A stretch of DNA of 64,000 nt from Candidatus Woesearchaeota archaeon (lineage in GTDB: Archaea > Nanobdellota > Nanobdellia > Woesearchaeales > UBA10216). Shown piece after piece: positions 1-64,000 of this stretch. Below the pieces are notes generated by a model that searched no databases, was not told where the DNA came from, and saw only the letters and a list, made by a program, of their open reading frames with translations. The stretch lies in assembly GCA_016185705.1 (NCBI GenBank), contig JACPMZ010000007.1:171157-235156 (forward strand). The letters are read 5' to 3'. Numbering within the stretch: position 1 is the first letter of the stretch; each line of letters opens with the position of its first letter. Made by a program: the position numbers and the translations under genes.

Positions 1-123
1 GACTGCCTCATAGCTTCTGTAATGAAAGAGCACGGCATAACAACCATATACACAGAAGATAAGGCATTTGAGAAGATAGAGGGGATAAAAGTCATAAACC
101 CTTTTGTTAATCAGCCCACATAA
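1..123 (+). CDS. PIN-domain protein, C-terminal fragment (runs off window)
   Basis: An open frame enters from the left edge and stops at TAA 121-123, giving 40 residues. The peptide contains DCLIASVMKEHGITTIYTED and ends EGIKVINPF. This matches the C-terminal end of VapC-type PIN nucleases: an acidic residue in the D-x-L-I-A helix, a second in the Y-T-x-D strand, and a final V-I-N-P-F strand. Its last 13 bases overlap the 3' end of the convergent PAC2 gene. The start and the rest of the active site lie outside the window, so whether it is a toxin or another PIN ribonuclease cannot be decided. Confidence 0.75.
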   Translation, partial: DCLIASVMKEHGITTIYTEDKAFEKIEGIKVINPFVNQPT

Positions 124-821
124 CTCATCTGCTTCTTTTCCTGAAGGTCCCTTGCCTTCTCGCTCTGCACCATGATTCCCCTGAACTTCTCCTCAAACTG
201 GGCAGCTACCTGAAGCAGCGGCTTGTAATCTATTTTCAGGCCGAGAACAGCATCCAGAGCTTTAATCAACTCGGCCGCTGCCTTGCTGTCAGGCAGATTG
301 GTGTGGGTCTCGGCAAAAATGCAGCTGACAGGGGTTACATCGGCTTTTACGAGCAGAGCAGACGTCTGCCCGATTATGATGCCTTCGCTGAGCTGCTCAA
401 TCTTTGCCTTCTTCAGCAGGTTTTGAAGCCTTCTGGAGCGGCTGTAGTACAAAGTTTTGGATGTTTCGGTTTCGGTTGCAGAGCCAATCCCTTCCAAGCT
501 GATAATCTCCTTTGCCTTCAGGTCATTAGCCAAGCCAACGACAGCTTCAGCCAGCTGCCACTCAGCGCCCGGCGTGGCAATGATGGAGTGAATAATCATT
601 AAATTATATTTCCGGTTGTAGTAGATGCTGAAGGGCTCGATAAGCTTTCCCTGATGAACTGCAACAAGCGGAGGAGTTTTATCAAGAATAATCTTGCCGA
701 TAAGCTCAGAGTCCAGGTGCTGAATAAGGAACTCAGCAGCAATAGCGCCAACCATGCCTATGCCGGGGAAGCCCTGAATAATCGTAACATTCTTGGGCCT
801 TTTCTGCAGAATTATTTCCAT
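111..821 (-). CDS. PAC2-family protein (proteasome assembly chaperone-like)
   Basis: This 236-residue protein has the fold signature of archaeal PAC2 proteins (PbaB/PF1913-like, distant relatives of eukaryotic proteasome assembly chaperones). The N-terminal strand is followed by GFPGIGMVG, then LVAVHQGKLIEP, then the IIATPGAEWQLAEAVV and LEGIGSA segments. Length is usual for the family. The family is thought to help assemble or regulate proteasome-like or other complexes; the substrate is unknown here. A TATA-like box (about 845-857 on the minus strand) lies roughly 25-35 bases before the ATG, which fits a leaderless transcript. Function is a family-level inference. Confidence 0.85.
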   Translation of the reverse strand: MEIILQKRPKNVTIIQGFPGIGMVGAIAAEFLIQHLDSELIGKIILDKTPPLVAVHQGKLIEPFSIYYNRKYNLMIIHSIIATPGAEWQLAEAVVGLANDLKAKEIISLEGIGSATETETSKTLYYSRSRRLQNLLKKAKIEQLSEGIIIGQTSALLVKADVTPVSCIFAETHTNLPDSKAAAELIKALDAVLGLKIDYKPLLQVAAQFEEKFRGIMVQSEKARDLQEKKQMSYVG

Positions 822-938
822 GACTGACTAATTGGAAGGGTGTTATAAATAGTTTGCGGTGGGATTAAGCCTTTTAACTGAACACTCCGCCCAAAAAACG
901 CTGCTTCTATTCCATTTTGCAGCCTTTCTCATTACTTT

Positions 939-981
939 CCGCTGCTTTTTTACCTCCCCTGAATATTTAGGGTAGCAGCGG
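939..981. repeat. Palindromic intergenic element (CCGCTGCT arms)
   Basis: CCGCTGCT at 939-946 pairs with AGCAGCGG at 974-981, around an inner CCCT/AGGG pairing and an AT-rich loop. The 3' flank (about 990-1030) resembles the flank of the palindrome at 19798-19848, where both contain a GCACCGC..CC..GCT..CAATC.GAGAT pattern. This puts it in a dispersed family rather than making it a private terminator. The remainder of the gap between 822 and 1080 shows no open frame I would call. Confidence 0.6.
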
Positions 982-1080
982 GACAGCAAGCAGCAGCACG
1001 CACCGCCCCGGCTCAATCGGAGATACTGATTAAAAGCGCATACTAAATAAATTAAAAATAATTAAGAAAAAAAGAAGAAC

Positions 1081-1752
1081 TTACCAGTTCTTCTTAAGCT
1101 GCTTTACCATGCCCTTTGCTTCGTCCTTAAGCGCAAATCCGAAGCCCAGGCCAAGTGCTATTGCTGCGCCCAATGCAACGCCTCCAATCAGTATGAGGAA
1201 TGCGTTTGTGGCAAAGGCGACATTAATGCCTATTTTTTCTATGGCAATGAGGGCAACGAAGATGATTGCAAACCATCTTACTATCCCGCTTGCAATCCTT
1301 ACGCCCTTTCGCTTGGCGTGAAGCATGCGGTCAGCAACCATGTCAGAAAGTATCAGGCCGACAAGCATGATAATCACTGCTGCAAACAGGCTTGGCAGCC
1401 AACCAGCCAATTTGACAAGCTGATCCGACAATATCCCCAGGCGCAGGAAGCTGGCTGCCTGCACTATAAACAGCGCAAACACATACCACTTCAGCATTGC
1501 TCCGCCCAAATTTGCAAGATTAATAAATCCTATGGAATGCGAGAGTCCTGCTTTTTTTAGGTGCTCATCAACTTTAATAGCTTCCAAAAACCTGTGGAAA
1601 ACAAGCCCGAACGCTGCCGCAATTATGTAGCCGACAACAATAACAACGCTTGCTGCAAGAATTCCCGGAATAACCTCAACAAATTTGTTCCACAACTGAG
1701 TCAACGGATCCAGCAAAGCCAGACCTGTAGTTTCTAAATATCCAACCGGCAT
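1081..1752 (-). CDS. Mechanosensitive channel-like membrane protein (TM-helix repeat)
   Basis: This 223-residue protein has about five hydrophobic segments. The first (VIPGILAASVVIVVGYIIAA) is followed by a short amphipathic stretch, then further helices at about 75-90, 115-135, 155-175 and 180-205. The last is glycine/alanine rich (GGVALGAAIALGLGFGFALK). The order matches the conserved TM-helix family found in small MscS-related proteins. The cytoplasmic MscS beta domain is absent, so gating activity is uncertain. A GGGGTGATT ribosome-binding site just upstream of the ATG supports this start. The protein ends in a lysine-rich tail. Confidence 0.75.
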   Translation of the reverse strand: MPVGYLETTGLALLDPLTQLWNKFVEVIPGILAASVVIVVGYIIAAAFGLVFHRFLEAIKVDEHLKKAGLSHSIGFINLANLGGAMLKWYVFALFIVQAASFLRLGILSDQLVKLAGWLPSLFAAVIIMLVGLILSDMVADRMLHAKRKGVRIASGIVRWFAIIFVALIAIEKIGINVAFATNAFLILIGGVALGAAIALGLGFGFALKDEAKGMVKQLKKNW

Positions 1753-1884
1753 GTAATCACCCCTTTTGTTTAACTATAAACCCCTTTTTACAGCTTAAGA
1801 AACCCAATCTATAAAAACTTTTATTACCATTATCAAGTGAAAATGGGCAAAAGGTTTAAATAAGAGCTTGTAATCCTGCCCTGC

Positions 1885-2277
1885 ATGCCAGAACTTCCGC
1901 AGGGCGCAGTCATAAAAAGCCTGGACGATTTTGTCAGTCCGGATGCCAAAAAAATGCTGGGAGCATACAAAATCAGATTTGACCAGATTTTAGAAATGCG
2001 CATTGCGTATTATGACGTTACCAAAAAGCACGGTAGTATTGCCAAAGCATTGACAGCGGCATCGTGGACAAACAGGCACCAAGCCCTCAGCAGGGCGCTG
2101 GCAGCTGAGTCTGCCGTGCACTACGAGCGAGCCAAACGGGAGAGAGATTTCAGGATAGACATAGAAGGACGGAGTCATCATCTGCTAAGTTCTGAAGGCA
2201 TGAAGCCGGAAACGGGGCATGACTACAAGTCCATGGCAGAACATTTAAGGGAATTGGCTTCCCAGTTGCTCTACTAG
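1885..2277 (+). CDS. Hypothetical protein, 130 aa
   Basis: I do not recognise this protein. It is largely helical and soluble. The segment [20 protein letters not shown] looks like a small helix-turn-helix ([19 protein letters not shown]), so a nucleic-acid-binding role is possible but unproven. The AT-rich GGTTTAAATAAG at about 1852-1863 is a good TATA box some 25-33 bases before the ATG, which suggests a leaderless mRNA. Its TAG stop (2275-2277) shares a CTAG palindrome with the TAG stop of the convergent lonB 3' half, so the two genes meet tail to tail. Confidence 0.7.
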
Positions 2278-3641
2278 GCGCTTGCAGCTGCAATCTTCCT
2301 GAGAATAGCTTCCTTGCCTTTCCAGTATAATGCTGCTTTGAGCACGTCTCCAATCTTTTCCACCGGGATAATCCGGATTTTGCTGCGCTTGGCAGGGTCA
2401 AGGATTATGTCTTTCAGGTTGGATTTCGGCACTATCACATTTTTTATCCCTGCCTCCAGCGCTGCTTCAACCTTGGAAGAAACGCCGCCAACAGGCAGCA
2501 CCTCGCCGCGTACAGACAAGCTGCCTGTCATAGCATAGTCCTGCTTAATCGGAACTTTTTTCAGAGCAGAAATTATGGCAGTGGCAACAGCAATGCTTGC
2601 TGAATCGCCTTCCACACCCTCATAAGTCTGCAAAAACTGAACGTACAAGTCATGCTTCTTCTTTATATCCTCTCCAAAGTAGCGCTTGATAATGGCAGAA
2701 ACATTCTTCACTGCCTCCTTTGCAATATCGCCGAGCTTTCCTGTCGCAATAATTTCGCGCTCCTCGCCGCCGGGCGTAACTTCAGCTTCTATAGGCAAAA
2801 TAATGCCTGAATAGCCGCTGCCTGAGCCCAGCACAGCAAGCCCGTTAACCCGGCCAACCTGCCTGCCCTCTGTAATTATAACCTCATACTCCTTGCGGTG
2901 CTCGATAATCTTGTCAGCCATCTGCTGCTCCAGAGTGCGGGCTATGGCGCGGGCATTAAGAACGTGCTTCTTTTCCACCAAACCGGATTTTTCTTCCAAA
3001 GCCAGGTCTCCGGCAGCCCTGATTAAGCCGCCCAGGTCGCGGAAAAGCAAAGTTAAGTGGCCTTTTCGGTTACCGCGTTTCTTCGCCTCAGTAATGATAG
3101 TCTGCACAGCTTCGTAAGAAAAGTGCGGAATCTTCTTGTCCTTAACTACTTCCTGGGCAACAAAACGCGCAATAAGGTCGCGGTTGGCAGGAGTGTCAGG
3201 CATGGTGTCTTTCATATAAACTTCATAACCATAGCCGCGAATCCTGCTGCGCAAAGCAGGATGCATATGAGAAACAGTCTCTGCGTTGCCTGCAGCTACC
3301 AACACAAAATTGCAGGGCACAGGCTCTGTCCTCACCATGGCGCCTGCGCTGCGCTCAGACTGCCCGGTAATTGAATATTTGCCTTCCTGCAAAGCAGTAA
3401 GAAGCTCCTGCTGAGTGGCCGGCTCAAGCGTAGCGATTTCATCAATAAACAAAACACCAAGGTGGGCTTTGTGAATCATGCCTGCGACAATGCGCTCGTG
3501 GGCGGGCGTTCCTAAACCGCCAGAATTCTTGCACAACACACCATTGACTATTACGTTGCCTGATGAGGTAGTTACGTTGTACAATTTACCTTTGTAATGG
3601 ATGCGCTCCACTTTTGTTATTTTCTGCCGTGCAAGTTTCAT
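2274..3641 (-). CDS. lonB: LonB protease 3' half with intein C-terminal piece (IntC)
   Basis: This 455-residue frame starts with 39 residues that look like an intein C-terminal half. The segment [14 protein letters not shown] matches block F, and CKN lies immediately before Ser40. The rest is the missing LonB C-extein: [11 protein letters not shown], Walker B VLFIDE at 63-68, a sensor AAGN ending at Asn119, an arginine finger near 131-133, then the protease domain. The catalytic dyad is Ser347 (in EGDSAS) and Lys390 (in GGVSSK). LonB is the membrane-bound ATP-dependent protease of archaea. There is no ATPase P-loop here; it is in the 5' half at 3866-5932. The ATG overlaps the TGA of the small gene between the halves (ATGA). 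Function requires protein trans-splicing or another joining step (inference). Confidence 0.88.
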
Positions 3642-3869
3642 TTTTTCCTGTGCCTTCTCAAAAGCTTATTTAATTCAAGCAAGAGGTGTTTCCTCCAATC
3701 CCGCTCCAGCTGCGTCTTTATCAGCCATACGACGTTTTCATCCTTTTTTTGTCAATTTTAACTTTTCAAGCTGTTTAACCTTCTCAAGTATTTCGTAATC
3801 TCTCTTGGTTGGCATAACATATTTTCTTCGTTGCGTTCTTGTCAGGGGAAAGCTTTTTGTCGCTTTCAT
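3638..3869 (-). CDS. Small basic protein gene nested between the lonB halves (needs one frameshift)
   Basis: Between the two lonB frames the minus strand reads 76 codons plus one extra base. The start ATG (3869-3867) overlaps the TGA of the 5' half (ATGA), and the final TGA (3640-3638) overlaps the ATG of the 3' half (ATGA). The first 42 codons run into a TGA after an A7 run. Removing one A, or a +1 slip, continues as [16 protein letters not shown] to the end. The product is basic and helical, rich in Lys, Arg and Leu, with a possible internal start at MPTKRDYE. I do not recognise it. The exact overlaps at both ends argue that it is a real gene, with either a homopolymer error or frameshifting at A7. 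A role in intein mobility is only a guess. Confidence 0.55.
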
Positions 3870-5932
3870 GCTGTTGCCTCCACCTTCGGGCCGAAGTGGT
3901 TGAGCAGCAAGTATAGCGAATTTGGCGTTAAATTTAGAATGCCCATTGCACGCTCTGCACCGTAACCTTTCTTAAGCAGTTCGTAATATTTATTTTTCTT
4001 AAGCATTGCCCATTCTCCCAGCGCCGTGTACAATCTGGCTCTTTTGTATTTGCAATAACCGATTTTTATATTTGCTAAAAACAAAATAACATTATCTATT
4101 TTCTTTTCAATTTGCAATCTAAAAACTAAGCCAGATGACTTAGTCCTTCCTTCGTAGATCGACGTCGTACTTACTCTGTTTCTTTTTAGATAATCTGCTA
4201 ACTCGTTCAAGAATTGAATTCTGTTATCTCTAAGACTCGGCCGACCAGTTATCCCCACTTCCAGAGATGTCAAATAATTTCCGCGCTTATGAATGATGGG
4301 GGTGCCCATTTCCCCTCCCAAGAAAGACCCATAAAACTCATCTTCCATATCCTTGCTAAGCTTAACCCAGCCAGGAATCACTAATTCGAGATGCGTTTTA
4401 TTCCCTTTAGGGGCACCTAAAGCTAAAAAGAATCTTATTAGGTTTCTATTCGTATTCTGATAACACCAGGAATGACCGTATTCCCCACTTTCGATAATTC
4501 TTGAGTTTTCATCTTTGTTCAACCTAAAGATCCCTTCTAAATCGCTGCCAAATTCCTTAACCGCCTCTTTTTCAGAACTTGAAAGGAAGATGCCATTTAA
4601 ATTTTCAAATATTCCCCCGTCACCAAATGTGGCTCCGAGAACTTTCGCAATTAACGGCAATTTAGGATTATCTGTTTTAAAAGGCAACACTCCTCGTTCC
4701 TTAAGCCAATTAGCAGTCTGAAGAGGTACTGGCATGTGTTTGCCCGCATGCCACCATCTGGTTTTTCCAATTTTTTGTCCCATTGCTTTGGCAATTCTCT
4801 TATAACCCCACGATGGTTGTAGTGATTTAATCTGTTGATATTGGTAGTAGAGCTCGCATTGCTCTTGCTGATGTTTATCATAAGTGTTAATTATGTCTTG
4901 CTCATCAATTATAATGTCTTTAGCGTCCGCAACAATTTCTTCATTTTCTTTAATGTTTTGCGCTTCAACGTATTCAATTTTCCCGTTTCTCCAAACAGCT
5001 ATTTTGTGTTCTGGTGTGACGACAAGTTCTCTGTTTCCATCGATTGAAAGTTTTATCATCGGACCGTCATGAACATACTGGTTTGATGATAAAACTTCAA
5101 CTGGAGAAACAGAACCATTTGTTTCACCTAAAACAAAGAACTCGTTTTTGTCGAGATGAATCGCTTGGTAGCCGTTAGCCTCTTTTTTGAGTATCTTATC
5201 TTTATTTCTCTTGAATAGACTATCTATCTCTTTGTTGATTTCAACATTAACACTACAGCCATCACCAACTTTTGTCACTGCTTGTTGAGGGCAAAAAGTT
5301 TGGAACGGGTCATGAAGCACATCGCCTAAAAGTGCGCCGGCATGCGCGCCAGTGGCATCAAGGAAAGGCGCCTGCTTTTTGTGGAAACTGTCCACAATGA
5401 CTTTCGGCGCTCTGCCTCGGCCCTCCATGCGCCTGCTGAAATTAAGGAACAAAACAAAGCTTGCAAGGAAAACAATGCCGCCGATAAAAAAAGCGAGGAA
5501 CATCAGGCCGCCAAGCAAGGGACCGCCGATTTTTGAATAATGATTAAACGCCCACCACGGAGTTATCAGGGCAAGGATAAGCAGAACAAACATTATGATG
5601 TTCTGGTTTTTGAAAAAACCGCCGGACTCTGCCCGGGCCTGCGCAACCATCCCCCTGCCATCTCCAGCAGGCATAACCCTAATCATCGGCTGGTTCTCGT
5701 CATTGGGATTGGAGAAAGCAACAATGTCAGCAAGGTTTTCCTTCGGCAAAAGCTCAGCCAAGCCAAGACCAAGCAAACTTTTTCCAGTGCCGGGCTCGCC
5801 AATCAGCAAAACATGCCTTCTCTGCCGGGCGGCTTTCCTGATGATGTTGACAGCGTTTTCCTGACCGATAACCTGCTCAATTATGCTGCTGGAAACCTTA
5901 AGCTCCTTTGTTGACCTGAATTTTTCTGGCAT
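3866..5932 (-). CDS. lonB: LonB protease 5' half fused to intein N-terminal piece with LAGLIDADG endonuclease
   Basis: Residues 1-211 are the LonB N-extein. They include Walker A GEPGTGKS (45-52), two membrane helices (about 111-128 and 140-162) that insert in the AAA+ domain as in archaeal LonB, and HDPFQ (207-211). LonB normally continues here with SGGLGTP. Instead about 477 residues of intein follow. The CPQQAV segment is the likely block A, TPEH (306-309) is block B, and LAGLIDADG-like motifs at about 427-440 and 532-543 belong to a homing endonuclease. A helix-turn-helix-like tail follows, then a stop. The remaining intein blocks and the C-extein are in the frame at 2274-3641. A TATA box lies at 5955-5966. 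Trans-splicing is inferred from homology. Confidence 0.88.
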   Translation of the reverse strand: MPEKFRSTKELKVSSSIIEQVIGQENAVNIIRKAARQRRHVLLIGEPGTGKSLLGLGLAELLPKENLADIVAFSNPNDENQPMIRVMPAGDGRGMVAQARAESGGFFKNQNIIMFVLLILALITPWWAFNHYSKIGGPLLGGLMFLAFFIGGIVFLASFVLFLNFSRRMEGRGRAPKVIVDSFHKKQAPFLDATGAHAGALLGDVLHDPFQTFCPQQAVTKVGDGCSVNVEINKEIDSLFKRNKDKILKKEANGYQAIHLDKNEFFVLGETNGSVSPVEVLSSNQYVHDGPMIKLSIDGNRELVVTPEHKIAVWRNGKIEYVEAQNIKENEEIVADAKDIIIDEQDIINTYDKHQQEQCELYYQYQQIKSLQPSWGYKRIAKAMGQKIGKTRWWHAGKHMPVPLQTANWLKERGVLPFKTDNPKLPLIAKVLGATFGDGGIFENLNGIFLSSSEKEAVKEFGSDLEGIFRLNKDENSRIIESGEYGHSWCYQNTNRNLIRFFLALGAPKGNKTHLELVIPGWVKLSKDMEDEFYGSFLGGEMGTPIIHKRGNYLTSLEVGITGRPSLRDNRIQFLNELADYLKRNRVSTTSIYEGRTKSSGLVFRLQIEKKIDNVILFLANIKIGYCKYKRARLYTALGEWAMLKKNKYYELLKKGYGAERAMGILNLTPNSLYLLLNHFGPKVEATA

Positions 5933-5954
5933 AGCTTAGAATAAGGCTTCGTTG

Positions 5955-5966
5955 TTTAAATATATA
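5955..5966 (-). promoter_or_regulatory. TATA box for the lonB operon
   Basis: TTTAAATATATA (plus-strand reading) lies 23-34 bases upstream of the lonB ATG at 5932. This is the usual archaeal TATA-to-start distance for a leaderless or nearly leaderless transcript. No other TATA-like element is evident before the two downstream frames. This fits one transcript for all three genes. Confidence 0.55.
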
Positions 5967-6101
5967 TCGCTGCTCACGTATTGTTCAATCTGCGTGTTGC
6001 GTATTTTTGACTTTTTGCAGCGGCAGCGGAAGCAGCGTGGAGGCAGCAGTGGAAGCAGTAGCCGTTAACGCTGCTGAATCAGGATGCAGCATGCGCACAG
6101 C

Positions 6102-7091
6102 TTACATCGCCAATTGTCCTGCGTATTCTGCTATGCATTCTGCCATCTCTATCGGCGCATTCCCCGCCATTGCGTTAGTCCACCGATGCAAAATCGGTTT
6201 GCTGCTGTCAGCCGCAAGCTCTACCTGCCCCTTACCCCTGACAAAATAGACCCGCACAGGACTGGCAGCCAGTACACTGCTCAATTTCACTCCGCCGTTT
6301 CCCGCAACCCGTTCATCAATAGCAGCCGCATAACTGATGACGTCGTTGAGTATCTGGCTTATGTCAGAATCCCTTGTCAGTATGCAGGCAGGCGTGCGCT
6401 TAAACCGGGATAAAGTCAGGGCAGCTGCTACGAGCGCCTCATCTGTTAAAAGGATGCCGTCAGGGTTCGTCAGAAAATTGTCAGGAATTCCTGCCAGATG
6501 CTCATACAAACTCATCCAAGGCGGATGCTCATGTCCAGACGCTCCACCCTGCATACCTCCCTTATTTACATGCTTGCCATACCGAATAGCGCTGTAATCA
6601 ATTTTTGACTGAGCATAACTGGAAACGAGTGCGCACACAACCTGCATCGGTCTTAAATCGGTTTGAAGTTCCTTCAACTCTGCTTTCTTTGACAGCTTCG
6701 CGAGGCGCTCGAATCCTTTCTGAACCGAAACAACAGCAACTTTTCTTTTCAGCATGTATCTGTAATCAAATGGCTCATTACCGCGGTATCCTTCTGGTTC
6801 GGGGAACCATATAGACTTAACGCGCCTATTCACAATAGTTTTGCCATTTTTAATTTCCTCTGTCACTTCGGGCAGGGTATATACATCATCGCGTTTCATG
6901 TAATCGCAGGCAGCCTTAATTTGTTCGACAGCCTTCTCCAATTCACGCAGGTCCAACTGGCTTACATGGCCCTGAGTTTTGATAAACTCAACCACACTCC
7001 CATCCATGAACGCCAGCAACCCGCTTGTATCCACAAAAACAAAATGCTCCCTTTCCATCATCTCGTCAAGAGAAAATACCTTACGAGCCAT
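6102..7091 (-). CDS. PIN-like domain protein, 329 aa
   Basis: The N-terminus has a PIN-type first strand (FVFVDTSGLLAFMDGS, Asp at about 21). The middle and C-terminal parts contain TDEALVAAAL and ACILTRDSDI, which supply the other conserved acidic residues of a PIN/NYN-like nuclease fold. A glycine- and histidine-rich loop (GGMQGGASGHEHPPW) separates the halves. At 329 residues it is much longer than a VapC toxin and has no antitoxin neighbour. It is more likely a stand-alone RNA-processing or orphan PIN protein than a toxin. It is not NOB1, because no zinc ribbon is present. The sequence just before the ATG holds a small ACTCT/AGAGT inverted repeat. Confidence 0.65.
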   Translation of the reverse strand: MARKVFSLDEMMEREHFVFVDTSGLLAFMDGSVVEFIKTQGHVSQLDLRELEKAVEQIKAACDYMKRDDVYTLPEVTEEIKNGKTIVNRRVKSIWFPEPEGYRGNEPFDYRYMLKRKVAVVSVQKGFERLAKLSKKAELKELQTDLRPMQVVCALVSSYAQSKIDYSAIRYGKHVNKGGMQGGASGHEHPPWMSLYEHLAGIPDNFLTNPDGILLTDEALVAAALTLSRFKRTPACILTRDSDISQILNDVISYAAAIDERVAGNGGVKLSSVLAASPVRVYFVRGKGQVELAADSSKPILHRWTNAMAGNAPIEMAECIAEYAGQLAM

Positions 7092-7215
7092 ACTCTAAAA
7101 AGAGTCGGGTTTCGGTACTTAATGGTTGCGGTGCTTTTGGGCGGTGAAGGAGGTCTCTTTGTACCGCTGCAGTCAGCACATAGGGAATGGCTTGGCTACG
7201 GTGCCTGGCAAGCCT

Positions 7216-8952
7216 TCACATCTTCTGAGGCGCATCAATCGCAAGCAGATTCAAACCATTCTTCAAAACCTGCTGCACAGCAGCTATCAATGACAGCCGC
7301 GCTTTTTTTGTTTCCTTTTCTGCTGTCAAAACAGCGTGCTGATGATAATAGTTGTTGAATGCCTGCGACAAATCAAGAAGGTACCTTGCCACAAGTATGG
7401 GCTTATAATTTCTGGCAGCATCCTGCACAACTGACGGGAATTGCGACAATAATCGGATTAGCAGCCGCTCTTCTTTTTCTTTCAGCAAGTCAAAATTTGC
7501 AGCAGCAGGAACTTTTTTCCCGTGCCTGGCAAGGATTGAGCAGATGCGTGCATGCGCATACTGAACATAAGGCCCTGTTTCGCCTTCAAAATTAATTGCA
7601 TGCTCCCAGTCAAACACCAGCTCTTTTTCATTGTCGCGGTAAACCATGCCGAGCTTTAAGGCAGCAAAGGCAATGCTCTTCGCAGTCTGCCCAATCTGCG
7701 CTTTGCTCCAGTCTTTATGGCGTTTTTTTACTTCTTTCATTGAAAGCTCCAAAAGCTCGTCTCTTAAATCATCATAATACACCACGCTGCCTGCCCTTGA
7801 AGACATCTTGCCATGCGGCAGCATCACAAGCCCGTAGATAAGATGATAGGATTTTTCAGCAAAATCCTTGTGGCCGATGAGCTCAAGAGTCTTGAAAAGC
7901 TGCTTAAAGTGAAGCTCCTGCTCTTTGCCGACAACGTGGATGGACTTGTCAAGCCTGTACTGCAGCATCTTCTCCTTGGCGAGAGCAATATCCTTTGACG
8001 AATAAAGCGCAGTGCCATCCTTAGTCAGCAGCACGAACACGCCAAGATTGTAGGGCTTCAAATCCATAATGATGGCGCCGTCACTTTCTACGGCAATGCC
8101 TGCCTTGACAAGCTGCCTGGAAATTTCCCGTGCAGGAAACTCCATCCCGCTTTCAAAATAAAAATTGTCGTACTTAACACCGAAGTCCCTGTACATCCCA
8201 TCAAACTGGTCAAGGCAGTCTTTGCGCGTTTTTTTCCACAAAGCATTAAGCTTTTTATCGCCGCTGTAGATTTTCAGCAAAATGCCCCTGGCTTCTGCCT
8301 CAAGCTTCTCGCTGCCATCAATTTTTTTGCTGGCAGCAGCATAAACTTTGCCGTAATACCTGAGACGGTTGGCTTCTGGAGCGATGTTAAGGTTCATCAA
8401 CCCCCACAAACACCTGGCAACGTGCGGACCAATGTCGCCCTGATAGTTTACGCGGATAACTTTGTTTCCGACAAATTCCAGAATGCGGCACAACGCTTCA
8501 CCTAAACAAACATTGCGGATGTGGCCGATGTGCACTGCTTTGTGGGTGTTGGCGTCGAAGAATTCAACCATGACAGTTTTGCCGCTGCTTTTACTTCTGC
8601 CATAATTTTCTTTCTGCCTGCTGACAGCAGCAATAGCGCTGCCTGCACTGGCAGAAGGGCTGACAAAAAAATTAACGTACGGGCCATTGGCTGCGATTTT
8701 TGCAATCGCTCCTGCAGCCCTGATTTTTCCGGCAACCTCCCGGGCAATTTCCTGAGGCGGCTTGCGCATGCTTTTGGCAAGAACAAAGCACGGAAAAGCG
8801 TAATCGCCAAAGTCCTGCTGAGGAGTCTCAATAAGCCTGGCAATCTCATCAGCGCTGAGCTTAACTGCTTTGCCGAGCAGCCTGACAACTTCATCCCTGA
8901 ACGCATCGTCCATGAAGCAACGCAAAATATCCGGATTTAATAAATTTGTCAT
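7216..8952 (-). CDS. argS: Arginyl-tRNA synthetase
   Basis: This is a class I aminoacyl-tRNA synthetase that charges tRNA-Arg. In order it has an N-terminal Arg-tRNA-synthetase domain, the HIGH signature as HIGHIRN within EFFDANTHKAVHIGHIRN, the catalytic core, the KMSKS equivalent as KMSSR, and a C-terminal DALR anticodon-binding domain ending in YYHQHAVL. I chose the internal ATG at 8952 (MTNLLNPDIL). The longer frame from 8982 would add ten residues (MGHFAFFVKK) over sequence that reads better as leader. Length is normal for the family. Upstream lies the unusual CCGG cluster shared with the divergent gene at 9164. Confidence 0.93.
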   Translation of the reverse strand: MTNLLNPDILRCFMDDAFRDEVVRLLGKAVKLSADEIARLIETPQQDFGDYAFPCFVLAKSMRKPPQEIAREVAGKIRAAGAIAKIAANGPYVNFFVSPSASAGSAIAAVSRQKENYGRSKSSGKTVMVEFFDANTHKAVHIGHIRNVCLGEALCRILEFVGNKVIRVNYQGDIGPHVARCLWGLMNLNIAPEANRLRYYGKVYAAASKKIDGSEKLEAEARGILLKIYSGDKKLNALWKKTRKDCLDQFDGMYRDFGVKYDNFYFESGMEFPAREISRQLVKAGIAVESDGAIIMDLKPYNLGVFVLLTKDGTALYSSKDIALAKEKMLQYRLDKSIHVVGKEQELHFKQLFKTLELIGHKDFAEKSYHLIYGLVMLPHGKMSSRAGSVVYYDDLRDELLELSMKEVKKRHKDWSKAQIGQTAKSIAFAALKLGMVYRDNEKELVFDWEHAINFEGETGPYVQYAHARICSILARHGKKVPAAANFDLLKEKEERLLIRLLSQFPSVVQDAARNYKPILVARYLLDLSQAFNNYYHQHAVLTAEKETKKARLSLIAAVQQVLKNGLNLLAIDAPQKM

Positions 8953-8987
8953 TTTCTTCACAAAAAAAGCAAAATGCCCCAAAAATG

Positions 8988-9094
8988 CCGGAAATCTTCC
9001 GGAAGAACCGGAAACTTTCCGGAGGGCTGCCTTCTTTTTTTCAGAATTTACGGAAAAATTGCAGGAATTTCCGGAATCGCCGAAAAGCTTCCGG
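8988..9094. repeat. Cluster of six CCGGAA/TTCCGG motifs in a divergent promoter region
   Basis: CCGG occurs at about 8988, 8999, 9008, 9019, 9071 and 9091. Each is flanked by AA and/or TT, so that TTCCGGAA-like palindromes recur with A/T-rich spacing. The block sits between the divergent argS and the gene at 9164. It might be an array of operator or methylation sites, or a decayed coding or repeat sequence; nothing nearby identifies a binding protein. Confidence 0.45.
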
Positions 9095-9163
9095 AAAAAG
9101 CGGGCAAAGACATATTAATTTTGCTTACCTGAAAGACTTTACAAAAATTTGAGGTGGTCAAAA

Positions 9164-9598
9164 ATGAGACAACAAAGTTTGGTTACGCCGATAGTAAGGG
9201 GCTCTATATTCTTAGCGTCTGCGGCAATGGTTTTATACACTGCGGTTGCAGTCGGAAACCCCTTCAGCAAAACAGCATCGCCGACAGAGCCGGGATTTGT
9301 AAATGCAAAGTACGTGGCGTTTGAAAGCCCTGTCAACGAAAAAGGCAACGCAGAGCTCTACATAAATTACGACAACGGCGAAGCAAAGGCGGTATTCCCT
9401 GTAAGGGAAGGGCCATTCGGCCCGCTGGTGGGGGATGCAAACTACCACTGGCGAAGCATGGATTCTGAAACGCGCTCAGCTTTGGTGGAGCGCGACTTCA
9501 GCAGCCTGCAGCTTGACGCGCAAAAAAGGATATTCATGGCAGGGCTTGAAAGGATGATTGAAAACTATGACGGAGGTGCTTCAAATGATAGCAACTGA
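9164..9598 (+). CDS. Hypothetical exported or membrane-anchored protein, 144 aa
   Basis: I do not recognise this gene. The ATG at 9164 is chosen over an upstream TTG because a GAGGTGGT ribosome-binding site (9151-9158) is well placed. The N-terminus is a short basic stretch followed by one hydrophobic segment (GSIFLASAAMVLYTAVAVG), either a signal peptide or an N-terminal anchor. The remainder is soluble and acidic. It has the pattern of a small beta domain followed by a helical C-terminus (DAQKRIFMAGLERMIENYDG). It overlaps the next gene by 14 bases, so the two are probably translationally coupled. CATATTAATT at about 9110 may be the TATA element. Confidence 0.7.
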   Translation: MRQQSLVTPIVRGSIFLASAAMVLYTAVAVGNPFSKTASPTEPGFVNAKYVAFESPVNEKGNAELYINYDNGEAKAVFPVREGPFGPLVGDANYHWRSMDSETRSALVERDFSSLQLDAQKRIFMAGLERMIENYDGGASNDSN

Positions 9599-10670
9599 AG
9601 AAGCAACTGAAGAGCCGGGGGAGGGGCAGAGCAGAGTAGCTCCGTACTACCAGGCACTGGCAGACCACGAATCCAGAATCCAGCTGCAGAAAGTGCCGGG
9701 AAAATATCCGGAAAAGGCAGACAGCCTTATGAAGATGCTGGTGAGGTATCAGGGGCACCTGCAGGAAAGATTTGAAGCAAGAAAAAGCCTTGTGCACGGA
9801 CTGGTCTATAAAGCCAAGAAAATGATGATGACGACCGCAGACGGAAGCTTTGGAGTTGAAGGGGCATACTACAACGACGACATGGTACAAATCGTGCTCA
9901 ACCAGGGAGCAATAACAAAGCAGCTTATAGGAAGTGTAAAGCAGGCGAGGACAGACCTGAAGCGCACCTATGCAGAGCTTGAAAGCTACCGCCAAAATGC
10001 AGCCAGCAGCCTGGACAGTGAAATGCAGGAGTACAGCCGGCTTGAAGCCACCCTGGAGGAACTTCAGGGAGAGCGGAACAACCTGTGCAGCCAGGAAAAG
10101 AAATTAAAAGGGTCAGGCAGCGGGTGGGCAGAAGCCCTGCTGCAGGACGGCAGCATAGACCTTGAAAGAATGGCTGTAGTCAGCGCAATCCAGGGGCTTG
10201 ACCAGCGCATAGCATACCACACCGAATCTGTTCGGCACATAGGTTACAAGCAACTCGAAGTTATGGGGCTGATACACAAGCATAACGGCGCTGTAACCCA
10301 TTTAGAGCTGCTGGCAGAGCAGCAGGCAATAACATACTCAGTCCTGGCAGGAGCCCTGGCAGGGGAGGAAAGCATGGAAGTTGCCGGCGAAGCAATAAAA
10401 GTCTTGGGTGACACCATCACATCAAGCCAGACATCAACTGTTGAAGCGCAGGTCAAAATAGACCAACTCGGCACAGAAGTAGAATCGAAGGCATCGTACA
10501 CTGTTGAGCAGGCGCAAAAAGCCGGCAGAACGCCCGGCACACCGTGGGATTCCCAGAACCATTCGGCAAAAGCAAGGCACGAACACGTGCAAAAACTGAG
10601 AACCAAACCCATCTCAGAAATCAGGGCGGTGGGAGGCGCTGCAAAATACTTCTCTGGAGGGTCGAAGTAG
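9585..10670 (+). CDS. Hypothetical coiled-coil protein, 361 aa
   Basis: The start is set at ATG 9585, which is preceded by GGAGGTG; the frame could open at 9558 but without such a site. The protein is mostly helical. Long heptad-like stretches occur at about 90-170 (KQARTDLKRTYAELESYRQN and following) and again at about 250-310. It has no membrane segment and no recognisable domain. It overlaps the upstream membrane-protein gene, so the pair may form a membrane-tethered coiled-coil complex. Function is unknown. The overlap with a membrane partner and the cysteine-poor helical body resemble scaffold or tethering proteins, but that is speculation. Confidence 0.75.
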   Translation: MIATEEATEEPGEGQSRVAPYYQALADHESRIQLQKVPGKYPEKADSLMKMLVRYQGHLQERFEARKSLVHGLVYKAKKMMMTTADGSFGVEGAYYNDDMVQIVLNQGAITKQLIGSVKQARTDLKRTYAELESYRQNAASSLDSEMQEYSRLEATLEELQGERNNLCSQEKKLKGSGSGWAEALLQDGSIDLERMAVVSAIQGLDQRIAYHTESVRHIGYKQLEVMGLIHKHNGAVTHLELLAEQQAITYSVLAGALAGEESMEVAGEAIKVLGDTITSSQTSTVEAQVKIDQLGTEVESKASYTVEQAQKAGRTPGTPWDSQNHSAKARHEHVQKLRTKPISEIRAVGGAAKYFSGGSK

Positions 10671-10729
10671 AACGCGCCTTTCTTGACGGCATTCCCCCGC
10701 GAAAGGGCGCAAGCCATGTCAGAAGCCGG

Positions 10730-11299
10730 TCAGGATTTTTCCGTAAAACACCTAATCCCAAAAACAAAAACCTTCAGCCGCGGATTGGACCAGCTTTCAG
10801 GAGCCAGGCCGGATTTCTCAATGGTCTTTTCCAGATAATCGCGGGCAGACATGCCCCTCTGCGCTGCAAACATCGGAAGCTGCGTAGCCCTGAAAGGCCC
10901 GTAACTGATGAACAGCCCGTGCTTCTTGGAATCAATCTTCTTAAAATAATCTTCAGGCCGCTTAACCTTCAGCGGCAGCAGCCTGTCAATCAAAACAACC
11001 TCAAACCTGACCTTTTTGAATTCATCCTCGGTCAGCTGCGAAAAACGGGAATCCATAAAAGCAGCGCCGCGCGCAGCGCGCTTAATTCCGTCAGCAAGCT
11101 GATACGTGCCTGGAAGATAGCCAAAGCTGCCGCGAAGCTCGTTTCGCAGATAAAGGTTGACAAACACGCCGGCATCAAAGGACAACCGCTTCCTGACATC
11201 ATCGCCAAGCCGCAGATTCCTGTTGGAAAAAGCAGCCTCAACAGCGCTGCGCGCAATGGCAAGAAGTTCTTTACCCAACTGAGCTGTAAAAGCAGCCAT
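10730..11299 (-). CDS. AMMECR1-domain protein
   Basis: This 189-residue protein matches the AMMECR1 family found across archaea and eukaryotes. The diagnostic segment is ELRGSFGYLPG (usually LRGC-I/S-G), followed by ARGAAFMDSRFSQLTEDEF and RFEVVLIDRLLPL. Near the C-terminus come RGMSARDYLEKTIEKSGLAP and WSNPRLKVFVF. The normally conserved cysteine of LRGC is serine here. The biochemical role of the family is not established. A GAATTTATAC box lies upstream of the ATG (about 11320). Length is normal. Confidence 0.9.
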   Translation of the reverse strand: MAAFTAQLGKELLAIARSAVEAAFSNRNLRLGDDVRKRLSFDAGVFVNLYLRNELRGSFGYLPGTYQLADGIKRAARGAAFMDSRFSQLTEDEFKKVRFEVVLIDRLLPLKVKRPEDYFKKIDSKKHGLFISYGPFRATQLPMFAAQRGMSARDYLEKTIEKSGLAPESWSNPRLKVFVFGIRCFTEKS

Positions 11300-11362
11300 A
11301 GCTGCAAATTGAACAAATCAGTATAAATTCTTTTTTGTTTATGCATGCTATGCTCAGATATT

Positions 11363-11404
11363 TTCCTTTTCTATCCTCCTTTAAATTATTGGGAGGAGAA
11401 AAGG
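11363..11404. repeat. Hairpin (TCCTTTTC...GAAAAGGA)
   Basis: TCCTTTTC pairs with GAAAAGGA around an inner CCTCC/GGGAGG pairing and an AT-rich loop. The core resembles the CCTCCC...TTAA...GGGAGG palindromes at 12947, 19798 and 63707 and the centre of the 143-bp MITE-like element. It lies upstream of the AMMECR1 gene and next to MITE copy 1. Confidence 0.5.
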
Positions 11405-11412
11405 AAATTATA

Positions 11413-11746
11413 GCGGAAGACACAAGTATACTCACGGACGGTAATTTCAAGTTAAGTGGCAAAACTGTCGCATCCTTCCCTGATTTTTTTCTCCCCCCCT
11501 TAAAAAATAAGGGGGGAGAAAAAAATCAGCCAAGCAGGCATCGGCAAGCTCAGGATTGCAGGACACACAACTTGACATTACCCTCACGGACAATAGTTTT
11601 CATGCAAATAGTTGTCCGTTCGTAATAAGCAAATGACATATCCATGTGTAAAGATTTGTGTCATTTGCCATAATTATGCAAAATAGTTGTGTCTTCCTGA
11701 TATAGCGACTGATGGCATTGTGCAAAACTAATGTCGGTCGCTATAG
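11413..11746. repeat. Nested inverted repeats interrupted by MITE copy 1
   Basis: With the MITE (11440-11582) and one target copy removed, this gap is a run of inverted repeats. GGAAGACACAA (11415 region) pairs with TTGTGTCTTCC (about 11687-11697). ACGGACAA pairs with TTGTCCGT (about 11612-11619). GCAAATGACA (11629-11638) pairs with TGTCATTTGC (11659-11668). TATAGCGAC (11701-11709) pairs with GTCGCTATA (11737-11745). No coding frame is evident, so the 450-base gap between 11300 and 11752 is essentially all repeats. It could be a structured RNA or a decayed mobile element; the AGCAAAT-type hairpin recurs at 61-63 kb. Confidence 0.55.
11440..11582. mobile_element. 143-bp MITE-like element, copy 1 (9-bp target duplication)
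   Basis: The element begins GGTAATTTCAAGTTAAGTG and ends with the imperfect inverse (reading GGTAATGTCAAGTTGTGTG from the other side). It contains a central long palindrome with C-rich and G-rich arms. The 9-bp sequence CTCACGGAC stands immediately on both sides (11431-11439 and 11583-11591), a clear target-site duplication. It has no coding capacity and so is non-autonomous. Copies of identical length occur at 18089 and 20598. No transposase with matching ends is visible in this window. Confidence 0.9.
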
Positions 11747-11752
11747 ATTGGC

Positions 11753-12010
11753 TTACTCTGCCAAAGCTTCTATCTCCCTAATCTTCTTCGGATTCAAACT
11801 TACTTCCAGTCCATAACTTGTGGGCTTTGCCAGCAAAATATTCTCGCTGAGCAACTCCTTAACAGCTTTCTTGATTTCTTTAGAATTTCTCAATTCATTG
11901 GATAAGCCCTTAGGAAGATTATTTATGTTTGTATGCTTGTGCAGCCACATGCGATGCCTGTAAAGCTTCCTTATGATAAATTTCTTTATAACCAATCTTT
12001 CATCCATCAT
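11753..12010 (-). CDS. Small basic winged-helix-like protein, 85 aa
   Basis: I do not recognise the family. The 85-residue product is basic in its first half (VIKKFIIRKLYRHRMWLHKH). It then has KGLSNELRNSKEIKKAVKELLSENILLAKPTSYGLEVSLNP, the helix-helix-strand-strand pattern of a winged helix that ends in a beta wing. It is probably a DNA- or RNA-binding protein. It is divergent from the winged-helix gene at 12139, with AT-rich sequence between them, so one may regulate the other. The start could be the second of two adjacent ATG codons. Confidence 0.65.
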   Translation of the reverse strand: MMDERLVIKKFIIRKLYRHRMWLHKHTNINNLPKGLSNELRNSKEIKKAVKELLSENILLAKPTSYGLEVSLNPKKIREIEALAE

Positions 12011-12095
12011 CTCTAAAAAGGAGCACTCATATTAATAATTTTCGTTTTATTAATTAAGCTTCTTAAAATGGAAACATTTAAATATATGTAATCGG

Positions 12096-12118
12096 TTAAT
12101 TAATCAGTTAATTAATCA
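12096..12118. promoter_or_regulatory. Tandem operator-like repeat (TTAATTAATCA x2)
   Basis: TTAATTAATCA occurs at 12096-12106 and again at 12108-12118, a 12-base direct repeat. Each unit also contains the palindrome TTAATTAA. It lies just downstream of a TATA-like TTTAAATATATG (12078-12089), where transcription would begin. It is 20 bases before the ATG of a winged-helix regulator at 12139. Position and symmetry suggest autoregulation. Confidence 0.5.
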
Positions 12119-12138
12119 ATGACAGATATACGCCTAAA

Positions 12139-12474
12139 ATGGAAGAAAAAAGCGCATTTACAGAATACTTCGGAGATTACCCTCTGATAAGAGTGCTGGA
12201 CTTTTTGATAGAAGGCAGGGACATGGACTACAGCATGACAGAAATAGCCAAAAACGCCGGTGTAGGGTGGACAGCCTTCTCCGAGTTGTGGCCAAAACTG
12301 GCAGAGAAGGAGATTGTAGAGCCAACACGAAAGATTGGAAACGCCAAACTGTACAGACTGAATGCAAAAAATCCTTGGGTCAAGGAACTAATTAAAATGG
12401 ATTCACTAATGACAAAGCTGGAAACTGAAAAAATCCTCAACAAAAACCAAAAAGCAGCGGTGAAACTCACTTAA
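12139..12474 (+). CDS. Winged helix-turn-helix transcriptional regulator, 111 aa
   Basis: The central part YPLIRVLDFLIEGRDMDYSM TEIAKNAGVGWTAFSELWPK is a clear helix-turn-helix. It is followed by a wing (EPTRKIGNAKLYRLNAKNPW) and a C-terminal dimerisation-type helix. This layout is typical of small archaeal wHTH regulators, many of which flank TA or mobile genes. Two copies of a palindromic 11-mer sit in its own promoter, suggesting self-repression. It overlaps the convergent rpo11 gene by 8 bases. The target regulon is unknown. Confidence 0.8.
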   Translation: MEEKSAFTEYFGDYPLIRVLDFLIEGRDMDYSMTEIAKNAGVGWTAFSELWPKLAEKEIVEPTRKIGNAKLYRLNAKNPWVKELIKMDSLMTKLETEKILNKNQKAAVKLT

Positions 12475-12742
12475 CCTTCTTAAACTCCTTCTTCAGCTTG
12501 GAAGCAGTATCTGCAAGCCTGGCAGCAGCATCAGCCAGCGCTTTCCTCGCCTTGGCATTCCCCTCAGTTTCAACTGTAAACCTGGGAACGCCGGTAAGAG
12601 GATGCCTAATCATGTAAGTGGCAACCTTTACGCTTTCATTATTCCACAGCTCATTCTTCAAAGCGTTGCAAAGAGTGTGACTGGCGCCCTTAATATCGGC
12701 AACAAACCTGCTGCCCGAATCCTCAATAACTTCCAGTTCCAT
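12467..12742 (-). CDS. rpo11: DNA-directed RNA polymerase subunit Rpo11 (L)
   Basis: The 91-residue product starting MELEVIEDSGSRF matches archaeal subunit L, partner of Rpo3 in the alpha-like assembly platform. The signature region runs GASHTLCNALKNELWNNESV and continues ATYMIRHPL, then RFTVETEG. The open frame extends further upstream to 12859, but ATG 12742 gives the normal family length. It also lies about 25 bases downstream of CTTTTATAATACC, a good TATA box (about 12763-12775). The C-terminal helix is longer and more lysine-rich than usual. It converges on the wHTH gene. Confidence 0.92.
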   Translation of the reverse strand: MELEVIEDSGSRFVADIKGASHTLCNALKNELWNNESVKVATYMIRHPLTGVPRFTVETEGNAKARKALADAAARLADTASKLKKEFKKVK

Positions 12743-12946
12743 ATCTCGGAGAAGTAAAGAGGTATTATAAAAGCGTTTCTGTTCTTTGATTGAGGACAAT
12801 AGTTTCGCATATTTATTCTCCTCAATTAAAGTTTGGAAGGCATAGCATTTCCTATGCATTACTTATGTCTTCCATTACTTAATGCCAGTGCGTGTTCCGC
12901 TGCCCGCTTTTTGTTCTTTCCAGCTTCGCAACAAAACCATTTCTCT

Positions 12947-12993
12947 CTGCGCCCTCCCCCTTCGAAAGTTAAGGGGGAGGAAATAGGGCGCAG
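12947..12993. repeat. Palindromic element (CTGCGCCCT...AGGGCGCAG)
   Basis: CTGCGCCCT (12947-12955) pairs with AGGGCGCAG (12985-12993). An inner CCTCCCCCTT (12953-12962) pairs with AAGGGGGAGG (12971-12980). It belongs to the same architectural family as the palindromes at 939, 19798 and 63707. It stands between rpo11 and the left end of the IS6-type insertion. The surrounding 12860-13083 shows no gene. Confidence 0.6.
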
Positions 12994-13149
12994 TTGCAAT
13001 CAAACAGCAAACTATATGCGGGAGCAGATATGCGGCGTGCGCAGGCAGCGGGAATAGACGCACCTGATGCTGCCACAGTTTAGGGTTCTGTTAACTTAAT
13101 GTTGATAAACTTTTCAAAAACGAATATTATAATGACTAAACGAAGAGAA

Positions 13150-13635
13150 TCAGTTCTTTTTTAGTCTCTTAATAAAATAATTATACACAATCCCAGTTAG
13201 AATAATAACAATTGTAACTCCAATAACCTGAAATATAGTGTAGTTTTGTTGCAGACCTTCTGTTTTTTCACGATCTTCTTGAATTGGTGTTTCTTTTTCC
13301 TCTATTGGTTCTTTCTCTCCATCAGCTTTTTCTGGAGCAACATAAGTGCAGTTTTGCATTATCTCGGGGGATTTATATGTTTTAGAACAAGTGCCGATAT
13401 TGGTGCAATTTCTTGTTTGTTTTCCTGATGGAAGACATATACTCCAATTTGTGCAGTTCCATTTATACGTACAGCCACCACCCATTGGTGCCACTGGTGC
13501 TGATTGCTGTTGGTTTGGGTTTTGTTTACCAACTGGCCCAATAATAAAAGCATCATCTTGATCAAAGAAAGTTGTTTCTGCATAAACTAAAGGAAGAAAT
13601 AATAAAGAAATTACTATAAGAATAATAAATCTCAT
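13150..13635 (-). CDS. Surface protein with thrombospondin-like motif and C-terminal anchor (IS cargo)
   Basis: This 161-residue protein has a signal peptide (MRFIILIVISLLFLPLVYA). A short cysteine-rich domain follows with a thrombospondin type-1 pattern (WNCTNWSICLPSGKQTRNC). Next come a Glu/Lys-rich stalk and a C-terminal membrane helix (VIGVTIVIILTGIVYNYFI) with a basic tail. Several N-x-S/T sites suggest glycosylation. It starts one base after the stop of the upstream surface-protein gene, so they are co-translated. It lies inside the IS6-type element. Adhesion or attachment is inferred. Confidence 0.8.
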   Translation of the reverse strand: MRFIILIVISLLFLPLVYAETTFFDQDDAFIIGPVGKQNPNQQQSAPVAPMGGGCTYKWNCTNWSICLPSGKQTRNCTNIGTCSKTYKSPEIMQNCTYVAPEKADGEKEPIEEKETPIQEDREKTEGLQQNYTIFQVIGVTIVIILTGIVYNYFIKRLKKN

Positions 13636-13636
13636 T

Positions 13637-14927
13637 TTAAATACACTCTCCTAAAGAACCACCATTGTATTCAATACAACCTCCAACTTCTAAATTTCCT
13701 CCAACTTCTAAATTTCCTCCAACTTCTAAATTTCCCGGCATTTCTAGAGTACCATTTATTTTTACATTACCATCTACTTCTAAGTTCCTCCCAATAGTCA
13801 CATCCCTACTTGCATCAATATCCTGAACAAATAGTTTGGTTATTCTGTTTGCTAAGCTTCCTAAAAAACTGAAAAATCCAGTACTGGCTGTTACATTATT
13901 AAAAGCAACATTTGAAGTTGTATTTAATACCTGATCAAAAGGATTTTGGGGCATACAATTAGTTCCGTTGCTCAAACAAAATCTTATCCCATCATCAGAA
14001 TTTATAGCTTCTGTTATGGAATTGTTTAATGCTCGTTCAACTATGATAGCTTGTTGCTGTGCTGTAAGATTTAATATAATTAAATGTAAATTCGCTTCTG
14101 CTTCAATTTCTGCTAAATCTTCGGGTTTTTCTCCATTAAGTAATGCTAATCTTTTAGCTTCGAGTATTTTTCCTTGGGCGATTATAAACTCAGATTGTAT
14201 CATTGTTTTTGCCTGCTCACCTGCTTGCTGTAATTTTATTATTTTATATTCAATGCTTTCACCAGTAGTAGTAGTAGTATTGATCAATTTTAAGGCAAGC
14301 TCTTGTTGTGCTATTAAGGTAGTATTTGCAAATTCTCGGGCATAATTTAATTTAGACTGCCATATTGCTTTGTTAAGGTCTTTAAATCCTGTTCTTACTT
14401 TTATAACCTCTGCTTCAAATGAACTAATAGTCATTTCATCAACATCTTTTCTTAAAAAGTTGAATACTGTCAGCCTTCTTCTCGGAAGTTGTTTTTCTCC
14501 ATCTATGCTTACTTCTAGAAAATAACTTTTAGCAACATCATTACAGGCAGAATTCACTCCCTGTTGCTCTGTGTTCCATTCCCCGAAACTACCAGTTGTC
14601 AGCTGAGTTACATTAGAATAGCATGCCCCCCCCAACTTTAGCGTCGTAAACAGTAAAGTTAAAATCAAAAGTGCCTGTTTGAAATTCAGTTCCTTTAAAG
14701 TATTGCCCCTGCCATACTACAACATCTGTTTCCGGAATTGATGCAGTGCTTGACTGTGCGGCTGGCTGTTCAGGATTTTCTGATATGGCATAACCAGTAA
14801 TCTTTGAGTCTTGATTTTTGGAGATTTGAAAAATCCCTGCAGAAAAAATAACAAGCACAGCTATTAAGATTAATGCGTTTTTCAGCGAAAACGGCAACAA
14901 AACCTTTGTTTGTTTTCTTTTCTTCAT
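13637..14927 (-). pseudogene. Secreted surface protein split by a G8-tract frameshift (IS cargo; possibly phase-variable)
   Basis: Two overlapping frames form one protein. The first (14613-14927) has an N-terminal membrane or signal helix and reads to YDAKVGG. The second (13637-14668) continues ACYSNVTQLTTGSFGEWNTE. The join falls at a run of eight G on the coding strand (about 14626-14633). Adding one G or removing two restores a single frame of about 425 residues. The second part has a helical region rich in Ala/Glu and ends with a repeated NLEVGG motif (three copies, also visible as 18-bp DNA repeats near 13684-13735), like a small beta-helix. This could be a sequence error, a dead gene or slipped-strand phase variation. 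Confidence 0.75.
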
Positions 14928-15103
14928 TTCAATCCCTCGAATTTTCTAAGTCTTTGTGTTTCATTAATTTTCTTCTTAATTTGGTCATCTAATTCTTTAT
15001 CTGAAATGATTTTCTTCTTTTCTAGAATATCAACTAACGCAGAAAACATATTCTCGAGGGTTTCTATATCCTCTTTTAGTTCTTTAATCTCTTTATCAAC
15101 CAT
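14924..15103 (-). CDS. Small coiled-coil protein, 59 aa (IS cargo)
   Basis: The ATG at 15103 is preceded by AGGAG, which favours it over a longer frame from 15154. The product (MVDKEIKELKEDIETLENMF...) is a strongly predicted coiled coil, with leucine/isoleucine heptads and a Lys/Arg-rich end. It overlaps the following surface-protein gene by ATGA and starts 1 base after the stop of the RHH-like gene. It may oligomerise with its neighbours; no family is recognised. Confidence 0.7.
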   Translation of the reverse strand: MVDKEIKELKEDIETLENMFSALVDILEKKKIISDKELDDQIKKKINETQRLRKFEGLK

Positions 15104-15104
15104 G

Positions 15105-15257
15105 CTACTTCTCCTCTTCAAAATAGCCTTTTTCAGACAAGTAAGCAATAACAATGTTTCTAACTAATTCTGACTCTTTGTCACCAAGCTTGCCTTTTAA
15201 CTTTTTCTCGATAATTTTCCATGTTCCATCTGGAAGGCTTAATAGTATTCGTTTCAT
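15105..15257 (-). CDS. Small RHH/CopG-like protein, 50 aa (IS cargo)
   Basis: This is a 50-codon gene starting MKRILLSLPDGTWKIIEKKL. A short beta strand is followed by two helices (ESELVRNIVIAYLSEKGYF), the ribbon-helix-helix pattern of CopG/Arc-type DNA-binding proteins. It is the first gene of the cargo operon. The AT-rich spacer (15258-15388) separates it from the divergent transposase, so it may regulate both transcription units. Its stop lies just before the ATG of the coiled-coil gene. Confidence 0.7.
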   Translation of the reverse strand: MKRILLSLPDGTWKIIEKKLKGKLGDKESELVRNIVIAYLSEKGYFEEEK

Positions 15258-15388
15258 ATTTAATTATTATATAAGTCTTATTTATATACTTTTCGATACT
15301 CCTGTATATCTTATATACTATACTAACGAAATATTTATATACTAGATATGATATAAATATATCATAAATGATATATAAGTGATATAAA

Positions 15389-16246
15389 ATGAACTGCAAA
15401 TATTGCCAATCAACAGAAACCGTGAAATTTGGAAAATCTCAAGGAAAGCAGTGTTACTTTTGTAAAACTTGTAAGCACAAATTTGTTGATAATGATAACT
15501 TCGTCAAAATGAGAACCAAATCAAATGTGATAGTTACTTCTCTTGATCTCTATTTTGAAGGACTTTCTACAAGAAAGGTTCAAAGACAGATGGCAAAAAT
15601 CTTTGAAATAAAAGTAAGCCAAGTTTCTATTTGGAAATGGGTTATGAAATACTCTGCTCTCGCTAAGGAATTTGTAGATACTTTAACTCCACAACTGGCA
15701 GGACAGTGGCACATTGATGAAACTATGATAAAGTGTGATGGAGATTATAAGTGGTTTTGGGAGATGATAGATAATGAAACCAAATTTATGGTAGCTACAC
15801 ATCTATCCGGAGAAAGAACGATAAAAGAAGCATTATCAATTCTTAATCAAGCAAAAGAAAGGGCTTCTGAGAGACCAAACAAAATAATGACGGATGGGTT
15901 ATGGGCTTATGAGAAAGCTTTCAAGAAAACGTTTTACAGCAGATATAAAGCGGATAAAGTGGAATTGGTACGAAGAGTCGGAATAAGAACAAGAGAAACA
16001 AATAATGTTGTTGAAAGGCTTCATGGAACACTTAAAGACAGATTAAAACCAATGCGAGGATTAAAAAGTAAAGAAACAGCACAAACCTTTCTTGATGGAT
16101 GGTTTGTTTTCTATAATTTCTTAAGACCACATCAAAGTCTTAAGGGCGATACCCCAGCTAAAATCTCTGGAGTGAATATTGAAGTTGAGAATTGGAAATT
16201 CATGATACAAAAGGCAACTAAGTTGCAAACCGTTAATTCTGTATAA
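15389..16246 (+). CDS. IS6-family-like DDE transposase with N-terminal zinc ribbon
   Basis: This 285-residue protein has an N-terminal zinc ribbon (CKYCQS...CYFCKTCKHKF) and a helix-turn-helix (GLSTRKVQRQMAKIFEIKVS). The RNase H-like catalytic domain follows: Asp110 in WHIDET, Asp169 in MTDG, Glu209 in NNVVERLHGTLKDR, then the FLRPHQSL motif near the end. These are the marks of IS6/IS240-type transposases. The frame is intact. The element's 23-bp inverted ends and 8-bp target duplication agree with the family. Its left end lies 2.3 kb away beyond the cargo operon; the right end is 40 bases downstream of the stop. Confidence 0.93.
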   Translation: MNCKYCQSTETVKFGKSQGKQCYFCKTCKHKFVDNDNFVKMRTKSNVIVTSLDLYFEGLSTRKVQRQMAKIFEIKVSQVSIWKWVMKYSALAKEFVDTLTPQLAGQWHIDETMIKCDGDYKWFWEMIDNETKFMVATHLSGERTIKEALSILNQAKERASERPNKIMTDGLWAYEKAFKKTFYSRYKADKVELVRRVGIRTRETNNVVERLHGTLKDRLKPMRGLKSKETAQTFLDGWFVFYNFLRPHQSLKGDTPAKISGVNIEVENWKFMIQKATKLQTVNSV

Positions 16247-16349
16247 AATGAGGTGAACAAAAATGAAATTTTATGTTGAATCCATCAACATTAAGTTAAC
16301 AGAACCCAGTTTAGAAAGCATTAAATAACCCTTTATGCAATTTGGCTGC

Positions 16350-16469
16350 ATGGCTGCGCAAGAAACATTTCTTTACGCACTCGTCTTTGTTGTCGGACTG
16401 ATTATAGGCAGACTGACTATGGCGCTGCAGTATGCGCTCATGAAAGATGCTGCCAGGAAGAAGTCATGA
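16350..16469 (+). CDS. Small single-span membrane protein, 39 aa
   Basis: This short frame (an in-frame ATG at 16335 is an alternative start) encodes MAAQETFLYALVFVVGLIIG followed by a short amphipathic tail ending in basic residues. One transmembrane helix is evident. Its stop overlaps the 3' end of the convergent METTL5 gene by six bases. The IS6-type element inserted immediately upstream, so its original promoter may have been displaced. Function is unknown. Confidence 0.5.
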   Translation: MAAQETFLYALVFVVGLIIGRLTMALQYALMKDAARKKS

Positions 16470-17069
16470 GCTTACGAGTCTGACCAAAATCACATTGATT
16501 CTGCGAATGCGGCTTTTGTGGAAGCTGTGCGTCTGCTTGAGGGGGAACACTGCGTGCACCACATTGCTCAGCTCAAAACCCGCCTTGTCTGCCAGTCTGC
16601 TGATGAAATCAGCTGAGGCTGCCTTGTGAATTGAATAAACTGTTCTTGCAGTCTCAAACGCCTTCAGCAAAAAAAGCCGGTCAGCATGCTTCTCCTTTGT
16701 GCCAAAAGGAGGGTTCTGCACAACAACATCAGCCATTAAATTCACATCCTTTACGTCTGCTTTAAGCATTTCAAAATTTTCAAACTCATACCTGCCGAGA
16801 TTGGACTTGGCAATTTCCAGTGCAGCCTGGTCCTTATCAACAAAATAAACAAGCTTAGCCCCCAATAGCAGGCACCCTATGCCAAGTATGCCTGGGCCGC
16901 AGCCAAAATCAGCGATAACCTTTCCCTGAATGTCCCCATTCATATAAGCGATCCACAGCAGATCAGCGGCCACTTCAGAGTCTGTGGAATACTGCTCTGA
17001 CATCAAATCAGGATGGTCAAAGCCATTCAGTTTTGAGAGCTGAATAGCGAGCTGGCTTTTGGTAATCAT
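16464..17069 (-). CDS. METTL5-type rRNA adenine N6-methyltransferase
   Basis: This 201-residue Rossmann methyltransferase has SAM-binding motif I as IADFGCGPGILGIG, motif II/III as VYFVDKD, and the catalytic NPPF motif in VVVQNPPFGTK. It also has the family-specific N-terminal QLSKLNGF...EQYSTDSEVAADLL and the VYSIHKA segment. These features match archaeal and eukaryotic METTL5, which methylates a single adenine in small-subunit rRNA. Length is normal. An AGTTTTAATAACT box lies about 25 bases upstream of the ATG. The rRNA target is inferred from the family. Confidence 0.88.
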   Translation of the reverse strand: MITKSQLAIQLSKLNGFDHPDLMSEQYSTDSEVAADLLWIAYMNGDIQGKVIADFGCGPGILGIGCLLLGAKLVYFVDKDQAALEIAKSNLGRYEFENFEMLKADVKDVNLMADVVVQNPPFGTKEKHADRLFLLKAFETARTVYSIHKAASADFISRLADKAGFELSNVVHAVFPLKQTHSFHKSRIRRINVILVRLVSS

Positions 17070-17193
17070 ACGCTGCTTAGTTACAGCAACAGTTATTAAA
17101 ACTTAACTATGGGAAATAACCAAGCACAACACTTATTCCGCAGCACAGAAAACTATATAAACAGCTTCTGCAGGCAGATTAGTGGGTGGTAAG

Positions 17194-17736
17194 GTGAATA
17201 GTTTTTTGAATACACACTTGTCTGAAGTGGATAAGCTTAGGCAGCTTTTCGATACAACAGTTAAAGGCATCCGTGAAGAGTTTGATGACCATCTTGAAAG
17301 CATAAACGACAACACAAACGAAGCACAGGCAAACTACGAATACATTGCAGCGGTGGACGACAAGCTGAACAGAGTGGTGCAGCGCCTTGAGCAGCTGGAA
17401 GCGTGGATGTCCAGATTGACAGGAATCCCGCTGAAGGAAGAAACTGAGCTGCCACAGATAGAGTTAAGCGACAAAGAAAAAAAGATATTTCTTGTGCTAT
17501 ACACAGCATCGGAAAAACAGCCCATAACGTATGAAGACATAGCGCTTTCATTAAGCGAAAACGATTTCGTAATCAGGGGGTACATAACCAACATGCTCGA
17601 AAAAGGAGTTCCTATAAGAAAACACTTCGCAGACAACAAAGTGCAGCTGTCCCTGGACCGGGAATTCAAGGAAAAACAGGCAAAACACAACATCCTATGC
17701 ATCAATCAAAAAACAGTGCAGGAATTCCTGCAGTAG
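17194..17736 (+). CDS. Coiled-coil plus winged-helix protein, 180 aa
   Basis: Residues 1-80 form a coiled coil (SEVDKLRQLFDTTVKGIREE and DKLNRVVQRLEQLEAWMSRL). Residues 95-150 look like a winged helix (LSDKEKKIFLVLYTASEKQP followed by ITYEDIALSLSENDFVIRGY). The GTG at 17194 follows GGTGGT at a suitable distance; an upstream in-frame GTG (17182) is possible. AACTATATAAAC (about 17149-17160) is a strong TATA box. I do not recognise the exact family; a DNA-binding dimer is likely. Confidence 0.75.
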   Translation: MNSFLNTHLSEVDKLRQLFDTTVKGIREEFDDHLESINDNTNEAQANYEYIAAVDDKLNRVVQRLEQLEAWMSRLTGIPLKEETELPQIELSDKEKKIFLVLYTASEKQPITYEDIALSLSENDFVIRGYITNMLEKGVPIRKHFADNKVQLSLDREFKEKQAKHNILCINQKTVQEFLQ

Positions 17737-17867
17737 CCGCACATTGCCTCGCATCTGTTTCTTAATTATTTACGCGCCCCCTTTACCCCTCGAAAGAATC
17801 TTCGCATCTGGCAACTTCGCCACTCCCGCCAGTTTCCTACGACGAACATCACTGAGAAACCAAACAG

Positions 17868-18044
17868 CTACTCAAACCTGCCCTTAACCTTAAACTCGTC
17901 AGCAGTCAAAATCTTGTTTATCTTCTCCTGATAAGGCCTTTGAGGCCTGCTGCCAGAAAACAGGCGATAGCCAAGATAAAAAGCTACCAGTCCGGCAGCC
18001 AAAAGCAGCAACCTGCTGTCCGCGAATGATTCCAGAAAAGCCAT
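17868..18044 (-). CDS. Small membrane-anchored protein, 58 aa
   Basis: The peptide begins MAFLESFADSRLLLLAAGLV and continues with the rest of one membrane helix, GYRLF, then a soluble Lys/Arg-rich tail (YQEKINKILTADEFKVKGRFE). It resembles small signal-anchored proteins with a cytoplasmic regulatory tail. MITE copy 2 lies 45 bases upstream of the ATG. A competing frame in the same place (17899-18111) reads into the MITE and has no such structure. Confidence 0.65.
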   Translation of the reverse strand: MAFLESFADSRLLLLAAGLVAFYLGYRLFSGSRPQRPYQEKINKILTADEFKVKGRFE

Positions 18045-18088
18045 ACCGTCCTATAAGCTGCGCTCCTTTAAAAACTTTTTGATGCTTC

Positions 18089-18231
18089 GGTAATTTCAAG
18101 TTAAGTGGCAAAACCGTCGCATCCTTCCACGATTTTTTTCTCCCCCCCTTAAAAAATAAGGGGGGAGAAAAAAATCAGCCAAGCAGGCATCGGCAAGCTC
18201 AGGATTGCAGGACACACAACTTGACATTACC
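18089..18231. mobile_element. 143-bp MITE-like element, copy 2 (9-bp target duplication)
   Basis: This copy is nearly identical to copy 1, with one notable change (ACCGTCGC for ACTGTCGC). It is flanked by TGATGCTTC on both sides (18080-18088 and 18232-18240). The different target sequence, again 9 bp, shows an independent transposition event. It separates the divergent small genes at 17868 and 18290. Confidence 0.9.
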
Positions 18232-18289
18232 TGATGCTTCCAATGCAGAATAGGATAGATTTATAAAATTAATGCGCTGCCTGAACAAT

Positions 18290-18451
18290 ATGCCAAGAAA
18301 AAAGAAGTCAGATCCCGGCAAAAACAGAAAGCTGGCAGAGTTTCTAAGCGAAATAAACATAGATGACGACAGAAAGGACAAAATCATGGAATTCGTGGAA
18401 AAGCTGACGTTTGAGAAAGTGAAGGAAGCCACAAGGAAATCTAAGACTTAA
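18290..18451 (+). CDS. Small charged protein, 53 aa
   Basis: The frame encodes MPRKKKSDPGKNRKLAEFLS followed by an acidic/basic helical tail (EINIDDDRKDKIMEFVEKLT and on). ATG 18272 in the same frame would add six residues. ATAGATTTATAAAATT (about 18253-18268) supplies a TATA box. Its stop overlaps the end of the convergent aIF2 gamma gene. No family is recognised. Confidence 0.55.
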   Translation: MPRKKKSDPGKNRKLAEFLSEINIDDDRKDKIMEFVEKLTFEKVKEATRKSKT

Positions 18452-19676
18452 TTATGCCGTATCCAATAAGGCGCCATCTTGAGCCCAGCAGTCTCGATAT
18501 CGTAACCCTTGAATCAGGTTCCGCACAAACCGGAATTCGCAGCGAGCACTTCAGCAGCTTTTTCTTGAGGGAAGTGACAATGCCGACAGTAGCGGCAGAA
18601 TTAACGTTAAGCATAAGATTTTCATTAGACTTAATCGGCTCAACAACCAGCTCATCCCTTGCTCCAACGACGCGTTCAAGCAAATTAACTTCCAAAGTGA
18701 ACTCTTCCCATACCGGAGGAAGCTTGCCCGGGCGGCCCGCCACATTGCCAATGAACGCATCTGACTTGACAATTCCCGGGTCCAGAGAAGTCATCACACC
18801 CACCGAACCTCCGGGAAACACTTCTGAAACATTCTCATTGCCTGCCCTAAGAGCTGCAATATTAGTGGTAACCTTTTCCCGGGAAACCTTTCCATGCTTC
18901 TGAACAGGCCGGCCAGGGCGTATCTCAATCTCATCATCCACATTCAAACTACCCCTCACCAGAGAGCCGCCCAGCACTCCGCCAACCAATTTGCCATACT
19001 CGGTGCCAGGCCTGTTGACATCAAATGAGCGTGCAATGAGCAGCAGGGGGTCGCCTTCCAAGCGTTCATGAGAAGGCATATTTTCCTCAATTGCCTCGAG
19101 AAGCGCATCAATATTTACCTTGCGCTGCGCCGAAACAGGAATTACAGGCGCAGAAGCATAAGGCGTGCCCTTCAAAAATGATTTAATCTGCTTATAGTTG
19201 TCCCGGGCAGCCTTATCACTGACCAAATCTATCTTATTCTGCACAACAATCAGGTTCTTAATTCCAATTATCTGCAACGCAACCAGATGCTCGCGAGTCT
19301 GCGGCTGAGGGCAAACCTCATTAGCAGCAATAAGCATCAGCGCACCATCCATAATAGCTGCGCCGGAAAGCATAGTGGCCATCAGGCTCTCATGGCCCGG
19401 AGCATCAACAATGCTGATTTTTCTCACAGGAACACCTTTTTTCCCGCATTTAGCGCAGGTTTCATCAACAGTCAAAGCAATGTCCTTGCAGGCGCACCTG
19501 TAAATAGTGAAATCAGCATAGCCAAGGCGAATAGTTATCCCCTTGCGGATTTCCTCAGAATGCGTGTCAGTCCACTTGCCGCTCAAAGCCTGCGTCAGCG
19601 TAGTCTTGCCATGGTCAACATGCCCAACAATGCCAAGATTAAGCGAGGGCTGCATTACACCTGATTTCTTAGCCAT
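18441..19676 (-). CDS. eif2g: Translation initiation factor aIF2 subunit gamma
   Basis: This 411-residue GTPase delivers initiator Met-tRNA to the small ribosomal subunit with the alpha and beta subunits. It shows G1 as GHVDHGKT, switch I as EEIRKGITIRLGYAD, the Cys-rich zinc knuckle (YRCACKD...CAKCGKKG), G3 as DAPGH, G4 as NKIDL, and the gamma-specific segments FDVNRPGTE and GGVLGGSLVRG. Length is normal. TTTATAAAC about 25 bases upstream of the ATG is the probable TATA box. Neither alpha nor beta is in this window. Confidence 0.95.
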   Translation of the reverse strand: MAKKSGVMQPSLNLGIVGHVDHGKTTLTQALSGKWTDTHSEEIRKGITIRLGYADFTIYRCACKDIALTVDETCAKCGKKGVPVRKISIVDAPGHESLMATMLSGAAIMDGALMLIAANEVCPQPQTREHLVALQIIGIKNLIVVQNKIDLVSDKAARDNYKQIKSFLKGTPYASAPVIPVSAQRKVNIDALLEAIEENMPSHERLEGDPLLLIARSFDVNRPGTEYGKLVGGVLGGSLVRGSLNVDDEIEIRPGRPVQKHGKVSREKVTTNIAALRAGNENVSEVFPGGSVGVMTSLDPGIVKSDAFIGNVAGRPGKLPPVWEEFTLEVNLLERVVGARDELVVEPIKSNENLMLNVNSAATVGIVTSLKKKLLKCSLRIPVCAEPDSRVTISRLLGSRWRLIGYGIIKS

Positions 19677-19797
19677 AACTACGAGGACAAAAGCAAGATG
19701 TTTATAAAGTTAATTGGTATGTCAATACCTTCGCAAGTATCCTCTATCAGCTCCCACGCAACTGCGCTCTGTTTCCTCATCTAACGTTATTACTTTG

Positions 19798-19848
19798 CGC
19801 TGCTTTTTTCCCTCCCCCTAAAATTTAAGGGGAGGGAAAAAAGCAGCG
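19798..19848. repeat. Near-perfect palindrome (CGCTGCTTTTTTCCCTCCCC arm)
   Basis: The 5' arm CGCTGCTTTTTTCCCTCCCC is followed by an AATTT-rich loop and its inverse ending GCAGCG at 19848. It is the best preserved member of the intergenic palindrome family (also at 939, 12947 and 63707). Its 3' flank carries the shared GCACCGC..CC..GCT..CAATC.GAGAT pattern seen after the 939 copy. It fills the 308-base gap between aIF2 gamma and eS6; nothing else is seen there. Confidence 0.65.
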
Positions 19849-19984
19849 GGCAGTTATCGAAAAAGGTAATAGAGCGCCGCAGCGCGCACCGCGCCAGCTG
19901 CAATCAGAGATTATATAAAGTCAGCCAGTTTTAGACTGATGGAATGGCGGAAACTTAGCTAAAAAAATATGCAGAATTAAATGA

Positions 19985-20551
19985 TTACTTCTTCCCTTCT
20001 TTCTTCTCAGGCGTAATTTGCTCTTTATTCTTAGGCTCTGCCTTAAGTTCAGCAGCTTTCGGCTCTGAGGCTCTGGGCTGCTCTTTTTTATCAGCAGGTT
20101 TTTCTGCTGCCTTCTCAGCCTTTTTCTCATCAGCTTTACTCTCAGCTGCCTTTGGCTCTTCCTTACCCTGCTTTCCCTCAGCGGACTTCCTGAAAATTTC
20201 CTCAGAACCCTGCTTAACAACCTTTAAGTTAATCTGAGCCGTGCGGGGATGGACAGTATTTCCGCAAACAGTCTTGCGCTGCAGAATACCGCTCTTCAGC
20301 TTCCTAACCCCGACACCGTTATAAGCGAGAATCTTTTTCCTGCCAACGCCGGGAACATCCTTTCTCATCGGAAAACCGCAATAATCAGAGCCGCCAGTCA
20401 GCAAAAACTCGTAGCCGGTAAGATTAATGAGCTCCCCTTTAACGCTATCGCCTATCTTCAATCCAAGAAAGCCCTTTGATGCCTCGTCATCAGCCTCCTT
20501 CTGCACGCTGCTGCCGGTCTTCGGGTCTGAAATAACAAGCTTAAACGCCAT
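19985..20551 (-). CDS. rps6e: 30S ribosomal protein S6e with extended Lys/Glu/Ala tail
   Basis: Residues 1-128 are a typical archaeal eS6. They begin MAFKLVISDPKTG, contain GLKIGDSVKGELINLTGYEF and the segment DVPGVGRKKILAYNGVGV, and end near NTVHPRTAQINLKVV. The last 60 residues are low-complexity Lys/Glu/Ala repeats (for example AESKADEKKAEKAAEKPADK). This makes the protein about 188 residues rather than the more usual 120-140. A TTTTTAAACC box lies before the ATG, with MITE copy 3 immediately beyond it. Confidence 0.95.
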   Translation of the reverse strand: MAFKLVISDPKTGSSVQKEADDEASKGFLGLKIGDSVKGELINLTGYEFLLTGGSDYCGFPMRKDVPGVGRKKILAYNGVGVRKLKSGILQRKTVCGNTVHPRTAQINLKVVKQGSEEIFRKSAEGKQGKEEPKAAESKADEKKAEKAAEKPADKKEQPRASEPKAAELKAEPKNKEQITPEKKEGKK

Positions 20552-20597
20552 GGGAAAACTGAAAGTGGCAGGGGGTTTAAAAATCTTATGCTATCGC

Positions 20598-20740
20598 GGT
20601 AATTTCAAGTTAAGTGGCAAAACTGTCGCACACTGCTCTGATTTTTTTCTCCCCCCCTTAAAAAATAAGGGGGGAGAAAAAAATCAGCCAAGCAGGCATC
20701 GGCAAGCTCAGGATTGCAGGACACACAACTTGACATTATC
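20598..20740. mobile_element. 143-bp MITE-like element, copy 3 (no target duplication)
   Basis: Same length and ends as copies 1 and 2, except that the last bases read ATTATC instead of ATTACC. The flanks (ATGCTATCGC on the left, TGAATTGAAA on the right) do not match, so either a deletion or recombination removed one target copy. It supplies the last 45 or so codons of the M50 protease frame and lies close to the eS6 promoter. Confidence 0.85.
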
Positions 20741-21342
20741 TGAATTGAAACAAGAAACGTGGCGATTGCCATCAGCAGCGCAGCTGCATAAATCCTTTTG
20801 TTCCACGCAAACACCTTGGCGCCGTCAAGATGCCAGAAAGGAAGCAGGTTAAACACTGCCAGCCAGCTGTTGATTGAAAGGCCGTAATAGGCAATATTGC
20901 TTATAAGCTGGTTTCCATATGCATATGCCTGAGTGGCAATCAGCACGGCAAAGAAAAAATATGCCAATACAATATTCACCACCGGCCCTACCACAGAAAT
21001 TCTGCCGTTCCTTGCCTTATTCACATGGCCGTGTATGAACACTGCGCCAGGCGCAGCAAGGATAAATCCAAAAAACGACATAATTACTGCCAAGACGAGC
21101 ATCGTATCAAACGCCCTGAACTCGGCTATGCAGCCGTAGCGCTGCGCCAGGAACTTGTGGGCAAGCTCGTGCAGCAAAAAGCCCAGGCCGACAGTGACGG
21201 CAGACATTACAGCAGCAGTGAAAAACTGCTCAGAAAAAGAAAAACCGCCGCTAAGCATAATGGCAAATGCTACTGAAATGACCAGCCAAGCCCTCAGCAA
21301 ATGCTGCTTTTCAACAGAAGAAAATTTCATTTGAGTTCGCAA
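20605..21342 (-). CDS. M50 (site-2 protease-like) membrane metallopeptidase, C-terminus formed by MITE copy 3
   Basis: This is a multi-span membrane protein with zinc-binding HELAH (in GFLLHELAHKFLAQRYG) and the second motif NLLPFWHLDGAKV near the C-terminus, together the intramembrane M50 active site. About six membrane segments are visible. The core of about 202 residues is complete. The remaining residues, ending SSVRQFCHLT, are encoded by the MITE and so are not native. Such proteases cleave membrane-anchored regulators or signal peptides. It lies just downstream of the giant surface-protein operon and could act on its products (inference). Confidence 0.85.
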   Translation of the reverse strand: MRTQMKFSSVEKQHLLRAWLVISVAFAIMLSGGFSFSEQFFTAAVMSAVTVGLGFLLHELAHKFLAQRYGCIAEFRAFDTMLVLAVIMSFFGFILAAPGAVFIHGHVNKARNGRISVVGPVVNIVLAYFFFAVLIATQAYAYGNQLISNIAYYGLSINSWLAVFNLLPFWHLDGAKVFAWNKRIYAAALLMAIATFLVSIQIMSSCVSCNPELADACLADFFLPPYFLRGGEKNQSSVRQFCHLT

Positions 21343-21517
21343 CCTGTTTTTTCAGACAAAACATCAAGCCGGACAACGAGCACTTAATATCCGCCATAAC
21401 AGCGCCAAAGCAGCGGTAATATTAATATTTTTGGAATATTTTTGGCTCTTGGCATCGCAAAAAAGCAGGAGCAGTTTCAGGGGGGATTAGGCAGTGCTTG
21501 CCGGCCGCACATCAGCC

Positions 21518-24500
21518 CTATGTAAATCTGATGTTGTCAAACAGCACATTGCCTGTGCTTACAGGGCCTGCACTATCCCGGAACTGAAGGCCTTTTATCA
21601 GGTTATTGGATGCGTTGAAGTCGCTGAGCGCTATCGTCAGGTGCTGCCATCGGTCTTCTATGAGAATGTAATCACTAATCAGAACAGCACGGCCGGTCGT
21701 CGCCCATCCTTGTGTGGCGAGCATAATCCCAACAGACCTTTGAGGGGGCGCTGCGCCGTACACATCCAGTTCCAGCCGGGTGAAATTGCTGATGTTGAAA
21801 GATGTTGGACGATACACAAACAGCGTGCACCATTCCCTCAGATTAGCTTCCAGCGAGCCACTGCCTGATGCTTTCTCAGTTGTGTTTGATTCCTTCACCA
21901 GGCAGGATGTTCCGGGCGGATTAGGCCATTCGTTATAAGTGAAATCATTAACAAATGCATCTGTGTACGCAGCAAGTTCAGCCCGCAACGGGATGGCTGT
22001 TGTAAAGGTTTGCGCAGAACTGGAGGCTTCGTTGCCCGATGCGTCCCGGCTTAGGACTTTGAAGTAATACGTCGTATTCTGCAGGAGACCGACAAGGACG
22101 AGCGAGTGCTCTGCCAGCAGATTTGTATCCTCAATTTCAGTTCCCAGGGAGGGCGTTAAGCCATATTGAGCTGCGGACGTTGCACTTTCATCTGTTGTCC
22201 AACGAATCTCCGCGGTCGTTGTGGAGGCAGCAACCTGAATGTTGGATATAACAGGAGCAGTTATGTCCGGTTCCAGGATATCAAAGGATATTGTGAAATC
22301 ATCTGTATTTGCATTTCCGGATTCATCCTGACAACGCACATAGTATGCATGCGCTCCGGCTGACAGGCCGCTGATTGGATGCGAATGGGATGTGTCGTTG
22401 CTTAGCAGGAATGCGCCGGGCATGCTGTTGAATGAGGCATTGGCAACAGTGGAATACCGGCACACGCTCGCCTCATGCGTTTGCAGAGTCAGGTTAACAT
22501 CGGTTGTTCCGGCTGGAAGCTGTCCGGAAGGCCGGGCGTTGACTCTAATGGGCGGGGCGGTATCATTAAGGGCGCGCAGTCTGTATTCGATGTGCAGCCT
22601 GGCTGCCAGAGACGGATTATAATCATAGCTTGCCCACTCATGGGACTGGCTTGCAAGCGATGGAGTGCCATCCTCCAATAATACAAGGTCATTTATTCCA
22701 TTGGCAGCAAGCTCCTGAATGCCAGCTGCCAAAGAGGGCGTTCTAATCCAGCTTCCCGGAGTCTGCCTGCTCCAGTTCCATTGAGTCTGGAATGCTGTCC
22801 TTTTGCTCCACCTGTGGGCCGGCGAATTGCCGGAGGAAAACGTCAAAGCGTTGCTGGAATTCTCAAATGCAAGCGTTGTGGGTATGTTGGAATAGCCCCA
22901 CTCAAGCTGGTTGAACTCAACATAGGCACCTGTTATTACGGAGCCAGGCGGAATATTGAGATTAGCCCATCTCCAGCCGCCCCACACAGGGGTTGAGCTG
23001 GGCCTGCCTGCCCGGATATTATTCGTGCTGTCAGCGTAATTGGGCCAGCCCAAAGGATCGTGATAGGCATCATCCGAGCTGTATGCGATTTGAACTTCTG
23101 TAGTTTCAACAGGAGCTTCATTGAGGCAAATCGCAGAGCAGCCGTCGCCGTCTGCAAGATTGCCGTCATCACATTGTTCTGCGGACTGGTCCACCAGTGC
23201 ATTCCCGCATATCCCGGAGAGCGCATACTGGTTGAGCACAACGAGCGTTCGGTTCGGCCGTTCCGCGTATAGCCATACGTGGCCATCGCTGTTTGTGCTG
23301 CCTTCTGCGCTGGCGAATTCATAGAAGTCGCTGAGCGCATATACGGGCTGCTCATGCTGGTCATTGTAGAGGGCAGAGGTCCAGTTGTATGCGCTTAACG
23401 TGATTTCCTCCCTCCAGTAGTGATTGCCCAGAGCAATGTTGGGAAACATGGCGCACTGGGCATCCAGCACGCCGTCATTGCCGATGAGGTCTGCATTCAG
23501 CGATAGGGGAGCGGTGAACGCTGCATCCCCCCACGTCGTAAGAATTGTATGCCTGCTGCCCGCCACTTCTTCGCCATCTACGATGTTTCCTTGCGTGTCT
23601 AAAATTATCTTGCAGATACGCTCTCCACCCGACAAAGACATGGATTCTTCAGAATCGGCGGGCTTAACAGTTATCGTCACTGGAACGGCATCGGATAATG
23701 TTCCGTCTGTGACATTAAACAGGAGGTTGTATGCCCCTGCATCTCCGGCAGAAGGCGTCCACACAAACAGCCCTGTAGAAGAATTGAACGCAAAGGGTGA
23801 AGGCAGCACATCACCAGCGTCAGTGCCGAATGTCAAGGAATCATTATCAGCATCAGAAGCACTCAGCTGAATTACGGCAGTCCTGTTCTGGCCAACAGTA
23901 ACATTTTGCACAGGCGCAAGAACCGGCGGATTGTTAACAGGAACAGGCGCTTCAGCAACTACAACTATGGCAACAATAACCGAATCAGAAAATTCGCCGT
24001 CAGAAACACTGAAGGCAACATGGTAAGTGCCGCCATCGCCAATGTTCGGAGTCCATCTGAACAGGCCTGCTGATTCATTGAACGCAAAGGGCGAAGGCAG
24101 CACTTCACCGGCATCCGTGACGAACGTCAGCACATCACCTTCTGCATCTGTTGCGTTAAGCTGTATTGCCAGCGTTTCATTCTCGCTTATTGTCTGGCTG
24201 CTTATGTTTTGCAGCGCTGGCGGCGTGTTGACGTTTACTATTGTAATCGTTACCGTTTGCGAGTCATTTAGCAATCCGTCATAGACGCTTATAAGCACTG
24301 AGTGCTGTCCTGCATCCTCAAAGCCGGTGTGCCATGTGAATGTGCTGCCTGTCTGGACAAATCTGGAGTCATTGGCAGAGAACACCAACTCGTTGTCATC
24401 GTTGCTTACAGCATTTTCATTGTCCGGGTCAGTGGCGTTTGCAATTATTGAAACGGTGGTATTTTCATCCTGGACAATGTCCTGCATAAATTCCAGTTCC

Positions 24501-27500
24501 GGCGCCCTGTTCAGGTTGAGGACAGTTACGTTGAATTCCTGCGACTCGTTAAATTCGCCGTCGCTGACAGTGGCTGTGAAGAAGTGCGCTCCGGAATCGT
24601 CTGCTGTTGTCTGCCAGTTGAATGCACTGCCATTTGCAATGAATCTTGTGTCGTTAATCGTCACGGTCAGATTATTGTCGTCATCAGACGCGTTATTTTC
24701 GTTATCTGCATCGCTTACTGCTATTGCAGGGCTGATTCCGGTCAGGCTCATGGCGATAATTTCAGTCTCTATTGCTGTTTGGCTTTCAATGGGCTTCATA
24801 AATGGAGGCCTGTTGACATTTCTGATGGCTATGGTGACTTCCTGCGTCTGGCTGCTTTCGCCGTCTGTGGCGGTGATTAATACGGTAATGTTTCCAGAAT
24901 CGTTATCTGTTGTCTGCCATGTGAAGTCAGTTCCATTCGCAGCAAAGCGCGAATCATTGATTGAGAGGTTAATGCTGTCTCCATCAGGGTCTGTGACATT
25001 TGCATGTATGACCGCTATGGCAGACTCATTTGCTTCAATCAGGGCAATGGAAACGCCGAACTCCGGGGGCCGGTTAACATTGTTAACAGCGATGCTGATT
25101 GTTTCCTCTGCTGCAAAAGTTCCGTCTGTCACGCTAAAGGTGATGCTGTATGCTCCTGCGTCCTCAAAAGCCGGAGTCCATTCGAAAAGCCCGGTGGTCT
25201 CATTAAAGGCAAATGTGCCTGGCAGCACCTCAGCTGCATTCGTTCCAAACGTCAGAGGCGCGCCGTCAGGGTCTGTGGCGTTAAGCTGAATTACGAGAGT
25301 TTCATTCTCAAATGCGAATCTGTCCCCAATTCCTCCAAGGACAGGCGGCGCGTTTCCTGAGAATACTGTAACGGCAATGGTGTCTGTTACGCTCAATATT
25401 CCGTCGCTTACTATGACGCTCACGTTATACACTCCCGGAGCAATGTTATCAGGCAGGCTGACGTTGCGGAACCCGCTGCCCGCATCGCCTGTCACGTTAA
25501 AGTGTTCTGAAATAAAGGTGTAGGTAAGGTTCTGCTCTGCCGCGTCAATGCTTTGCCGGGCGATGACTGTTATGCTGAAGTCATCGTAGTCAAAGAACTC
25601 ACTGTCAAAGACGCTGACATTTATAATAGAAGAGCCAGTCAGGCTGCCGGAGCTGCAGGCGATAAATTGTCCGGCAATGCTGCAGTTCAGCAGATTATTG
25701 GATTGGCTTGCTATGCCATAGAGCAAACCTGCCAGGTCCTGCTCTGCATCGTCAGTGAATAAGGCCAGGTCCAGCGTGATATTGCTGTTGTCAAACATTG
25801 ATGCGTCAGGCAGCCCTGAAATATTGGGCGGCGTGTTGACATTGAGAAGCGTGAAATTGTAGCTGTCCAGGATGAGTTCGCGGTTCCTGTTTCTGAGCGC
25901 GTTGCCCTGCTCGTCTGCAGCCGAGAATTCCACGCTGAAGTTGCCTGAGAGTATCGGCGAGGTGAAGCTGTTCCACTCAAAGATGTCTGTCAGCATTATC
26001 TGGTTCGCTGCGCCTGGCAGCACCCTTATGGTGTCGTTCTTCACGAAAACGTCTGAGGGCACTCCCTCTTTCAGGTGAAGTATTTTTTGCTGAAGCAGGA
26101 TTGTGGTGCTGGCGTACTCGTCGTTCTTCAGCTTGGATTCCGATGGGTTTTCCACAAAAACGTCAAAGAAGCTCAAGCTGCTGTCAAAGCCATCTGACGC
26201 CTCTGCAAAGACGCGGGTGGAGCCGATGCCTGAGCCTGCAGCTATTGTCAGAACATCGTTGTTCAGCACTGCATTGGCAACACCGGCATCTTCAACAGAT
26301 GCTGTGAAAGTGAGCTGGTCTTTTTCCAGGTCCCGCGCGAACAAGCTCATGTTAATGCTGGAAGTTTGCAGCGGCTGCAGGCTTACATCAGCCATGTTGC
26401 GAAGCACAGGCGCCGAATTTGGCACTGTGTGGGTAATGGTTGCCTCGCTGGCTTCAAATCCGTCGCTGCAGTTTATGTTTACTGTAACGCTTTCCAGCGG
26501 AGTGAGCCCTGCCAGCGTGAATCTTGCCCTGCTTCCATCCGCTTTTATCGGCAGCGGGCCGAATCCTGCATCGTATGCGCATGACAATCTTTGGCTGTTC
26601 TCGTCGTGCAGCTCTATCAGCACCTCAAAGCTGTGCTGGCCAAGCAGGTCAAACGCTGCAGCTGATATTATTTCCGGCGGCGTGTTGATGATTACAAGCC
26701 GGTCCTTGATTTCTGTTCCTGCAAAGTATCTCAGGTGTTTTGTTTCAGTAAAGGGCAGTGTTGCATTTACAGAAGGTATGCTTGGGCTGCATGTTCCTGC
26801 AGCGTCAATGCAGTACTTTGTATCGCCAGATATGGTCACGCTGCTTCCTTTTGGCAATACAGAGCCGTCATAGTCATCGTATATTCCGGAATCCAGGGCA
26901 TAGCTGACAAGGAATTCTATGTCAAGATTCTCTATATTCTTCTGCTCATTGCCTGTGGAATCCGAAGCGCTGATGTACAGCCTTGTCCTGTTTGTGAGCT
27001 GGTCCCTGGCTGGGCCGAACTCAGGAATGTCGCCGGCATCGCATACTGCGAATTCACCGGCTACAGCGCACTCTTTCTCCATCAGGGAATAGCTCCTGTC
27101 CTTGTGGAACCTGAAGTTGTTATCCTTTGCAATGCGGACCTTCATTCCCTGCTCGCCTTTAACAACAACCAGAAGCCTGCCATCTGCCTGATTGTCAACA
27201 AGGTTGTCATTGCCTGCAAAGCTTACAAGTTCAAGCCGGGGCGCAACAACGTCTGTAGTGTACGTTCCGGATATGCCATTGGCAGCAGCCGGCTCTCCGT
27301 GCGTGTCAAACACATAAGCAAACCATTTGTGCTGCTCGCTGTCCTCTGGGCTGGCAAAGCTGCAGCCCGGGTTCAGGAGCCCGGATGCGCTGCAGTGGGT
27401 AATGCCGATGCAGCCCCGCGGCGTTGCTCCTTCACTCCCGCATACATAAAGCGTTATCACATCGCGGTCCCTGTCCAAGGCGTTGGCGGCAATGGCAATC

Positions 27501-30500
27501 TGCGAGCCGCCCCTGATGGTGTCAGCGTCATCCCGCACGCTTTGCAGCTCAGGGGCTGTGTTGGGCTGCAGTTTGGACAGGTTGAGAGCCGCTGCCCCGG
27601 TCAGCCGGACCATTTGCCCGTAATGATACACATCCTGGTCTGTTTTTACGTTTAGATATAGAGAGTTAAAGAGGTCAAACGGCAGCTCTGCTGCGTCAAT
27701 CCTGCCAAGCTCATCTCTTGCAGTGGCTTTTGCAGTGTACCTCCCGCCAGTGAAGTTCCTTGCTTCGCTGGTGCTCGCTATGGCTGTGCTGTTGGCTTCT
27801 GCTTCTTCCATGCGAATCCCTGCGCCATCAGGATTCACGACATCCAGTGTAATATTCATCCTGTCACCGTCCTGATTGGATATCCGGGATTCTATGTCGG
27901 TGACAAATTCGCCCAAGCCCGTAAGTTCGGGAGCGGCAAGGTATGCTATTTCCGGCGCTGTGCTTATGAAAATATTCCTGCTGATTTCGTTGTTGAATTC
28001 CGAGGTTTCAATTATCCTGTCTTCTGTGTCTGCAACAACCCTGAAAGCATTCATTCCAGCCAATTGGCTGGTGTCAAACCTGACTGTGTACCTGTCTTCG
28101 CTGAAGGGATGCATTGTGATTGTTTCATCCGCAATGCCTGATGTTTCGCCGGTTTTAAGCTCTTCCGAGTATATGCTCAGCACAAACTCTTTTGCGAACA
28201 GCTCTCCTGTGTTGCGTATTGTGAAGTTAATCTCAACCGGATCGCTCTGGTTGACGTAGTAGGCGCACTCCCCTTTGGTTGCATTTGCGCAATCGCAGAT
28301 TGTTTCATCTTCAAAGCAGTTAAGGCTGCCCTGCCTGTACAGGCTCATGCCCGAGAATGCCGGTGTTACCAATTCAAGGTCAGTGGACCTTACAGGAACA
28401 AAGTGTCTCAGCGTGATGTCTGCATCCGGATTAAAGCTGTCAGACCTTAATGCGATGACGTTGTTTTCAGTCTTTGTGAACTCGTTTCCTGTCAGGTCGA
28501 ACACGCCATTTCTGAAGGCAGCGACGTCCAGACCGTTGATGAACATGTCCGAGCCTCCGCTCACTGAGAAGCGCAGGCCCTGAACTGTGGTATCCACCCA
28601 CACGTTTTTCCTGAAGTATTTTGCCTTCTCGTTTTCCGGGGAGAGCGCGACAACACCCCACTGCGAGTCATCAAGGAAGCTGTTCATAGCAGTAGCATCA
28701 TTGAAGTTGCTGCCTCTAAGCCAGTTCTTGTCCGGCAGCAATTCATTCCATACGCCGGATAGCTGCAGCTTGGTCTCTTCGCTTACTGTTGCGGGTATTG
28801 TCAAATCAATCTCCAGTTCCTGGCTCTGGAGAGGCGGTATTATCATGTTGAAGTTTCTCAATGTGGTTTCGCTGCCATCAGCAAAGTCCACGGCAAACAG
28901 CCGCAGGTCAAAGCTCAGCGTTCTTGATGCAAACTTGTTCTCAACACCAACCCGGGCAGTTATTTCTTCTCCTGGCTGCACGAAGAACGGCTCCCGGCCT
29001 GGTATTGCCTCCTGCTCCCTTATTCCGAATACCATGAAGAATGCCTCTTCTTCCGGCTCTATTACCCTCCCGCCTGAGCGCTGTGTGCCAGTGTAGATTC
29101 GTGAGTTGGTATCGGGTATCGGGCCTGACGCTGATATCTGGTTGAGCTCGCCGGGCCTTATTCCTGAAGTGATGGATAGCGGGCTCCATCCAGCATAGCC
29201 GCGGCCCTGAAATTCGCCATTCAGGTAGAGTATTGTGCTGTCTCCACCGCCAAGAATGACTTCTGCTCTTGTAATGTCTGAGGGCGCGAAGATTCTCTTG
29301 CGGTAGAAGCTGCCTGTTCCGGTTGGCAGAGTGTCTCCCCATACGATGTCATTTGTGTCTTCTGCCAGGAAATCCTCAGTTGCTGCCTCATGGTCCCGCG
29401 CCCACAGCTTGTCCGGGAATTCAAACACCCTCTCAATCTGCGCCCTCATCATTGAGTTAAGCGGCACGTCGCCGGGTATTATCACTTTATAGGATGTCAT
29501 GCTCACGGATTCCGGAGACAGAAGCCGCGGGGTTGTGTCTGTCAGCAGGTGAATCTCCTTTCCGGCTGGTGAGATCAGGTCCAGCGTTACAGCATCCACG
29601 CTTATCGGGTCATCATCATTGTTTTTGATGGTAAGATGCACTGTCTCCTCGTACTGCCTTCTCATAAGCCCGTCTGCGCCTATCTCCACTTCCTGCAGGT
29701 CAAATGCTTTCCTTACAGGCTCAACTATCGCGTCATCCCTGGTGTCATAGCCCACGACCTCGTAGAGTATGACATCATAATCCCTGTGCGGGCCGAACTG
29801 GAAGATGTCAAATTCGTTGTCCCGCCCTCTTTCAAGCAGCTCGAAATTAGGGGTGTGGCCTATGGTTACGGTGTTGCACAATGTTGTCCAGCTCGACTTG
29901 AGCTTTCCGTTTATCCACGTTGTTATTCCGGATGGCTCCTCCACTAAGAATGCGCTGCATGTTTGCGAGCCGGTCTGTATCTGCTCTGCCTTTACGATTG
30001 AGTTTGGAATCCAGATGTGCTTGCGCAGGAAGCTGGTGCGCTCTGGCGGCCCCTTTCTAACGCAATCATCCCCCCGGCATATGTCATAGTTAAAGTCCTG
30101 GTGGCCCCAGAAGAAGTCGTCTGCAAATACAGAGGCGTTTGGCGAGCTTGTAAGCGAGTCAGGATTAAGGTCTGCGCTGAATGTCTTTCCGGAGAAGACT
30201 CCAAAGCCCTCATCGCTTGGAGTTTTCCATAAGTCAGCGATATTGGAACGCTTCCATTGAGTTGTGCTGCCCTCATCGTCCCAGCTTCTTTTTTCAATAG
30301 CCGATACGTAAAGCGATGAGTTCAGAGCAACCCCTTCAGGCACGAATATCTTGTATCTCTTCGTGAGCGTTGAGCCAGCTCCTACGGTAAAGCCGCTGGT
30401 GTCTGTAAAGAGGTCAATCGCCCTGGAGTCTGTGAAGGCTTCTATTGTCTCTCCATATGGAATTGTTATTTCAGACAGGTTCAGGGCGCTGTCATTGGCT

Positions 30501-33500
30501 GTGGCGTTTGGCAGCAGAGACAGGTCCAGCGACACATTTCCTGCTGCAATGCCTTTGTCAAACAGCGTGAATGCCACCCGGTCTATTTTGAAGCTCCTGC
30601 GGTTGTTGTTCCTGATTTCCAGCTCTGCGTCTTCTATGTAGCCCGGCTTCCACTCAATTTCAAACTTGTTGGCGAGCAGCACTTCAAGGGGCGGCTTGTC
30701 AGGTCTCACCACGTTAAAGTCAGGCCTGAATATCTTCTGATACCTGAATATGTCTCCTGAGCCTCCTGCCAGCACGATTGTATTGAGCTGCCCTGGCGCA
30801 AGCCCAAACAACGGGCACATCTGCTGTAGGCAGCTTACCGGCTCTGAAAGGGTGCTATTGGAATATAGCTTGTATGAGCCGTGGATTTCATAGATGGAAT
30901 CCTCCTCTGCGAACAGCTCATACGTTGAGCCGCCCAGGGAAGCATTGCTTACGTAAGGCAATGATGCCCTTGTCCCGCCTGCCAGACTGTAAGGAGCGCA
31001 TATGCCTGTCTTGCCCACAAGGTATTCCCCGCCAAGGCGGTCTCTCTTGGTGGCAGTAAGTCCGATATAGGTATTAACCGGAATGTCTGCTGGAAGATTC
31101 ACGTTAAACTCCACTTCCAGAACAGCGTTCGGGTCCATTAGCTCGGCAAACTGCACGCGCTCAACAACAACGCATGCATCCCGCCTGAATTGCTTCAGGT
31201 CTCGCGCCATCGGCCCCCACGTGAACAGGTCAGTTATGCGCGCTCCATTGCTGTCGTTGAACAATGAAACCTCTATCCTGTCCAGGAAAATCTGGTTCTC
31301 AGCATAGTTGATAACCTGCACGTTAATCGGCTCAAAGTAGCCCCTCCTCAGGTCAATCCGGCTTACATCGTTTGTTCCTAAGACCAGGTCTGCATCTGCG
31401 TCATTGTCCAAATCAGCCAGCGCAGCCCTGTATCCTGTTTTATTGGCAAGTGAGATTGCAGCATTCTGCTTCTGCCATTGCGGCTGTGATGCGTTGCCGA
31501 TATTTTCATAGAACATTACGCCGTCGTCATTGCTTAATACAAGGTCAAGGTCTGAATCCGAGTCCAGGTCAAATAATTGCACGTGCGCATTTGGCGCGCT
31601 GTCAAATATGGAGCTATTGAAGCCCCACTGCCCTGCTGCAGCATCTGCAAACTGCGGATTAGTGCTGTTCCCGGCATTCTCAAGCAGTGTCAGGCTGCTG
31701 TCAGCAGCTCCTGCGACTATGTCAAGGTCGGAATCGCCGTCAAGGTCTCCTATCGCTATTGATACCCGCTCCTGAAACTGGCGTCCAGTTAAACCTATGA
31801 TGTTGGTTTCAACCCAGGCAAACCTGTCAACTATTTCCAGCTCGTTCAGCTCGTTCAAGACTTGTTCCTGCCTTATTTCGCGCTTGTACGCTTTAACAAA
31901 GCCATGCGTGCTGCCGACTATCATGTCTGTCAGGTTATCGCTGTTCATGTCCGCAAAGGCAGGCGTGGAGCGGGCTCCTGCATCAATGCCGGACATCCTT
32001 ACTGTGCCGGCAGGCGTGGATGCCATGTCAACATCCTCCCATTCGGCAATTTCCCTGAATGCTGGTATGGAAGGCAAGCCGGTGTTCTCAAAGCTCCTAA
32101 GCTTTCCGTCAAGCGAGCCGACAATAAGGTCAAGGTCTCCGTCATTGTCGTAGTCAACAAATGCCGGAGCTGCATCGTATTCCATGCTGATTTCCTCCAA
32201 AGAGGGCAGCCAGCCGCTGTTATAGGAGCTGTTGTTGCTTTCAAATGCTGTCAGGAAGTTTATGTCATATTCTTCGCCGAGGACATTGAACTCCATTGGC
32301 TTGGAAATCGGAATTGTTGCAGACAGGTTATTGTTGTTTTCGTCCTCATGATGCACCTCGTCGTCTGAATCTGCGGATATTCTGACTGAAACTGTCTTTT
32401 TCTCGAGGTCTGCCGGTATCCTGTACAGGAAGTTCACATTCTGGCTTCCTCCGGCTGTTAAGGAGATTGTTTTCTTTTCAATGAGCTCCCCTTCTGCAAA
32501 GAAAGATACATTGAACGCTCCCGAGCGGATGTCGCCTGCGTTTGATATGCTGGCTGAGACAGTTACAATGTCATTCCTGACAGGGAATTTCGGCAGGAAT
32601 GTTATGCTGCTGGCAACGATTTCCTTCCAGCGGAAGGTAACTTTATTCACGTTGTTGAATTCGCTTCTCTCGTCGTAAGTGCCGGTGAGGACAAGCGTTC
32701 TTTGCTGCGCTGCAGGAGCTGCGAGGAGATTCGCAGTGCTTGCATCAATCGCAAATAGCCCGAGTGATTCGTTGACAAATACAGCGCTTTCATTCTGCCC
32801 GCCATTCAGCAGCACGTCAACCACGTCTGCCAGGGTTCTTATATCAGAGCCGTCAGAAAGATAGAAGAATGCCTCTGTTCTGCTTAGCGTGGAAGCGCTC
32901 ACGCCAAATTCGCTTTGCTGCACCACCTCGCGGGAAGCGGCAACAGCAACCTTGTGCGAATCAAGAACCCTGTGCACAAGCCAGCCGTTGCTGACCTGCC
33001 GCGTCAGGGCAGGAGAGAGCGTCAGCGATGAGGAAGTTTTGTTGATTATGATGAATGGAGCTGCGTTAAGCACAGAGGGCTGCTCTGCTGAAGGCGCGAT
33101 AAAGACATTATCCCCTACATCCAAAGCTGCTGTTGAGGATACCGGCACAACTGCGTTACCGGCAAATGTCGCTGTCGCCACTGTAGTTGCAACAGCTGTC
33201 CTGTTTTCAGTGGTTACAGCTATGTTATTCCCTTCAAGGCCTATCACGCTGGCTGTGAACGTGAGATTGTCAGTCCTCCTGGCAACAGCAGTGGACTCTG
33301 CATCATTCTTTCCGTAGTCAATGTAGCTGTACACGATGTGGTCGCCTTCGCTTATGTTGCTCCAGTCAATCACTATGACGTTGGTTATTGCCGAGTGGTT
33401 TCTTATTGATTCGCTGAAGCGCGACAGCACCTGGCTGTCGTTGTTGTCAAGGTACAGGATTACATCAAAGTTATCGGCATTTGTTCCGCCGCCATTCCAC

Positions 33501-36500
33501 TTTAAATACCTGTACTCAATCTCCTGCCCGCTTGGGTTTGAAATGCTGATGCCGATGTTTCCGGTATCCAGTCTGCCGCGGTCGTGGTGATTCAGCTCAA
33601 CCTTGGAAGGCACAACTATGAAGCTCGTTTCATTGGCAGCGACGCTGGCAATCCTGGCGTTGTTGCTGAGGTTGCTGTCGCCTGAGCCGACATTGGTTAC
33701 CAAAGCGCTTATGTTGAATCCGCCCTGGCTCCTGAGATTAAAGTCGCCAAGGAGGGTTGTGAAGTTGACGAGCACTGACTCGTTGGGCTCTAAATTGCCT
33801 ATGCGCCTGCGCTGGTCCCCGCCGAAATCCTCTCCGTCGCAAAGGTTGGCATTGTAGAACTGGCTTTCAGGGCTGCAGTCAAGCGTGAAGGTGTATGGAA
33901 CTTCTCTGAAGCCGAACACGCTGACGTCAGCGAAATAGCTGCGTGCATTGCCCACATTTCTTACGCGCACGAACAGCATTGCACGCTCTCCCTCAACCAA
34001 AGTCGGGTCGTCAAAGAAGATTTCCTCAAGCAGCAGGTCTGATGAAGGCACGGTTATTACTGTGCTGCTGAGCCGGTTGTTGGCGAGGTCAGTTTCAATA
34101 TCCTCAAGGAACGGATTCACGATTACAGTTACGTTCAATATGCCGCCAACGCTGGATGGCGCTTTTGTGTTTACTGTCAAAGTAATGGCTGCCAGCTCGT
34201 TGATATTGAATGCCGTATAGTTGACAGGGCTTAAACTGCCAAACATGACAGGAGCGCCGTCAATCAGAATCATTGCCTTTACACCCTCAACCGCAATGCT
34301 GTTGAGATTCCTGATGCGGCTGTCAATCCGCAGATTCTCGCCCGGCACAAGCGGTTCGTCAAACACAAAGGATATTTCCTGAACAGCAAAATCAGGAACC
34401 CGTATTTCCTCTTCTATGAAGTCCCGGTCTATCTTTCTGTTTGTTATGTTTATGTTCTTCATACTGGCGGTGATGTCATTAAGGTTTGTAACATCGTCGC
34501 TTAAGAGGAAGTTTGTTCTGGGCGTGCTGAAGCCCCCCTCCAGGGTGTAATTGACTTCGCTTATTCCTGCAATCTGCCTGTTCGATTCATTATCAACAAA
34601 CAGCTTGTATTGATAAGTGAAGGATTCCCGCAGCTTCATCTCCACTTCATTATTGAATATGTCCAGGACATCCTTAATCATGAAGGACTCGTTAAGCAAC
34701 ACGCCGAACGCGCCTGTGCTAAATTTGCTTGAGCATCCATTCGGGCTTCCGCCAAAGCGCGGGAATTCCTGCACGCACACCTGGTTGGGGAAGTTAAGGT
34801 AGAAATGATAGGATGCGTTCTCGTTGTCAGCTACTGTGTCAAAGAAGAATATGTCTGCAACGAAGTCAACTTCCGGCCCAAAGTCCGTGCGCTTGGTGAT
34901 TATGTAATCATCCTCCACGAACGCCACACTGCCTTTCCAGAACTCGGTTATGTGCGCTTCTCTCATATCCCTTGCATACGGGTTTTCAATTTTTGAATCT
35001 ACTTTTGATATTCTCTTTGTTGGCCCGGGCTTGCTGCCCTCAAAGCCCGGTTTGCTGCCGAATATGTCCACGTTTTGCGGGAAGGCCCTCTTGCGGATGT
35101 CAAGGGAGTTCAGCAGAAGGGTTATGTTGCCGTCATCCCCTGCTGCTATTATGTCAATGTCCAAATCCTGGTCCACATCCGCTGACGTCAATTCCAATGC
35201 ATTGGGAACATTTCCTATGATAAGCGGGTCAACTGTAAGCCCTGTTGCGCGGCTATAATAGAGGTTCACGTTTCCGTCAAAGCCAATTGCCGCGAAATCC
35301 AGCCGGTCATTGAAATCCATGTCTGCGGCAGTTATGCCGTGGGCAAACGCGCCTATATCTGCGAACAGGAATCCGTTGTACCTTCCAAGCGCTTCCTCAA
35401 AGATTATCTTTTCCAGCTGCCCGAGCCGGTCTCCGACGAAAATGTCTATGCGCCCGTCAAGGTCAAAGTCTCCTGTTGTGATGCCATAGGGCTGGTCGCG
35501 CGTAGTTACAGTCTGCAGGAACACGTATGTTTCGTTGCCCACAGGGCCCTCTGAGCCGTTATGGATGTAGATGTCCACGTGCCCCACCTTGTGGCCCACG
35601 ATTATGTCAAACAGGTTATCATTGTTCACATCTGTAACTGCCAATCCGTAGGCATGCTCTCCAGCATCAAAGAGCGTTATATTGGCGCTGAAAGTGCCGT
35701 TTGTATTATTGAGCAGCACTACTTCGCCGCGCTCTGTTCCTACTATTATGTCAGGGAAGCCGTCAAAGTTAAAGTCAGCTGCGGCCATGCCCCACGCTGT
35801 CTGGCTGAGGTTTGCGATAAGTATCTGAGTGTAATTCACAGACTTCAAGCGCTCATCCTGAACATTAATTACGCCTGTGTTGTTGTACAGCATCACTGTT
35901 CCCTTATCTGTTCCGGCGACAAAATCGGGCCTGGTGTCATTGTTGAAGTCGCCGGATGCAAGGCCGCGAATCCTTTCTCCGGGTATGGGCGGAAGACTGC
36001 GCTGCGGGAATATGAGGGTGTCAGGTATCTGCTCAGGCACAAATTCCTTGATGAAAGCAGAGGAGCTGCCAATGTTGTTTGCGGTGTTTGTCTCAGCAGG
36101 CAGGTTGTCCGGATTTGCAAAGACCAGCACGCTGCTGTTTCCAGCAAACCCTGCTGTCTGCCACGTTGCTGAGGCGTTTACAGCGCTGTTTGCTGCCACG
36201 TTTACGAATTTGAAGTCAAACCTGCTGCCAAGGTCTATCCTGTTTACATAGAAGCTTATCCTGACATTATTCGCAGGTATATCCCGGAGATTTTGTATGG
36301 TTGCGATTACCTGCCTTGGCTCTCCTGACAGCACAGCAGCATCAGGCTCAATGAGCACGGATGAGACTATCAGGTCAGGGCCGTCTATGAAGATGGCTCT
36401 GTCAGCTTCGTTATTTGAATAGTCTGACTCAAAGACTCCTGATGCGTTTTCTATGCTTATGCTCACTATCTTGTCGCCGGCAAAACCTTTTGTGTCCCAC

Positions 36501-39500
36501 ACTATCTGAGCGGTGCTGCTGGCTGTAACATTAATTATATCGCTGCCTGCTGTCTGGTTGCCAACTCTGGCTGTAATCGGAACATTCCTTGCCTCTTTAA
36601 CGCCCAGGTTTCTTATAATAGCAGATACCTTAACTTTATCCCCTGTAATCGGAGAAGTGGAATTGAATGATATCTCTCCAGCAGCAACAGCCAGGTCCGG
36701 ACCTTTTTCGAGCATAAATGGCTCCAGCCGGCTGGCAATATTATCCCCGTGGTCTATGGCAAATACAGTGGCGTTGTATGCAGCTGCTGCTGAAGGCCCC
36801 CTGAATGTTCCTTTGTAGAGCCCTGAATCCCCGGTTAAGGTTATGTTCCTGCTGACTCCTGAATCCGGGACTGCAGCTATAACATGGCTTACGGCAATGT
36901 CATCAGTAACATTTGCGCTTATAGATATAACGTCATTTGTAAAGCTGTTCTCAATCAGCACGCTGTGTATGACCGGCGGATTTGCATCCAGGACAAAAAC
37001 TTCGTGAGAGGTTGCATCAATGCCGGCAAAGTCAGTGGCAGTGACTGCAAGCGAGGCGTTTTCTGTTATCCGGACTGCTGACCTGAACTCATAGCTGCCG
37101 TTTTGCAAGCCAGCTGGCGATATTGCAAGCTCAAATCCGGAGTCATTGATTGCTATTGAAGAAATGTTGCTGAATGTTCCGTCAGCCCTGCCGAAGACTC
37201 TCCCGCCAGGACCAATAACGCGGCTGTTAAATTCAAAGTTGTCTATAGTAATGTTGGGAGGCGCATTGTCCACGACAAAGACCTTGCTTATGCTGACTAC
37301 ATTATGCGCTCCATCAGTTGTCTCTATCCTTATTTTTGTTTCCCCGTTAAATCCGTTGGTTGCCCACAGCACCAGTCCGGTCTGAACAGGCTGCAGAAGG
37401 GTGGAATCCACCTGCACTGCATCAATTAACAGCCACTGGCCCTGCAGGAAGTAGTTTACAGGGTCGTCGCTAAATCCCGGAGCAAATGGGAAGGGTTTCC
37501 AGTAGCGCAGTGAGCTGCTTGTCAGCCCTTCGCCATCATTATCGACAGTGAAGTTTATTGTTTCAGTTGCTGTGAAAACATCGTTTTCCGCCGGCTTCAG
37601 AATATTCACTATTGGAGCGTCATCCAGCAGGTCTATGAACTCAAACTGGGCGCTTGAATTGGCTGCATTCCCTGCCATGTCCTGCGCATTCGCAAAGAAT
37701 TGCAGTGTCCGGCCCTGCTGTTCATCCCAGTCAACATCTGATTTTGTCAGCGTCGCTCTGTGGGTATTTCCGGAGATGTGCGGCATGTTCCTGCCTGCGC
37801 CTGCCGAAATATTCCCGGTTCCGTAAAGCAAAGTAACCAATGACCTGTTCACGCCAACCCCAAAGTCAGTAACGTCAACGGAAAATATCACATCTGACGA
37901 GTTCTCTGTTACATTAGCCGGCTCCAGTTTAATTTCCGAGAATTCAACAGGTATTGTGTCTTCTTCTATTGAAAGCGTTGCGAGCTTTGCGTTATTTGAC
38001 AGGTTGTCATCCTGGGCGAACACAACTTTAATTGTTGCATTGTGCGCGCCAAAGCTTAATCCTGCGAGGTTCCAGACGAGAGGGACTTCCTGGGAAGCGT
38101 TGGCCTGCAGAGTCCTGAGTGTTTGGGCGATGGGATTATTGTCCTTGTCCCTTGCTTCAACCAGGGCATTTTGAGCTTCAAATGCTCCCAGGTTGCTGAC
38201 ATTTATCCTGATAGTTGCGCCTGTTCCCTGCAATGGGAGCGGGGGGTCAAACATTATGCTTTCTATGGACAAGTCTGTTGTTGTATTGAATTTTCTTGTT
38301 GCGCTTTCTCCTGAGTTGCCTGCGTCATCCAGGCAGCGTATTTTCCATGAATTTGCGGCGGCACTGGACAGCGATAAGCTGAACGCGCTGCTGGAATTGC
38401 TTGCAATCAACTGCGAGCCGGCAGCAGCTCCGTTGACAATGACGCTGCACGAAAGCACAGCATCCAGATTGTCTGCTGCAGTATATTCAAACGCAACCTC
38501 TCTCTTGCTGAATGCAGCGCCATCAGCAGGCGCTATCAGCCCGATGACAGGAGCCTGCCTGTCAACAACAAACGTTTCATTTATGCTGGAGGAGGCAAGC
38601 CCTGCCAAATCCCTGCACGCAACAGACCAGTCATGCGGCCCTTCGCCCAGATTAACAGCATGCGTTTTTGCAACTCCGCTGTTTGCAGATGCATTTGAGG
38701 CGTTAAGCGCGCCATCAAGATGCATATCGCACGAAAGCAAAGCGCTCAGATTGTCAGAAGCTATGAACTCAAATTGCACTGGCTGGGCATTGATGTGCGT
38801 TCCGCCTATTGGAGAAAGCAGAACCACATTTTCAGGAGGCGTGTGGTCTATCGTGAAGATGGCTGAACTGGCGTTTGCTGTCAAGTTGCCGTCTGTGGCG
38901 CTGATAAATATCTGGTAGAATCCCTCTGCCAGCAATGAGGTATTCCACAGAAATTCTGCAGCTGCTGTTTCAGTAAGCTGCACTAAAGCACCTGCTGGCG
39001 ATGCAGGCGATGCGCTTCCTCTTGTGCGGTAGAATACAGTTGAGGTAACAGCATCGCTATCTTCATCAAGCACAGCCCATTCAATGGAGCCCTGCGCATC
39101 AAAGGAGCTCTGATTATCCGGCTTTTGGATTGTCAGTTCAGGCGCGTCATTAACCGAGCCGATGAAATCAACCACATCATCTGTTCTGGCTGTGTTGCCC
39201 AGCAGGTCAAAGGCAGATATGTAGTATGTGAAGTTAAAGCCCTGAAGATTGTTGAAATCCTCGGCAACCACAGCAGAGAATCTTTGATTGTCGCCGGATG
39301 ACATTAAATTAACAGTTACATTGCTGCCAATTGAGTACACTAATCTGACATTTGCTGCATCAACTCCAATGCCCCTGTCAAGCACGTCAATTTCAATAGT
39401 AACGTTGGGAGTTTCCTCCTCAATATTGGAAGGAATCTGCGCGAGCCCTTCAAACGTTGGAGGGAAGGTGTCCGGAATTACTGTGATTGTTCTGTTTGCG

Positions 39501-42500
39501 CTGTTGCTGGCCGTGTCTAATTCAGGAATTCCGGCTTCCTCGTCAGCTATGGCTGTGATGCTGTGCATGCCGGTTAAAGAAGCAGTATCCAATCCCACTC
39601 CGGCAGCTGATGAATCGTTTTGGGGAATGGATATCCTTCCTGAGCCAATCAGGGCAGCATCAATGTAGAAATTTACGCTGACGTTTTCAGCCGCTATTTC
39701 TCCAATGTTATCAACCCGGGCAGTTATGTTTATGCTCTCGCCCTGTATCGGGGTCGTGTTTGATATAATCAGGCCGTCTGCGGCTATTCTCAGCTCTGTT
39801 GCCAGGCTAAATGCCCGTGCTTCTGAGAATGCTGTGTTTGTTGCATCCTGGCATACGACCTGCCACGCATGCAAACCGGCTGTAAGGCCTGACACTGCTT
39901 CGGCGATAGTTGTGCCATTGGCCACATTAATTCCGGATGCTTCAGCGGAGCTGTCAACTGTCAGGTTGCAGGTGAATGCAGTGTCGTCAACGTCATTTAC
40001 AGCATAGCTCAGGTTAATGGGAAGCTTGTCTGCGGCGAAATTGTCTTCAGGAGATAACAGGGTGATTGCAGGCATGTCGTCCACTTCCAAAACTGTTATT
40101 CGGAATGCATCGCTGCCAGTTGAGTTGCCTGTATCGGCAACAGTTACTGCAATGTCTGTGAATCCGGACTGTTCAGGAGCAGGGTCAGAGCAGTTCACAT
40201 ACCTGTTTTCAGCTATGCTGCAGGAAATTAATGATGGATTGGTGGCATTTACAATACTGAAGTTCAGGGCTGCGTCCTCATCCTCAGCATCAGAGGTAAA
40301 GTTCCACAAGTCAATCCAATTGTCAGCAGGATTTTCATCCTCATCAATCTGCAGGTCAGGCAAATTGGCAATAGCAGGCGCGTCATTGATTTCGGCGACA
40401 AATATGGTGAAGGTGTCAAAGTCAGAGCTTGTTCCGTCGGATGCGCTTACTGTAATGTTTGCAGTGCCTGATTTATCCGGCGCTGGCGCACCACATCTGA
40501 GGAAATTGCCGCTAACTATGCTGCATGAAATCAGCAGCGGATTGGTGTTATTCGCAACTGCGAAGCTCAGCTCAGAAACATTCACTTCCTTATCTGATGA
40601 GAAATCGTGCAGGTTTATGGCAAATCCTTCTGCGCTGTCCTCAGCCAGGAACTGGTCAGGCAGCCCGCTGATATTTGGGCGGGTGGGAGTAACGAAAAGC
40701 TCAACAGGATTGCTTTGCGTTACGCCGCGCTGCCCGTCATCCGCAGTGAACGTGACGCTCTCCTTGCCTGTAAAGTTAATTGGCTGCGAGAAGCTGACCA
40801 GATGAGTTGCGTTGTCTATGACGACGCTGATTAGCGTGTTCCCATTCACAGAGTAGCTCAGGCTGTCATTGTTCGGGTCCCTGAAAAAGTCATCAAGGTC
40901 AAATGCGCCGGTTAAGTTGGTGTTTATCTCCCAGACCTGGTCCGGAATCTGCCTGATTAGCGCAGGGAAGTCGTTAACATTGTCTATAGTAATGTTGCAC
41001 ACCTGGCTTACTGCGATGTCTGATATCAAGTCAGAGACTTCTGCCTGCAGGCAGAAGCTCCCATCCAATTGAGACAGAGCCCAGGCAAATGAGCAATTAT
41101 TCGGAGTTGACGTTGTTGAGTCAGGGTCTGCGCACACCAATGCGTTTGAAAGGTCCACGCCCTGCGCAATAACTACCCTGCCGCTTGTTTGCTCAGCCCT
41201 GACTGCGCTTTCAATAATGAGAGGGGTAAACAGCTCAATTTCAAATATGTCGTTTGCAGCGGTTGAATTAATCTGGTCCAGCAGGAAGTAAGCCATTTCC
41301 ATTGGCCTGAAGCTTATGCCTGCTGCCGTGCCGCCATTGAAGAATGTATCGTTGATAACAGTGAAGTTATTGTTATCCGATGAGCGCCTCGCCCTGTAGT
41401 GGTCAACGCCGGGAGCAGCAGTTACATTAATCCTGTATGGACTGTATAGCGATGTCAGGTTATATCTGATAAACTCCTGTGTTCCTGTGCCCCGCCATTT
41501 AGTGCCCTTGTCATTGTCATTCGCATTTGCAGCAGGGAACCCCACTGTTTCTGTTGAGAAGCTCAGCAGGGGCTTGTTTGCCAGGACATTCTGCGCTTCT
41601 GCAAAGTTTTGCCACCTTGGTTCTGCCCGGTCAAATGCCAGAGCAGATGCTTCGCCATAAACCAGGAATATGTCCTTCCTCGTTTCTCCGGCTTTCAAGT
41701 CGGCCTCAAACCAGATTATAGTCTCGTTTGTGCCAAATCCTTTCTCAATAAAGATTGGGACCTGTGTTTCATTAACAACCACCTTCAGCTCAATGCCGTC
41801 AGGACGGAGCTTGCCCTGTGAAATCAAAGATGCTGTGTTTATGACTGCTCGGACCGGATATGCAGCAAGGTCAGTGCTGGTTGGGTTTGTTGTCTCCAGT
41901 TCCCTGCGGAAGATTTCCCCGCTGTACGACAGGTCAGCAAACAGTATGTCTTCTTCAGAATCCTGGACTACAAACCTGATGTCTGCGCTGCCTACCAGGA
42001 CATCAAAGGGCTGCGGGAAGGTGATGTTGACTGATGGCTTGGTATTCCGCAGGACAGCAGCATCATAATTATTGCTTGTGAACGAATTGTTGAAGCCTGC
42101 TTTTGTGAATGTTCCGTCGCTATAGTCAGTCACTGCTGCTTCGCCAAGCCGCAGGTCCTGGCTCCTGCCATCAATGCTGATGAAGTATGGACCCGGAATT
42201 ACAGCAGTCAGGTCCCAGACAAAGCTGCCGTCATTGGTCTCGCTGGCAGATATCAGGAATCTTCCGTTGGAAATGCTCGTGTCAACATCATAATAAATAT
42301 CAACCAGCATATCGTCATTATCTGCATCAGCAATGCTCCACTCAATAAGCAAGTTCATTGAATCAATAATTTCCCCTCCATTGGGAGCGAGCACCTGCAC
42401 TGTGTGCAAAGTGTTCAAAGTGGTGAAGTTAAGAGCCGCGCTTCCAGTGCACAGCCCTGTCGAATCGCATACTTCTGCTTTGTAATCATAAAGCCGGTTG

Positions 42501-45124
42501 CCGGTTAAATTGCCTATTGTGATGATGCGCTCTGCAAGGAAATCCGGACTGCCGGCCTGGCTGCCGTAACTGGCATTCAGGCCATAGCTAATCGTAGCGT
42601 TCGCATCTTCGCTGGTTGCGATGGACACATTGACTGCATTCGGGCTGATATCCTGGACGCTGATATTCAAAATCAGCGGCAGATTGTTTACGCTGAACTG
42701 CTCAGACGAGTTTATTGCAGCATGAATTGAGTCGCTCAGGTTAATGTCTATATAGAAGCCGCCGTTAAGCTCTGACGTCTCCCATACGACTGTGCAGTTC
42801 AGCTCCGCGCCTCCGGCAGCATATGTTTTTGCAGTGCTGCATATGTCCTGTGACAAAGGCAGCGAGCCTATCTGATTTTCCTGCGAGCCGCGGGCTGCCG
42901 AATAGTATATCTGTGCGAAGATGGCATCATCCTCAAGGTCGCTGACAGCGAAATCAATGCTGATATTGCCTGATAACGATGAATTGCCCCTTACCGAGAC
43001 AGTCGCTGCGGGAGGAGTGTTTTGAGAGGCGTTCACAGCATACTGATTGCTTGCAAAGAAGAGCTCTATATCTGATTTTTCGAATGAGCTATCAGAATAA
43101 TCCGTTACAGTAACTTCGCCGTCAATTAAGCTTACTGTCCTGGCGTCCACGCTTACAAAATAGTTTGCCCTGGCAAGCTGCTGTATGTCCCAAACATAGC
43201 TGCCGCTGTTGCTCAGATTCATTGCAATCTGGGTGCGGCCGTTGCCTGTCTGGTTGTCAAGATCGTAAAAGAGGTCTATTGCAATCGCGTCATTGTCAAT
43301 ATCAGATGCTTCCCAGGTGATGTTGACGAGCGGGGAATTAATTACCTCTCCTCCGTTGGGGAAGGTGACTGCAAGTGCGGGAAGGCTGTCAAGGGTCGTG
43401 AAATTAATCTGAGCGCTTGCAGTGCACAGTCCGGTATTGTCACAGCTTACAGCCCTCGCGTTATAGAGCTTATTGCCGGCAAGCCCGCTCAACTGCAGCG
43501 CATGGCTGTTGACAAATGCAGGGCTTGACGCTTCATTGTCAAATACTGGGAAAATGCCATACTGCACTGTTGAATTTGCAGCCTCAAATTCAGTCAGCCA
43601 TCTTATAATTGCCGAGGTTGATGTGACATTTACGGCAGTTGCATTGGATATTGCGGGATAGTTATTTACTGTAAAGGAATTGTTTGAAGAATCAAACCCT
43701 TCCTTAATGGAGTCGGAAACAAAAACATCAATGAACAGCTCTGCATTCAGGTCTGCCGTGTCCCAAAGATACGTGCATGTATTCTCTGTTGCTGTGCTAA
43801 AGTCAGAATCAGCGCAATTTGAAAAATCCAGGGACAAATCCTTCACTATCAGGCTTTCAGCCGCGCCCTGCGCTGCTGAGTAATAAATTGCTGCAGCCAG
43901 AGCATCGCCTTCCCTGTCAGTTACTTTGAAGACAATCGGGAAAGTGCTGTTTATTGTTTCGCTTCCATCCGGCTGCACAATGACGACCTGAGGGGCAGTG
44001 TCCAATGTAACCGCGAAATTGTTGCTTACAAATGAGCTGAGGAATGTTTCATTGAATCCCAGCTTCTCAAAGCTTCCATCAGAGTAATCTGTAACGAGAA
44101 TGCTCATGTTGTTATTATTGCTGTCCATGCCGTTGAAGAATGCATCAATGCTCACAAAGAATTTGCTTTGAGGCAGCCCGCGCACGCTCCAGAGAAGGCT
44201 TCCATCGTCTGCTTCATTGGAGGAAATCAGGTTTCTGCCATTAAGCGCAGAGGTGTCGGCATCATAGTAAACATCCACTGTTGCAGGGAAACTGTCCCGG
44301 TCGCCGCTGCTCCACAAAATCTCAATGCTTTCTGTCGTCAGATTCTCGCCGCCATTGGGAAACAACACGGCCAGTTGCGGGAGATTGTCAACCCCGACTG
44401 CAGGCGAAACAACGCTGTCGCCAAAATGCGTGTTGGTGATTGAAATGTTGATTGCCAATGTGCTGTTGACTGCAGTTGTGTTCCACAGGTAAGCGCAGGA
44501 ATTCCCGGTTATCGTTGAGTTGTCAGCATCCTCGCAAAAGTCTGCCAGCGGAATATTTTCATCTATGACAAAAGTAGCATTTCCAATGGAGTAGGTTAAA
44601 GTGCCAAACAGCTCATCGCCATTTGAATCTGTAACATTAAACCTGATTGGATAAATTCCTCTTCCCTGCAGCAGGAAGTTTGGCGCGATGCTTACTTCAG
44701 GGGCTTCTGTTTTTCTGACAGAGCCAGCGTATTCGCCCGACAGCGTGCTGAGAGCAAAACCATGCTTGAAGAACGGCTTGTCTGAATAATCAGTGGTCTT
44801 GTCTATGTCAGCAACCGCGTCCACCCTGACAAAATAGTAATCCTGCTGCAGGCCGAGGGGCAGCAAATCTATCATAAATGAGCCGTCGTTGGGATGTGAG
44901 GTGGCCAGCTGAATTGAGCCATCCTCTGTCCTGTTGTTAATGTCAATGAAGATGTTTAGCGTTACAGCGTCTCCGTCAGGGTCTGAGGCAATCCAGGTGA
45001 CGTTTAAGAATCTGGTTGTGATGTTCTCCCCGCTATTTGGGAAGGTGACTGTAACGTCTGGCGGAGCTGCAGCAACTGCCAGGGAAAAGAGCGCAAACAG
45101 GACTGCTGCGATGCCTATCTGCAT
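21518..45124 (-). CDS. Giant secreted adhesin-like protein, about 7,870 aa
   Basis: One uninterrupted frame encodes about 7,868 residues. I start at ATG 45124 (MQIGIAAVLFALFSLAVAAA, a signal peptide) because AAGGGGAAGGG precedes it; the frame opens at 45157. In order: four PNGGE-type beta-sandwich units (about 40-1000), a DUF2341-like domain (about 1080-1160), cadherin/Ig-like and CARDB repeats (about 1400-3000), FG-GAP beta-propeller (about 3060-3350), more CARDB, a second FG-GAP block (about 4320-4600), three sugar-binding jelly-roll-like units (RKHIWIPN, RKRIFAPS, FRKNVWVD), Ig/cadherin-like repeats (about 6500-7170), a Cys-rich CGNALVD...CDDGNLADGDGCS repeat (about 7330), a fibronectin III domain and a C-terminal lectin-like domain. 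N-x-S/T sites are very dense. No membrane anchor is seen at the C-terminus. Role in adhesion or a cell-surface layer is inferred. Confidence 0.93.
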   Translation of the reverse strand: MQIGIAAVLFALFSLAVAAAPPDVTVTFPNSGENITTRFLNVTWIASDPDGDAVTLNIFIDINNRTEDGSIQLATSHPNDGSFMIDLLPLGLQQDYYFVRVDAVADIDKTTDYSDKPFFKHGFALSTLSGEYAGSVRKTEAPEVSIAPNFLLQGRGIYPIRFNVTDSNGDELFGTLTYSIGNATFVIDENIPLADFCEDADNSTITGNSCAYLWNTTAVNSTLAINISITNTHFGDSVVSPAVGVDNLPQLAVLFPNGGENLTTESIEILWSSGDRDSFPATVDVYYDADTSALNGRNLISSNEADDGSLLWSVRGLPQSKFFVSIDAFFNGMDSNNNNMSILVTDYSDGSFEKLGFNETFLSSFVSNNFAVTLDTAPQVVIVQPDGSETINSTFPIVFKVTDREGDALAAAIYYSAAQGAAESLIVKDLSLDFSNCADSDFSTATENTCTYLWDTADLNAELFIDVFVSDSIKEGFDSSNNSFTVNNYPAISNATAVNVTSTSAIIRWLTEFEAANSTVQYGIFPVFDNEASSPAFVNSHALQLSGLAGNKLYNARAVSCDNTGLCTASAQINFTTLDSLPALAVTFPNGGEVINSPLVNITWEASDIDNDAIAIDLFYDLDNQTGNGRTQIAMNLSNSGSYVWDIQQLARANYFVSVDARTVSLIDGEVTVTDYSDSSFEKSDIELFFASNQYAVNASQNTPPAATVSVRGNSSLSGNISIDFAVSDLEDDAIFAQIYYSAARGSQENQIGSLPLSQDICSTAKTYAAGGAELNCTVVWETSELNGGFYIDINLSDSIHAAINSSEQFSVNNLPLILNISVQDISPNAVNVSIATSEDANATISYGLNASYGSQAGSPDFLAERIITIGNLTGNRLYDYKAEVCDSTGLCTGSAALNFTTLNTLHTVQVLAPNGGEIIDSMNLLIEWSIADADNDDMLVDIYYDVDTSISNGRFLISASETNDGSFVWDLTAVIPGPYFISIDGRSQDLRLGEAAVTDYSDGTFTKAGFNNSFTSNNYDAAVLRNTKPSVNITFPQPFDVLVGSADIRFVVQDSEEDILFADLSYSGEIFRRELETTNPTSTDLAAYPVRAVINTASLISQGKLRPDGIELKVVVNETQVPIFIEKGFGTNETIIWFEADLKAGETRKDIFLVYGEASALAFDRAEPRWQNFAEAQNVLANKPLLSFSTETVGFPAANANDNDKGTKWRGTGTQEFIRYNLTSLYSPYRINVTAAPGVDHYRARRSSDNNNFTVINDTFFNGGTAAGISFRPMEMAYFLLDQINSTAANDIFEIELFTPLIIESAVRAEQTSGRVVIAQGVDLSNALVCADPDSTTSTPNNCSFAWALSQLDGSFCLQAEVSDLISDIAVSQVCNITIDNVNDFPALIRQIPDQVWEINTNLTGAFDLDDFFRDPNNDSLSYSVNGNTLISVVIDNATHLVSFSQPINFTGKESVTFTADDGQRGVTQSNPVELFVTPTRPNISGLPDQFLAEDSAEGFAINLHDFSSDKEVNVSELSFAVANNTNPLLISCSIVSGNFLRCGAPAPDKSGTANITVSASDGTSSDFDTFTIFVAEINDAPAIANLPDLQIDEDENPADNWIDLWNFTSDAEDEDAALNFSIVNATNPSLISCSIAENRYVNCSDPAPEQSGFTDIAVTVADTGNSTGSDAFRITVLEVDDMPAITLLSPEDNFAADKLPINLSYAVNDVDDTAFTCNLTVDSSAEASGINVANGTTIAEAVSGLTAGLHAWQVVCQDATNTAFSEARAFSLATELRIAADGLIISNTTPIQGESINITARVDNIGEIAAENVSVNFYIDAALIGSGRISIPQNDSSAAGVGLDTASLTGMHSITAIADEEAGIPELDTASNSANRTITVIPDTFPPTFEGLAQIPSNIEEETPNVTIEIDVLDRGIGVDAANVRLVYSIGSNVTVNLMSSGDNQRFSAVVAEDFNNLQGFNFTYYISAFDLLGNTARTDDVVDFIGSVNDAPELTIQKPDNQSSFDAQGSIEWAVLDEDSDAVTSTVFYRTRGSASPASPAGALVQLTETAAAEFLWNTSLLAEGFYQIFISATDGNLTANASSAIFTIDHTPPENVVLLSPIGGTHINAQPVQFEFIASDNLSALLSCDMHLDGALNASNASANSGVAKTHAVNLGEGPHDWSVACRDLAGLASSSINETFVVDRQAPVIGLIAPADGAAFSKREVAFEYTAADNLDAVLSCSVIVNGAAAGSQLIASNSSSAFSLSLSSAAANSWKIRCLDDAGNSGESATRKFNTTTDLSIESIMFDPPLPLQGTGATIRINVSNLGAFEAQNALVEARDKDNNPIAQTLRTLQANASQEVPLVWNLAGLSFGAHNATIKVVFAQDDNLSNNAKLATLSIEEDTIPVEFSEIKLEPANVTENSSDVIFSVDVTDFGVGVNRSLVTLLYGTGNISAGAGRNMPHISGNTHRATLTKSDVDWDEQQGRTLQFFANAQDMAGNAANSSAQFEFIDLLDDAPIVNILKPAENDVFTATETINFTVDNDGEGLTSSSLRYWKPFPFAPGFSDDPVNYFLQGQWLLIDAVQVDSTLLQPVQTGLVLWATNGFNGETKIRIETTDGAHNVVSISKVFVVDNAPPNITIDNFEFNSRVIGPGGRVFGRADGTFSNISSIAINDSGFELAISPAGLQNGSYEFRSAVRITENASLAVTATDFAGIDATSHEVFVLDANPPVIHSVLIENSFTNDVISISANVTDDIAVSHVIAAVPDSGVSRNITLTGDSGLYKGTFRGPSAAAAYNATVFAIDHGDNIASRLEPFMLEKGPDLAVAAGEISFNSTSPITGDKVKVSAIIRNLGVKEARNVPITARVGNQTAGSDIINVTASSTAQIVWDTKGFAGDKIVSISIENASGVFESDYSNNEADRAIFIDGPDLIVSSVLIEPDAAVLSGEPRQVIATIQNLRDIPANNVRISFYVNRIDLGSRFDFKFVNVAANSAVNASATWQTAGFAGNSSVLVFANPDNLPAETNTANNIGSSSAFIKEFVPEQIPDTLIFPQRSLPPIPGERIRGLASGDFNNDTRPDFVAGTDKGTVMLYNNTGVINVQDERLKSVNYTQILIANLSQTAWGMAAADFNFDGFPDIIVGTERGEVVLLNNTNGTFSANITLFDAGEHAYGLAVTDVNNDNLFDIIVGHKVGHVDIYIHNGSEGPVGNETYVFLQTVTTRDQPYGITTGDFDLDGRIDIFVGDRLGQLEKIIFEEALGRYNGFLFADIGAFAHGITAADMDFNDRLDFAAIGFDGNVNLYYSRATGLTVDPLIIGNVPNALELTSADVDQDLDIDIIAAGDDGNITLLLNSLDIRKRAFPQNVDIFGSKPGFEGSKPGPTKRISKVDSKIENPYARDMREAHITEFWKGSVAFVEDDYIITKRTDFGPEVDFVADIFFFDTVADNENASYHFYLNFPNQVCVQEFPRFGGSPNGCSSKFSTGAFGVLLNESFMIKDVLDIFNNEVEMKLRESFTYQYKLFVDNESNRQIAGISEVNYTLEGGFSTPRTNFLLSDDVTNLNDITASMKNINITNRKIDRDFIEEEIRVPDFAVQEISFVFDEPLVPGENLRIDSRIRNLNSIAVEGVKAMILIDGAPVMFGSLSPVNYTAFNINELAAITLTVNTKAPSSVGGILNVTVIVNPFLEDIETDLANNRLSSTVITVPSSDLLLEEIFFDDPTLVEGERAMLFVRVRNVGNARSYFADVSVFGFREVPYTFTLDCSPESQFYNANLCDGEDFGGDQRRRIGNLEPNESVLVNFTTLLGDFNLRSQGGFNISALVTNVGSGDSNLSNNARIASVAANETSFIVVPSKVELNHHDRGRLDTGNIGISISNPSGQEIEYRYLKWNGGGTNADNFDVILYLDNNDSQVLSRFSESIRNHSAITNVIVIDWSNISEGDHIVYSYIDYGKNDAESTAVARRTDNLTFTASVIGLEGNNIAVTTENRTAVATTVATATFAGNAVVPVSSTAALDVGDNVFIAPSAEQPSVLNAAPFIIINKTSSSLTLSPALTRQVSNGWLVHRVLDSHKVAVAASREVVQQSEFGVSASTLSRTEAFFYLSDGSDIRTLADVVDVLLNGGQNESAVFVNESLGLFAIDASTANLLAAPAAQQRTLVLTGTYDERSEFNNVNKVTFRWKEIVASSITFLPKFPVRNDIVTVSASISNAGDIRSGAFNVSFFAEGELIEKKTISLTAGGSQNVNFLYRIPADLEKKTVSVRISADSDDEVHHEDENNNNLSATIPISKPMEFNVLGEEYDINFLTAFESNNSSYNSGWLPSLEEISMEYDAAPAFVDYDNDGDLDLIVGSLDGKLRSFENTGLPSIPAFREIAEWEDVDMASTPAGTVRMSGIDAGARSTPAFADMNSDNLTDMIVGSTHGFVKAYKREIRQEQVLNELNELEIVDRFAWVETNIIGLTGRQFQERVSIAIGDLDGDSDLDIVAGAADSSLTLLENAGNSTNPQFADAAAGQWGFNSSIFDSAPNAHVQLFDLDSDSDLDLVLSNDDGVMFYENIGNASQPQWQKQNAAISLANKTGYRAALADLDNDADADLVLGTNDVSRIDLRRGYFEPINVQVINYAENQIFLDRIEVSLFNDSNGARITDLFTWGPMARDLKQFRRDACVVVERVQFAELMDPNAVLEVEFNVNLPADIPVNTYIGLTATKRDRLGGEYLVGKTGICAPYSLAGGTRASLPYVSNASLGGSTYELFAEEDSIYEIHGSYKLYSNSTLSEPVSCLQQMCPLFGLAPGQLNTIVLAGGSGDIFRYQKIFRPDFNVVRPDKPPLEVLLANKFEIEWKPGYIEDAELEIRNNNRRSFKIDRVAFTLFDKGIAAGNVSLDLSLLPNATANDSALNLSEITIPYGETIEAFTDSRAIDLFTDTSGFTVGAGSTLTKRYKIFVPEGVALNSSLYVSAIEKRSWDDEGSTTQWKRSNIADLWKTPSDEGFGVFSGKTFSADLNPDSLTSSPNASVFADDFFWGHQDFNYDICRGDDCVRKGPPERTSFLRKHIWIPNSIVKAEQIQTGSQTCSAFLVEEPSGITTWINGKLKSSWTTLCNTVTIGHTPNFELLERGRDNEFDIFQFGPHRDYDVILYEVVGYDTRDDAIVEPVRKAFDLQEVEIGADGLMRRQYEETVHLTIKNNDDDPISVDAVTLDLISPAGKEIHLLTDTTPRLLSPESVSMTSYKVIIPGDVPLNSMMRAQIERVFEFPDKLWARDHEAATEDFLAEDTNDIVWGDTLPTGTGSFYRKRIFAPSDITRAEVILGGGDSTILYLNGEFQGRGYAGWSPLSITSGIRPGELNQISASGPIPDTNSRIYTGTQRSGGRVIEPEEEAFFMVFGIREQEAIPGREPFFVQPGEEITARVGVENKFASRTLSFDLRLFAVDFADGSETTLRNFNMIIPPLQSQELEIDLTIPATVSEETKLQLSGVWNELLPDKNWLRGSNFNDATAMNSFLDDSQWGVVALSPENEKAKYFRKNVWVDTTVQGLRFSVSGGSDMFINGLDVAAFRNGVFDLTGNEFTKTENNVIALRSDSFNPDADITLRHFVPVRSTDLELVTPAFSGMSLYRQGSLNCFEDETICDCANATKGECAYYVNQSDPVEINFTIRNTGELFAKEFVLSIYSEELKTGETSGIADETITMHPFSEDRYTVRFDTSQLAGMNAFRVVADTEDRIIETSEFNNEISRNIFISTAPEIAYLAAPELTGLGEFVTDIESRISNQDGDRMNITLDVVNPDGAGIRMEEAEANSTAIASTSEARNFTGGRYTAKATARDELGRIDAAELPFDLFNSLYLNVKTDQDVYHYGQMVRLTGAAALNLSKLQPNTAPELQSVRDDADTIRGGSQIAIAANALDRDRDVITLYVCGSEGATPRGCIGITHCSASGLLNPGCSFASPEDSEQHKWFAYVFDTHGEPAAANGISGTYTTDVVAPRLELVSFAGNDNLVDNQADGRLLVVVKGEQGMKVRIAKDNNFRFHKDRSYSLMEKECAVAGEFAVCDAGDIPEFGPARDQLTNRTRLYISASDSTGNEQKNIENLDIEFLVSYALDSGIYDDYDGSVLPKGSSVTISGDTKYCIDAAGTCSPSIPSVNATLPFTETKHLRYFAGTEIKDRLVIINTPPEIISAAAFDLLGQHSFEVLIELHDENSQRLSCAYDAGFGPLPIKADGSRARFTLAGLTPLESVTVNINCSDGFEASEATITHTVPNSAPVLRNMADVSLQPLQTSSINMSLFARDLEKDQLTFTASVEDAGVANAVLNNDVLTIAAGSGIGSTRVFAEASDGFDSSLSFFDVFVENPSESKLKNDEYASTTILLQQKILHLKEGVPSDVFVKNDTIRVLPGAANQIMLTDIFEWNSFTSPILSGNFSVEFSAADEQGNALRNRNRELILDSYNFTLLNVNTPPNISGLPDASMFDNSNITLDLALFTDDAEQDLAGLLYGIASQSNNLLNCSIAGQFIACSSGSLTGSSIINVSVFDSEFFDYDDFSITVIARQSIDAAEQNLTYTFISEHFNVTGDAGSGFRNVSLPDNIAPGVYNVSVIVSDGILSVTDTIAVTVFSGNAPPVLGGIGDRFAFENETLVIQLNATDPDGAPLTFGTNAAEVLPGTFAFNETTGLFEWTPAFEDAGAYSITFSVTDGTFAAEETISIAVNNVNRPPEFGVSIALIEANESAIAVIHANVTDPDGDSINLSINDSRFAANGTDFTWQTTDNDSGNITVLITATDGESSQTQEVTIAIRNVNRPPFMKPIESQTAIETEIIAMSLTGISPAIAVSDADNENNASDDDNNLTVTINDTRFIANGSAFNWQTTADDSGAHFFTATVSDGEFNESQEFNVTVLNLNRAPELEFMQDIVQDENTTVSIIANATDPDNENAVSNDDNELVFSANDSRFVQTGSTFTWHTGFEDAGQHSVLISVYDGLLNDSQTVTITIVNVNTPPALQNISSQTISENETLAIQLNATDAEGDVLTFVTDAGEVLPSPFAFNESAGLFRWTPNIGDGGTYHVAFSVSDGEFSDSVIVAIVVVAEAPVPVNNPPVLAPVQNVTVGQNRTAVIQLSASDADNDSLTFGTDAGDVLPSPFAFNSSTGLFVWTPSAGDAGAYNLLFNVTDGTLSDAVPVTITVKPADSEESMSLSGGERICKIILDTQGNIVDGEEVAGSRHTILTTWGDAAFTAPLSLNADLIGNDGVLDAQCAMFPNIALGNHYWREEITLSAYNWTSALYNDQHEQPVYALSDFYEFASAEGSTNSDGHVWLYAERPNRTLVVLNQYALSGICGNALVDQSAEQCDDGNLADGDGCSAICLNEAPVETTEVQIAYSSDDAYHDPLGWPNYADSTNNIRAGRPSSTPVWGGWRWANLNIPPGSVITGAYVEFNQLEWGYSNIPTTLAFENSSNALTFSSGNSPAHRWSKRTAFQTQWNWSRQTPGSWIRTPSLAAGIQELAANGINDLVLLEDGTPSLASQSHEWASYDYNPSLAARLHIEYRLRALNDTAPPIRVNARPSGQLPAGTTDVNLTLQTHEASVCRYSTVANASFNSMPGAFLLSNDTSHSHPISGLSAGAHAYYVRCQDESGNANTDDFTISFDILEPDITAPVISNIQVAASTTTAEIRWTTDESATSAAQYGLTPSLGTEIEDTNLLAEHSLVLVGLLQNTTYYFKVLSRDASGNEASSSAQTFTTAIPLRAELAAYTDAFVNDFTYNEWPNPPGTSCLVKESNTTEKASGSGSLEANLREWCTLFVYRPTSFNISNFTRLELDVYGAAPPQRSVGIMLATQGWATTGRAVLISDYILIEDRWQHLTIALSDFNASNNLIKGLQFRDSAGPVSTGNVLFDNIRFT

Positions 45125-45137
45125 TATTCCCTTCCCC

Positions 45138-45647
45138 TTATATTGAGAGCAGCTCATATTCTTTTACGCACACCACGCCTTCCGGAAAATTGAAATCAAC
45201 ACCCCTTGAATTCTCAATAGCGGAATCCGGATTCTTAATCTCAACTATTGACGTTTCCCTGCCAATGATTTGATACCTGACTGGCCTTCCCTGGCTGTCA
45301 GCCGCCAGAACTTCCACAGTTGCATCCGTGCCATCTGCATTTATGCTTGTCGGCGGCAAAAAGCCGAGAAGAACCTTATTGGGATTGTCAAATACGATGC
45401 ATTCGCTGGAGGATGAACGATAGATTGCGCTTTCCTCAGGGGTGTAAAGAAGCCAGCCATCATAATTATGGCCGTTGATGCTAAAGCTTCCTTTCAGCAG
45501 CGTATTTCTGCCATCAGTGTAATAGTCAAAGTTGTGCGTCCTGGAGCTGCTTAGCTCTGTTACTTTAACAGAGCTCTCGCTACCGCTTAATGCGCATCCG
45601 GATACCAGCATTGCCAGCAGAGGCAATGCAATAATTTTTTTCAGCAT
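45138..45647 (-). CDS. Small secreted lipoprotein, 169 aa
   Basis: The N-terminus (MLKKIIALPLLAMLVSGCAL) has a basic n-region, hydrophobic core and lipobox LVSGC, so the mature protein would be lipid-anchored at Cys. ATG 45647 is chosen over ATG 45653, since GAGG is better spaced from it. The mature domain is a small beta-rich module (NTLLKGSFSINGHNYDGWLL and on) with no family recognised. It lies 13 bases upstream of the giant adhesin start and 11 bases after the FG-GAP gene. It may be an outer-surface assembly or anchoring partner. Confidence 0.78.
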   Translation of the reverse strand: MLKKIIALPLLAMLVSGCALSGSESSVKVTELSSSRTHNFDYYTDGRNTLLKGSFSINGHNYDGWLLYTPEESAIYRSSSSECIVFDNPNKVLLGFLPPTSINADGTDATVEVLAADSQGRPVRYQIIGRETSIVEIKNPDSAIENSRGVDFNFPEGVVCVKEYELLSI

Positions 45648-45658
45648 TTGCATTGCCT

Positions 45659-48600
45659 CTATGATATCAGCTTAAGTTCGGCGCTTGGGAAGCTGTAGTT
45701 CTTCGTATCAAACCCGTTAATGATGAAAAAGTCCAATGACGGGGTTTCCACGAAAAACTCGTACTTGAGCCACTCGCTGCTGCCTTCAACCGGCAGGTTC
45801 AAAAACCCGCATCCGCTGACGCTGCTGTTGATTCTCAGCTCAGTTCCGCCAGCAGCAACAGCGCACAGGTTTCCGAGGTATGCTGCGGTTGCATCGGCGG
45901 CATAGCTGAAGTCAGCTGGCACGCTGTCAGTCAGCTCATATTGCCTCTGGGCAGTCAAGGCAGGGAAGATAATGAAGCCCTTGTACCTTGAGTCAGTGGA
46001 CAGCTGGTGCGCGCTCAGGAACTTATACAGCTTCCCGCTTTCCGTGTTGCTGTTGAAATTGACCTCATTCGGCGCGAATACGCCATTCAGCGCAAGGCTC
46101 GAGCCGTAAAACTCGTTCTGCTCCAGCTGTATGTCATACTGTATGCGGTTTTGTGAGAACGGCTCCTGCCTGTTTTCCAGATACCTTCTTGGGAAAAACC
46201 CGTCCAGGAAGCCACTATCGCCAGATTGCTCGTTGAACAGCGTTGTTCCGTCATCACCCACCTTAATCCGCATGCTCTTTGGATTTTGCCCATCGTCAAA
46301 GGTTTGGAAGACAAAGCGCTCCAAATCAACAGCAAATGCCGGAGACGGCGCGTTCAGCGTCATGAACGTCTTTCCCCTGCTGTTCGGCGAGAAGATTCCG
46401 AAAGAGATTGTTCCCGGTGCAGAGTTGGCTACTGCGACTCTTCCGCTGCTGCCGACAAAGGTTATTGGGCAGCTTGCCTGGCCCCTGTCATTGGTTGCAT
46501 TCGCGCACACAACACCAGAGCCATCGCTGAATGTAACCTGCGCTCCTGCAATTGGATTGGTGAGCCCATCCTTCAGCGTTACAGTCGTTGACCTGAGATA
46601 CGCGCCTGTATTGGTGAATGCGTTCAGGTGGCCGCTGCCCTGACCTGAATAAAGGTCAAAGTCGCCGTCACCATCATAATCAATGAATGCCGGCTTTGCC
46701 CAATCGCTTCCAAGGTCAGTGATTTGCTGCTGGTAGACGAAGTTCGGACTTCCCTGCGTGCCCTCGTTCCTGAAATAATACAGCCGGTTCTGGTCATCTC
46801 CGAGGACCAGGTCAATGTCTCCATCCCCATCAGCATCTGCCAATGTTGCCTTGTTGTAAGGCCTGCCTGTCGGGTTTGTGAGCACTGTCCCTTCAACAAT
46901 CCATGTTGGATTTGCTGCCTTTCTCCTGTCTGTATCCAGGATGCCATAGTTCCTGAGGAAGTAAAAGTCATGCACAGCGCCGCCCTGATTCCTGTCTTCA
47001 GTGAAGGCAATGTCAGTTTTTCCGTCATTGTCTATGTCCACTGCCGCCACATTTGCCCATACTCCAAGGTTAGGCAGATAGTTTACGCCGTTATCACCCC
47101 TGTAGACAGTGGTAAAGGACGGGTTTTCCCTGTCTCCCACGTTCTTGAAGAACATTGTCCTTCCATCCCCGTAGCCGACAACCATGTCGAGGTCGCCATC
47201 GCCGTCAAAATCCCCCAATGACGGGCGGACAAAATCCTGGAAGTCCGGCACAAGGGCGCCCCTGTCCACAAAGGCATGCGCTGCAGGCGAGCCCACGTTT
47301 TCCCACCATCGCGGCGCCCCATAGTAGTTGGTGCCAATCCAATCAAGGTCGCCATCATCGTCTATGTCAACAAAGTCCCCGCTGCAATAGCCGGTGCCTG
47401 CGTTAACTGAGGTCTCACAGCTGCTGTCAAAGACATCGCTGTCAGCAGGGTAGAAGGTTGGGTTGTTTCCCTCGTCAGCAGATGTTTGCCAGTGGCCTCT
47501 GTTGTAGAAAACCTCAACAGTTCCCCCGACATTCCTGCCAAGAATGACATCCAGAAGCCCATCCCCGTTCAGGTCCGCAAGCTCAGGGTGCATATGCGTA
47601 TCAGAAGTTGGCACATAGCTGAAGCCGCCCGGCCCTGAGTATAGATTAGCATAGCTCGGGCTGGCTGGACTGCCGACGTTCTTGAATACCCTCATCATTG
47701 AGGCATCCATGCCCAGGATTAAGTCCACATCTCCATCGCCATCCAGGTCTCCTACGCCCAGCAGCGCAGTAGAGCCTATGTCTCCGATGATATCCCCCTG
47801 GTCAGCCCATACTGCAATCTGGGGCGTTCCGTCATTTCGCCAGTATCTCGTCAGCCCGCTGTTAACAGAGACCAGCAGGTCAAGGTCGCCGTCATTGTCA
47901 AGGTCCACAAGCTCAGGGCTGCACCTCACACTTCCATCTCCCGGCCGGCAGTTGTTTCCAAGCAGGTTAGGGCTTGCCGACACAAAGCTGAAATGAGTGG
48001 AGTTGCCATCATTTCTGAAATATTTGACAAACTGGTCGTTGTCAGTTCCGAGAACTATGTCAAGGTCGCCGTCTGCATCCAGGTCTCCCACTGAGAGGTC
48101 TGTGCTTTGGCCCTGGTCTGCTATCGGGTCTGACTGCTGTGCAAACAAAGGATTTGTTGCGTTGCCATCATTCCTGTAGTACCTTACCCGCCCGTCAAAA
48201 GCGCCCAGCAGCAGGTCCAGGTCGCCGTCAGCATCCATGTCTGCAAACTTTGGCGCGGCGAATGAGCTTACCCCTCCAACCAGGTCAGATGTGTTCAGCT
48301 GGAAGTCGTAGCCCGTGCTTTTGACATCGTTTTTATAGAAGCGGACAACGTTGTCATCGCTCCTCCCAATGAGGACATCCACAGGCCCATCGCCATCCAA
48401 GTCAGCAAACATCGGGCTTGTGTGGCTTCCAAAGTCGCCAAACCAATTTCTGACAAAAGTCCATTCCGGCTTTGCTGCATTGCCGTCGTTTCTGTAGTAA
48501 TTTATGAAGCCGTCTTCCTGGCCCTGCACCATGTCAAGGTCGCCGTCGCCATCAAAGTCAGCAAAGCTTGCACGGAATGATCTTGGCACATTGTCAAACC

Positions 48601-50191
48601 AGAAAGTGCGCCTGTTGCTGAACTGCAGGGTTCCCGGGCCGTTTCTGTTTTCCAGGATGGCTATCCATCCGCCGTTGTCTCCGCTGCCTGTTGCCAGGTC
48701 AAGGTCGCCGTCGCCATCCAGGTCGGCAAATCCTGCTGTTGAATAATCATAGTAGTCATCCAATACGTTTGCTGCCGCAACAAAATTGAATGAAGCAGCG
48801 CTTCCGGTGTTGTTAAAGAGCAGGATGACTCCATCGCTCCTTCCGACAGCCAAATCAAAATCCCCATCCAGGTCGTAGTCAACAAATTCCGGCTGCGCAT
48901 TGCTGCCTACATCGCCAACCAAATTGCTGCCTGACAACACCCAGCTTGGCGATTGCGCGTTTCCCTGATTCTCAAAATAGGAGATGAAGCCGGCTGCATT
49001 GCCAACTGCAAGGTCAAGGTCTCCGTCACCATCCAAATCTGCCAGCGCAGGAGCTGAATTGTCTCCCATGTCTGAGGTGAAGAAGCCCGGCACAAATGTC
49101 CAGAAAGCGTTTAGGGCTGTGCCGTCATTTCTATAGTAATCTGATTGCCCATCGCTCCTGCCTATCAGCAGGTCCAAATCGCCATCGTTATCAATGTCTG
49201 CCAGTGTTGGGTCAGAAAAAGAGCCAACATCAAACAGCACTGTGCCCAAATCCCAGAAGTCCGGATTTGCCGCGCCAAAGATGTCAGCGTTTGCGCCGCC
49301 TTTATTTTCATAAAAGATTACGTTGCCGTCTTCTGCACCGACAAATGCGTCATAGTCCCCGTCATTGTCAATGTCCGCGAGATATACTGTTGAATGCCTG
49401 CCCACATCCGCTATCTGGTAATGCCTGAAGTCCAGACCGGTTTCGCTTACATCGTTCTTCAGCTTTGTTATGACAGCATTGTCCCTGCCATAATATAAGT
49501 CAATGTCGCCGTCATTGTTGTAGTCAAACGCTGCCGGAGTCATATAGTTGCCAACGCCAAGCGTGCGGTATCTTCGCGTAAAAACCGGGTTTGTTTTATC
49601 TCCTGTGTTCTCAAAGTAATCAGAGTAACCTCCGATGTAGCCGACAAACGCGTCAAAATCCCCGTCGCTGTCCATGTCTGCAAAGACAGGGCTTGAATAA
49701 TCTCCAAAGTCGCCCAGGAAGTTGCTGTTTACCAATGCCCATGCCGGGCTTGTATCATTGCCGTCATTCCTCCAGTATTCAAGGCGCCCGTCTGGCAATC
49801 CTATAAACAGGTCATAGTCGCCGTCAGCATCCAGGTCTGCAACTGCCGGATTAGAGTAGCTGCCCCTGTCTCCTATAACATCGCCATTAGTGTGAGACCA
49901 GCTTGGCTCGCCTGCCTTGCTGGCAGCATCTATCGCCAATGGCTGCTGGGCTGCGTAAGCCGGCGCAACAGACATCAGCAGCACTGCCACGAATATTGCG
50001 AGGAACCGGAGAACATAGCTGCCGCTAAGCGACGCACGGAGAATGGAGGAAAATGATGATTTTTTACCTGCGCTTGACCTGCTTTTATGAACTGCTTTGC
50101 TCTTGGCTGCTGATTTTGGCTGCTGCCCATGCATCCTCCGGCTCAATGCCTTTACACACTCATATGTCCTGTTTTTTTCTTTCGGTTTCAT
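45659..50191 (-). CDS. Secreted FG-GAP/VCBS repeat protein, 1,510 aa
   Basis: The start ATG 50191 is preceded by GGAGGG; a longer frame begins at 50203. A long basic n-region leads to a signal helix (FLAIFVAVLLMSVAPAYA). About 20 repeats of the form DLDGDGDLDLxxGxxDGxxxYxxN follow (about residues 100-1180). The Asp-rich loops bind Ca2+ in known FG-GAP propellers, so roughly three seven-bladed propellers are expected. An Ig-like domain (AGAQVTFSDGSG) and a C-terminal beta domain end the protein. The same blade motif recurs in the 7,870-residue protein, so the two probably belong to one structure. DNA-level repeats (for example AGGTCGCCGTC) mark each blade. Confidence 0.92.
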   Translation of the reverse strand: MKPKEKNRTYECVKALSRRMHGQQPKSAAKSKAVHKSRSSAGKKSSFSSILRASLSGSYVLRFLAIFVAVLLMSVAPAYAAQQPLAIDAASKAGEPSWSHTNGDVIGDRGSYSNPAVADLDADGDYDLFIGLPDGRLEYWRNDGNDTSPAWALVNSNFLGDFGDYSSPVFADMDSDGDFDAFVGYIGGYSDYFENTGDKTNPVFTRRYRTLGVGNYMTPAAFDYNNDGDIDLYYGRDNAVITKLKNDVSETGLDFRHYQIADVGRHSTVYLADIDNDGDYDAFVGAEDGNVIFYENKGGANADIFGAANPDFWDLGTVLFDVGSFSDPTLADIDNDGDLDLLIGRSDGQSDYYRNDGTALNAFWTFVPGFFTSDMGDNSAPALADLDGDGDLDLAVGNAAGFISYFENQGNAQSPSWVLSGSNLVGDVGSNAQPEFVDYDLDGDFDLAVGRSDGVILLFNNTGSAASFNFVAAANVLDDYYDYSTAGFADLDGDGDLDLATGSGDNGGWIAILENRNGPGTLQFSNRRTFWFDNVPRSFRASFADFDGDGDLDMVQGQEDGFINYYRNDGNAAKPEWTFVRNWFGDFGSHTSPMFADLDGDGPVDVLIGRSDDNVVRFYKNDVKSTGYDFQLNTSDLVGGVSSFAAPKFADMDADGDLDLLLGAFDGRVRYYRNDGNATNPLFAQQSDPIADQGQSTDLSVGDLDADGDLDIVLGTDNDQFVKYFRNDGNSTHFSFVSASPNLLGNNCRPGDGSVRCSPELVDLDNDGDLDLLVSVNSGLTRYWRNDGTPQIAVWADQGDIIGDIGSTALLGVGDLDGDGDVDLILGMDASMMRVFKNVGSPASPSYANLYSGPGGFSYVPTSDTHMHPELADLNGDGLLDVILGRNVGGTVEVFYNRGHWQTSADEGNNPTFYPADSDVFDSSCETSVNAGTGYCSGDFVDIDDDGDLDWIGTNYYGAPRWWENVGSPAAHAFVDRGALVPDFQDFVRPSLGDFDGDGDLDMVVGYGDGRTMFFKNVGDRENPSFTTVYRGDNGVNYLPNLGVWANVAAVDIDNDGKTDIAFTEDRNQGGAVHDFYFLRNYGILDTDRRKAANPTWIVEGTVLTNPTGRPYNKATLADADGDGDIDLVLGDDQNRLYYFRNEGTQGSPNFVYQQQITDLGSDWAKPAFIDYDGDGDFDLYSGQGSGHLNAFTNTGAYLRSTTVTLKDGLTNPIAGAQVTFSDGSGVVCANATNDRGQASCPITFVGSSGRVAVANSAPGTISFGIFSPNSRGKTFMTLNAPSPAFAVDLERFVFQTFDDGQNPKSMRIKVGDDGTTLFNEQSGDSGFLDGFFPRRYLENRQEPFSQNRIQYDIQLEQNEFYGSSLALNGVFAPNEVNFNSNTESGKLYKFLSAHQLSTDSRYKGFIIFPALTAQRQYELTDSVPADFSYAADATAAYLGNLCAVAAGGTELRINSSVSGCGFLNLPVEGSSEWLKYEFFVETPSLDFFIINGFDTKNYSFPSAELKLIS

Positions 50192-50231
50192 TTTTCCCTC
50201 CATTTTGATTTCTCATCTGTTCTTTCATTTC

Positions 50232-53200
50232 TCAGGTGCAGCCCGGATCCAAATCCGGATCGCATGCAGTGACGTTTATTTCAAGTGATGTTTCATTTGT
50301 TGAGACAAATATTGAGTTTGTTATGCCCGTAATTATTGGCGGCCTGTTGTCTGCTGAAATAACCAGGTTCAGAACCATCTTATCACCGGCCAGACCATCG
50401 CTGACGCTGACATTAATCAGGTGAGACCCGAAATCGCCAATGCCCGGAGTGAAATTGATAAGGCCTGTGGAGGATATATTGAAAATCAGGGTGTCTGCAC
50501 TGAAGCTCAGGTTATCCCCATCAGGGTCTGTGGCTGTCAGCTGCAATGTGAAGAGTGCTCCGGCTGCTGCAAATTGGGGGCTGACAAAGCCAATGCTTGG
50601 AGCATCATTGGCTGGCCTGACAAACAGGATTGCAGCACTATCTGAGGAAAGGTTGCCATCGGACACTGTAAACAGGATGGAGTGCGCTCCAACATCACCC
50701 TGACGGGGAGTGAATCCCACTGCTCCTGTGAAGAGGTTAATGTTAAACAGGCTTGTATTATCCGTGAAGCGGATTACGTCGCCATCCGGGTCAGATGCGC
50801 TGAGTGTGAAGCTGAAGAAGGCGTCCTCAACTGCGTTCAGCTCGCCTGCCGGGCTGATGACAGCAGGCCTGTTGACGTTAACTATGGTGAGGACAAAGTC
50901 CTGCGAGACATTGTCAAATCCGTCGCTTACAATTATTCTTAATCTGTATCTGCCTGCATCATTGAAGGTTGTTTGCAAGGCCATGCTGCTATTGGAAACA
51001 ACAAAGCGCTCTGCAATCGGCCTGGGGAAGCCAATGGAGAGCACATCCCTGATGCCAAAGCTTAAGGCATCGCTTTCAGGGTCAGTGGCATTGAGATTGA
51101 GCATAAGCGTACGGTTTTCATCAATGAATATGTCCGGAACCGGCTGCAATACCGGCGGCAGGAAAGTTCTGTTTGCAACGCTAATGTTATGACTGAAGCC
51201 CAGAATGTTCCCTTTGATGTCGCTGCATTGTATGAATTTAGTCAGCGCAGTTCCATTTTGCAGCCCCTGCATTAAAGCGCTGTGGGATGTGCTGTTGGTC
51301 TGGTTGAACAAAGATTTGTCCTCAAACCTGCCGACACTATCGCCGATTCTGCACACAGATGGCTCGTCTGTCTGCATATCAAGGGAAACATTGACAGTTC
51401 CAATCGGCAATGTTGTTCCGGAAACCGGCGTTATGCCTGTAATAGCCGGAGGAGTAATGTCAATGTCAAACCAGGCAATTGCCCGGCTCATAACCCTGTC
51501 GCGCTCCACAGGGTCTTCAATGTCTTCAAATCCAAAAGCGAAGTACAATACCCTGCTGATATTGTCATCTGCCCGGATAGCTGCGCCCCCATCGCCTATA
51601 TAATTGAAAACTGTTCTGCCAAATTCATCTGCCAAAATCTGTTCTCCGCTCTCAGCTACATCCAGCAACAGGCCCCGGCTGACAGGATCACCGGGAACTC
51701 CAATTATGTTCTGCAATCCAGCCGCAGCTCTGATGAAAGTGGCATGAAGCGACTGCCCGTAGAAGCTTTTATCTCCAATATCTCTTCCTATTTTGCTGCC
51801 GGACAATAGCAGGAATCCGCCGCTATCAAGATATTCCTGCAGCAACACTCTTTCTGCAGCGTTCAGGGTTGCTTCATCATCGCCGGTGAACCAGACAACC
51901 AGGCGGATGTCCTGCAGCAGCTCTCTGGTAACGGGCTGGCCCTCAGTATCTCTTACCAGCACGTCAAGCCCTGCATTTGTCAATGCTGCCTGATACGCAT
52001 TAAGCGCAGGGGAATCAAGCTCGTCATCTACCAGCAGGGCCACTATTTTATCTGATATGAAAATGCTGTGGCTCTTCGCATTATCCGAAAGGAAAGTTTC
52101 TCCGGGCACCGGAACAGCCCTTACTGTAAGGTTGTGCTGCCCCGGCGCCGGAGAGTAATCGAATTTGGATAATTGATTTGCTCCTGCATCCAGCGGGATG
52201 GCCCTGCTGTCCAGCACATTTCCGTCCTCAAGGAATTCAACAGTGACATTTTCCGTGCCATTCCCTGTATTGCGGATTTCAAAGAGGATGTCAACCCTGC
52301 CGGCAGGACGCGCAACGAAAGGAGCTGTTACCCTGCTCATCACGATATTATCTGCCGGCCTCTCGAAAGCAGCCGCGGCTTCTCCCAAATTCCCTGCCCT
52401 GTCCCTTGCAAAAATTTGCAGGACATGCCTGCCATGTGAGATGTTGAGCGTGAAACCGCCGATTGGCGCATTTTGCTCTGCAGAGGAATCCAGCATAAAT
52501 GTTGCGCTGGCAATTTCATCCACGGCAAAGGAAACGGCTATCGTGGCATCTGTTGTAACCTGGCCGTCCAATGGAGAGAGCAGTGCAACAGCAGGCCTGG
52601 TGGCATCCAGGGTGAGCCGTCCATAGGACGCGGTTACTCTGTTGCTTGTGTTGTCAGCCGCTTCAACAATAAATGCGTATATGCCGTCTTCAGCCGGTCC
52701 TGCAACAACTGCCTCAAACAATCCGGACGTGGAGTTAAAGGCCAGGTTAAACCTGCTTTCCAGGAATTCAGCGTTCACATTTTCTATTTTCTGGTCGTCA
52801 GTGGCGTTGACACGAATGGTGATTATGTCATTGGCGGCAGTGGTCACTTTCGGGATTACAACTATGCTGTGTATTGCCGGGACACGGTCAGATGCAGCAA
52901 TTGCGAACAATCCAAACCGGCTTATGCCAGAAAATTCGTTCAGCAACGGGAAATGCGCTGCCTGAATTCTGTTTATGCCTGGATTGCCTAATGAATATAC
53001 TCCCAATGAATTCTTAGAGAGGTCTCCAAGCAAAGTATCGCTGTACCTTATGGACACATCAAGGTTCTCAATCTTTTCATCCACATTGTTTGAAGAGCTT
53101 ACTTCTATGGTTTCGCCTGTTGTCAGGAACCCCGGACCATTGAGCGCGCCGTTTGTCTGCCGGGCAATCAGTATGCTGCCATTCGCTATTGTTTCAGCGG

Positions 53201-56200
53201 CTCTGCCTTGTATTCTTACTCCAATCTCATCCATAAGGTCAATGTTGATTTCCTGGCCTGCTGCAGCATCCAGGGCTACAGACACATTGTTGATTCCTCC
53301 TGATATCTGGAATGACACTAAAGGAGCGATAATTGATTCAAAGTCAGCATCGCCGTCAAAGTCAAACTGCAGCGCAAAGCCGTCTGAACTGAGCCGGTCA
53401 AGCACAAGCACAGAGCCCGCAATAATATCCAGTGCTGGATAAGCAAGGACGAATTTCTCGCTTGCCGTGCTCTTCCTTATTTTCAGAGTTACAGTTCCTT
53501 TGTCAAATGCTTCTACAAGAACCTTATAGCGGCCCGGGGCTTGCAGCAGGTCTATTGTTGTTTCCCTGGTTTGGTTATTGAATCCAAATTGCGAAAGGGG
53601 TATGCTTGCCTCAATGCCTCCATCCGGAAGCATGCCGACGTGGTTGCCAACGCTGTCAAACAGGTGCAGGTTGACAGGCGAGCCTGCAAATACGCTGTAT
53701 TCCGGAGAGAAGATGCTGCTGCCATCGCCGGGCATGGCATTTGCCAGCGCATCCCCGCCTATGGCAAAGGCAGTTGTTTTCATGACATCTATGGTGGACA
53801 CTTCCTTAATCAGCTTCTGGGTTCCGTTTATGAGCGATTCGTAGAACCTTCCTGTTATTATAAAAGGAACTTTTCTTTCTTTAGCTCCCTCTATGGCCTC
53901 TTTTTCCTCGGGAGCAAAATAGCCCAGGTCTGTGTCAGCAACAAGAAGTATTGAGCCTGCAACCTCTGAAGTGAGGTCTTTTATTTCCTGGGGAACCCCC
54001 ACCGAGGGGTCTAAATTGCCATTTTCGAAAAGCTGATATTCCCCTCCTGCCATGACATAGATGGCTTCTATTTTAAGGAACATGTTGCTCGCTGCGTCAA
54101 GACTCATGGCTTCCAGCTCCCCTGCCCTTTTGAGCTTTTGCTCCATTGTTATTGAAGCGTCTTCAAGCTCATGATATGCTATTTTGCCGTTGGTCTTCAG
54201 CTCAAAGCTCTCCGAGGAATTGCTTGCGTCTTTCATCACATCATCTGGTTTTGCATCCGCAAATCCGTGATCTGATGTTATCAGGAATATTGTCTGGTTA
54301 AGGGCGTTCAGCTCTGCAAGCTTTCCGATAATCTGCCCCAGCTGCGCATCTGCTGCTGTAAAGTCCATGTCTTCCGGGTCTGTGCCCAGGCCGTGGTCGT
54401 GGCTCAGCAGGTAGACTGACATAAAATCAGGTGCGTCGTTGAAATCAAACTCATCCCTCTCGGATAATGTGTCCAGATAGTCTATGAAAGCGGCAAAATC
54501 AGTGGTGGAGCCCCCTTCAAAATCCGCGCCGGGGTTGACTATTTTGCTTGGCCCTGCCGGCATTATTCCCTTGTCTATCAGTGAAAATGACGCGCTGTGC
54601 AGCTTGTTTTCAGCCAGATGGTCGTATAATGTCAGTATGCCTTTGCTGCTTAAATGAGCGTTTATATCATCTGGCGTTTGCACGAAGTCATAATCCTGGC
54701 TGAATGTTTTGAAGCGGTCTCCCGGCACTTTATGCTCTTTTGGCTTCAAGCCAGTCATAATTGATGTGTAAGTCGAGAAGGTTGTTTCAGGGAAGGTATT
54801 CAGCGCCTCTCCTTCCAGCTTCTTGAACTGGTCAAGCAGCTCTTCTGTTTTCGGCAAATTTCCGTCATCAAGCTGCTTCCTGAATGTTTCAGCATCAAGG
54901 CCATCCAGCACAATCAGAAATGTTATGTGTGGCATGCTCTTCTTGAACCTGAACTGCCTTTCGTTATCCGCTGCTTCTGTCCAGCCGGCAAACATCTCTT
55001 CAAGGAAAGTGCCTGCATAGCGGTTTATTTCCAGGGTATTGTGGTTTATGAGAGGGTCGTCCTCGTATTCATTTGCTTTTATAAGGTTAAGGGGCTCTGC
55101 AAAATCAACTGCGGTATAAGTTGACTCGTTGCTTTTTACGAGGAACAGCGTATTCCTGCTGCCAGGCCCGCTGTCCCTGTACAGGACAGCAGGCTCCTGA
55201 AGCGAATTTACCACGATATCAGGCCGCGACTGGACAACCATGTCATTCATGACTGCAACATCCTCTTCCACTATCTGGAGTATGGAGAGCGCATTTTCGT
55301 CATCCCTTGAAGCGTCAACAATATCCGCATCAACCTTTGCATAGTGTATCTTGCCATCTCCCTGCCACACAATGTGCGCCTGCGTGAGCAGGTCAACGTC
55401 AATGGCAGGATAATAGCTGGAGTGGACAGCCACTTCCTTGTCAGAAACCTTTGCCGGCTGCGTCCACTTGAGTATTCTGGAAACTGCACGGCCTGATGAG
55501 TTGTCAATCACTGCGTCCAGCTTTGAGTAAAACAGCTTTGAATCTGATGAGCCCGGGCTGTTCTTGTCCTCCTTCCTGAAGTATGCCACATGGACATCAC
55601 CCTCCTTATCAACAGCAAGGTCGCCGTTTCCAATAAATCCGGTCAGCCCGTGGCGCTCGTCAACAGCCATCCAGCGCCAGTTTCCTCTCCTTGGAGATGC
55701 TGTTGCTATATCGCGGGTTACCTTTGCTTCTTCCTGCGCAGCAAATGTGAAGCGCCTCATCGTAGAACTTTCCTCTCCGGTAATTGGGTCTGTGTGGTCC
55801 CATCCGAACGGCCAGGGTGTCGTGCCATCCTGCCTTCCCCCTCCATGTGCATATGTTGCAACCTGCAGACTGTCTCCGAAGTATACTGCCGGAACTCCAG
55901 CTATCTCTGGAATGTGGAATATGGGCACAAGCGGATGCACCGGGATAATCGGCTCCAGGCGCATAAACAGGCTCGGATAGATGGCTGAAAAGTAGAATGT
56001 ATCCGGGTACATCAGGAAAACCCTGGAACTGATAATGGGCAGGTCTGTTGCCGGGTCTATTTCAATCCTGGGCTGCGTCAGTTCAGGCTCCCAGAAGTCA
56101 TCCCAGTAGTAGAACAGCACGTTGGCGGGGTATCCTGTCCCGGGAATTGGGCTGCCTCCTGCATCAACATCAGCATCAAAATTGCGCTGGAGATTTCCTG

Positions 56201-59200
56201 AGGTGCTGTTGAGAGCGAGGAACAGCAGCCAGTCAAAGCCGCCTATGGTATGTATTTCAGTTATTACAAACGGGTTGCCCTCGCTGTCCACTGTTATGTC
56301 CGGGTTCAGGAATTGTCCGCGCCGCGTTGATTCCCGCAAAACAGTCCACTCAACAGGATTGTCAGTGCTCCACTCAAACAGGTCAGAATGCTCTTTGTCC
56401 ACGATAAACCTCCTGTCGGGCTTTGCATAGCCGTACAGCAAACGCTCTGTCACCCCCCTCTGGACTCCCACGGCATGGAGCGTGTTTTCTGAATCAATTG
56501 CAAACCGCACGCTGTCTATCACTCCAAAGACTCCAAAGCCATCCGGGTCACTGACATCTATGCTGCTGTTGTATTTTCCGTTTTTGTCAATGTCCAGGAC
56601 TATCTCATAGTCGCCTTCCTTGTCTGAAACCCAGACTGAGACAACTTCATTGACAATCTCGCCTTTCTTGAAGTTCACGTTCTCAACAGCTCCTGATATG
56701 TCGTTTAGCTGCGCGTCTTCCACCAGCTCGCCAAACCTGATTGCATAAAGAGGAATGATTGTGTCAGCGTCAACTGAGATTCCTGTTACCTTGGCATGCA
56801 CAATATCGAGCTTGTCAAACTCGTCCAGCTTTACACCGCTGACTGATGAGGAATCTGCAAATGCGCACACATTTCCGGTGTCAGGATTCTTGCATGTTAC
56901 CTGCAAACCGGGCCTGAGATGGTAGTCCACAACATCTATGCCCGGCTTGTATTTTTGGTCGCCATCCACGTCAATGACGATGTGGTAAAAGCCCTGGCTT
57001 ACAGACAAGTCAGGCAGCTTGTTTTCAGTGTTCCAGACAAGCTCCTGGATGATTTCGCCTTTTTGGGAAGCAGTTGCAGCTGTCGGGCCGGAGTCTGTCA
57101 CATCTTTGCCGCTCAGGTCAACCTCTGCATCAAATGCCACGGCAGGGTCGTGCGGTATTACATAGATGGTCACGCTCCTGTTTGGAAGGCCGACTGCCGA
57201 GGCGTATACTTCCTCTCCTACGGAGAAATTATAGTCGTACTCGCCAGCCTCATTGACAGAGTCTGCGCCGACAACAGATGAAACAACGAGCGAGAAATGC
57301 TGGGGATTGCCTGCAATGCTGCTTGCTTTTATGGTTATGTTGTAGAACCCGTCTCCGGCGTTTTGAAGCCTGACACGCTCAACATTGTTCACGCCATCCT
57401 TTCCTGCGTTAACGCTCTCCTTTTCCGAGAAGCCGTTTGCCTTGAATATGTTTCCGTTGTATTTATCGCCGTTTGGAGCGATGACAGTCAGGTCTATGTC
57501 ATTCACCAGGTTGTGGCTTGGCGGATTGGTGGGCTGGTCAGTCCACACCAAGGTTACGGCTGCGCTGTGAGTTCTGGAAAAACGTATGGGAACGCTGTTA
57601 AGCTTATCATAGTTTATTTCGTCGCCGTTTGAATTCAGCTTGTTGGGGTCTTCGTTGTCCTTGAACAGCATTGTTGTATGCCTGCCTGATGGAAACATGG
57701 TGTTCGGCATGTTCAGCATGCCCCAGCCCTGGTTGTTGTCTGGAGCGTTCGTTGCTGTTCCATGGGCTGCAGTGCCCTGTCCTCCAATGTCCACTGCACC
57801 CTGGATGAGCAATGCCTTCATGAGGGATGCGGAAGCAGTCTTATAGTCATGCATCTCATCAAGGTATTCAAGAAGCAATGCGAGCGCGCCTGAAACATGG
57901 GGAGTGGCCATGCTTGTGCCGCTTAAGTACATGTAAAGAGGGGCATGCGCTGCACTGCCCGGCATGTTGGTATTTGACGGGATTGGCCTTCTGTTGGCGA
58001 TGGACCACGGCGCGCCGCCCGGACTGTTCGCGTTGAGCCAGGCAATTACTGCTGCATGGTCTTCCACCCTTATGAGCTGATTTGTGAACCCAACAGCAGT
58101 GCTGTTGCGGATGTCAACAGCTTCGTAATTTGAGCCGTAGCCAAAAGCCGGGCTGCCAGTCAGGCCCCTGCCTACGCAGTCATCATGGTCGGTCCTGTTG
58201 TCACCGTTGTTGTCTGATAAATCGCCTGCGTCTGTCTCGCATACACTTGACCTGGTGGAAACGATAAGCCCTCCTGGCGCGACAATGTCAGGCTTAATCC
58301 TCACTGTGTTTGCGGTTGTCGGGTTCGCGTTCGGGCCGCGACTGCTGAAGGATGCTATGTCCTCGGTATCATCGCCGCTTGCAGCGATAGGTCCTGCGCC
58401 AAACCCGCTCATGTATGAAGTCGCGCCCAGCGATGTGTTGGATGGGATGAAAAACCTTCCGGCAAGAGGTCCTGCTCCCGGAGCAGCAGGAAATGCCCTT
58501 GATGTTTCAGTTGCGCCAACCGCTATCACGTTTTTTGCAATGCTCTCCGGCTGGATTGAGTTCTGGCCTGTTCCTCCGCAAGGGTTCTGCTCCTCGTTTC
58601 CTGCTGCGAACACAAGCGCTATGGCAGGATTGTTGTATGAAACCAAGTCCCAGGTTCTGGCTTCAGGCCTGTAAGCGAATGTGCAGTTCACTCCGCCCCA
58701 GCTGTTGGAGTGTATCTTAATGCCCTTGTTGGCAGCATATGTTGTTGCAGCAGGATAAGTTGCTGTGCCCTTTCTCTGCTGCATCATGAAGGTTGCCTTT
58801 GGAGCTGCGCCGCTGTACAGCCCGCCTGAGCCAGAGCCATCGCCGACTGCTGAGCCGGCAACATGCGTTCCATGCCCGTCAAAGTCCCTGGCAGAGCCCG
58901 CTCCTCCGGTCTGCCTAATCTCAAGTATGCGCCCATTGAAGTCAGGGTGCATTGCCGGGTTCTTTGTGCTGCAGTCTGACAGGCTGGTGCAGCCGGTTGC
59001 GTTGTCAAGCCCGGAATCCAGGATGCTTATGTTCCAGTTCTCTCCCCGGAAAACAACTCCGAAAGCGCCGCTGTGCATTTGCGCCACTTTTGTTGTCGCC
59101 CTGCTGATATCGTTCTTGTCAATCGGCTCTATTATTTTGTAGATAAGAACCACCTCAGCTTCCCTGGATACTGCGATTATGTCAGACTCCTTTATGTCCG

Positions 59201-60302
59201 CTGACAGCATATTCTCAAATTGGAACATGTTCGTTGCGTTAAGACTTATCAAGGTTGCATTTATTGCACTGAGCTGGCTCTCTTCAAAAACTTCAATCAT
59301 GAAAGATGTGATTTTATCGGTTAAAGCGTTTGCAACCTTGCTCCGGTATATGCCTGCCTCAAGCTTGAAGGCAGGATGGTATATGTCAGCCCACCTGACA
59401 TTTGAGTTATTCCCTATAGTCGCATGAGCTGTGCCGCTCCTCACCAGGAACGCATTCTGCGCCACAGGCCCTATAATGCTTGCGTTAATCTCCGCCATAG
59501 TGGCGTGCCGAAGGTTTACATCGTGCAGCTGCACTACAAAATATCCTGTCGCTGCTGCAATGAGTTCCGGGTCAATTGCAATGCTCTCTGTAACCGGGTC
59601 AAAGACAAAGGCATTGAGAAATATGTTAATGTCGCAGGCATCTCCCCTGCCGTCTTTGTCTGAATCGGACTGGCTTGGGTTTGCGTCAAACCTGCAGTTG
59701 TCCACAAGGTCTATTATGCCGTCGCTGTCTGCGTCATAATAAGGATTTTCTGCAAGAAACGGAACAAAATTAACGCTGCCACTGATTGTGGCGTTTATTG
59801 CCCCGGAATCCGTTGAATTCCAGAAATTTAAAGCAGCATCAACCGCCTCAGCGCCAGTATTTTCAAGGTTTAGCGGCTGGTTTGCAAACGCATTGGCTCT
59901 TGCTGTCACGTTGGCGGAATTTCCGGAAAGCATGCCCAGCTGACTGGACATGATGCTGTTGCCGCTTATGGAAACATTTGAAGAGTTTACTGCTTCAATT
60001 GCTGTAGCGAAATTGCTTATAATGCAGTGCTGCACTGCAACGCGCTCAGCGTTAATTATTCTTATCCCTGTTCCGCTGCCATCGCCAGCTATGCTCTGGA
60101 AGCTGCACTCCAAAGTTACATTGGAGGCGTTGATGCTGAGGCAGTCGCCAGATGCTGCAATCCCATTCAAAAGGAAGAAGCTGCCTGAATCAACAATGGT
60201 CCCGCAGGCGTCTATGGTTTGCGCAAAAGCGGATGCAGCGAACACAAGCGTGGCTAGAATGACTGCTACACCCACCAGAGCAACGAATCCGCGCTTTTTT
60301 AT
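50232..60302 (-). CDS. Secreted subtilisin-alkaline-phosphatase-like fusion protein, about 3,356 aa
   Basis: Counting from GTG 60275: NosD-like beta-helix (about 20-170), thrombospondin type 3-like Ca2+ motif (182-214), subtilisin S8 domain with Asp420, His468, oxyanion Asn559 and Ser787 (in SGTSMATPH), a long beta region, an alkaline-phosphatase/phosphodiesterase-like domain (about 1780-2170, with VLDG, FPETTFSTYTS, HDHG, SDHGF), a CARDB repeat, a ThuA/amidotransferase-like domain (about 2740-2930), and C-terminal cadherin/Ig-like repeats. I extend the start to AUA 60302 because it adds a basic MKKRGF-type n-region before the signal helix (with Met read from the AUA) and has AAGGTG seven bases upstream; GTG 60275 lacks both. 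It is a secreted protease that may process itself or neighbouring giants. Confidence 0.92.
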   Translation of the reverse strand: MKKRGFVALVGVAVILATLVFAASAFAQTIDACGTIVDSGSFFLLNGIAASGDCLSINASNVTLECSFQSIAGDGSGTGIRIINAERVAVQHCIISNFATAIEAVNSSNVSISGNSIMSSQLGMLSGNSANVTARANAFANQPLNLENTGAEAVDAALNFWNSTDSGAINATISGSVNFVPFLAENPYYDADSDGIIDLVDNCRFDANPSQSDSDKDGRGDACDINIFLNAFVFDPVTESIAIDPELIAAATGYFVVQLHDVNLRHATMAEINASIIGPVAQNAFLVRSGTAHATIGNNSNVRWADIYHPAFKLEAGIYRSKVANALTDKITSFMIEVFEESQLSAINATLISLNATNMFQFENMLSADIKESDIIAVSREAEVVLIYKIIEPIDKNDISRATTKVAQMHSGAFGVVFRGENWNISILDSGLDNATGCTSLSDCSTKNPAMHPDFNGRILEIRQTGGAGSARDFDGHGTHVAGSAVGDGSGSGGLYSGAAPKATFMMQQRKGTATYPAATTYAANKGIKIHSNSWGGVNCTFAYRPEARTWDLVSYNNPAIALVFAAGNEEQNPCGGTGQNSIQPESIAKNVIAVGATETSRAFPAAPGAGPLAGRFFIPSNTSLGATSYMSGFGAGPIAASGDDTEDIASFSSRGPNANPTTANTVRIKPDIVAPGGLIVSTRSSVCETDAGDLSDNNGDNRTDHDDCVGRGLTGSPAFGYGSNYEAVDIRNSTAVGFTNQLIRVEDHAAVIAWLNANSPGGAPWSIANRRPIPSNTNMPGSAAHAPLYMYLSGTSMATPHVSGALALLLEYLDEMHDYKTASASLMKALLIQGAVDIGGQGTAAHGTATNAPDNNQGWGMLNMPNTMFPSGRHTTMLFKDNEDPNKLNSNGDEINYDKLNSVPIRFSRTHSAAVTLVWTDQPTNPPSHNLVNDIDLTVIAPNGDKYNGNIFKANGFSEKESVNAGKDGVNNVERVRLQNAGDGFYNITIKASSIAGNPQHFSLVVSSVVGADSVNEAGEYDYNFSVGEEVYASAVGLPNRSVTIYVIPHDPAVAFDAEVDLSGKDVTDSGPTAATASQKGEIIQELVWNTENKLPDLSVSQGFYHIVIDVDGDQKYKPGIDVVDYHLRPGLQVTCKNPDTGNVCAFADSSSVSGVKLDEFDKLDIVHAKVTGISVDADTIIPLYAIRFGELVEDAQLNDISGAVENVNFKKGEIVNEVVSVWVSDKEGDYEIVLDIDKNGKYNSSIDVSDPDGFGVFGVIDSVRFAIDSENTLHAVGVQRGVTERLLYGYAKPDRRFIVDKEHSDLFEWSTDNPVEWTVLRESTRRGQFLNPDITVDSEGNPFVITEIHTIGGFDWLLFLALNSTSGNLQRNFDADVDAGGSPIPGTGYPANVLFYYWDDFWEPELTQPRIEIDPATDLPIISSRVFLMYPDTFYFSAIYPSLFMRLEPIIPVHPLVPIFHIPEIAGVPAVYFGDSLQVATYAHGGGRQDGTTPWPFGWDHTDPITGEESSTMRRFTFAAQEEAKVTRDIATASPRRGNWRWMAVDERHGLTGFIGNGDLAVDKEGDVHVAYFRKEDKNSPGSSDSKLFYSKLDAVIDNSSGRAVSRILKWTQPAKVSDKEVAVHSSYYPAIDVDLLTQAHIVWQGDGKIHYAKVDADIVDASRDDENALSILQIVEEDVAVMNDMVVQSRPDIVVNSLQEPAVLYRDSGPGSRNTLFLVKSNESTYTAVDFAEPLNLIKANEYEDDPLINHNTLEINRYAGTFLEEMFAGWTEAADNERQFRFKKSMPHITFLIVLDGLDAETFRKQLDDGNLPKTEELLDQFKKLEGEALNTFPETTFSTYTSIMTGLKPKEHKVPGDRFKTFSQDYDFVQTPDDINAHLSSKGILTLYDHLAENKLHSASFSLIDKGIMPAGPSKIVNPGADFEGGSTTDFAAFIDYLDTLSERDEFDFNDAPDFMSVYLLSHDHGLGTDPEDMDFTAADAQLGQIIGKLAELNALNQTIFLITSDHGFADAKPDDVMKDASNSSESFELKTNGKIAYHELEDASITMEQKLKRAGELEAMSLDAASNMFLKIEAIYVMAGGEYQLFENGNLDPSVGVPQEIKDLTSEVAGSILLVADTDLGYFAPEEKEAIEGAKERKVPFIITGRFYESLINGTQKLIKEVSTIDVMKTTAFAIGGDALANAMPGDGSSIFSPEYSVFAGSPVNLHLFDSVGNHVGMLPDGGIEASIPLSQFGFNNQTRETTIDLLQAPGRYKVLVEAFDKGTVTLKIRKSTASEKFVLAYPALDIIAGSVLVLDRLSSDGFALQFDFDGDADFESIIAPLVSFQISGGINNVSVALDAAAGQEINIDLMDEIGVRIQGRAAETIANGSILIARQTNGALNGPGFLTTGETIEVSSSNNVDEKIENLDVSIRYSDTLLGDLSKNSLGVYSLGNPGINRIQAAHFPLLNEFSGISRFGLFAIAASDRVPAIHSIVVIPKVTTAANDIITIRVNATDDQKIENVNAEFLESRFNLAFNSTSGLFEAVVAGPAEDGIYAFIVEAADNTSNRVTASYGRLTLDATRPAVALLSPLDGQVTTDATIAVSFAVDEIASATFMLDSSAEQNAPIGGFTLNISHGRHVLQIFARDRAGNLGEAAAAFERPADNIVMSRVTAPFVARPAGRVDILFEIRNTGNGTENVTVEFLEDGNVLDSRAIPLDAGANQLSKFDYSPAPGQHNLTVRAVPVPGETFLSDNAKSHSIFISDKIVALLVDDELDSPALNAYQAALTNAGLDVLVRDTEGQPVTRELLQDIRLVVWFTGDDEATLNAAERVLLQEYLDSGGFLLLSGSKIGRDIGDKSFYGQSLHATFIRAAAGLQNIIGVPGDPVSRGLLLDVAESGEQILADEFGRTVFNYIGDGGAAIRADDNISRVLYFAFGFEDIEDPVERDRVMSRAIAWFDIDITPPAITGITPVSGTTLPIGTVNVSLDMQTDEPSVCRIGDSVGRFEDKSLFNQTNSTSHSALMQGLQNGTALTKFIQCSDIKGNILGFSHNISVANRTFLPPVLQPVPDIFIDENRTLMLNLNATDPESDALSFGIRDVLSIGFPRPIAERFVVSNSSMALQTTFNDAGRYRLRIIVSDGFDNVSQDFVLTIVNVNRPAVISPAGELNAVEDAFFSFTLSASDPDGDVIRFTDNTSLFNINLFTGAVGFTPRQGDVGAHSILFTVSDGNLSSDSAAILFVRPANDAPSIGFVSPQFAAAGALFTLQLTATDPDGDNLSFSADTLIFNISSTGLINFTPGIGDFGSHLINVSVSDGLAGDKMVLNLVISADNRPPIITGITNSIFVSTNETSLEINVTACDPDLDPGCT

Positions 60303-60316
60303 TTTACAACACCTTC

Positions 60317-60997
60317 TTAGGTCAAACCGGACATGTAATCCATTACAAGCTCTGCCTGCCTGTCCTGCAATAATTTGAAGTGCACTTTCTGCTTCAACAC
60401 CGCAAGCATTTCTTCGTCATCAAAAAAGTCCCTGAACTCCTCTTCATTCGCTTCTATGAACTCATCAACTTCTCTGTCAGAAACCTCAACCGACTCCAAG
60501 TCCACGTTCTTCTGCAGGAGCTCTGCTATCATCAGCTGCGACTTAACACTTTCCTTGTACCGGGAATAGGCTATGCCGCTGGCTTCCAAAGCGTAAGCAA
60601 GCTCCTCTTCGCTCATTTGATATGCGTCCAGGCTTTTTTGAATGAAGGATTCTGCCGCCTCATCGCTCACCTGGATGCCCTGGCTGGCTGCCTCTTCCAG
60701 AAGAATATTTGCCACTTCGCTGGCGCCTGGCTGCCCTTCAAAAGCGGATGTTTCAGGACGGCTTACAAGCGGGCTTTCAGCAAGCAGGTCGCGGGCGCTG
60801 CCTTCAACAAAACTCACCTGCATGGCTGTTTCGCCATTGCCGGGCATGCTGAATAAATAGAAAACAGCAACAATTGCAATTGCTACGAGGAATAATACGC
60901 CAACTTTTCTGTAATTAACTTTTTTGCGCTTAGAAGGGGTTTGGACTGGCTCTATGGCTTCATTTATAAGATTATCTGCCTCACCATTCTTTTCCAA
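60317..60997 (-). CDS. Membrane-anchored SurA N-terminal-like chaperone, 226 aa
   Basis: I start at TTG 60997, preceded by GGGGGTG; the longer frame to 61192 adds an unlikely Phe-rich leader. A basic cytoplasmic stretch precedes one membrane helix (VGVLFLVAIAIVAVFYLF). The outside domain (about 80-226) has the helical SurA_N-like pattern: ESFIQKSLDAYQMSEEELAYAL, SRYKESVKSQLMIAELLQ and VSDREVDEFIEANEEEF. No PPIase (parvulin) domain follows. Such domains chaperone exported proteins. It is the first gene of the surface operon, with a TATA box CTTTATAAAG at 61031-61040. Confidence 0.82.
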   Translation of the reverse strand: MEKNGEADNLINEAIEPVQTPSKRKKVNYRKVGVLFLVAIAIVAVFYLFSMPGNGETAMQVSFVEGSARDLLAESPLVSRPETSAFEGQPGASEVANILLEEAASQGIQVSDEAAESFIQKSLDAYQMSEEELAYALEASGIAYSRYKESVKSQLMIAELLQKNVDLESVEVSDREVDEFIEANEEEFRDFFDDEEMLAVLKQKVHFKLLQDRQAELVMDYMSGLT

Positions 60998-61118
60998 AGT
61001 AACACCCCCTCTCAGCAGGATACGGCAATTCTTTATAAAGATTATCATCGCTTCAGCACTCACGTTTCCGAAAGTTTTATAAAAGGCAAAATCAGAAATT
61101 TGCTGCGAGGTGATGCTG

Positions 61119-61184
61119 ATGGCCAAAGCAAAAAAAGGAGCCAACAAGAAAGAAAAGAAGAAGAACGTGTGCGAGTTCTGCTGA
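61119..61184 (+). CDS. Micropeptide, 21 aa, Lys-rich with C-terminal CxxC
   Basis: The ATG at 61119 follows GAGGTG, and GTTTTATAAAAGGC (61074-61087) is a TATA box at the right distance. The peptide begins MAKAKKGANKKEKKK and ends VCEFC, a CxxC pair that may bind metal or form a disulfide. It is very short, so coding status rests on the promoter, ribosome-binding site and composition. Confidence 0.4.
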   Translation: MAKAKKGANKKEKKKNVCEFC

Positions 61185-61225
61185 TACCCCATGTTCTGAA
61201 ATGATTGTAAGGTTATTTCCCAATA

Positions 61226-61278
61226 AGCAAATCACTTATTCGTTAGGAACAAAGTTCCGATTATTAAAGTGATTTGCT
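61226..61278. repeat. AGCAAAT-family hairpin, upstream of tRNA-His
   Basis: AGCAAATCACTT (61226-61237) pairs with AAGTGATTTGCT (61267-61278). The loop itself contains GGAAC/GTTCC. The outer AGCAAAT/ATTTGCT arms recur in the hairpins at 62296, 62337, 62714, 62756 and 11629, with different inner bases each time. Confidence 0.7.
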
Positions 61279-61326
61279 ATAACTTACCCGAAAATTTAAA
61301 TACCCCAACAAAACACGCAGTGCTAT

Positions 61327-61438
61327 GGCTGCTGTGGTGTACTGGCTAGCATGTGGGCCTGTGGAATTCCGCAGAACGCCTTAGGACCGGGTTCGATACA
61401 ATGTTCCATAAGAAATTGCGAATTTCCCGGCAGCGGCC
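61327..61438 (+). tRNA. tRNA-His (GTG) with two introns
   Basis: Removing two segments gives a full tRNA. G-1 is 61327 and C73 is 61438, both diagnostic of tRNA-His. The acceptor stem is GCTGCTG/CAGCGGC. The D stem is GTGT/GCAT with GG in the loop. The anticodon GTG is at 61361-61363. Intron 1 (61365-61376, 12 bases) follows position 37 in a bulge-helix-loop with CTGT/GCAG. Intron 2 (61398-61424, 27 bases) lies in the T loop in a canonical BHB: outer CCGGG/CCCGG, central TTCG/CGAA, bulges ATA and TTT, inner CAAT/ATTG. Splicing gives loop TTCGATT on stem CCGGG/CCCGG. One mismatch is T27-T43. A TATA box (AAATTTAAATACC, about 61290) is well placed. No CCA is encoded. Confidence 0.9.
61424..61438. 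repeat. tRNA-His 3' end repeat, copy 1 (att-like)
   Basis: The 15-base 3' end of the tRNA (TTCCCGGCAGCGGCC) is repeated exactly at 62399-62413, and its core recurs at 62858-62872. Duplicated tRNA 3' ends are the usual attachment-site trace left by tRNA-targeting integrases. Confidence 0.75.
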
Positions 61439-61492
61439 TAGTTCTTTGCAAACCGAAAGGTTTATATACAATTGACTACATTTGTAAACATT

Positions 61493-61792
61493 ATGGATGG
61501 CTCTGTAGCGGTGAGAATTGAGAAACGCAAATTAGCTGAGATTAAGGCAATCTCAGATGAGGAAAAGCGCAAAAACTCGGAAACATTCCGGGAAATTATA
61601 GACTTGGGGCTGAAAGAAAAGAAGTTAGCCATAGCGCTTGAAAAATACGAGGGAGGCGTTGTCAGCACTGGCCGAGCTGCCGAGATAGCAAGCATTCCGT
61701 TAAGCAAATTTCTCGATATTTTGAGAGAGCGAAACGTTCCATTTAAGTATACAGTTAAAGAGCTGCAGGAAGACTTTGAGGGCTTTTTATGA
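61493..61792 (+). CDS. UPF0175-family antitoxin, 99 aa
   Basis: The ATG at 61493 (MDGSVAVRIEKRK) lies about 25 bases downstream of TTTATATAC (61461-61468), suiting a leaderless mRNA; a TTG further upstream is less likely. The N-terminal half resembles a ribbon-helix-helix. The C-terminal half has the UPF0175 pattern EGGVVSTGRAAEIASIPLSK followed by ILRERNVPFKYT. It overlaps the toxin gene by ATGA. It would neutralise the DUF3368 toxin and repress the operon. It is the first gene after the tRNA-His, in module 1. Confidence 0.85.
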   Translation: MDGSVAVRIEKRKLAEIKAISDEEKRKNSETFREIIDLGLKEKKLAIALEKYEGGVVSTGRAAEIASIPLSKFLDILRERNVPFKYTVKELQEDFEGFL

Positions 61793-62310
61793 TTTCCAAT
61801 GCAGGACCTCTGATAAACTTCGCCAGGATAAATGAGCTAGACCTGCTTATACGCACGGTTGGACATCTGACTATCGGGCAAAAGGTATTTGCGGAAGTGA
61901 CTATCCACGAAACGCAGGAAACAGCGCTGATAAAGGAACAGATAGAATCAGGCAATATCACCGTCAGCAAAATTGGTGCGCAGGGGTTGGAGGAGCAAAT
62001 TAAAAAAATGTTCAAAGAGCTGGGCAAAGGAGAAACAGAAGCTATAAGTTTAGCCCTAAACCTAAAGGAAAAAAAAGTATTGCTTGACGATTTAAGGGCA
62101 AGAGAAGCAGCACGATTCAGCAACCTAAAACCTGTTGGCTCACTGCGAGTCCTGTTAATGGCATTTGAAAAAAACCTTGTCAGCGAGAAGAAATTAAAAT
62201 CTATTTTCACGCAAATGCTGCAAAACAAGCTGTGGATAAGCGGTGAAGTGGCTATGAAATTCCTGGAACTCTTTGAAAAAATGAAACAATCTTATAGCAA
62301 ATCTCGGTAA
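61789..62310 (+). CDS. DUF3368 PIN-like toxin, 173 aa
   Basis: The DUF3368/PIN-like marks are ISNAGPLINFARI (first strand), LGKGETEAISLAL (conserved glutamate region) and LLDDLRAREAA (acidic residues). This family is paired with UPF0175 antitoxins in archaea and cyanobacteria and is presumed to be a ribonuclease toxin. The gene overlaps its antitoxin by four bases. A double hairpin and a tRNA-end repeat follow directly. Confidence 0.85.
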   Translation: MISNAGPLINFARINELDLLIRTVGHLTIGQKVFAEVTIHETQETALIKEQIESGNITVSKIGAQGLEEQIKKMFKELGKGETEAISLALNLKEKKVLLDDLRAREAARFSNLKPVGSLRVLLMAFEKNLVSEKKLKSIFTQMLQNKLWISGEVAMKFLELFEKMKQSYSKSR

Positions 62311-62385
62311 TTTTTGAACTTTTGCGAGATTTGCTAAATAGCAAATTGCATGTAAAATGTTCAAATACCTTTGCAATTTGCTATT
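62296..62385. repeat. Hairpin pair of the AGCAAAT family (end of module 1)
   Basis: AGCAAATCTCG (62296-62306) pairs with CGAGATTTGCT (62325-62335). AATAGCAAATTGCA (62337-62350) pairs with TGCAATTTGCTATT (62372-62385). The first hairpin overlaps the toxin stop region. The pair precedes tRNA-end repeat copy 2 by 13 bases. Confidence 0.75.
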
Positions 62386-62398
62386 AGGAAATTCTTTA

Positions 62399-62413
62399 TT
62401 CCCGGCAGCGGCC
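62399..62413. repeat. tRNA-His 3' end repeat, copy 2 (att-like)
   Basis: TTCCCGGCAGCGGCC here is identical to the tRNA-His 3' end. It is not part of a second tRNA, because no acceptor, D or anticodon arm precedes it. It closes module 1 and opens module 2. Confidence 0.75.
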
Positions 62414-62471
62414 CTTTTTTTCCCAAAGTAAAGTTTTATAAAGTGGCATAAATCCCTGTCCGCTGATAAGC

Positions 62472-62702
62472 ATGAGCAAGAAAAACAAGAACAAGAAGAA
62501 GAAAGTAAATCCCAAAACTGAAAGGTATGCCAAGTTCAGGAAGGAAAAGCCCGCAATCATGACTTTTACAGCTCCAGACCTCACTCCTGAGCAGCAGAAG
62601 CAGCGGCAGGAGGATGAGCGGCTTATTGATTCCTTTTTGAGGCACAACAGGAATCCTCCAACAAAGGAAGTGAGCGAGAGAAGGATGAAGAGCAAGAGAT
62701 AG
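62472..62702 (+). CDS. Small basic protein, 76 aa (module 2)
   Basis: The peptide starts with a lysine/asparagine tract (MSKKNKNKKKKVNPKTERYA) and continues with FTAPDLTPEQQKQRQEDERLI, then a basic tail (SERRMKSKR). GTTTTATAAAG (62432-62442) is a TATA box about 30 bases before the ATG. No family is recognised; a nucleic-acid-binding role is possible from charge alone. It is the only gene between tRNA-end repeats 2 and 3. Confidence 0.65.
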   Translation: MSKKNKNKKKKVNPKTERYAKFRKEKPAIMTFTAPDLTPEQQKQRQEDERLIDSFLRHNRNPPTKEVSERRMKSKR

Positions 62703-62713
62703 GCGGTTCTTAT

Positions 62714-62804
62714 AGTAAATCTCATTAATTTATGAATAAAGAGTGAGATTTACTAAACAGCAAATCGCAATTTAAAAGTTCAAGTATTTATGCGATTTGC
62801 TGTT
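62714..62804. repeat. Hairpin pair of the AGCAAAT family (end of module 2)
   Basis: AGTAAATCTCA (62714-62724) pairs with TGAGATTTACT (62744-62754). AACAGCAAATCGCA (62756-62769) pairs with TGCGATTTGCTGTT (62791-62804). The arrangement copies that at 62296-62385, again between a gene and a tRNA-end repeat. Confidence 0.75.
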
Positions 62805-62857
62805 ATTTAAAATCCCTTACAGAATCCTCAAGAAACTCATACCTTCTGGGAATGGCT

Positions 62858-62872
62858 CGGCAGCGGCCCTTT
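62858..62872. repeat. tRNA-His 3' end repeat, copy 3 (att-like)
   Basis: CGGCAGCGGCCCTTT is shared exactly with 62403-62417 and partly with the tRNA itself (CGGCAGCGGCC). It overlaps the stop codon of the convergent vapC gene. It is the right border of module 2. Confidence 0.65.
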
Positions 62873-63263
62873 AATAACTCTCCACCCTCAACCCTGTTAC
62901 TCTGGTAAAGTGTTTGGTGTTTCTTGTTAATACAGTTTCGTTTTCAAGCAATGCCGCACCCGCAATCATGGAGTCAACTGCGTCTATTTCTTGCCCATTT
63001 TTAATTAATGAGCCGTGTATTTCTCCGGCCTTCTCAGCAGATTCCCGTGTCATTTTTATTGTGTCGAACGCTGCTATAGTCTTAATAACTTTAACCAGTT
63101 CTGCCTCAGATTTGCCCGATAACGCAATACCAGTCCACAACTCAAATATTGTAGGAGCAGAAACCCTATAAATTTCATCATCGGCAAACATTTTCTGCTG
63201 TTTCAACATAGCTGCCTCATCTTTATTCATTACATCAATGATAAAATCTGTGTCCAGAATCAT
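62871..63263 (-). CDS. vapC: VapC-type PIN toxin, 130 aa
   Basis: This is a complete small PIN nuclease: first Asp in MILDTDFIIDVMNKDE, a middle Glu in IFELWTGIAL, acidic residues in EIDAVDSMIAGAALL, and a last strand ETVLTRNTKHFTRVTGLRVE. This is the standard VapC layout, a Mg2+-dependent RNase of toxin-antitoxin pairs. It overlaps the antitoxin gene by ATGA. Its stop codon lies in the third tRNA-end repeat. Confidence 0.9.
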   Translation of the reverse strand: MILDTDFIIDVMNKDEAAMLKQQKMFADDEIYRVSAPTIFELWTGIALSGKSEAELVKVIKTIAAFDTIKMTRESAEKAGEIHGSLIKNGQEIDAVDSMIAGAALLENETVLTRNTKHFTRVTGLRVESY

Positions 63264-63493
63264 TGTAACCTAAGCGCTGTTTTTTTAACCCGTTCATTCA
63301 TCCGCTTCCTAGTGGCTTTGATATGCCTCCGCATATTCTCAGCCTCCTCTGGCTTTAAAATCCCGACCAACTTGGACAACGGATCTTTCTTAACAGACTT
63401 AATAATAACGTCAGTGAAACTTTCCTTGTCGTCTTTGGCGTTTTTCAACAATGTGTAAGCTTCATCCGTTATCGAAATAGTTTTCGTGCCCAT
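63260..63493 (-). CDS. vapB: VapB-type antitoxin (DUF217 family), 77 aa
   Basis: The ATG at 63493 gives MGTKTISITDEAYTLLKNAK, the typical N-terminal strand and helix of this archaeal VapB family, then ESFTDVIIKSVKK and a Lys/Arg-rich tail. The frame could open at 63511, but a TATA-like GCTTAAATAATC just upstream of 63493 favours the shorter leaderless form. It is co-translated with vapC and likely represses the operon. Confidence 0.85.
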   Translation of the reverse strand: MGTKTISITDEAYTLLKNAKDDKESFTDVIIKSVKKDPLSKLVGILKPEEAENMRRHIKATRKRMNERVKKTALRLQ

Positions 63494-63610
63494 GCATACA
63501 CAGATATACACAGATTATTTAAGCTTTTCTATTTTGTTAAGCCAGCTTTCCAAGCATGCACCGCGCCCTGCTACCTTTTAACCGCCGAACCCCTTCTGTG
63601 CGCTGCTTTT

Positions 63611-63659
63611 GTCAGAAGCATCTGCTTCTGAGCATGCTCAGAAACCGGAGGTTTCTGAC
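63611..63659. repeat. Double hairpin (CAGAAGCA.TGCTTCTG and TCAGAAACC.GGTTTCTGA)
   Basis: Two adjacent hairpins lie here, CAGAAGCA/TGCTTCTG and CTCAGAAACC/GGTTTCTGA. The outer ends GTCAGAA/TTCTGAC also pair, so a cruciform-like fold is possible. It lies in the gap between vapB and the right-edge gene, where 63512-63939 contains only repeats. Confidence 0.55.
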
Positions 63660-63706
63660 ATTTCCCTCCCTCTATGAACAGTCTCCGCAGCTATGCTATT
63701 TCCTCT

Positions 63707-63757
63707 GCGCTTCATTTTCACCTCCCTTAATTTTTGAGGGAGGCGGAAATGAAGCGC
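63707..63757. repeat. Palindromic element (GCGCTTCATTT arm)
   Basis: GCGCTTCATTT (63707-63717) pairs with AAATGAAGCGC (63747-63757) around an inner CCTCCCTTAA/GAGGGAGG pairing. It has the same architecture as the elements at 939, 12947 and 19798, each with its own outer arm sequence. Confidence 0.6.
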
Positions 63758-63939
63758 GATGGCAAGTTAAGATGAAGCATGCGGTTTGTGGAGATACTGA
63801 TAAATTTCAGGGAACCCTAATCTTTGCCGGAGCAAAGAAAACGCAGGAGAGCAGTCAGAATGAAATAATCTGCAACAACATCTTACTCAGCAGCTTTGGT
63901 CACTGCGCGACTAATCTCCTCCTGCAAGAATATAAAGCA

Positions 63940-64000
63940 CTACTCGCCATTAATCAGGTCATAGTACTGCTCGCCAGTCATCAGGGTGTAGTTGCCTGCA
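63940..64000 (-). CDS. Partial CDS at right edge, C-terminal 19 residues
   Basis: A minus-strand frame enters from the right edge and ends at TAG (63942-63940). Visible residues are AGNYTLMTGEQYYDLINGE. This is too little to identify the protein. Confidence 0.45.
   Translation of the reverse strand, partial: AGNYTLMTGEQYYDLINGE

Follow-up and report, generated by a model that had tools for sequence, protein, structure and literature searches.

A doubly interrupted tRNA-His gene in a Woesearchaeota genome and recurrent tRNA introns at position 59/60 in Woesearchaeales

The window analysed here, a 64-kb stretch of DNA from a Woesearchaeota draft genome (G000; 1.23 Mb in 14 contigs, 95.6% complete), carries a doubly interrupted tRNA-His(GTG) gene on the + strand at 61327-61438, with G-1 at 61327 and C73 at 61438. 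We are highly confident that this is a functional tRNA-His(GUG) gene whose transcript would be spliced twice, and that its T-loop intron is one of a set of introns at position 59/60 found across the lineage.

Anatomy and splice motifs of the tRNA-His gene

The three exons of the gene (38, 21 and 14 nt) make up a tRNA of 73 nt (Table 1). ARAGORN and Rfam (gathering threshold), run on the unspliced sequence, found no tRNA anywhere in the 64-kb window, because of the introns. When both inserts are cut out, ARAGORN gives tRNA-His(gtg) with a G-1:C73 pair. Removal of the T-loop insert alone yields an ambiguous call, tRNA-?(His|Pro) or tRNA-Ser, and removal of the anticodon insert alone yields no tRNA by ARAGORN. 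The spliced form thus bears the GTG anticodon and the encoded G-1 opposite C73 that identify tRNA-His, together with a standard T arm, as the earlier note had read from the letters; its blemishes are a T27xT43 mismatch and a 4-nt variable loop. The TATA box upstream of the gene also precedes tRNA-His in the sister genomes G001 and G002. A small lysine-rich ORF ending in KKKNVCEFC lies just upstream of the gene (window 61118-61187), and a close match to it precedes the G002 tRNA-His. A 3347-aa ORF on the - strand (window 50232-60275) contains a subtilase-like stretch as well as many repeats and probably encodes a giant surface protein.

Table 1. Features of the interrupted tRNA-His gene and displaced copies of its 3' end (window coordinates)
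Feature	Position	Strand	Description and basis
TATA box of tRNA-His gene	61295..61302	+	TTTAAATA, ~25 nt upstream of gene; read directly
Exon 1	61327..61364	+	G-1 to G37: acceptor 5' strand, D arm, anticodon GTG; ARAGORN on spliced sequence; tRNA-His covariance model R1, 74.3 bits over gene
Intron 1	61365..61376	+	12 nt, AATTCCGCAGAA, position 37/38, bulge-helix-loop; fold and sister comparison (G002, G001)
Exon 2	61377..61397	+	C38 to T59: anticodon stem 3' strand, variable loop, T stem 5' strand, TTCGAT; ARAGORN and covariance model
Intron 2	61398..61424	+	27 nt, ACAATGTTCCATAAGAAATTGCGAATT, position 59/60 (T loop), canonical hBHBh'; computed fold and sister comparison (G001, G002)
Exon 3	61425..61438	+	T60 to C73; ARAGORN and covariance model
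Displaced exon 3 copy, putative att scar	62398..62413	+	16 bp, ATTCCCGGCAGCGGCC; 1.0 kb downstream of tRNA-His
Second displaced exon 3 copy	62858..62868	+	11 bp, CGGCAGCGGCC; 1.4 kb downstream of tRNA-His

The T-loop intron sits in a bulge-helix-bulge (BHB) motif, which is the computed minimum-energy fold of the T arm: an outer helix CCGGG/CCCGG, a 4-bp central helix TTCG/CGAA and an inner helix CAAU/AUUG, with the bulges AUA and UUU, of 3 nt each, on opposite strands. Excision at this motif restores a standard T arm and tRNA, and the canonical BHB at 59/60 that had been proposed, with its 3-base bulges, is therefore borne out by the fold. Likewise, intron 1 folds as the proposed bulge-helix-loop (BHL), the relaxed form of the motif at 37/38: the insert follows directly after position 37, a central helix CUGU/GCAG is formed to the anticodon loop, and a 3-nt bulge, AAC, lies on the 3' side. 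The chance that a random T-loop insert would offer the central helix in exact register is 0.028, falling to 0.0005 when the 4-bp inner helix is required as well; for intron 1 the chance of the central helix is 0.027 per random insert. A strict scan for T-loop BHB motifs over both strands of the 64-kb window returned the tRNA-His gene as its sole match.

Intron-minus alleles in sister genomes

Both inserts can be compared with the corresponding genes of two genomes of the same genus. The tRNA-His of G002 is without intron 1 and has a T-loop intron of 30 nt in the same BHB motif, with a nearly identical computed fold. Conversely, the G001 gene is without the T-loop intron and has an anticodon intron of 16 nt, different in sequence and forming the same CUGU/GCAG helix. 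The intron-minus alleles match the predicted borders exactly, so that both borders are fixed independently of folding. These alleles in sister species are the strongest evidence for both introns, and with the exact coordinates and the ARAGORN result on the spliced form they confirm that the tRNA-His gene with two introns, of 12 and 27 nt, at the positions given is real.

The two introns are present or absent independently of each other among the sister species. Within the family, an intron at 59/60 is found in the corresponding gene of G005, G008, G011 and G017, and that site is uninterrupted in G010, G012 and G013. The sister genomes also bear on an explanation of the inserts as an assembly or binning artefact, which could be imagined for a draft in 14 contigs that is probably a metagenome assembly like its relatives. 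Yet in one separate sister genome (G002) a T-loop intron occupies the equivalent position, and another (G001) is interrupted at the anticodon site; judged by these independent assemblies the artefact reading is refuted for practical purposes, and we assign it a negligible probability.

The only tRNA-His detected in the genome

A covariance model of the mature tRNA-His, run over the whole genome, found one tRNA-His, the interrupted gene, at 74.3 bits; the second-best hit, of 60.6 bits, falls at a gene that ARAGORN calls tRNA-Arg. A second, intronless tRNA-His, the finding that the earlier note had named as one that would speak against it, was thus looked for in the 95.6% complete draft with this model and not found; sister species and family members do have one, in several cases near hisS (assigned by TIGR00442). 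The assembled stretch upstream of hisS in the window's genome holds no tRNA. As far as can be detected, and with missing sequence as a caveat, this genome appears to have no source of tRNA-His besides the interrupted gene, and since no other tRNA-His was found there, splicing of that gene is probably essential.

These data also allow us to weigh whether the interrupted gene is a decaying pseudogene, the true tRNA-His lying in the unassembled part of the genome. Such a reading could draw on the second intronless gene near hisS in sister and family genomes, on the incompleteness of the draft and on the T27xT43 mismatch of the mature form. However, the site upstream of hisS is assembled and empty of tRNA, the exons are almost the same in G001 and G002, with the mismatch conserved too, the TATA box is likewise shared, and each insert folds into a splice motif in exact register. 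We consider a pseudogene very improbable and retain the reading of a functional, twice-spliced gene.

In the family, a conserved structured leader (GCUGCRAUUAAAC...GYCGYGGU; UUGCAGCNNNAGCUGCGGAG) follows the intronless second tRNA-His at loci L231, L220, L222, L032, L209, L232 and L221, several of them near hisS, and stands directly ahead of an ORF, which in the one case tested had no Pfam or NCBIfam match. The leader is a possible histidine-related regulatory element. In G006 this second tRNA-His lies ~20 nt ahead of the apparent hisS start codon.

Introns at 59/60 in the genome and across the order

The genomes were searched with a pattern for 59/60 BHB introns (GGTTCRA, spacer, YGAA, bulge, CC), which covers introns of about 15-44 nt and misses longer ones. 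Seven further tRNA genes of the window's genome show a fully paired T stem, a 4-bp TTCR/YGAA helix and an ARAGORN tRNA call once the intron is excised, bringing the genome, with tRNA-His included, to at least eight tRNA genes with canonical 59/60 BHB introns. A tRNA-Ile(GAT)-like gene (L017; G000:C5:15178-15281) seems to hold an insert at 59/60 whose central helix, TTCG/CGCA, is imperfect; this may be a relaxed T-loop intron. Introns at 59/60 were confirmed likewise in G001, G002, G003, G004, G005, G007, G008, G009 and G010. Over the order (193 genomes) the pattern gave 704 matches against 209 for reversed-pattern controls, so that about one third of the matches are background; 82 of the 193 genomes exceed their own control by at least 3, and 2 fall short of it by as much. 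We counted tRNA genes and not isotypes, because ARAGORN isotypes are unreliable for T-loop-spliced genes that also hold anticodon introns, an example being the 'Phe(aaa)' called in L276. Four identical pattern matches in G005 (GGTTCAAAGCCCCGCCCTTTAGGGCGAAATTCC) were considered as copied introns and dropped, being apparently a non-tRNA repeat. The suggestion that T-loop introns and double introns are curiosities is not supported: introns at 59/60 are common in this genome and in the order, and both kinds are documented in Archaea (PMC4090602).

Introns at this site also come and go between close relatives. The tRNA-Arg(TCG) gene has a 44-nt 59/60 intron in G002 and is intronless in the window's genome. 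G002 also has a tRNA-Gly(TCC) interrupted at 59/60, and a Gly(TCC)-like gene of the window's genome (in L019) has an unbroken T arm. Near-identical introns in tRNAs of different isotypes, the mark of a transposed intron, occur in the lineage: the introns of tRNA-Arg(TCG) and tRNA-Glu in G002 align with a local score of 24.5, the best of 820 shuffled pairs reaching 10.5, and the tRNA-Ala(CGC) intron of the window's genome is related to this pair (score 15.0). The tRNA-His T-loop intron itself resembles, by eye, only that of the G002 tRNA-His. A pair of near-identical introns in G009 was not used as evidence of transposition, because the two tRNAs share an identical T arm and acceptor and duplication or gene conversion explains the case equally well.

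A preference for this site could follow from the motif. In each 59/60 intron, T54-T55-C56-R57 of the T loop would form one side of the central helix of the BHB, and the 3' end of the intron would supply YGAA and two bulge bases. Such a design would suit almost any tRNA, since nearly all T loops contain TTCR and YGAANN completes the BHB without any change in the exons. Position 59/60 would then be a permissive landing site with fast gain and loss of introns and occasional passage from one tRNA gene to another. A wider reading, which we find plausible though not quite probable, is that Woesearchaeales have undergone an undescribed, order-wide burst of portable 59/60 introns ending in YGAANN, moved by reverse splicing or recombination and removed by a single-subunit EndA, and that standard tRNA finders miss many of their tRNA genes and make the genomes look poor in tRNAs.

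Displaced 3' ends downstream of the gene

Two short copies of exon 3 lie downstream of the gene (Table 1); in G002 the 3' end of tRNA-His is repeated over 11 bp (L164:10828-10838), 2.0 kb downstream of the gene. The displaced copies are trailed by GGCCCTTT or GGCCCTC, near to the GGCCCTT that follows tRNA-His in other genera, and the tRNA-His gene itself now continues with GGCCTA. The copies are probably displaced original 3' ends, left by serial integration into tRNA-His. It had been supposed that the T-loop intron disrupts the region used by integrases; the copies at 62398-62413 and 62858-62868 do not support this, their core being essentially 3' of the intron. Because the shared core (11-16 bp) lies essentially within exon 3, the intron would border the putative integrase target without interrupting it.

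This placement bears on the idea that an intron may protect a tRNA gene (Randau and Soell 2008, as cited in PMC4033280; also voiced in PMC3293823), according to which the T-loop intron would be kept as a shield against integrases that use the tRNA 3' end. The gene was apparently an integration target, with exon 3 copies 1.0 and 1.4 kb away that run into CTTT much as intact tRNA-His genes of other genera run into CTT. The repeated core, however, is left whole by the intron, G002 has the T-loop intron and yet also a displaced copy, and most 59/60 introns sit in tRNA genes other than tRNA-His. We think a shielding role unlikely.

The same copies could be taken to mean that the T-loop intron was imported by an integrating element with the intron in its att site, as proposed for the Caldiarchaeum tRNA-Thr (PMC3293823). 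Displaced exon 3 copies do lie downstream in both genus members that bear the T-loop intron, and the copy at 62398 matches the intronless T loop by one more base than it matches the intron-bearing one; but one more base would match by chance in 1 of 4 cases, and this is no evidence. Had crossover taken place inside the shared core, the intron would have stayed with the host; the ORFs between the copies include no recognised integrase gene, and introns at 59/60 are spread over many tRNA genes unrelated to one another, which together make import quite improbable. We prefer to see the T-loop intron as one of the lineage-wide 59/60 set.

These ORFs encode a protein resembling the UPF0175 antitoxins and a candidate PIN protein of DUF3368 type that falls below the Pfam cut-off. 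Adjoining tRNA-His, window 61496-62310 holds a toxin-antitoxin-like module (UPF0175 antitoxin, PF03683, and a PIN/DUF3368-like protein), and a second such module, a PIN protein (PF01850) with a small partner, occupies 62871-63511. Hairpins with the arms AGYAAATC/GATTTRCT, mostly in tandem pairs, are found at window 61226-61278, 62295-62385 and 62713-62804 and nowhere else in the window; one is ahead of tRNA-His and one pair ahead of each 3' fragment. They belong to a dispersed repeat with about 7 loci in the genome, and a link of these palindromes to integration was rejected, other copies of the repeat lying away from tRNA-His fragments.

Splicing enzymes and proposed processing

The window's genome has one gene for the splicing endonuclease EndA (176 aa; PF01974, 2.1e-28), found by Pfam and by a direct protein search with E up to 10, and one rtcB gene (1.5e-168). 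A single EndA gene is the rule in almost all relatives as well. By EndA protein, the closest named relatives of the genome are Woesearchaeota RIFCSPHIGHO2_02_FULL_45_15 (80%) and ARS1199 (82%); the closest solved structures are N. equitans EndA (3iey chain A, the most similar), the M. kandleri enzyme and the M. jannaschii alpha4 enzyme. The gene count in a 95.6% complete genome suggests an alpha4 type, for which a single catalytic subunit gene of about 180 aa is expected; a diverged beta subunit, or one encoded in the missing part of the genome, may nevertheless exist.

We propose that EndA would cut the T-loop BHB after T59 and before T60 and the anticodon-loop BHL after G37 and before C38, and that RtcB would ligate the three exons. 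Transcription of the gene, these cleavages and the ligation are inferred, as are the order in which the introns are spliced and the way they spread. The alpha4 enzymes are described as narrow in substrate specificity (PMC6379350), which would agree with the canonical BHB of the T loop; to cut the anticodon BHL, such an enzyme would have to be assisted by the tRNA body. The A. fulgidus alpha'2 enzyme did cut a BHL at 37/38 when given full-length pre-tRNA (PMC6379350). That intron 1 is not a canonical BHB, while the single EndA gene suggests the narrow alpha4 type, counts against double splicing.

Comparison with known systems

Introns at position 59/60 and double introns are documented in archaeal tRNAs (Marck and Grosjean 2003; Sugahara 2007, 2008; as reviewed in PMC4090602). 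The tRNA-His described here is like the multi-intron tRNAs of that review in its BHB or relaxed BHL borders, in the pairing of the canonical 37/38 site with a non-canonical one and in its intron lengths, 12 and 27 nt falling within the published range of 11-129 nt. It differs in having three exons in a tRNA-His and in its host, Woesearchaeota being absent from the lists in the papers found; a literature search on Woesearchaeota or DPANN and tRNA introns, covering few subscription papers, returned nothing. The gene is thus a further example of an established kind of intron in a lineage that is new for it, and the order-wide 59/60 pattern may be undescribed.

Among Archaea the Thermoproteales are rich in tRNA introns, with 0.84 per tRNA gene against 0.21 overall (PMC8450103), and intron transposition has been proposed there (Fujishima 2010, as cited in PMC4033280). 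The genomes studied here are like them in carrying similar introns in different tRNA genes and in rapid gain and loss among related species. Unlike in Thermoproteales, the recurrent site tested here is 59/60, with a fixed TTCR/YGAA helix, and where Crenarchaeota have an alpha-beta pair, a single EndA gene was found. Should introns at 59/60 be as frequent in Woesearchaeales as these counts indicate, tRNA inventories of the order, and inferences drawn from them, will be wrong until intron-aware searches are made, and Woesearchaeales would join Thermoproteales as a second test bed for the spread of tRNA introns.

The split tRNA-His of N. equitans (PMC4090602) shares with the present gene the amino acid, the break at 37/38, a relaxed motif and the EndA subunit most similar among solved ones (3iey chain A), but N. 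equitans joins two transcripts, whereas the tRNA-His here would be one transcript with two introns in cis. At the Caldiarchaeum tRNA-Thr locus (PMC3293823), too, close relatives have alleles with one or two introns, and displaced pieces of tRNA lie next to the gene; the fragments here differ in being very short 3' ends with no recombinase between them. Beside these systems the single tRNA-His gene offers a clean case, with intron-plus and intron-minus alleles at both sites in close relatives.
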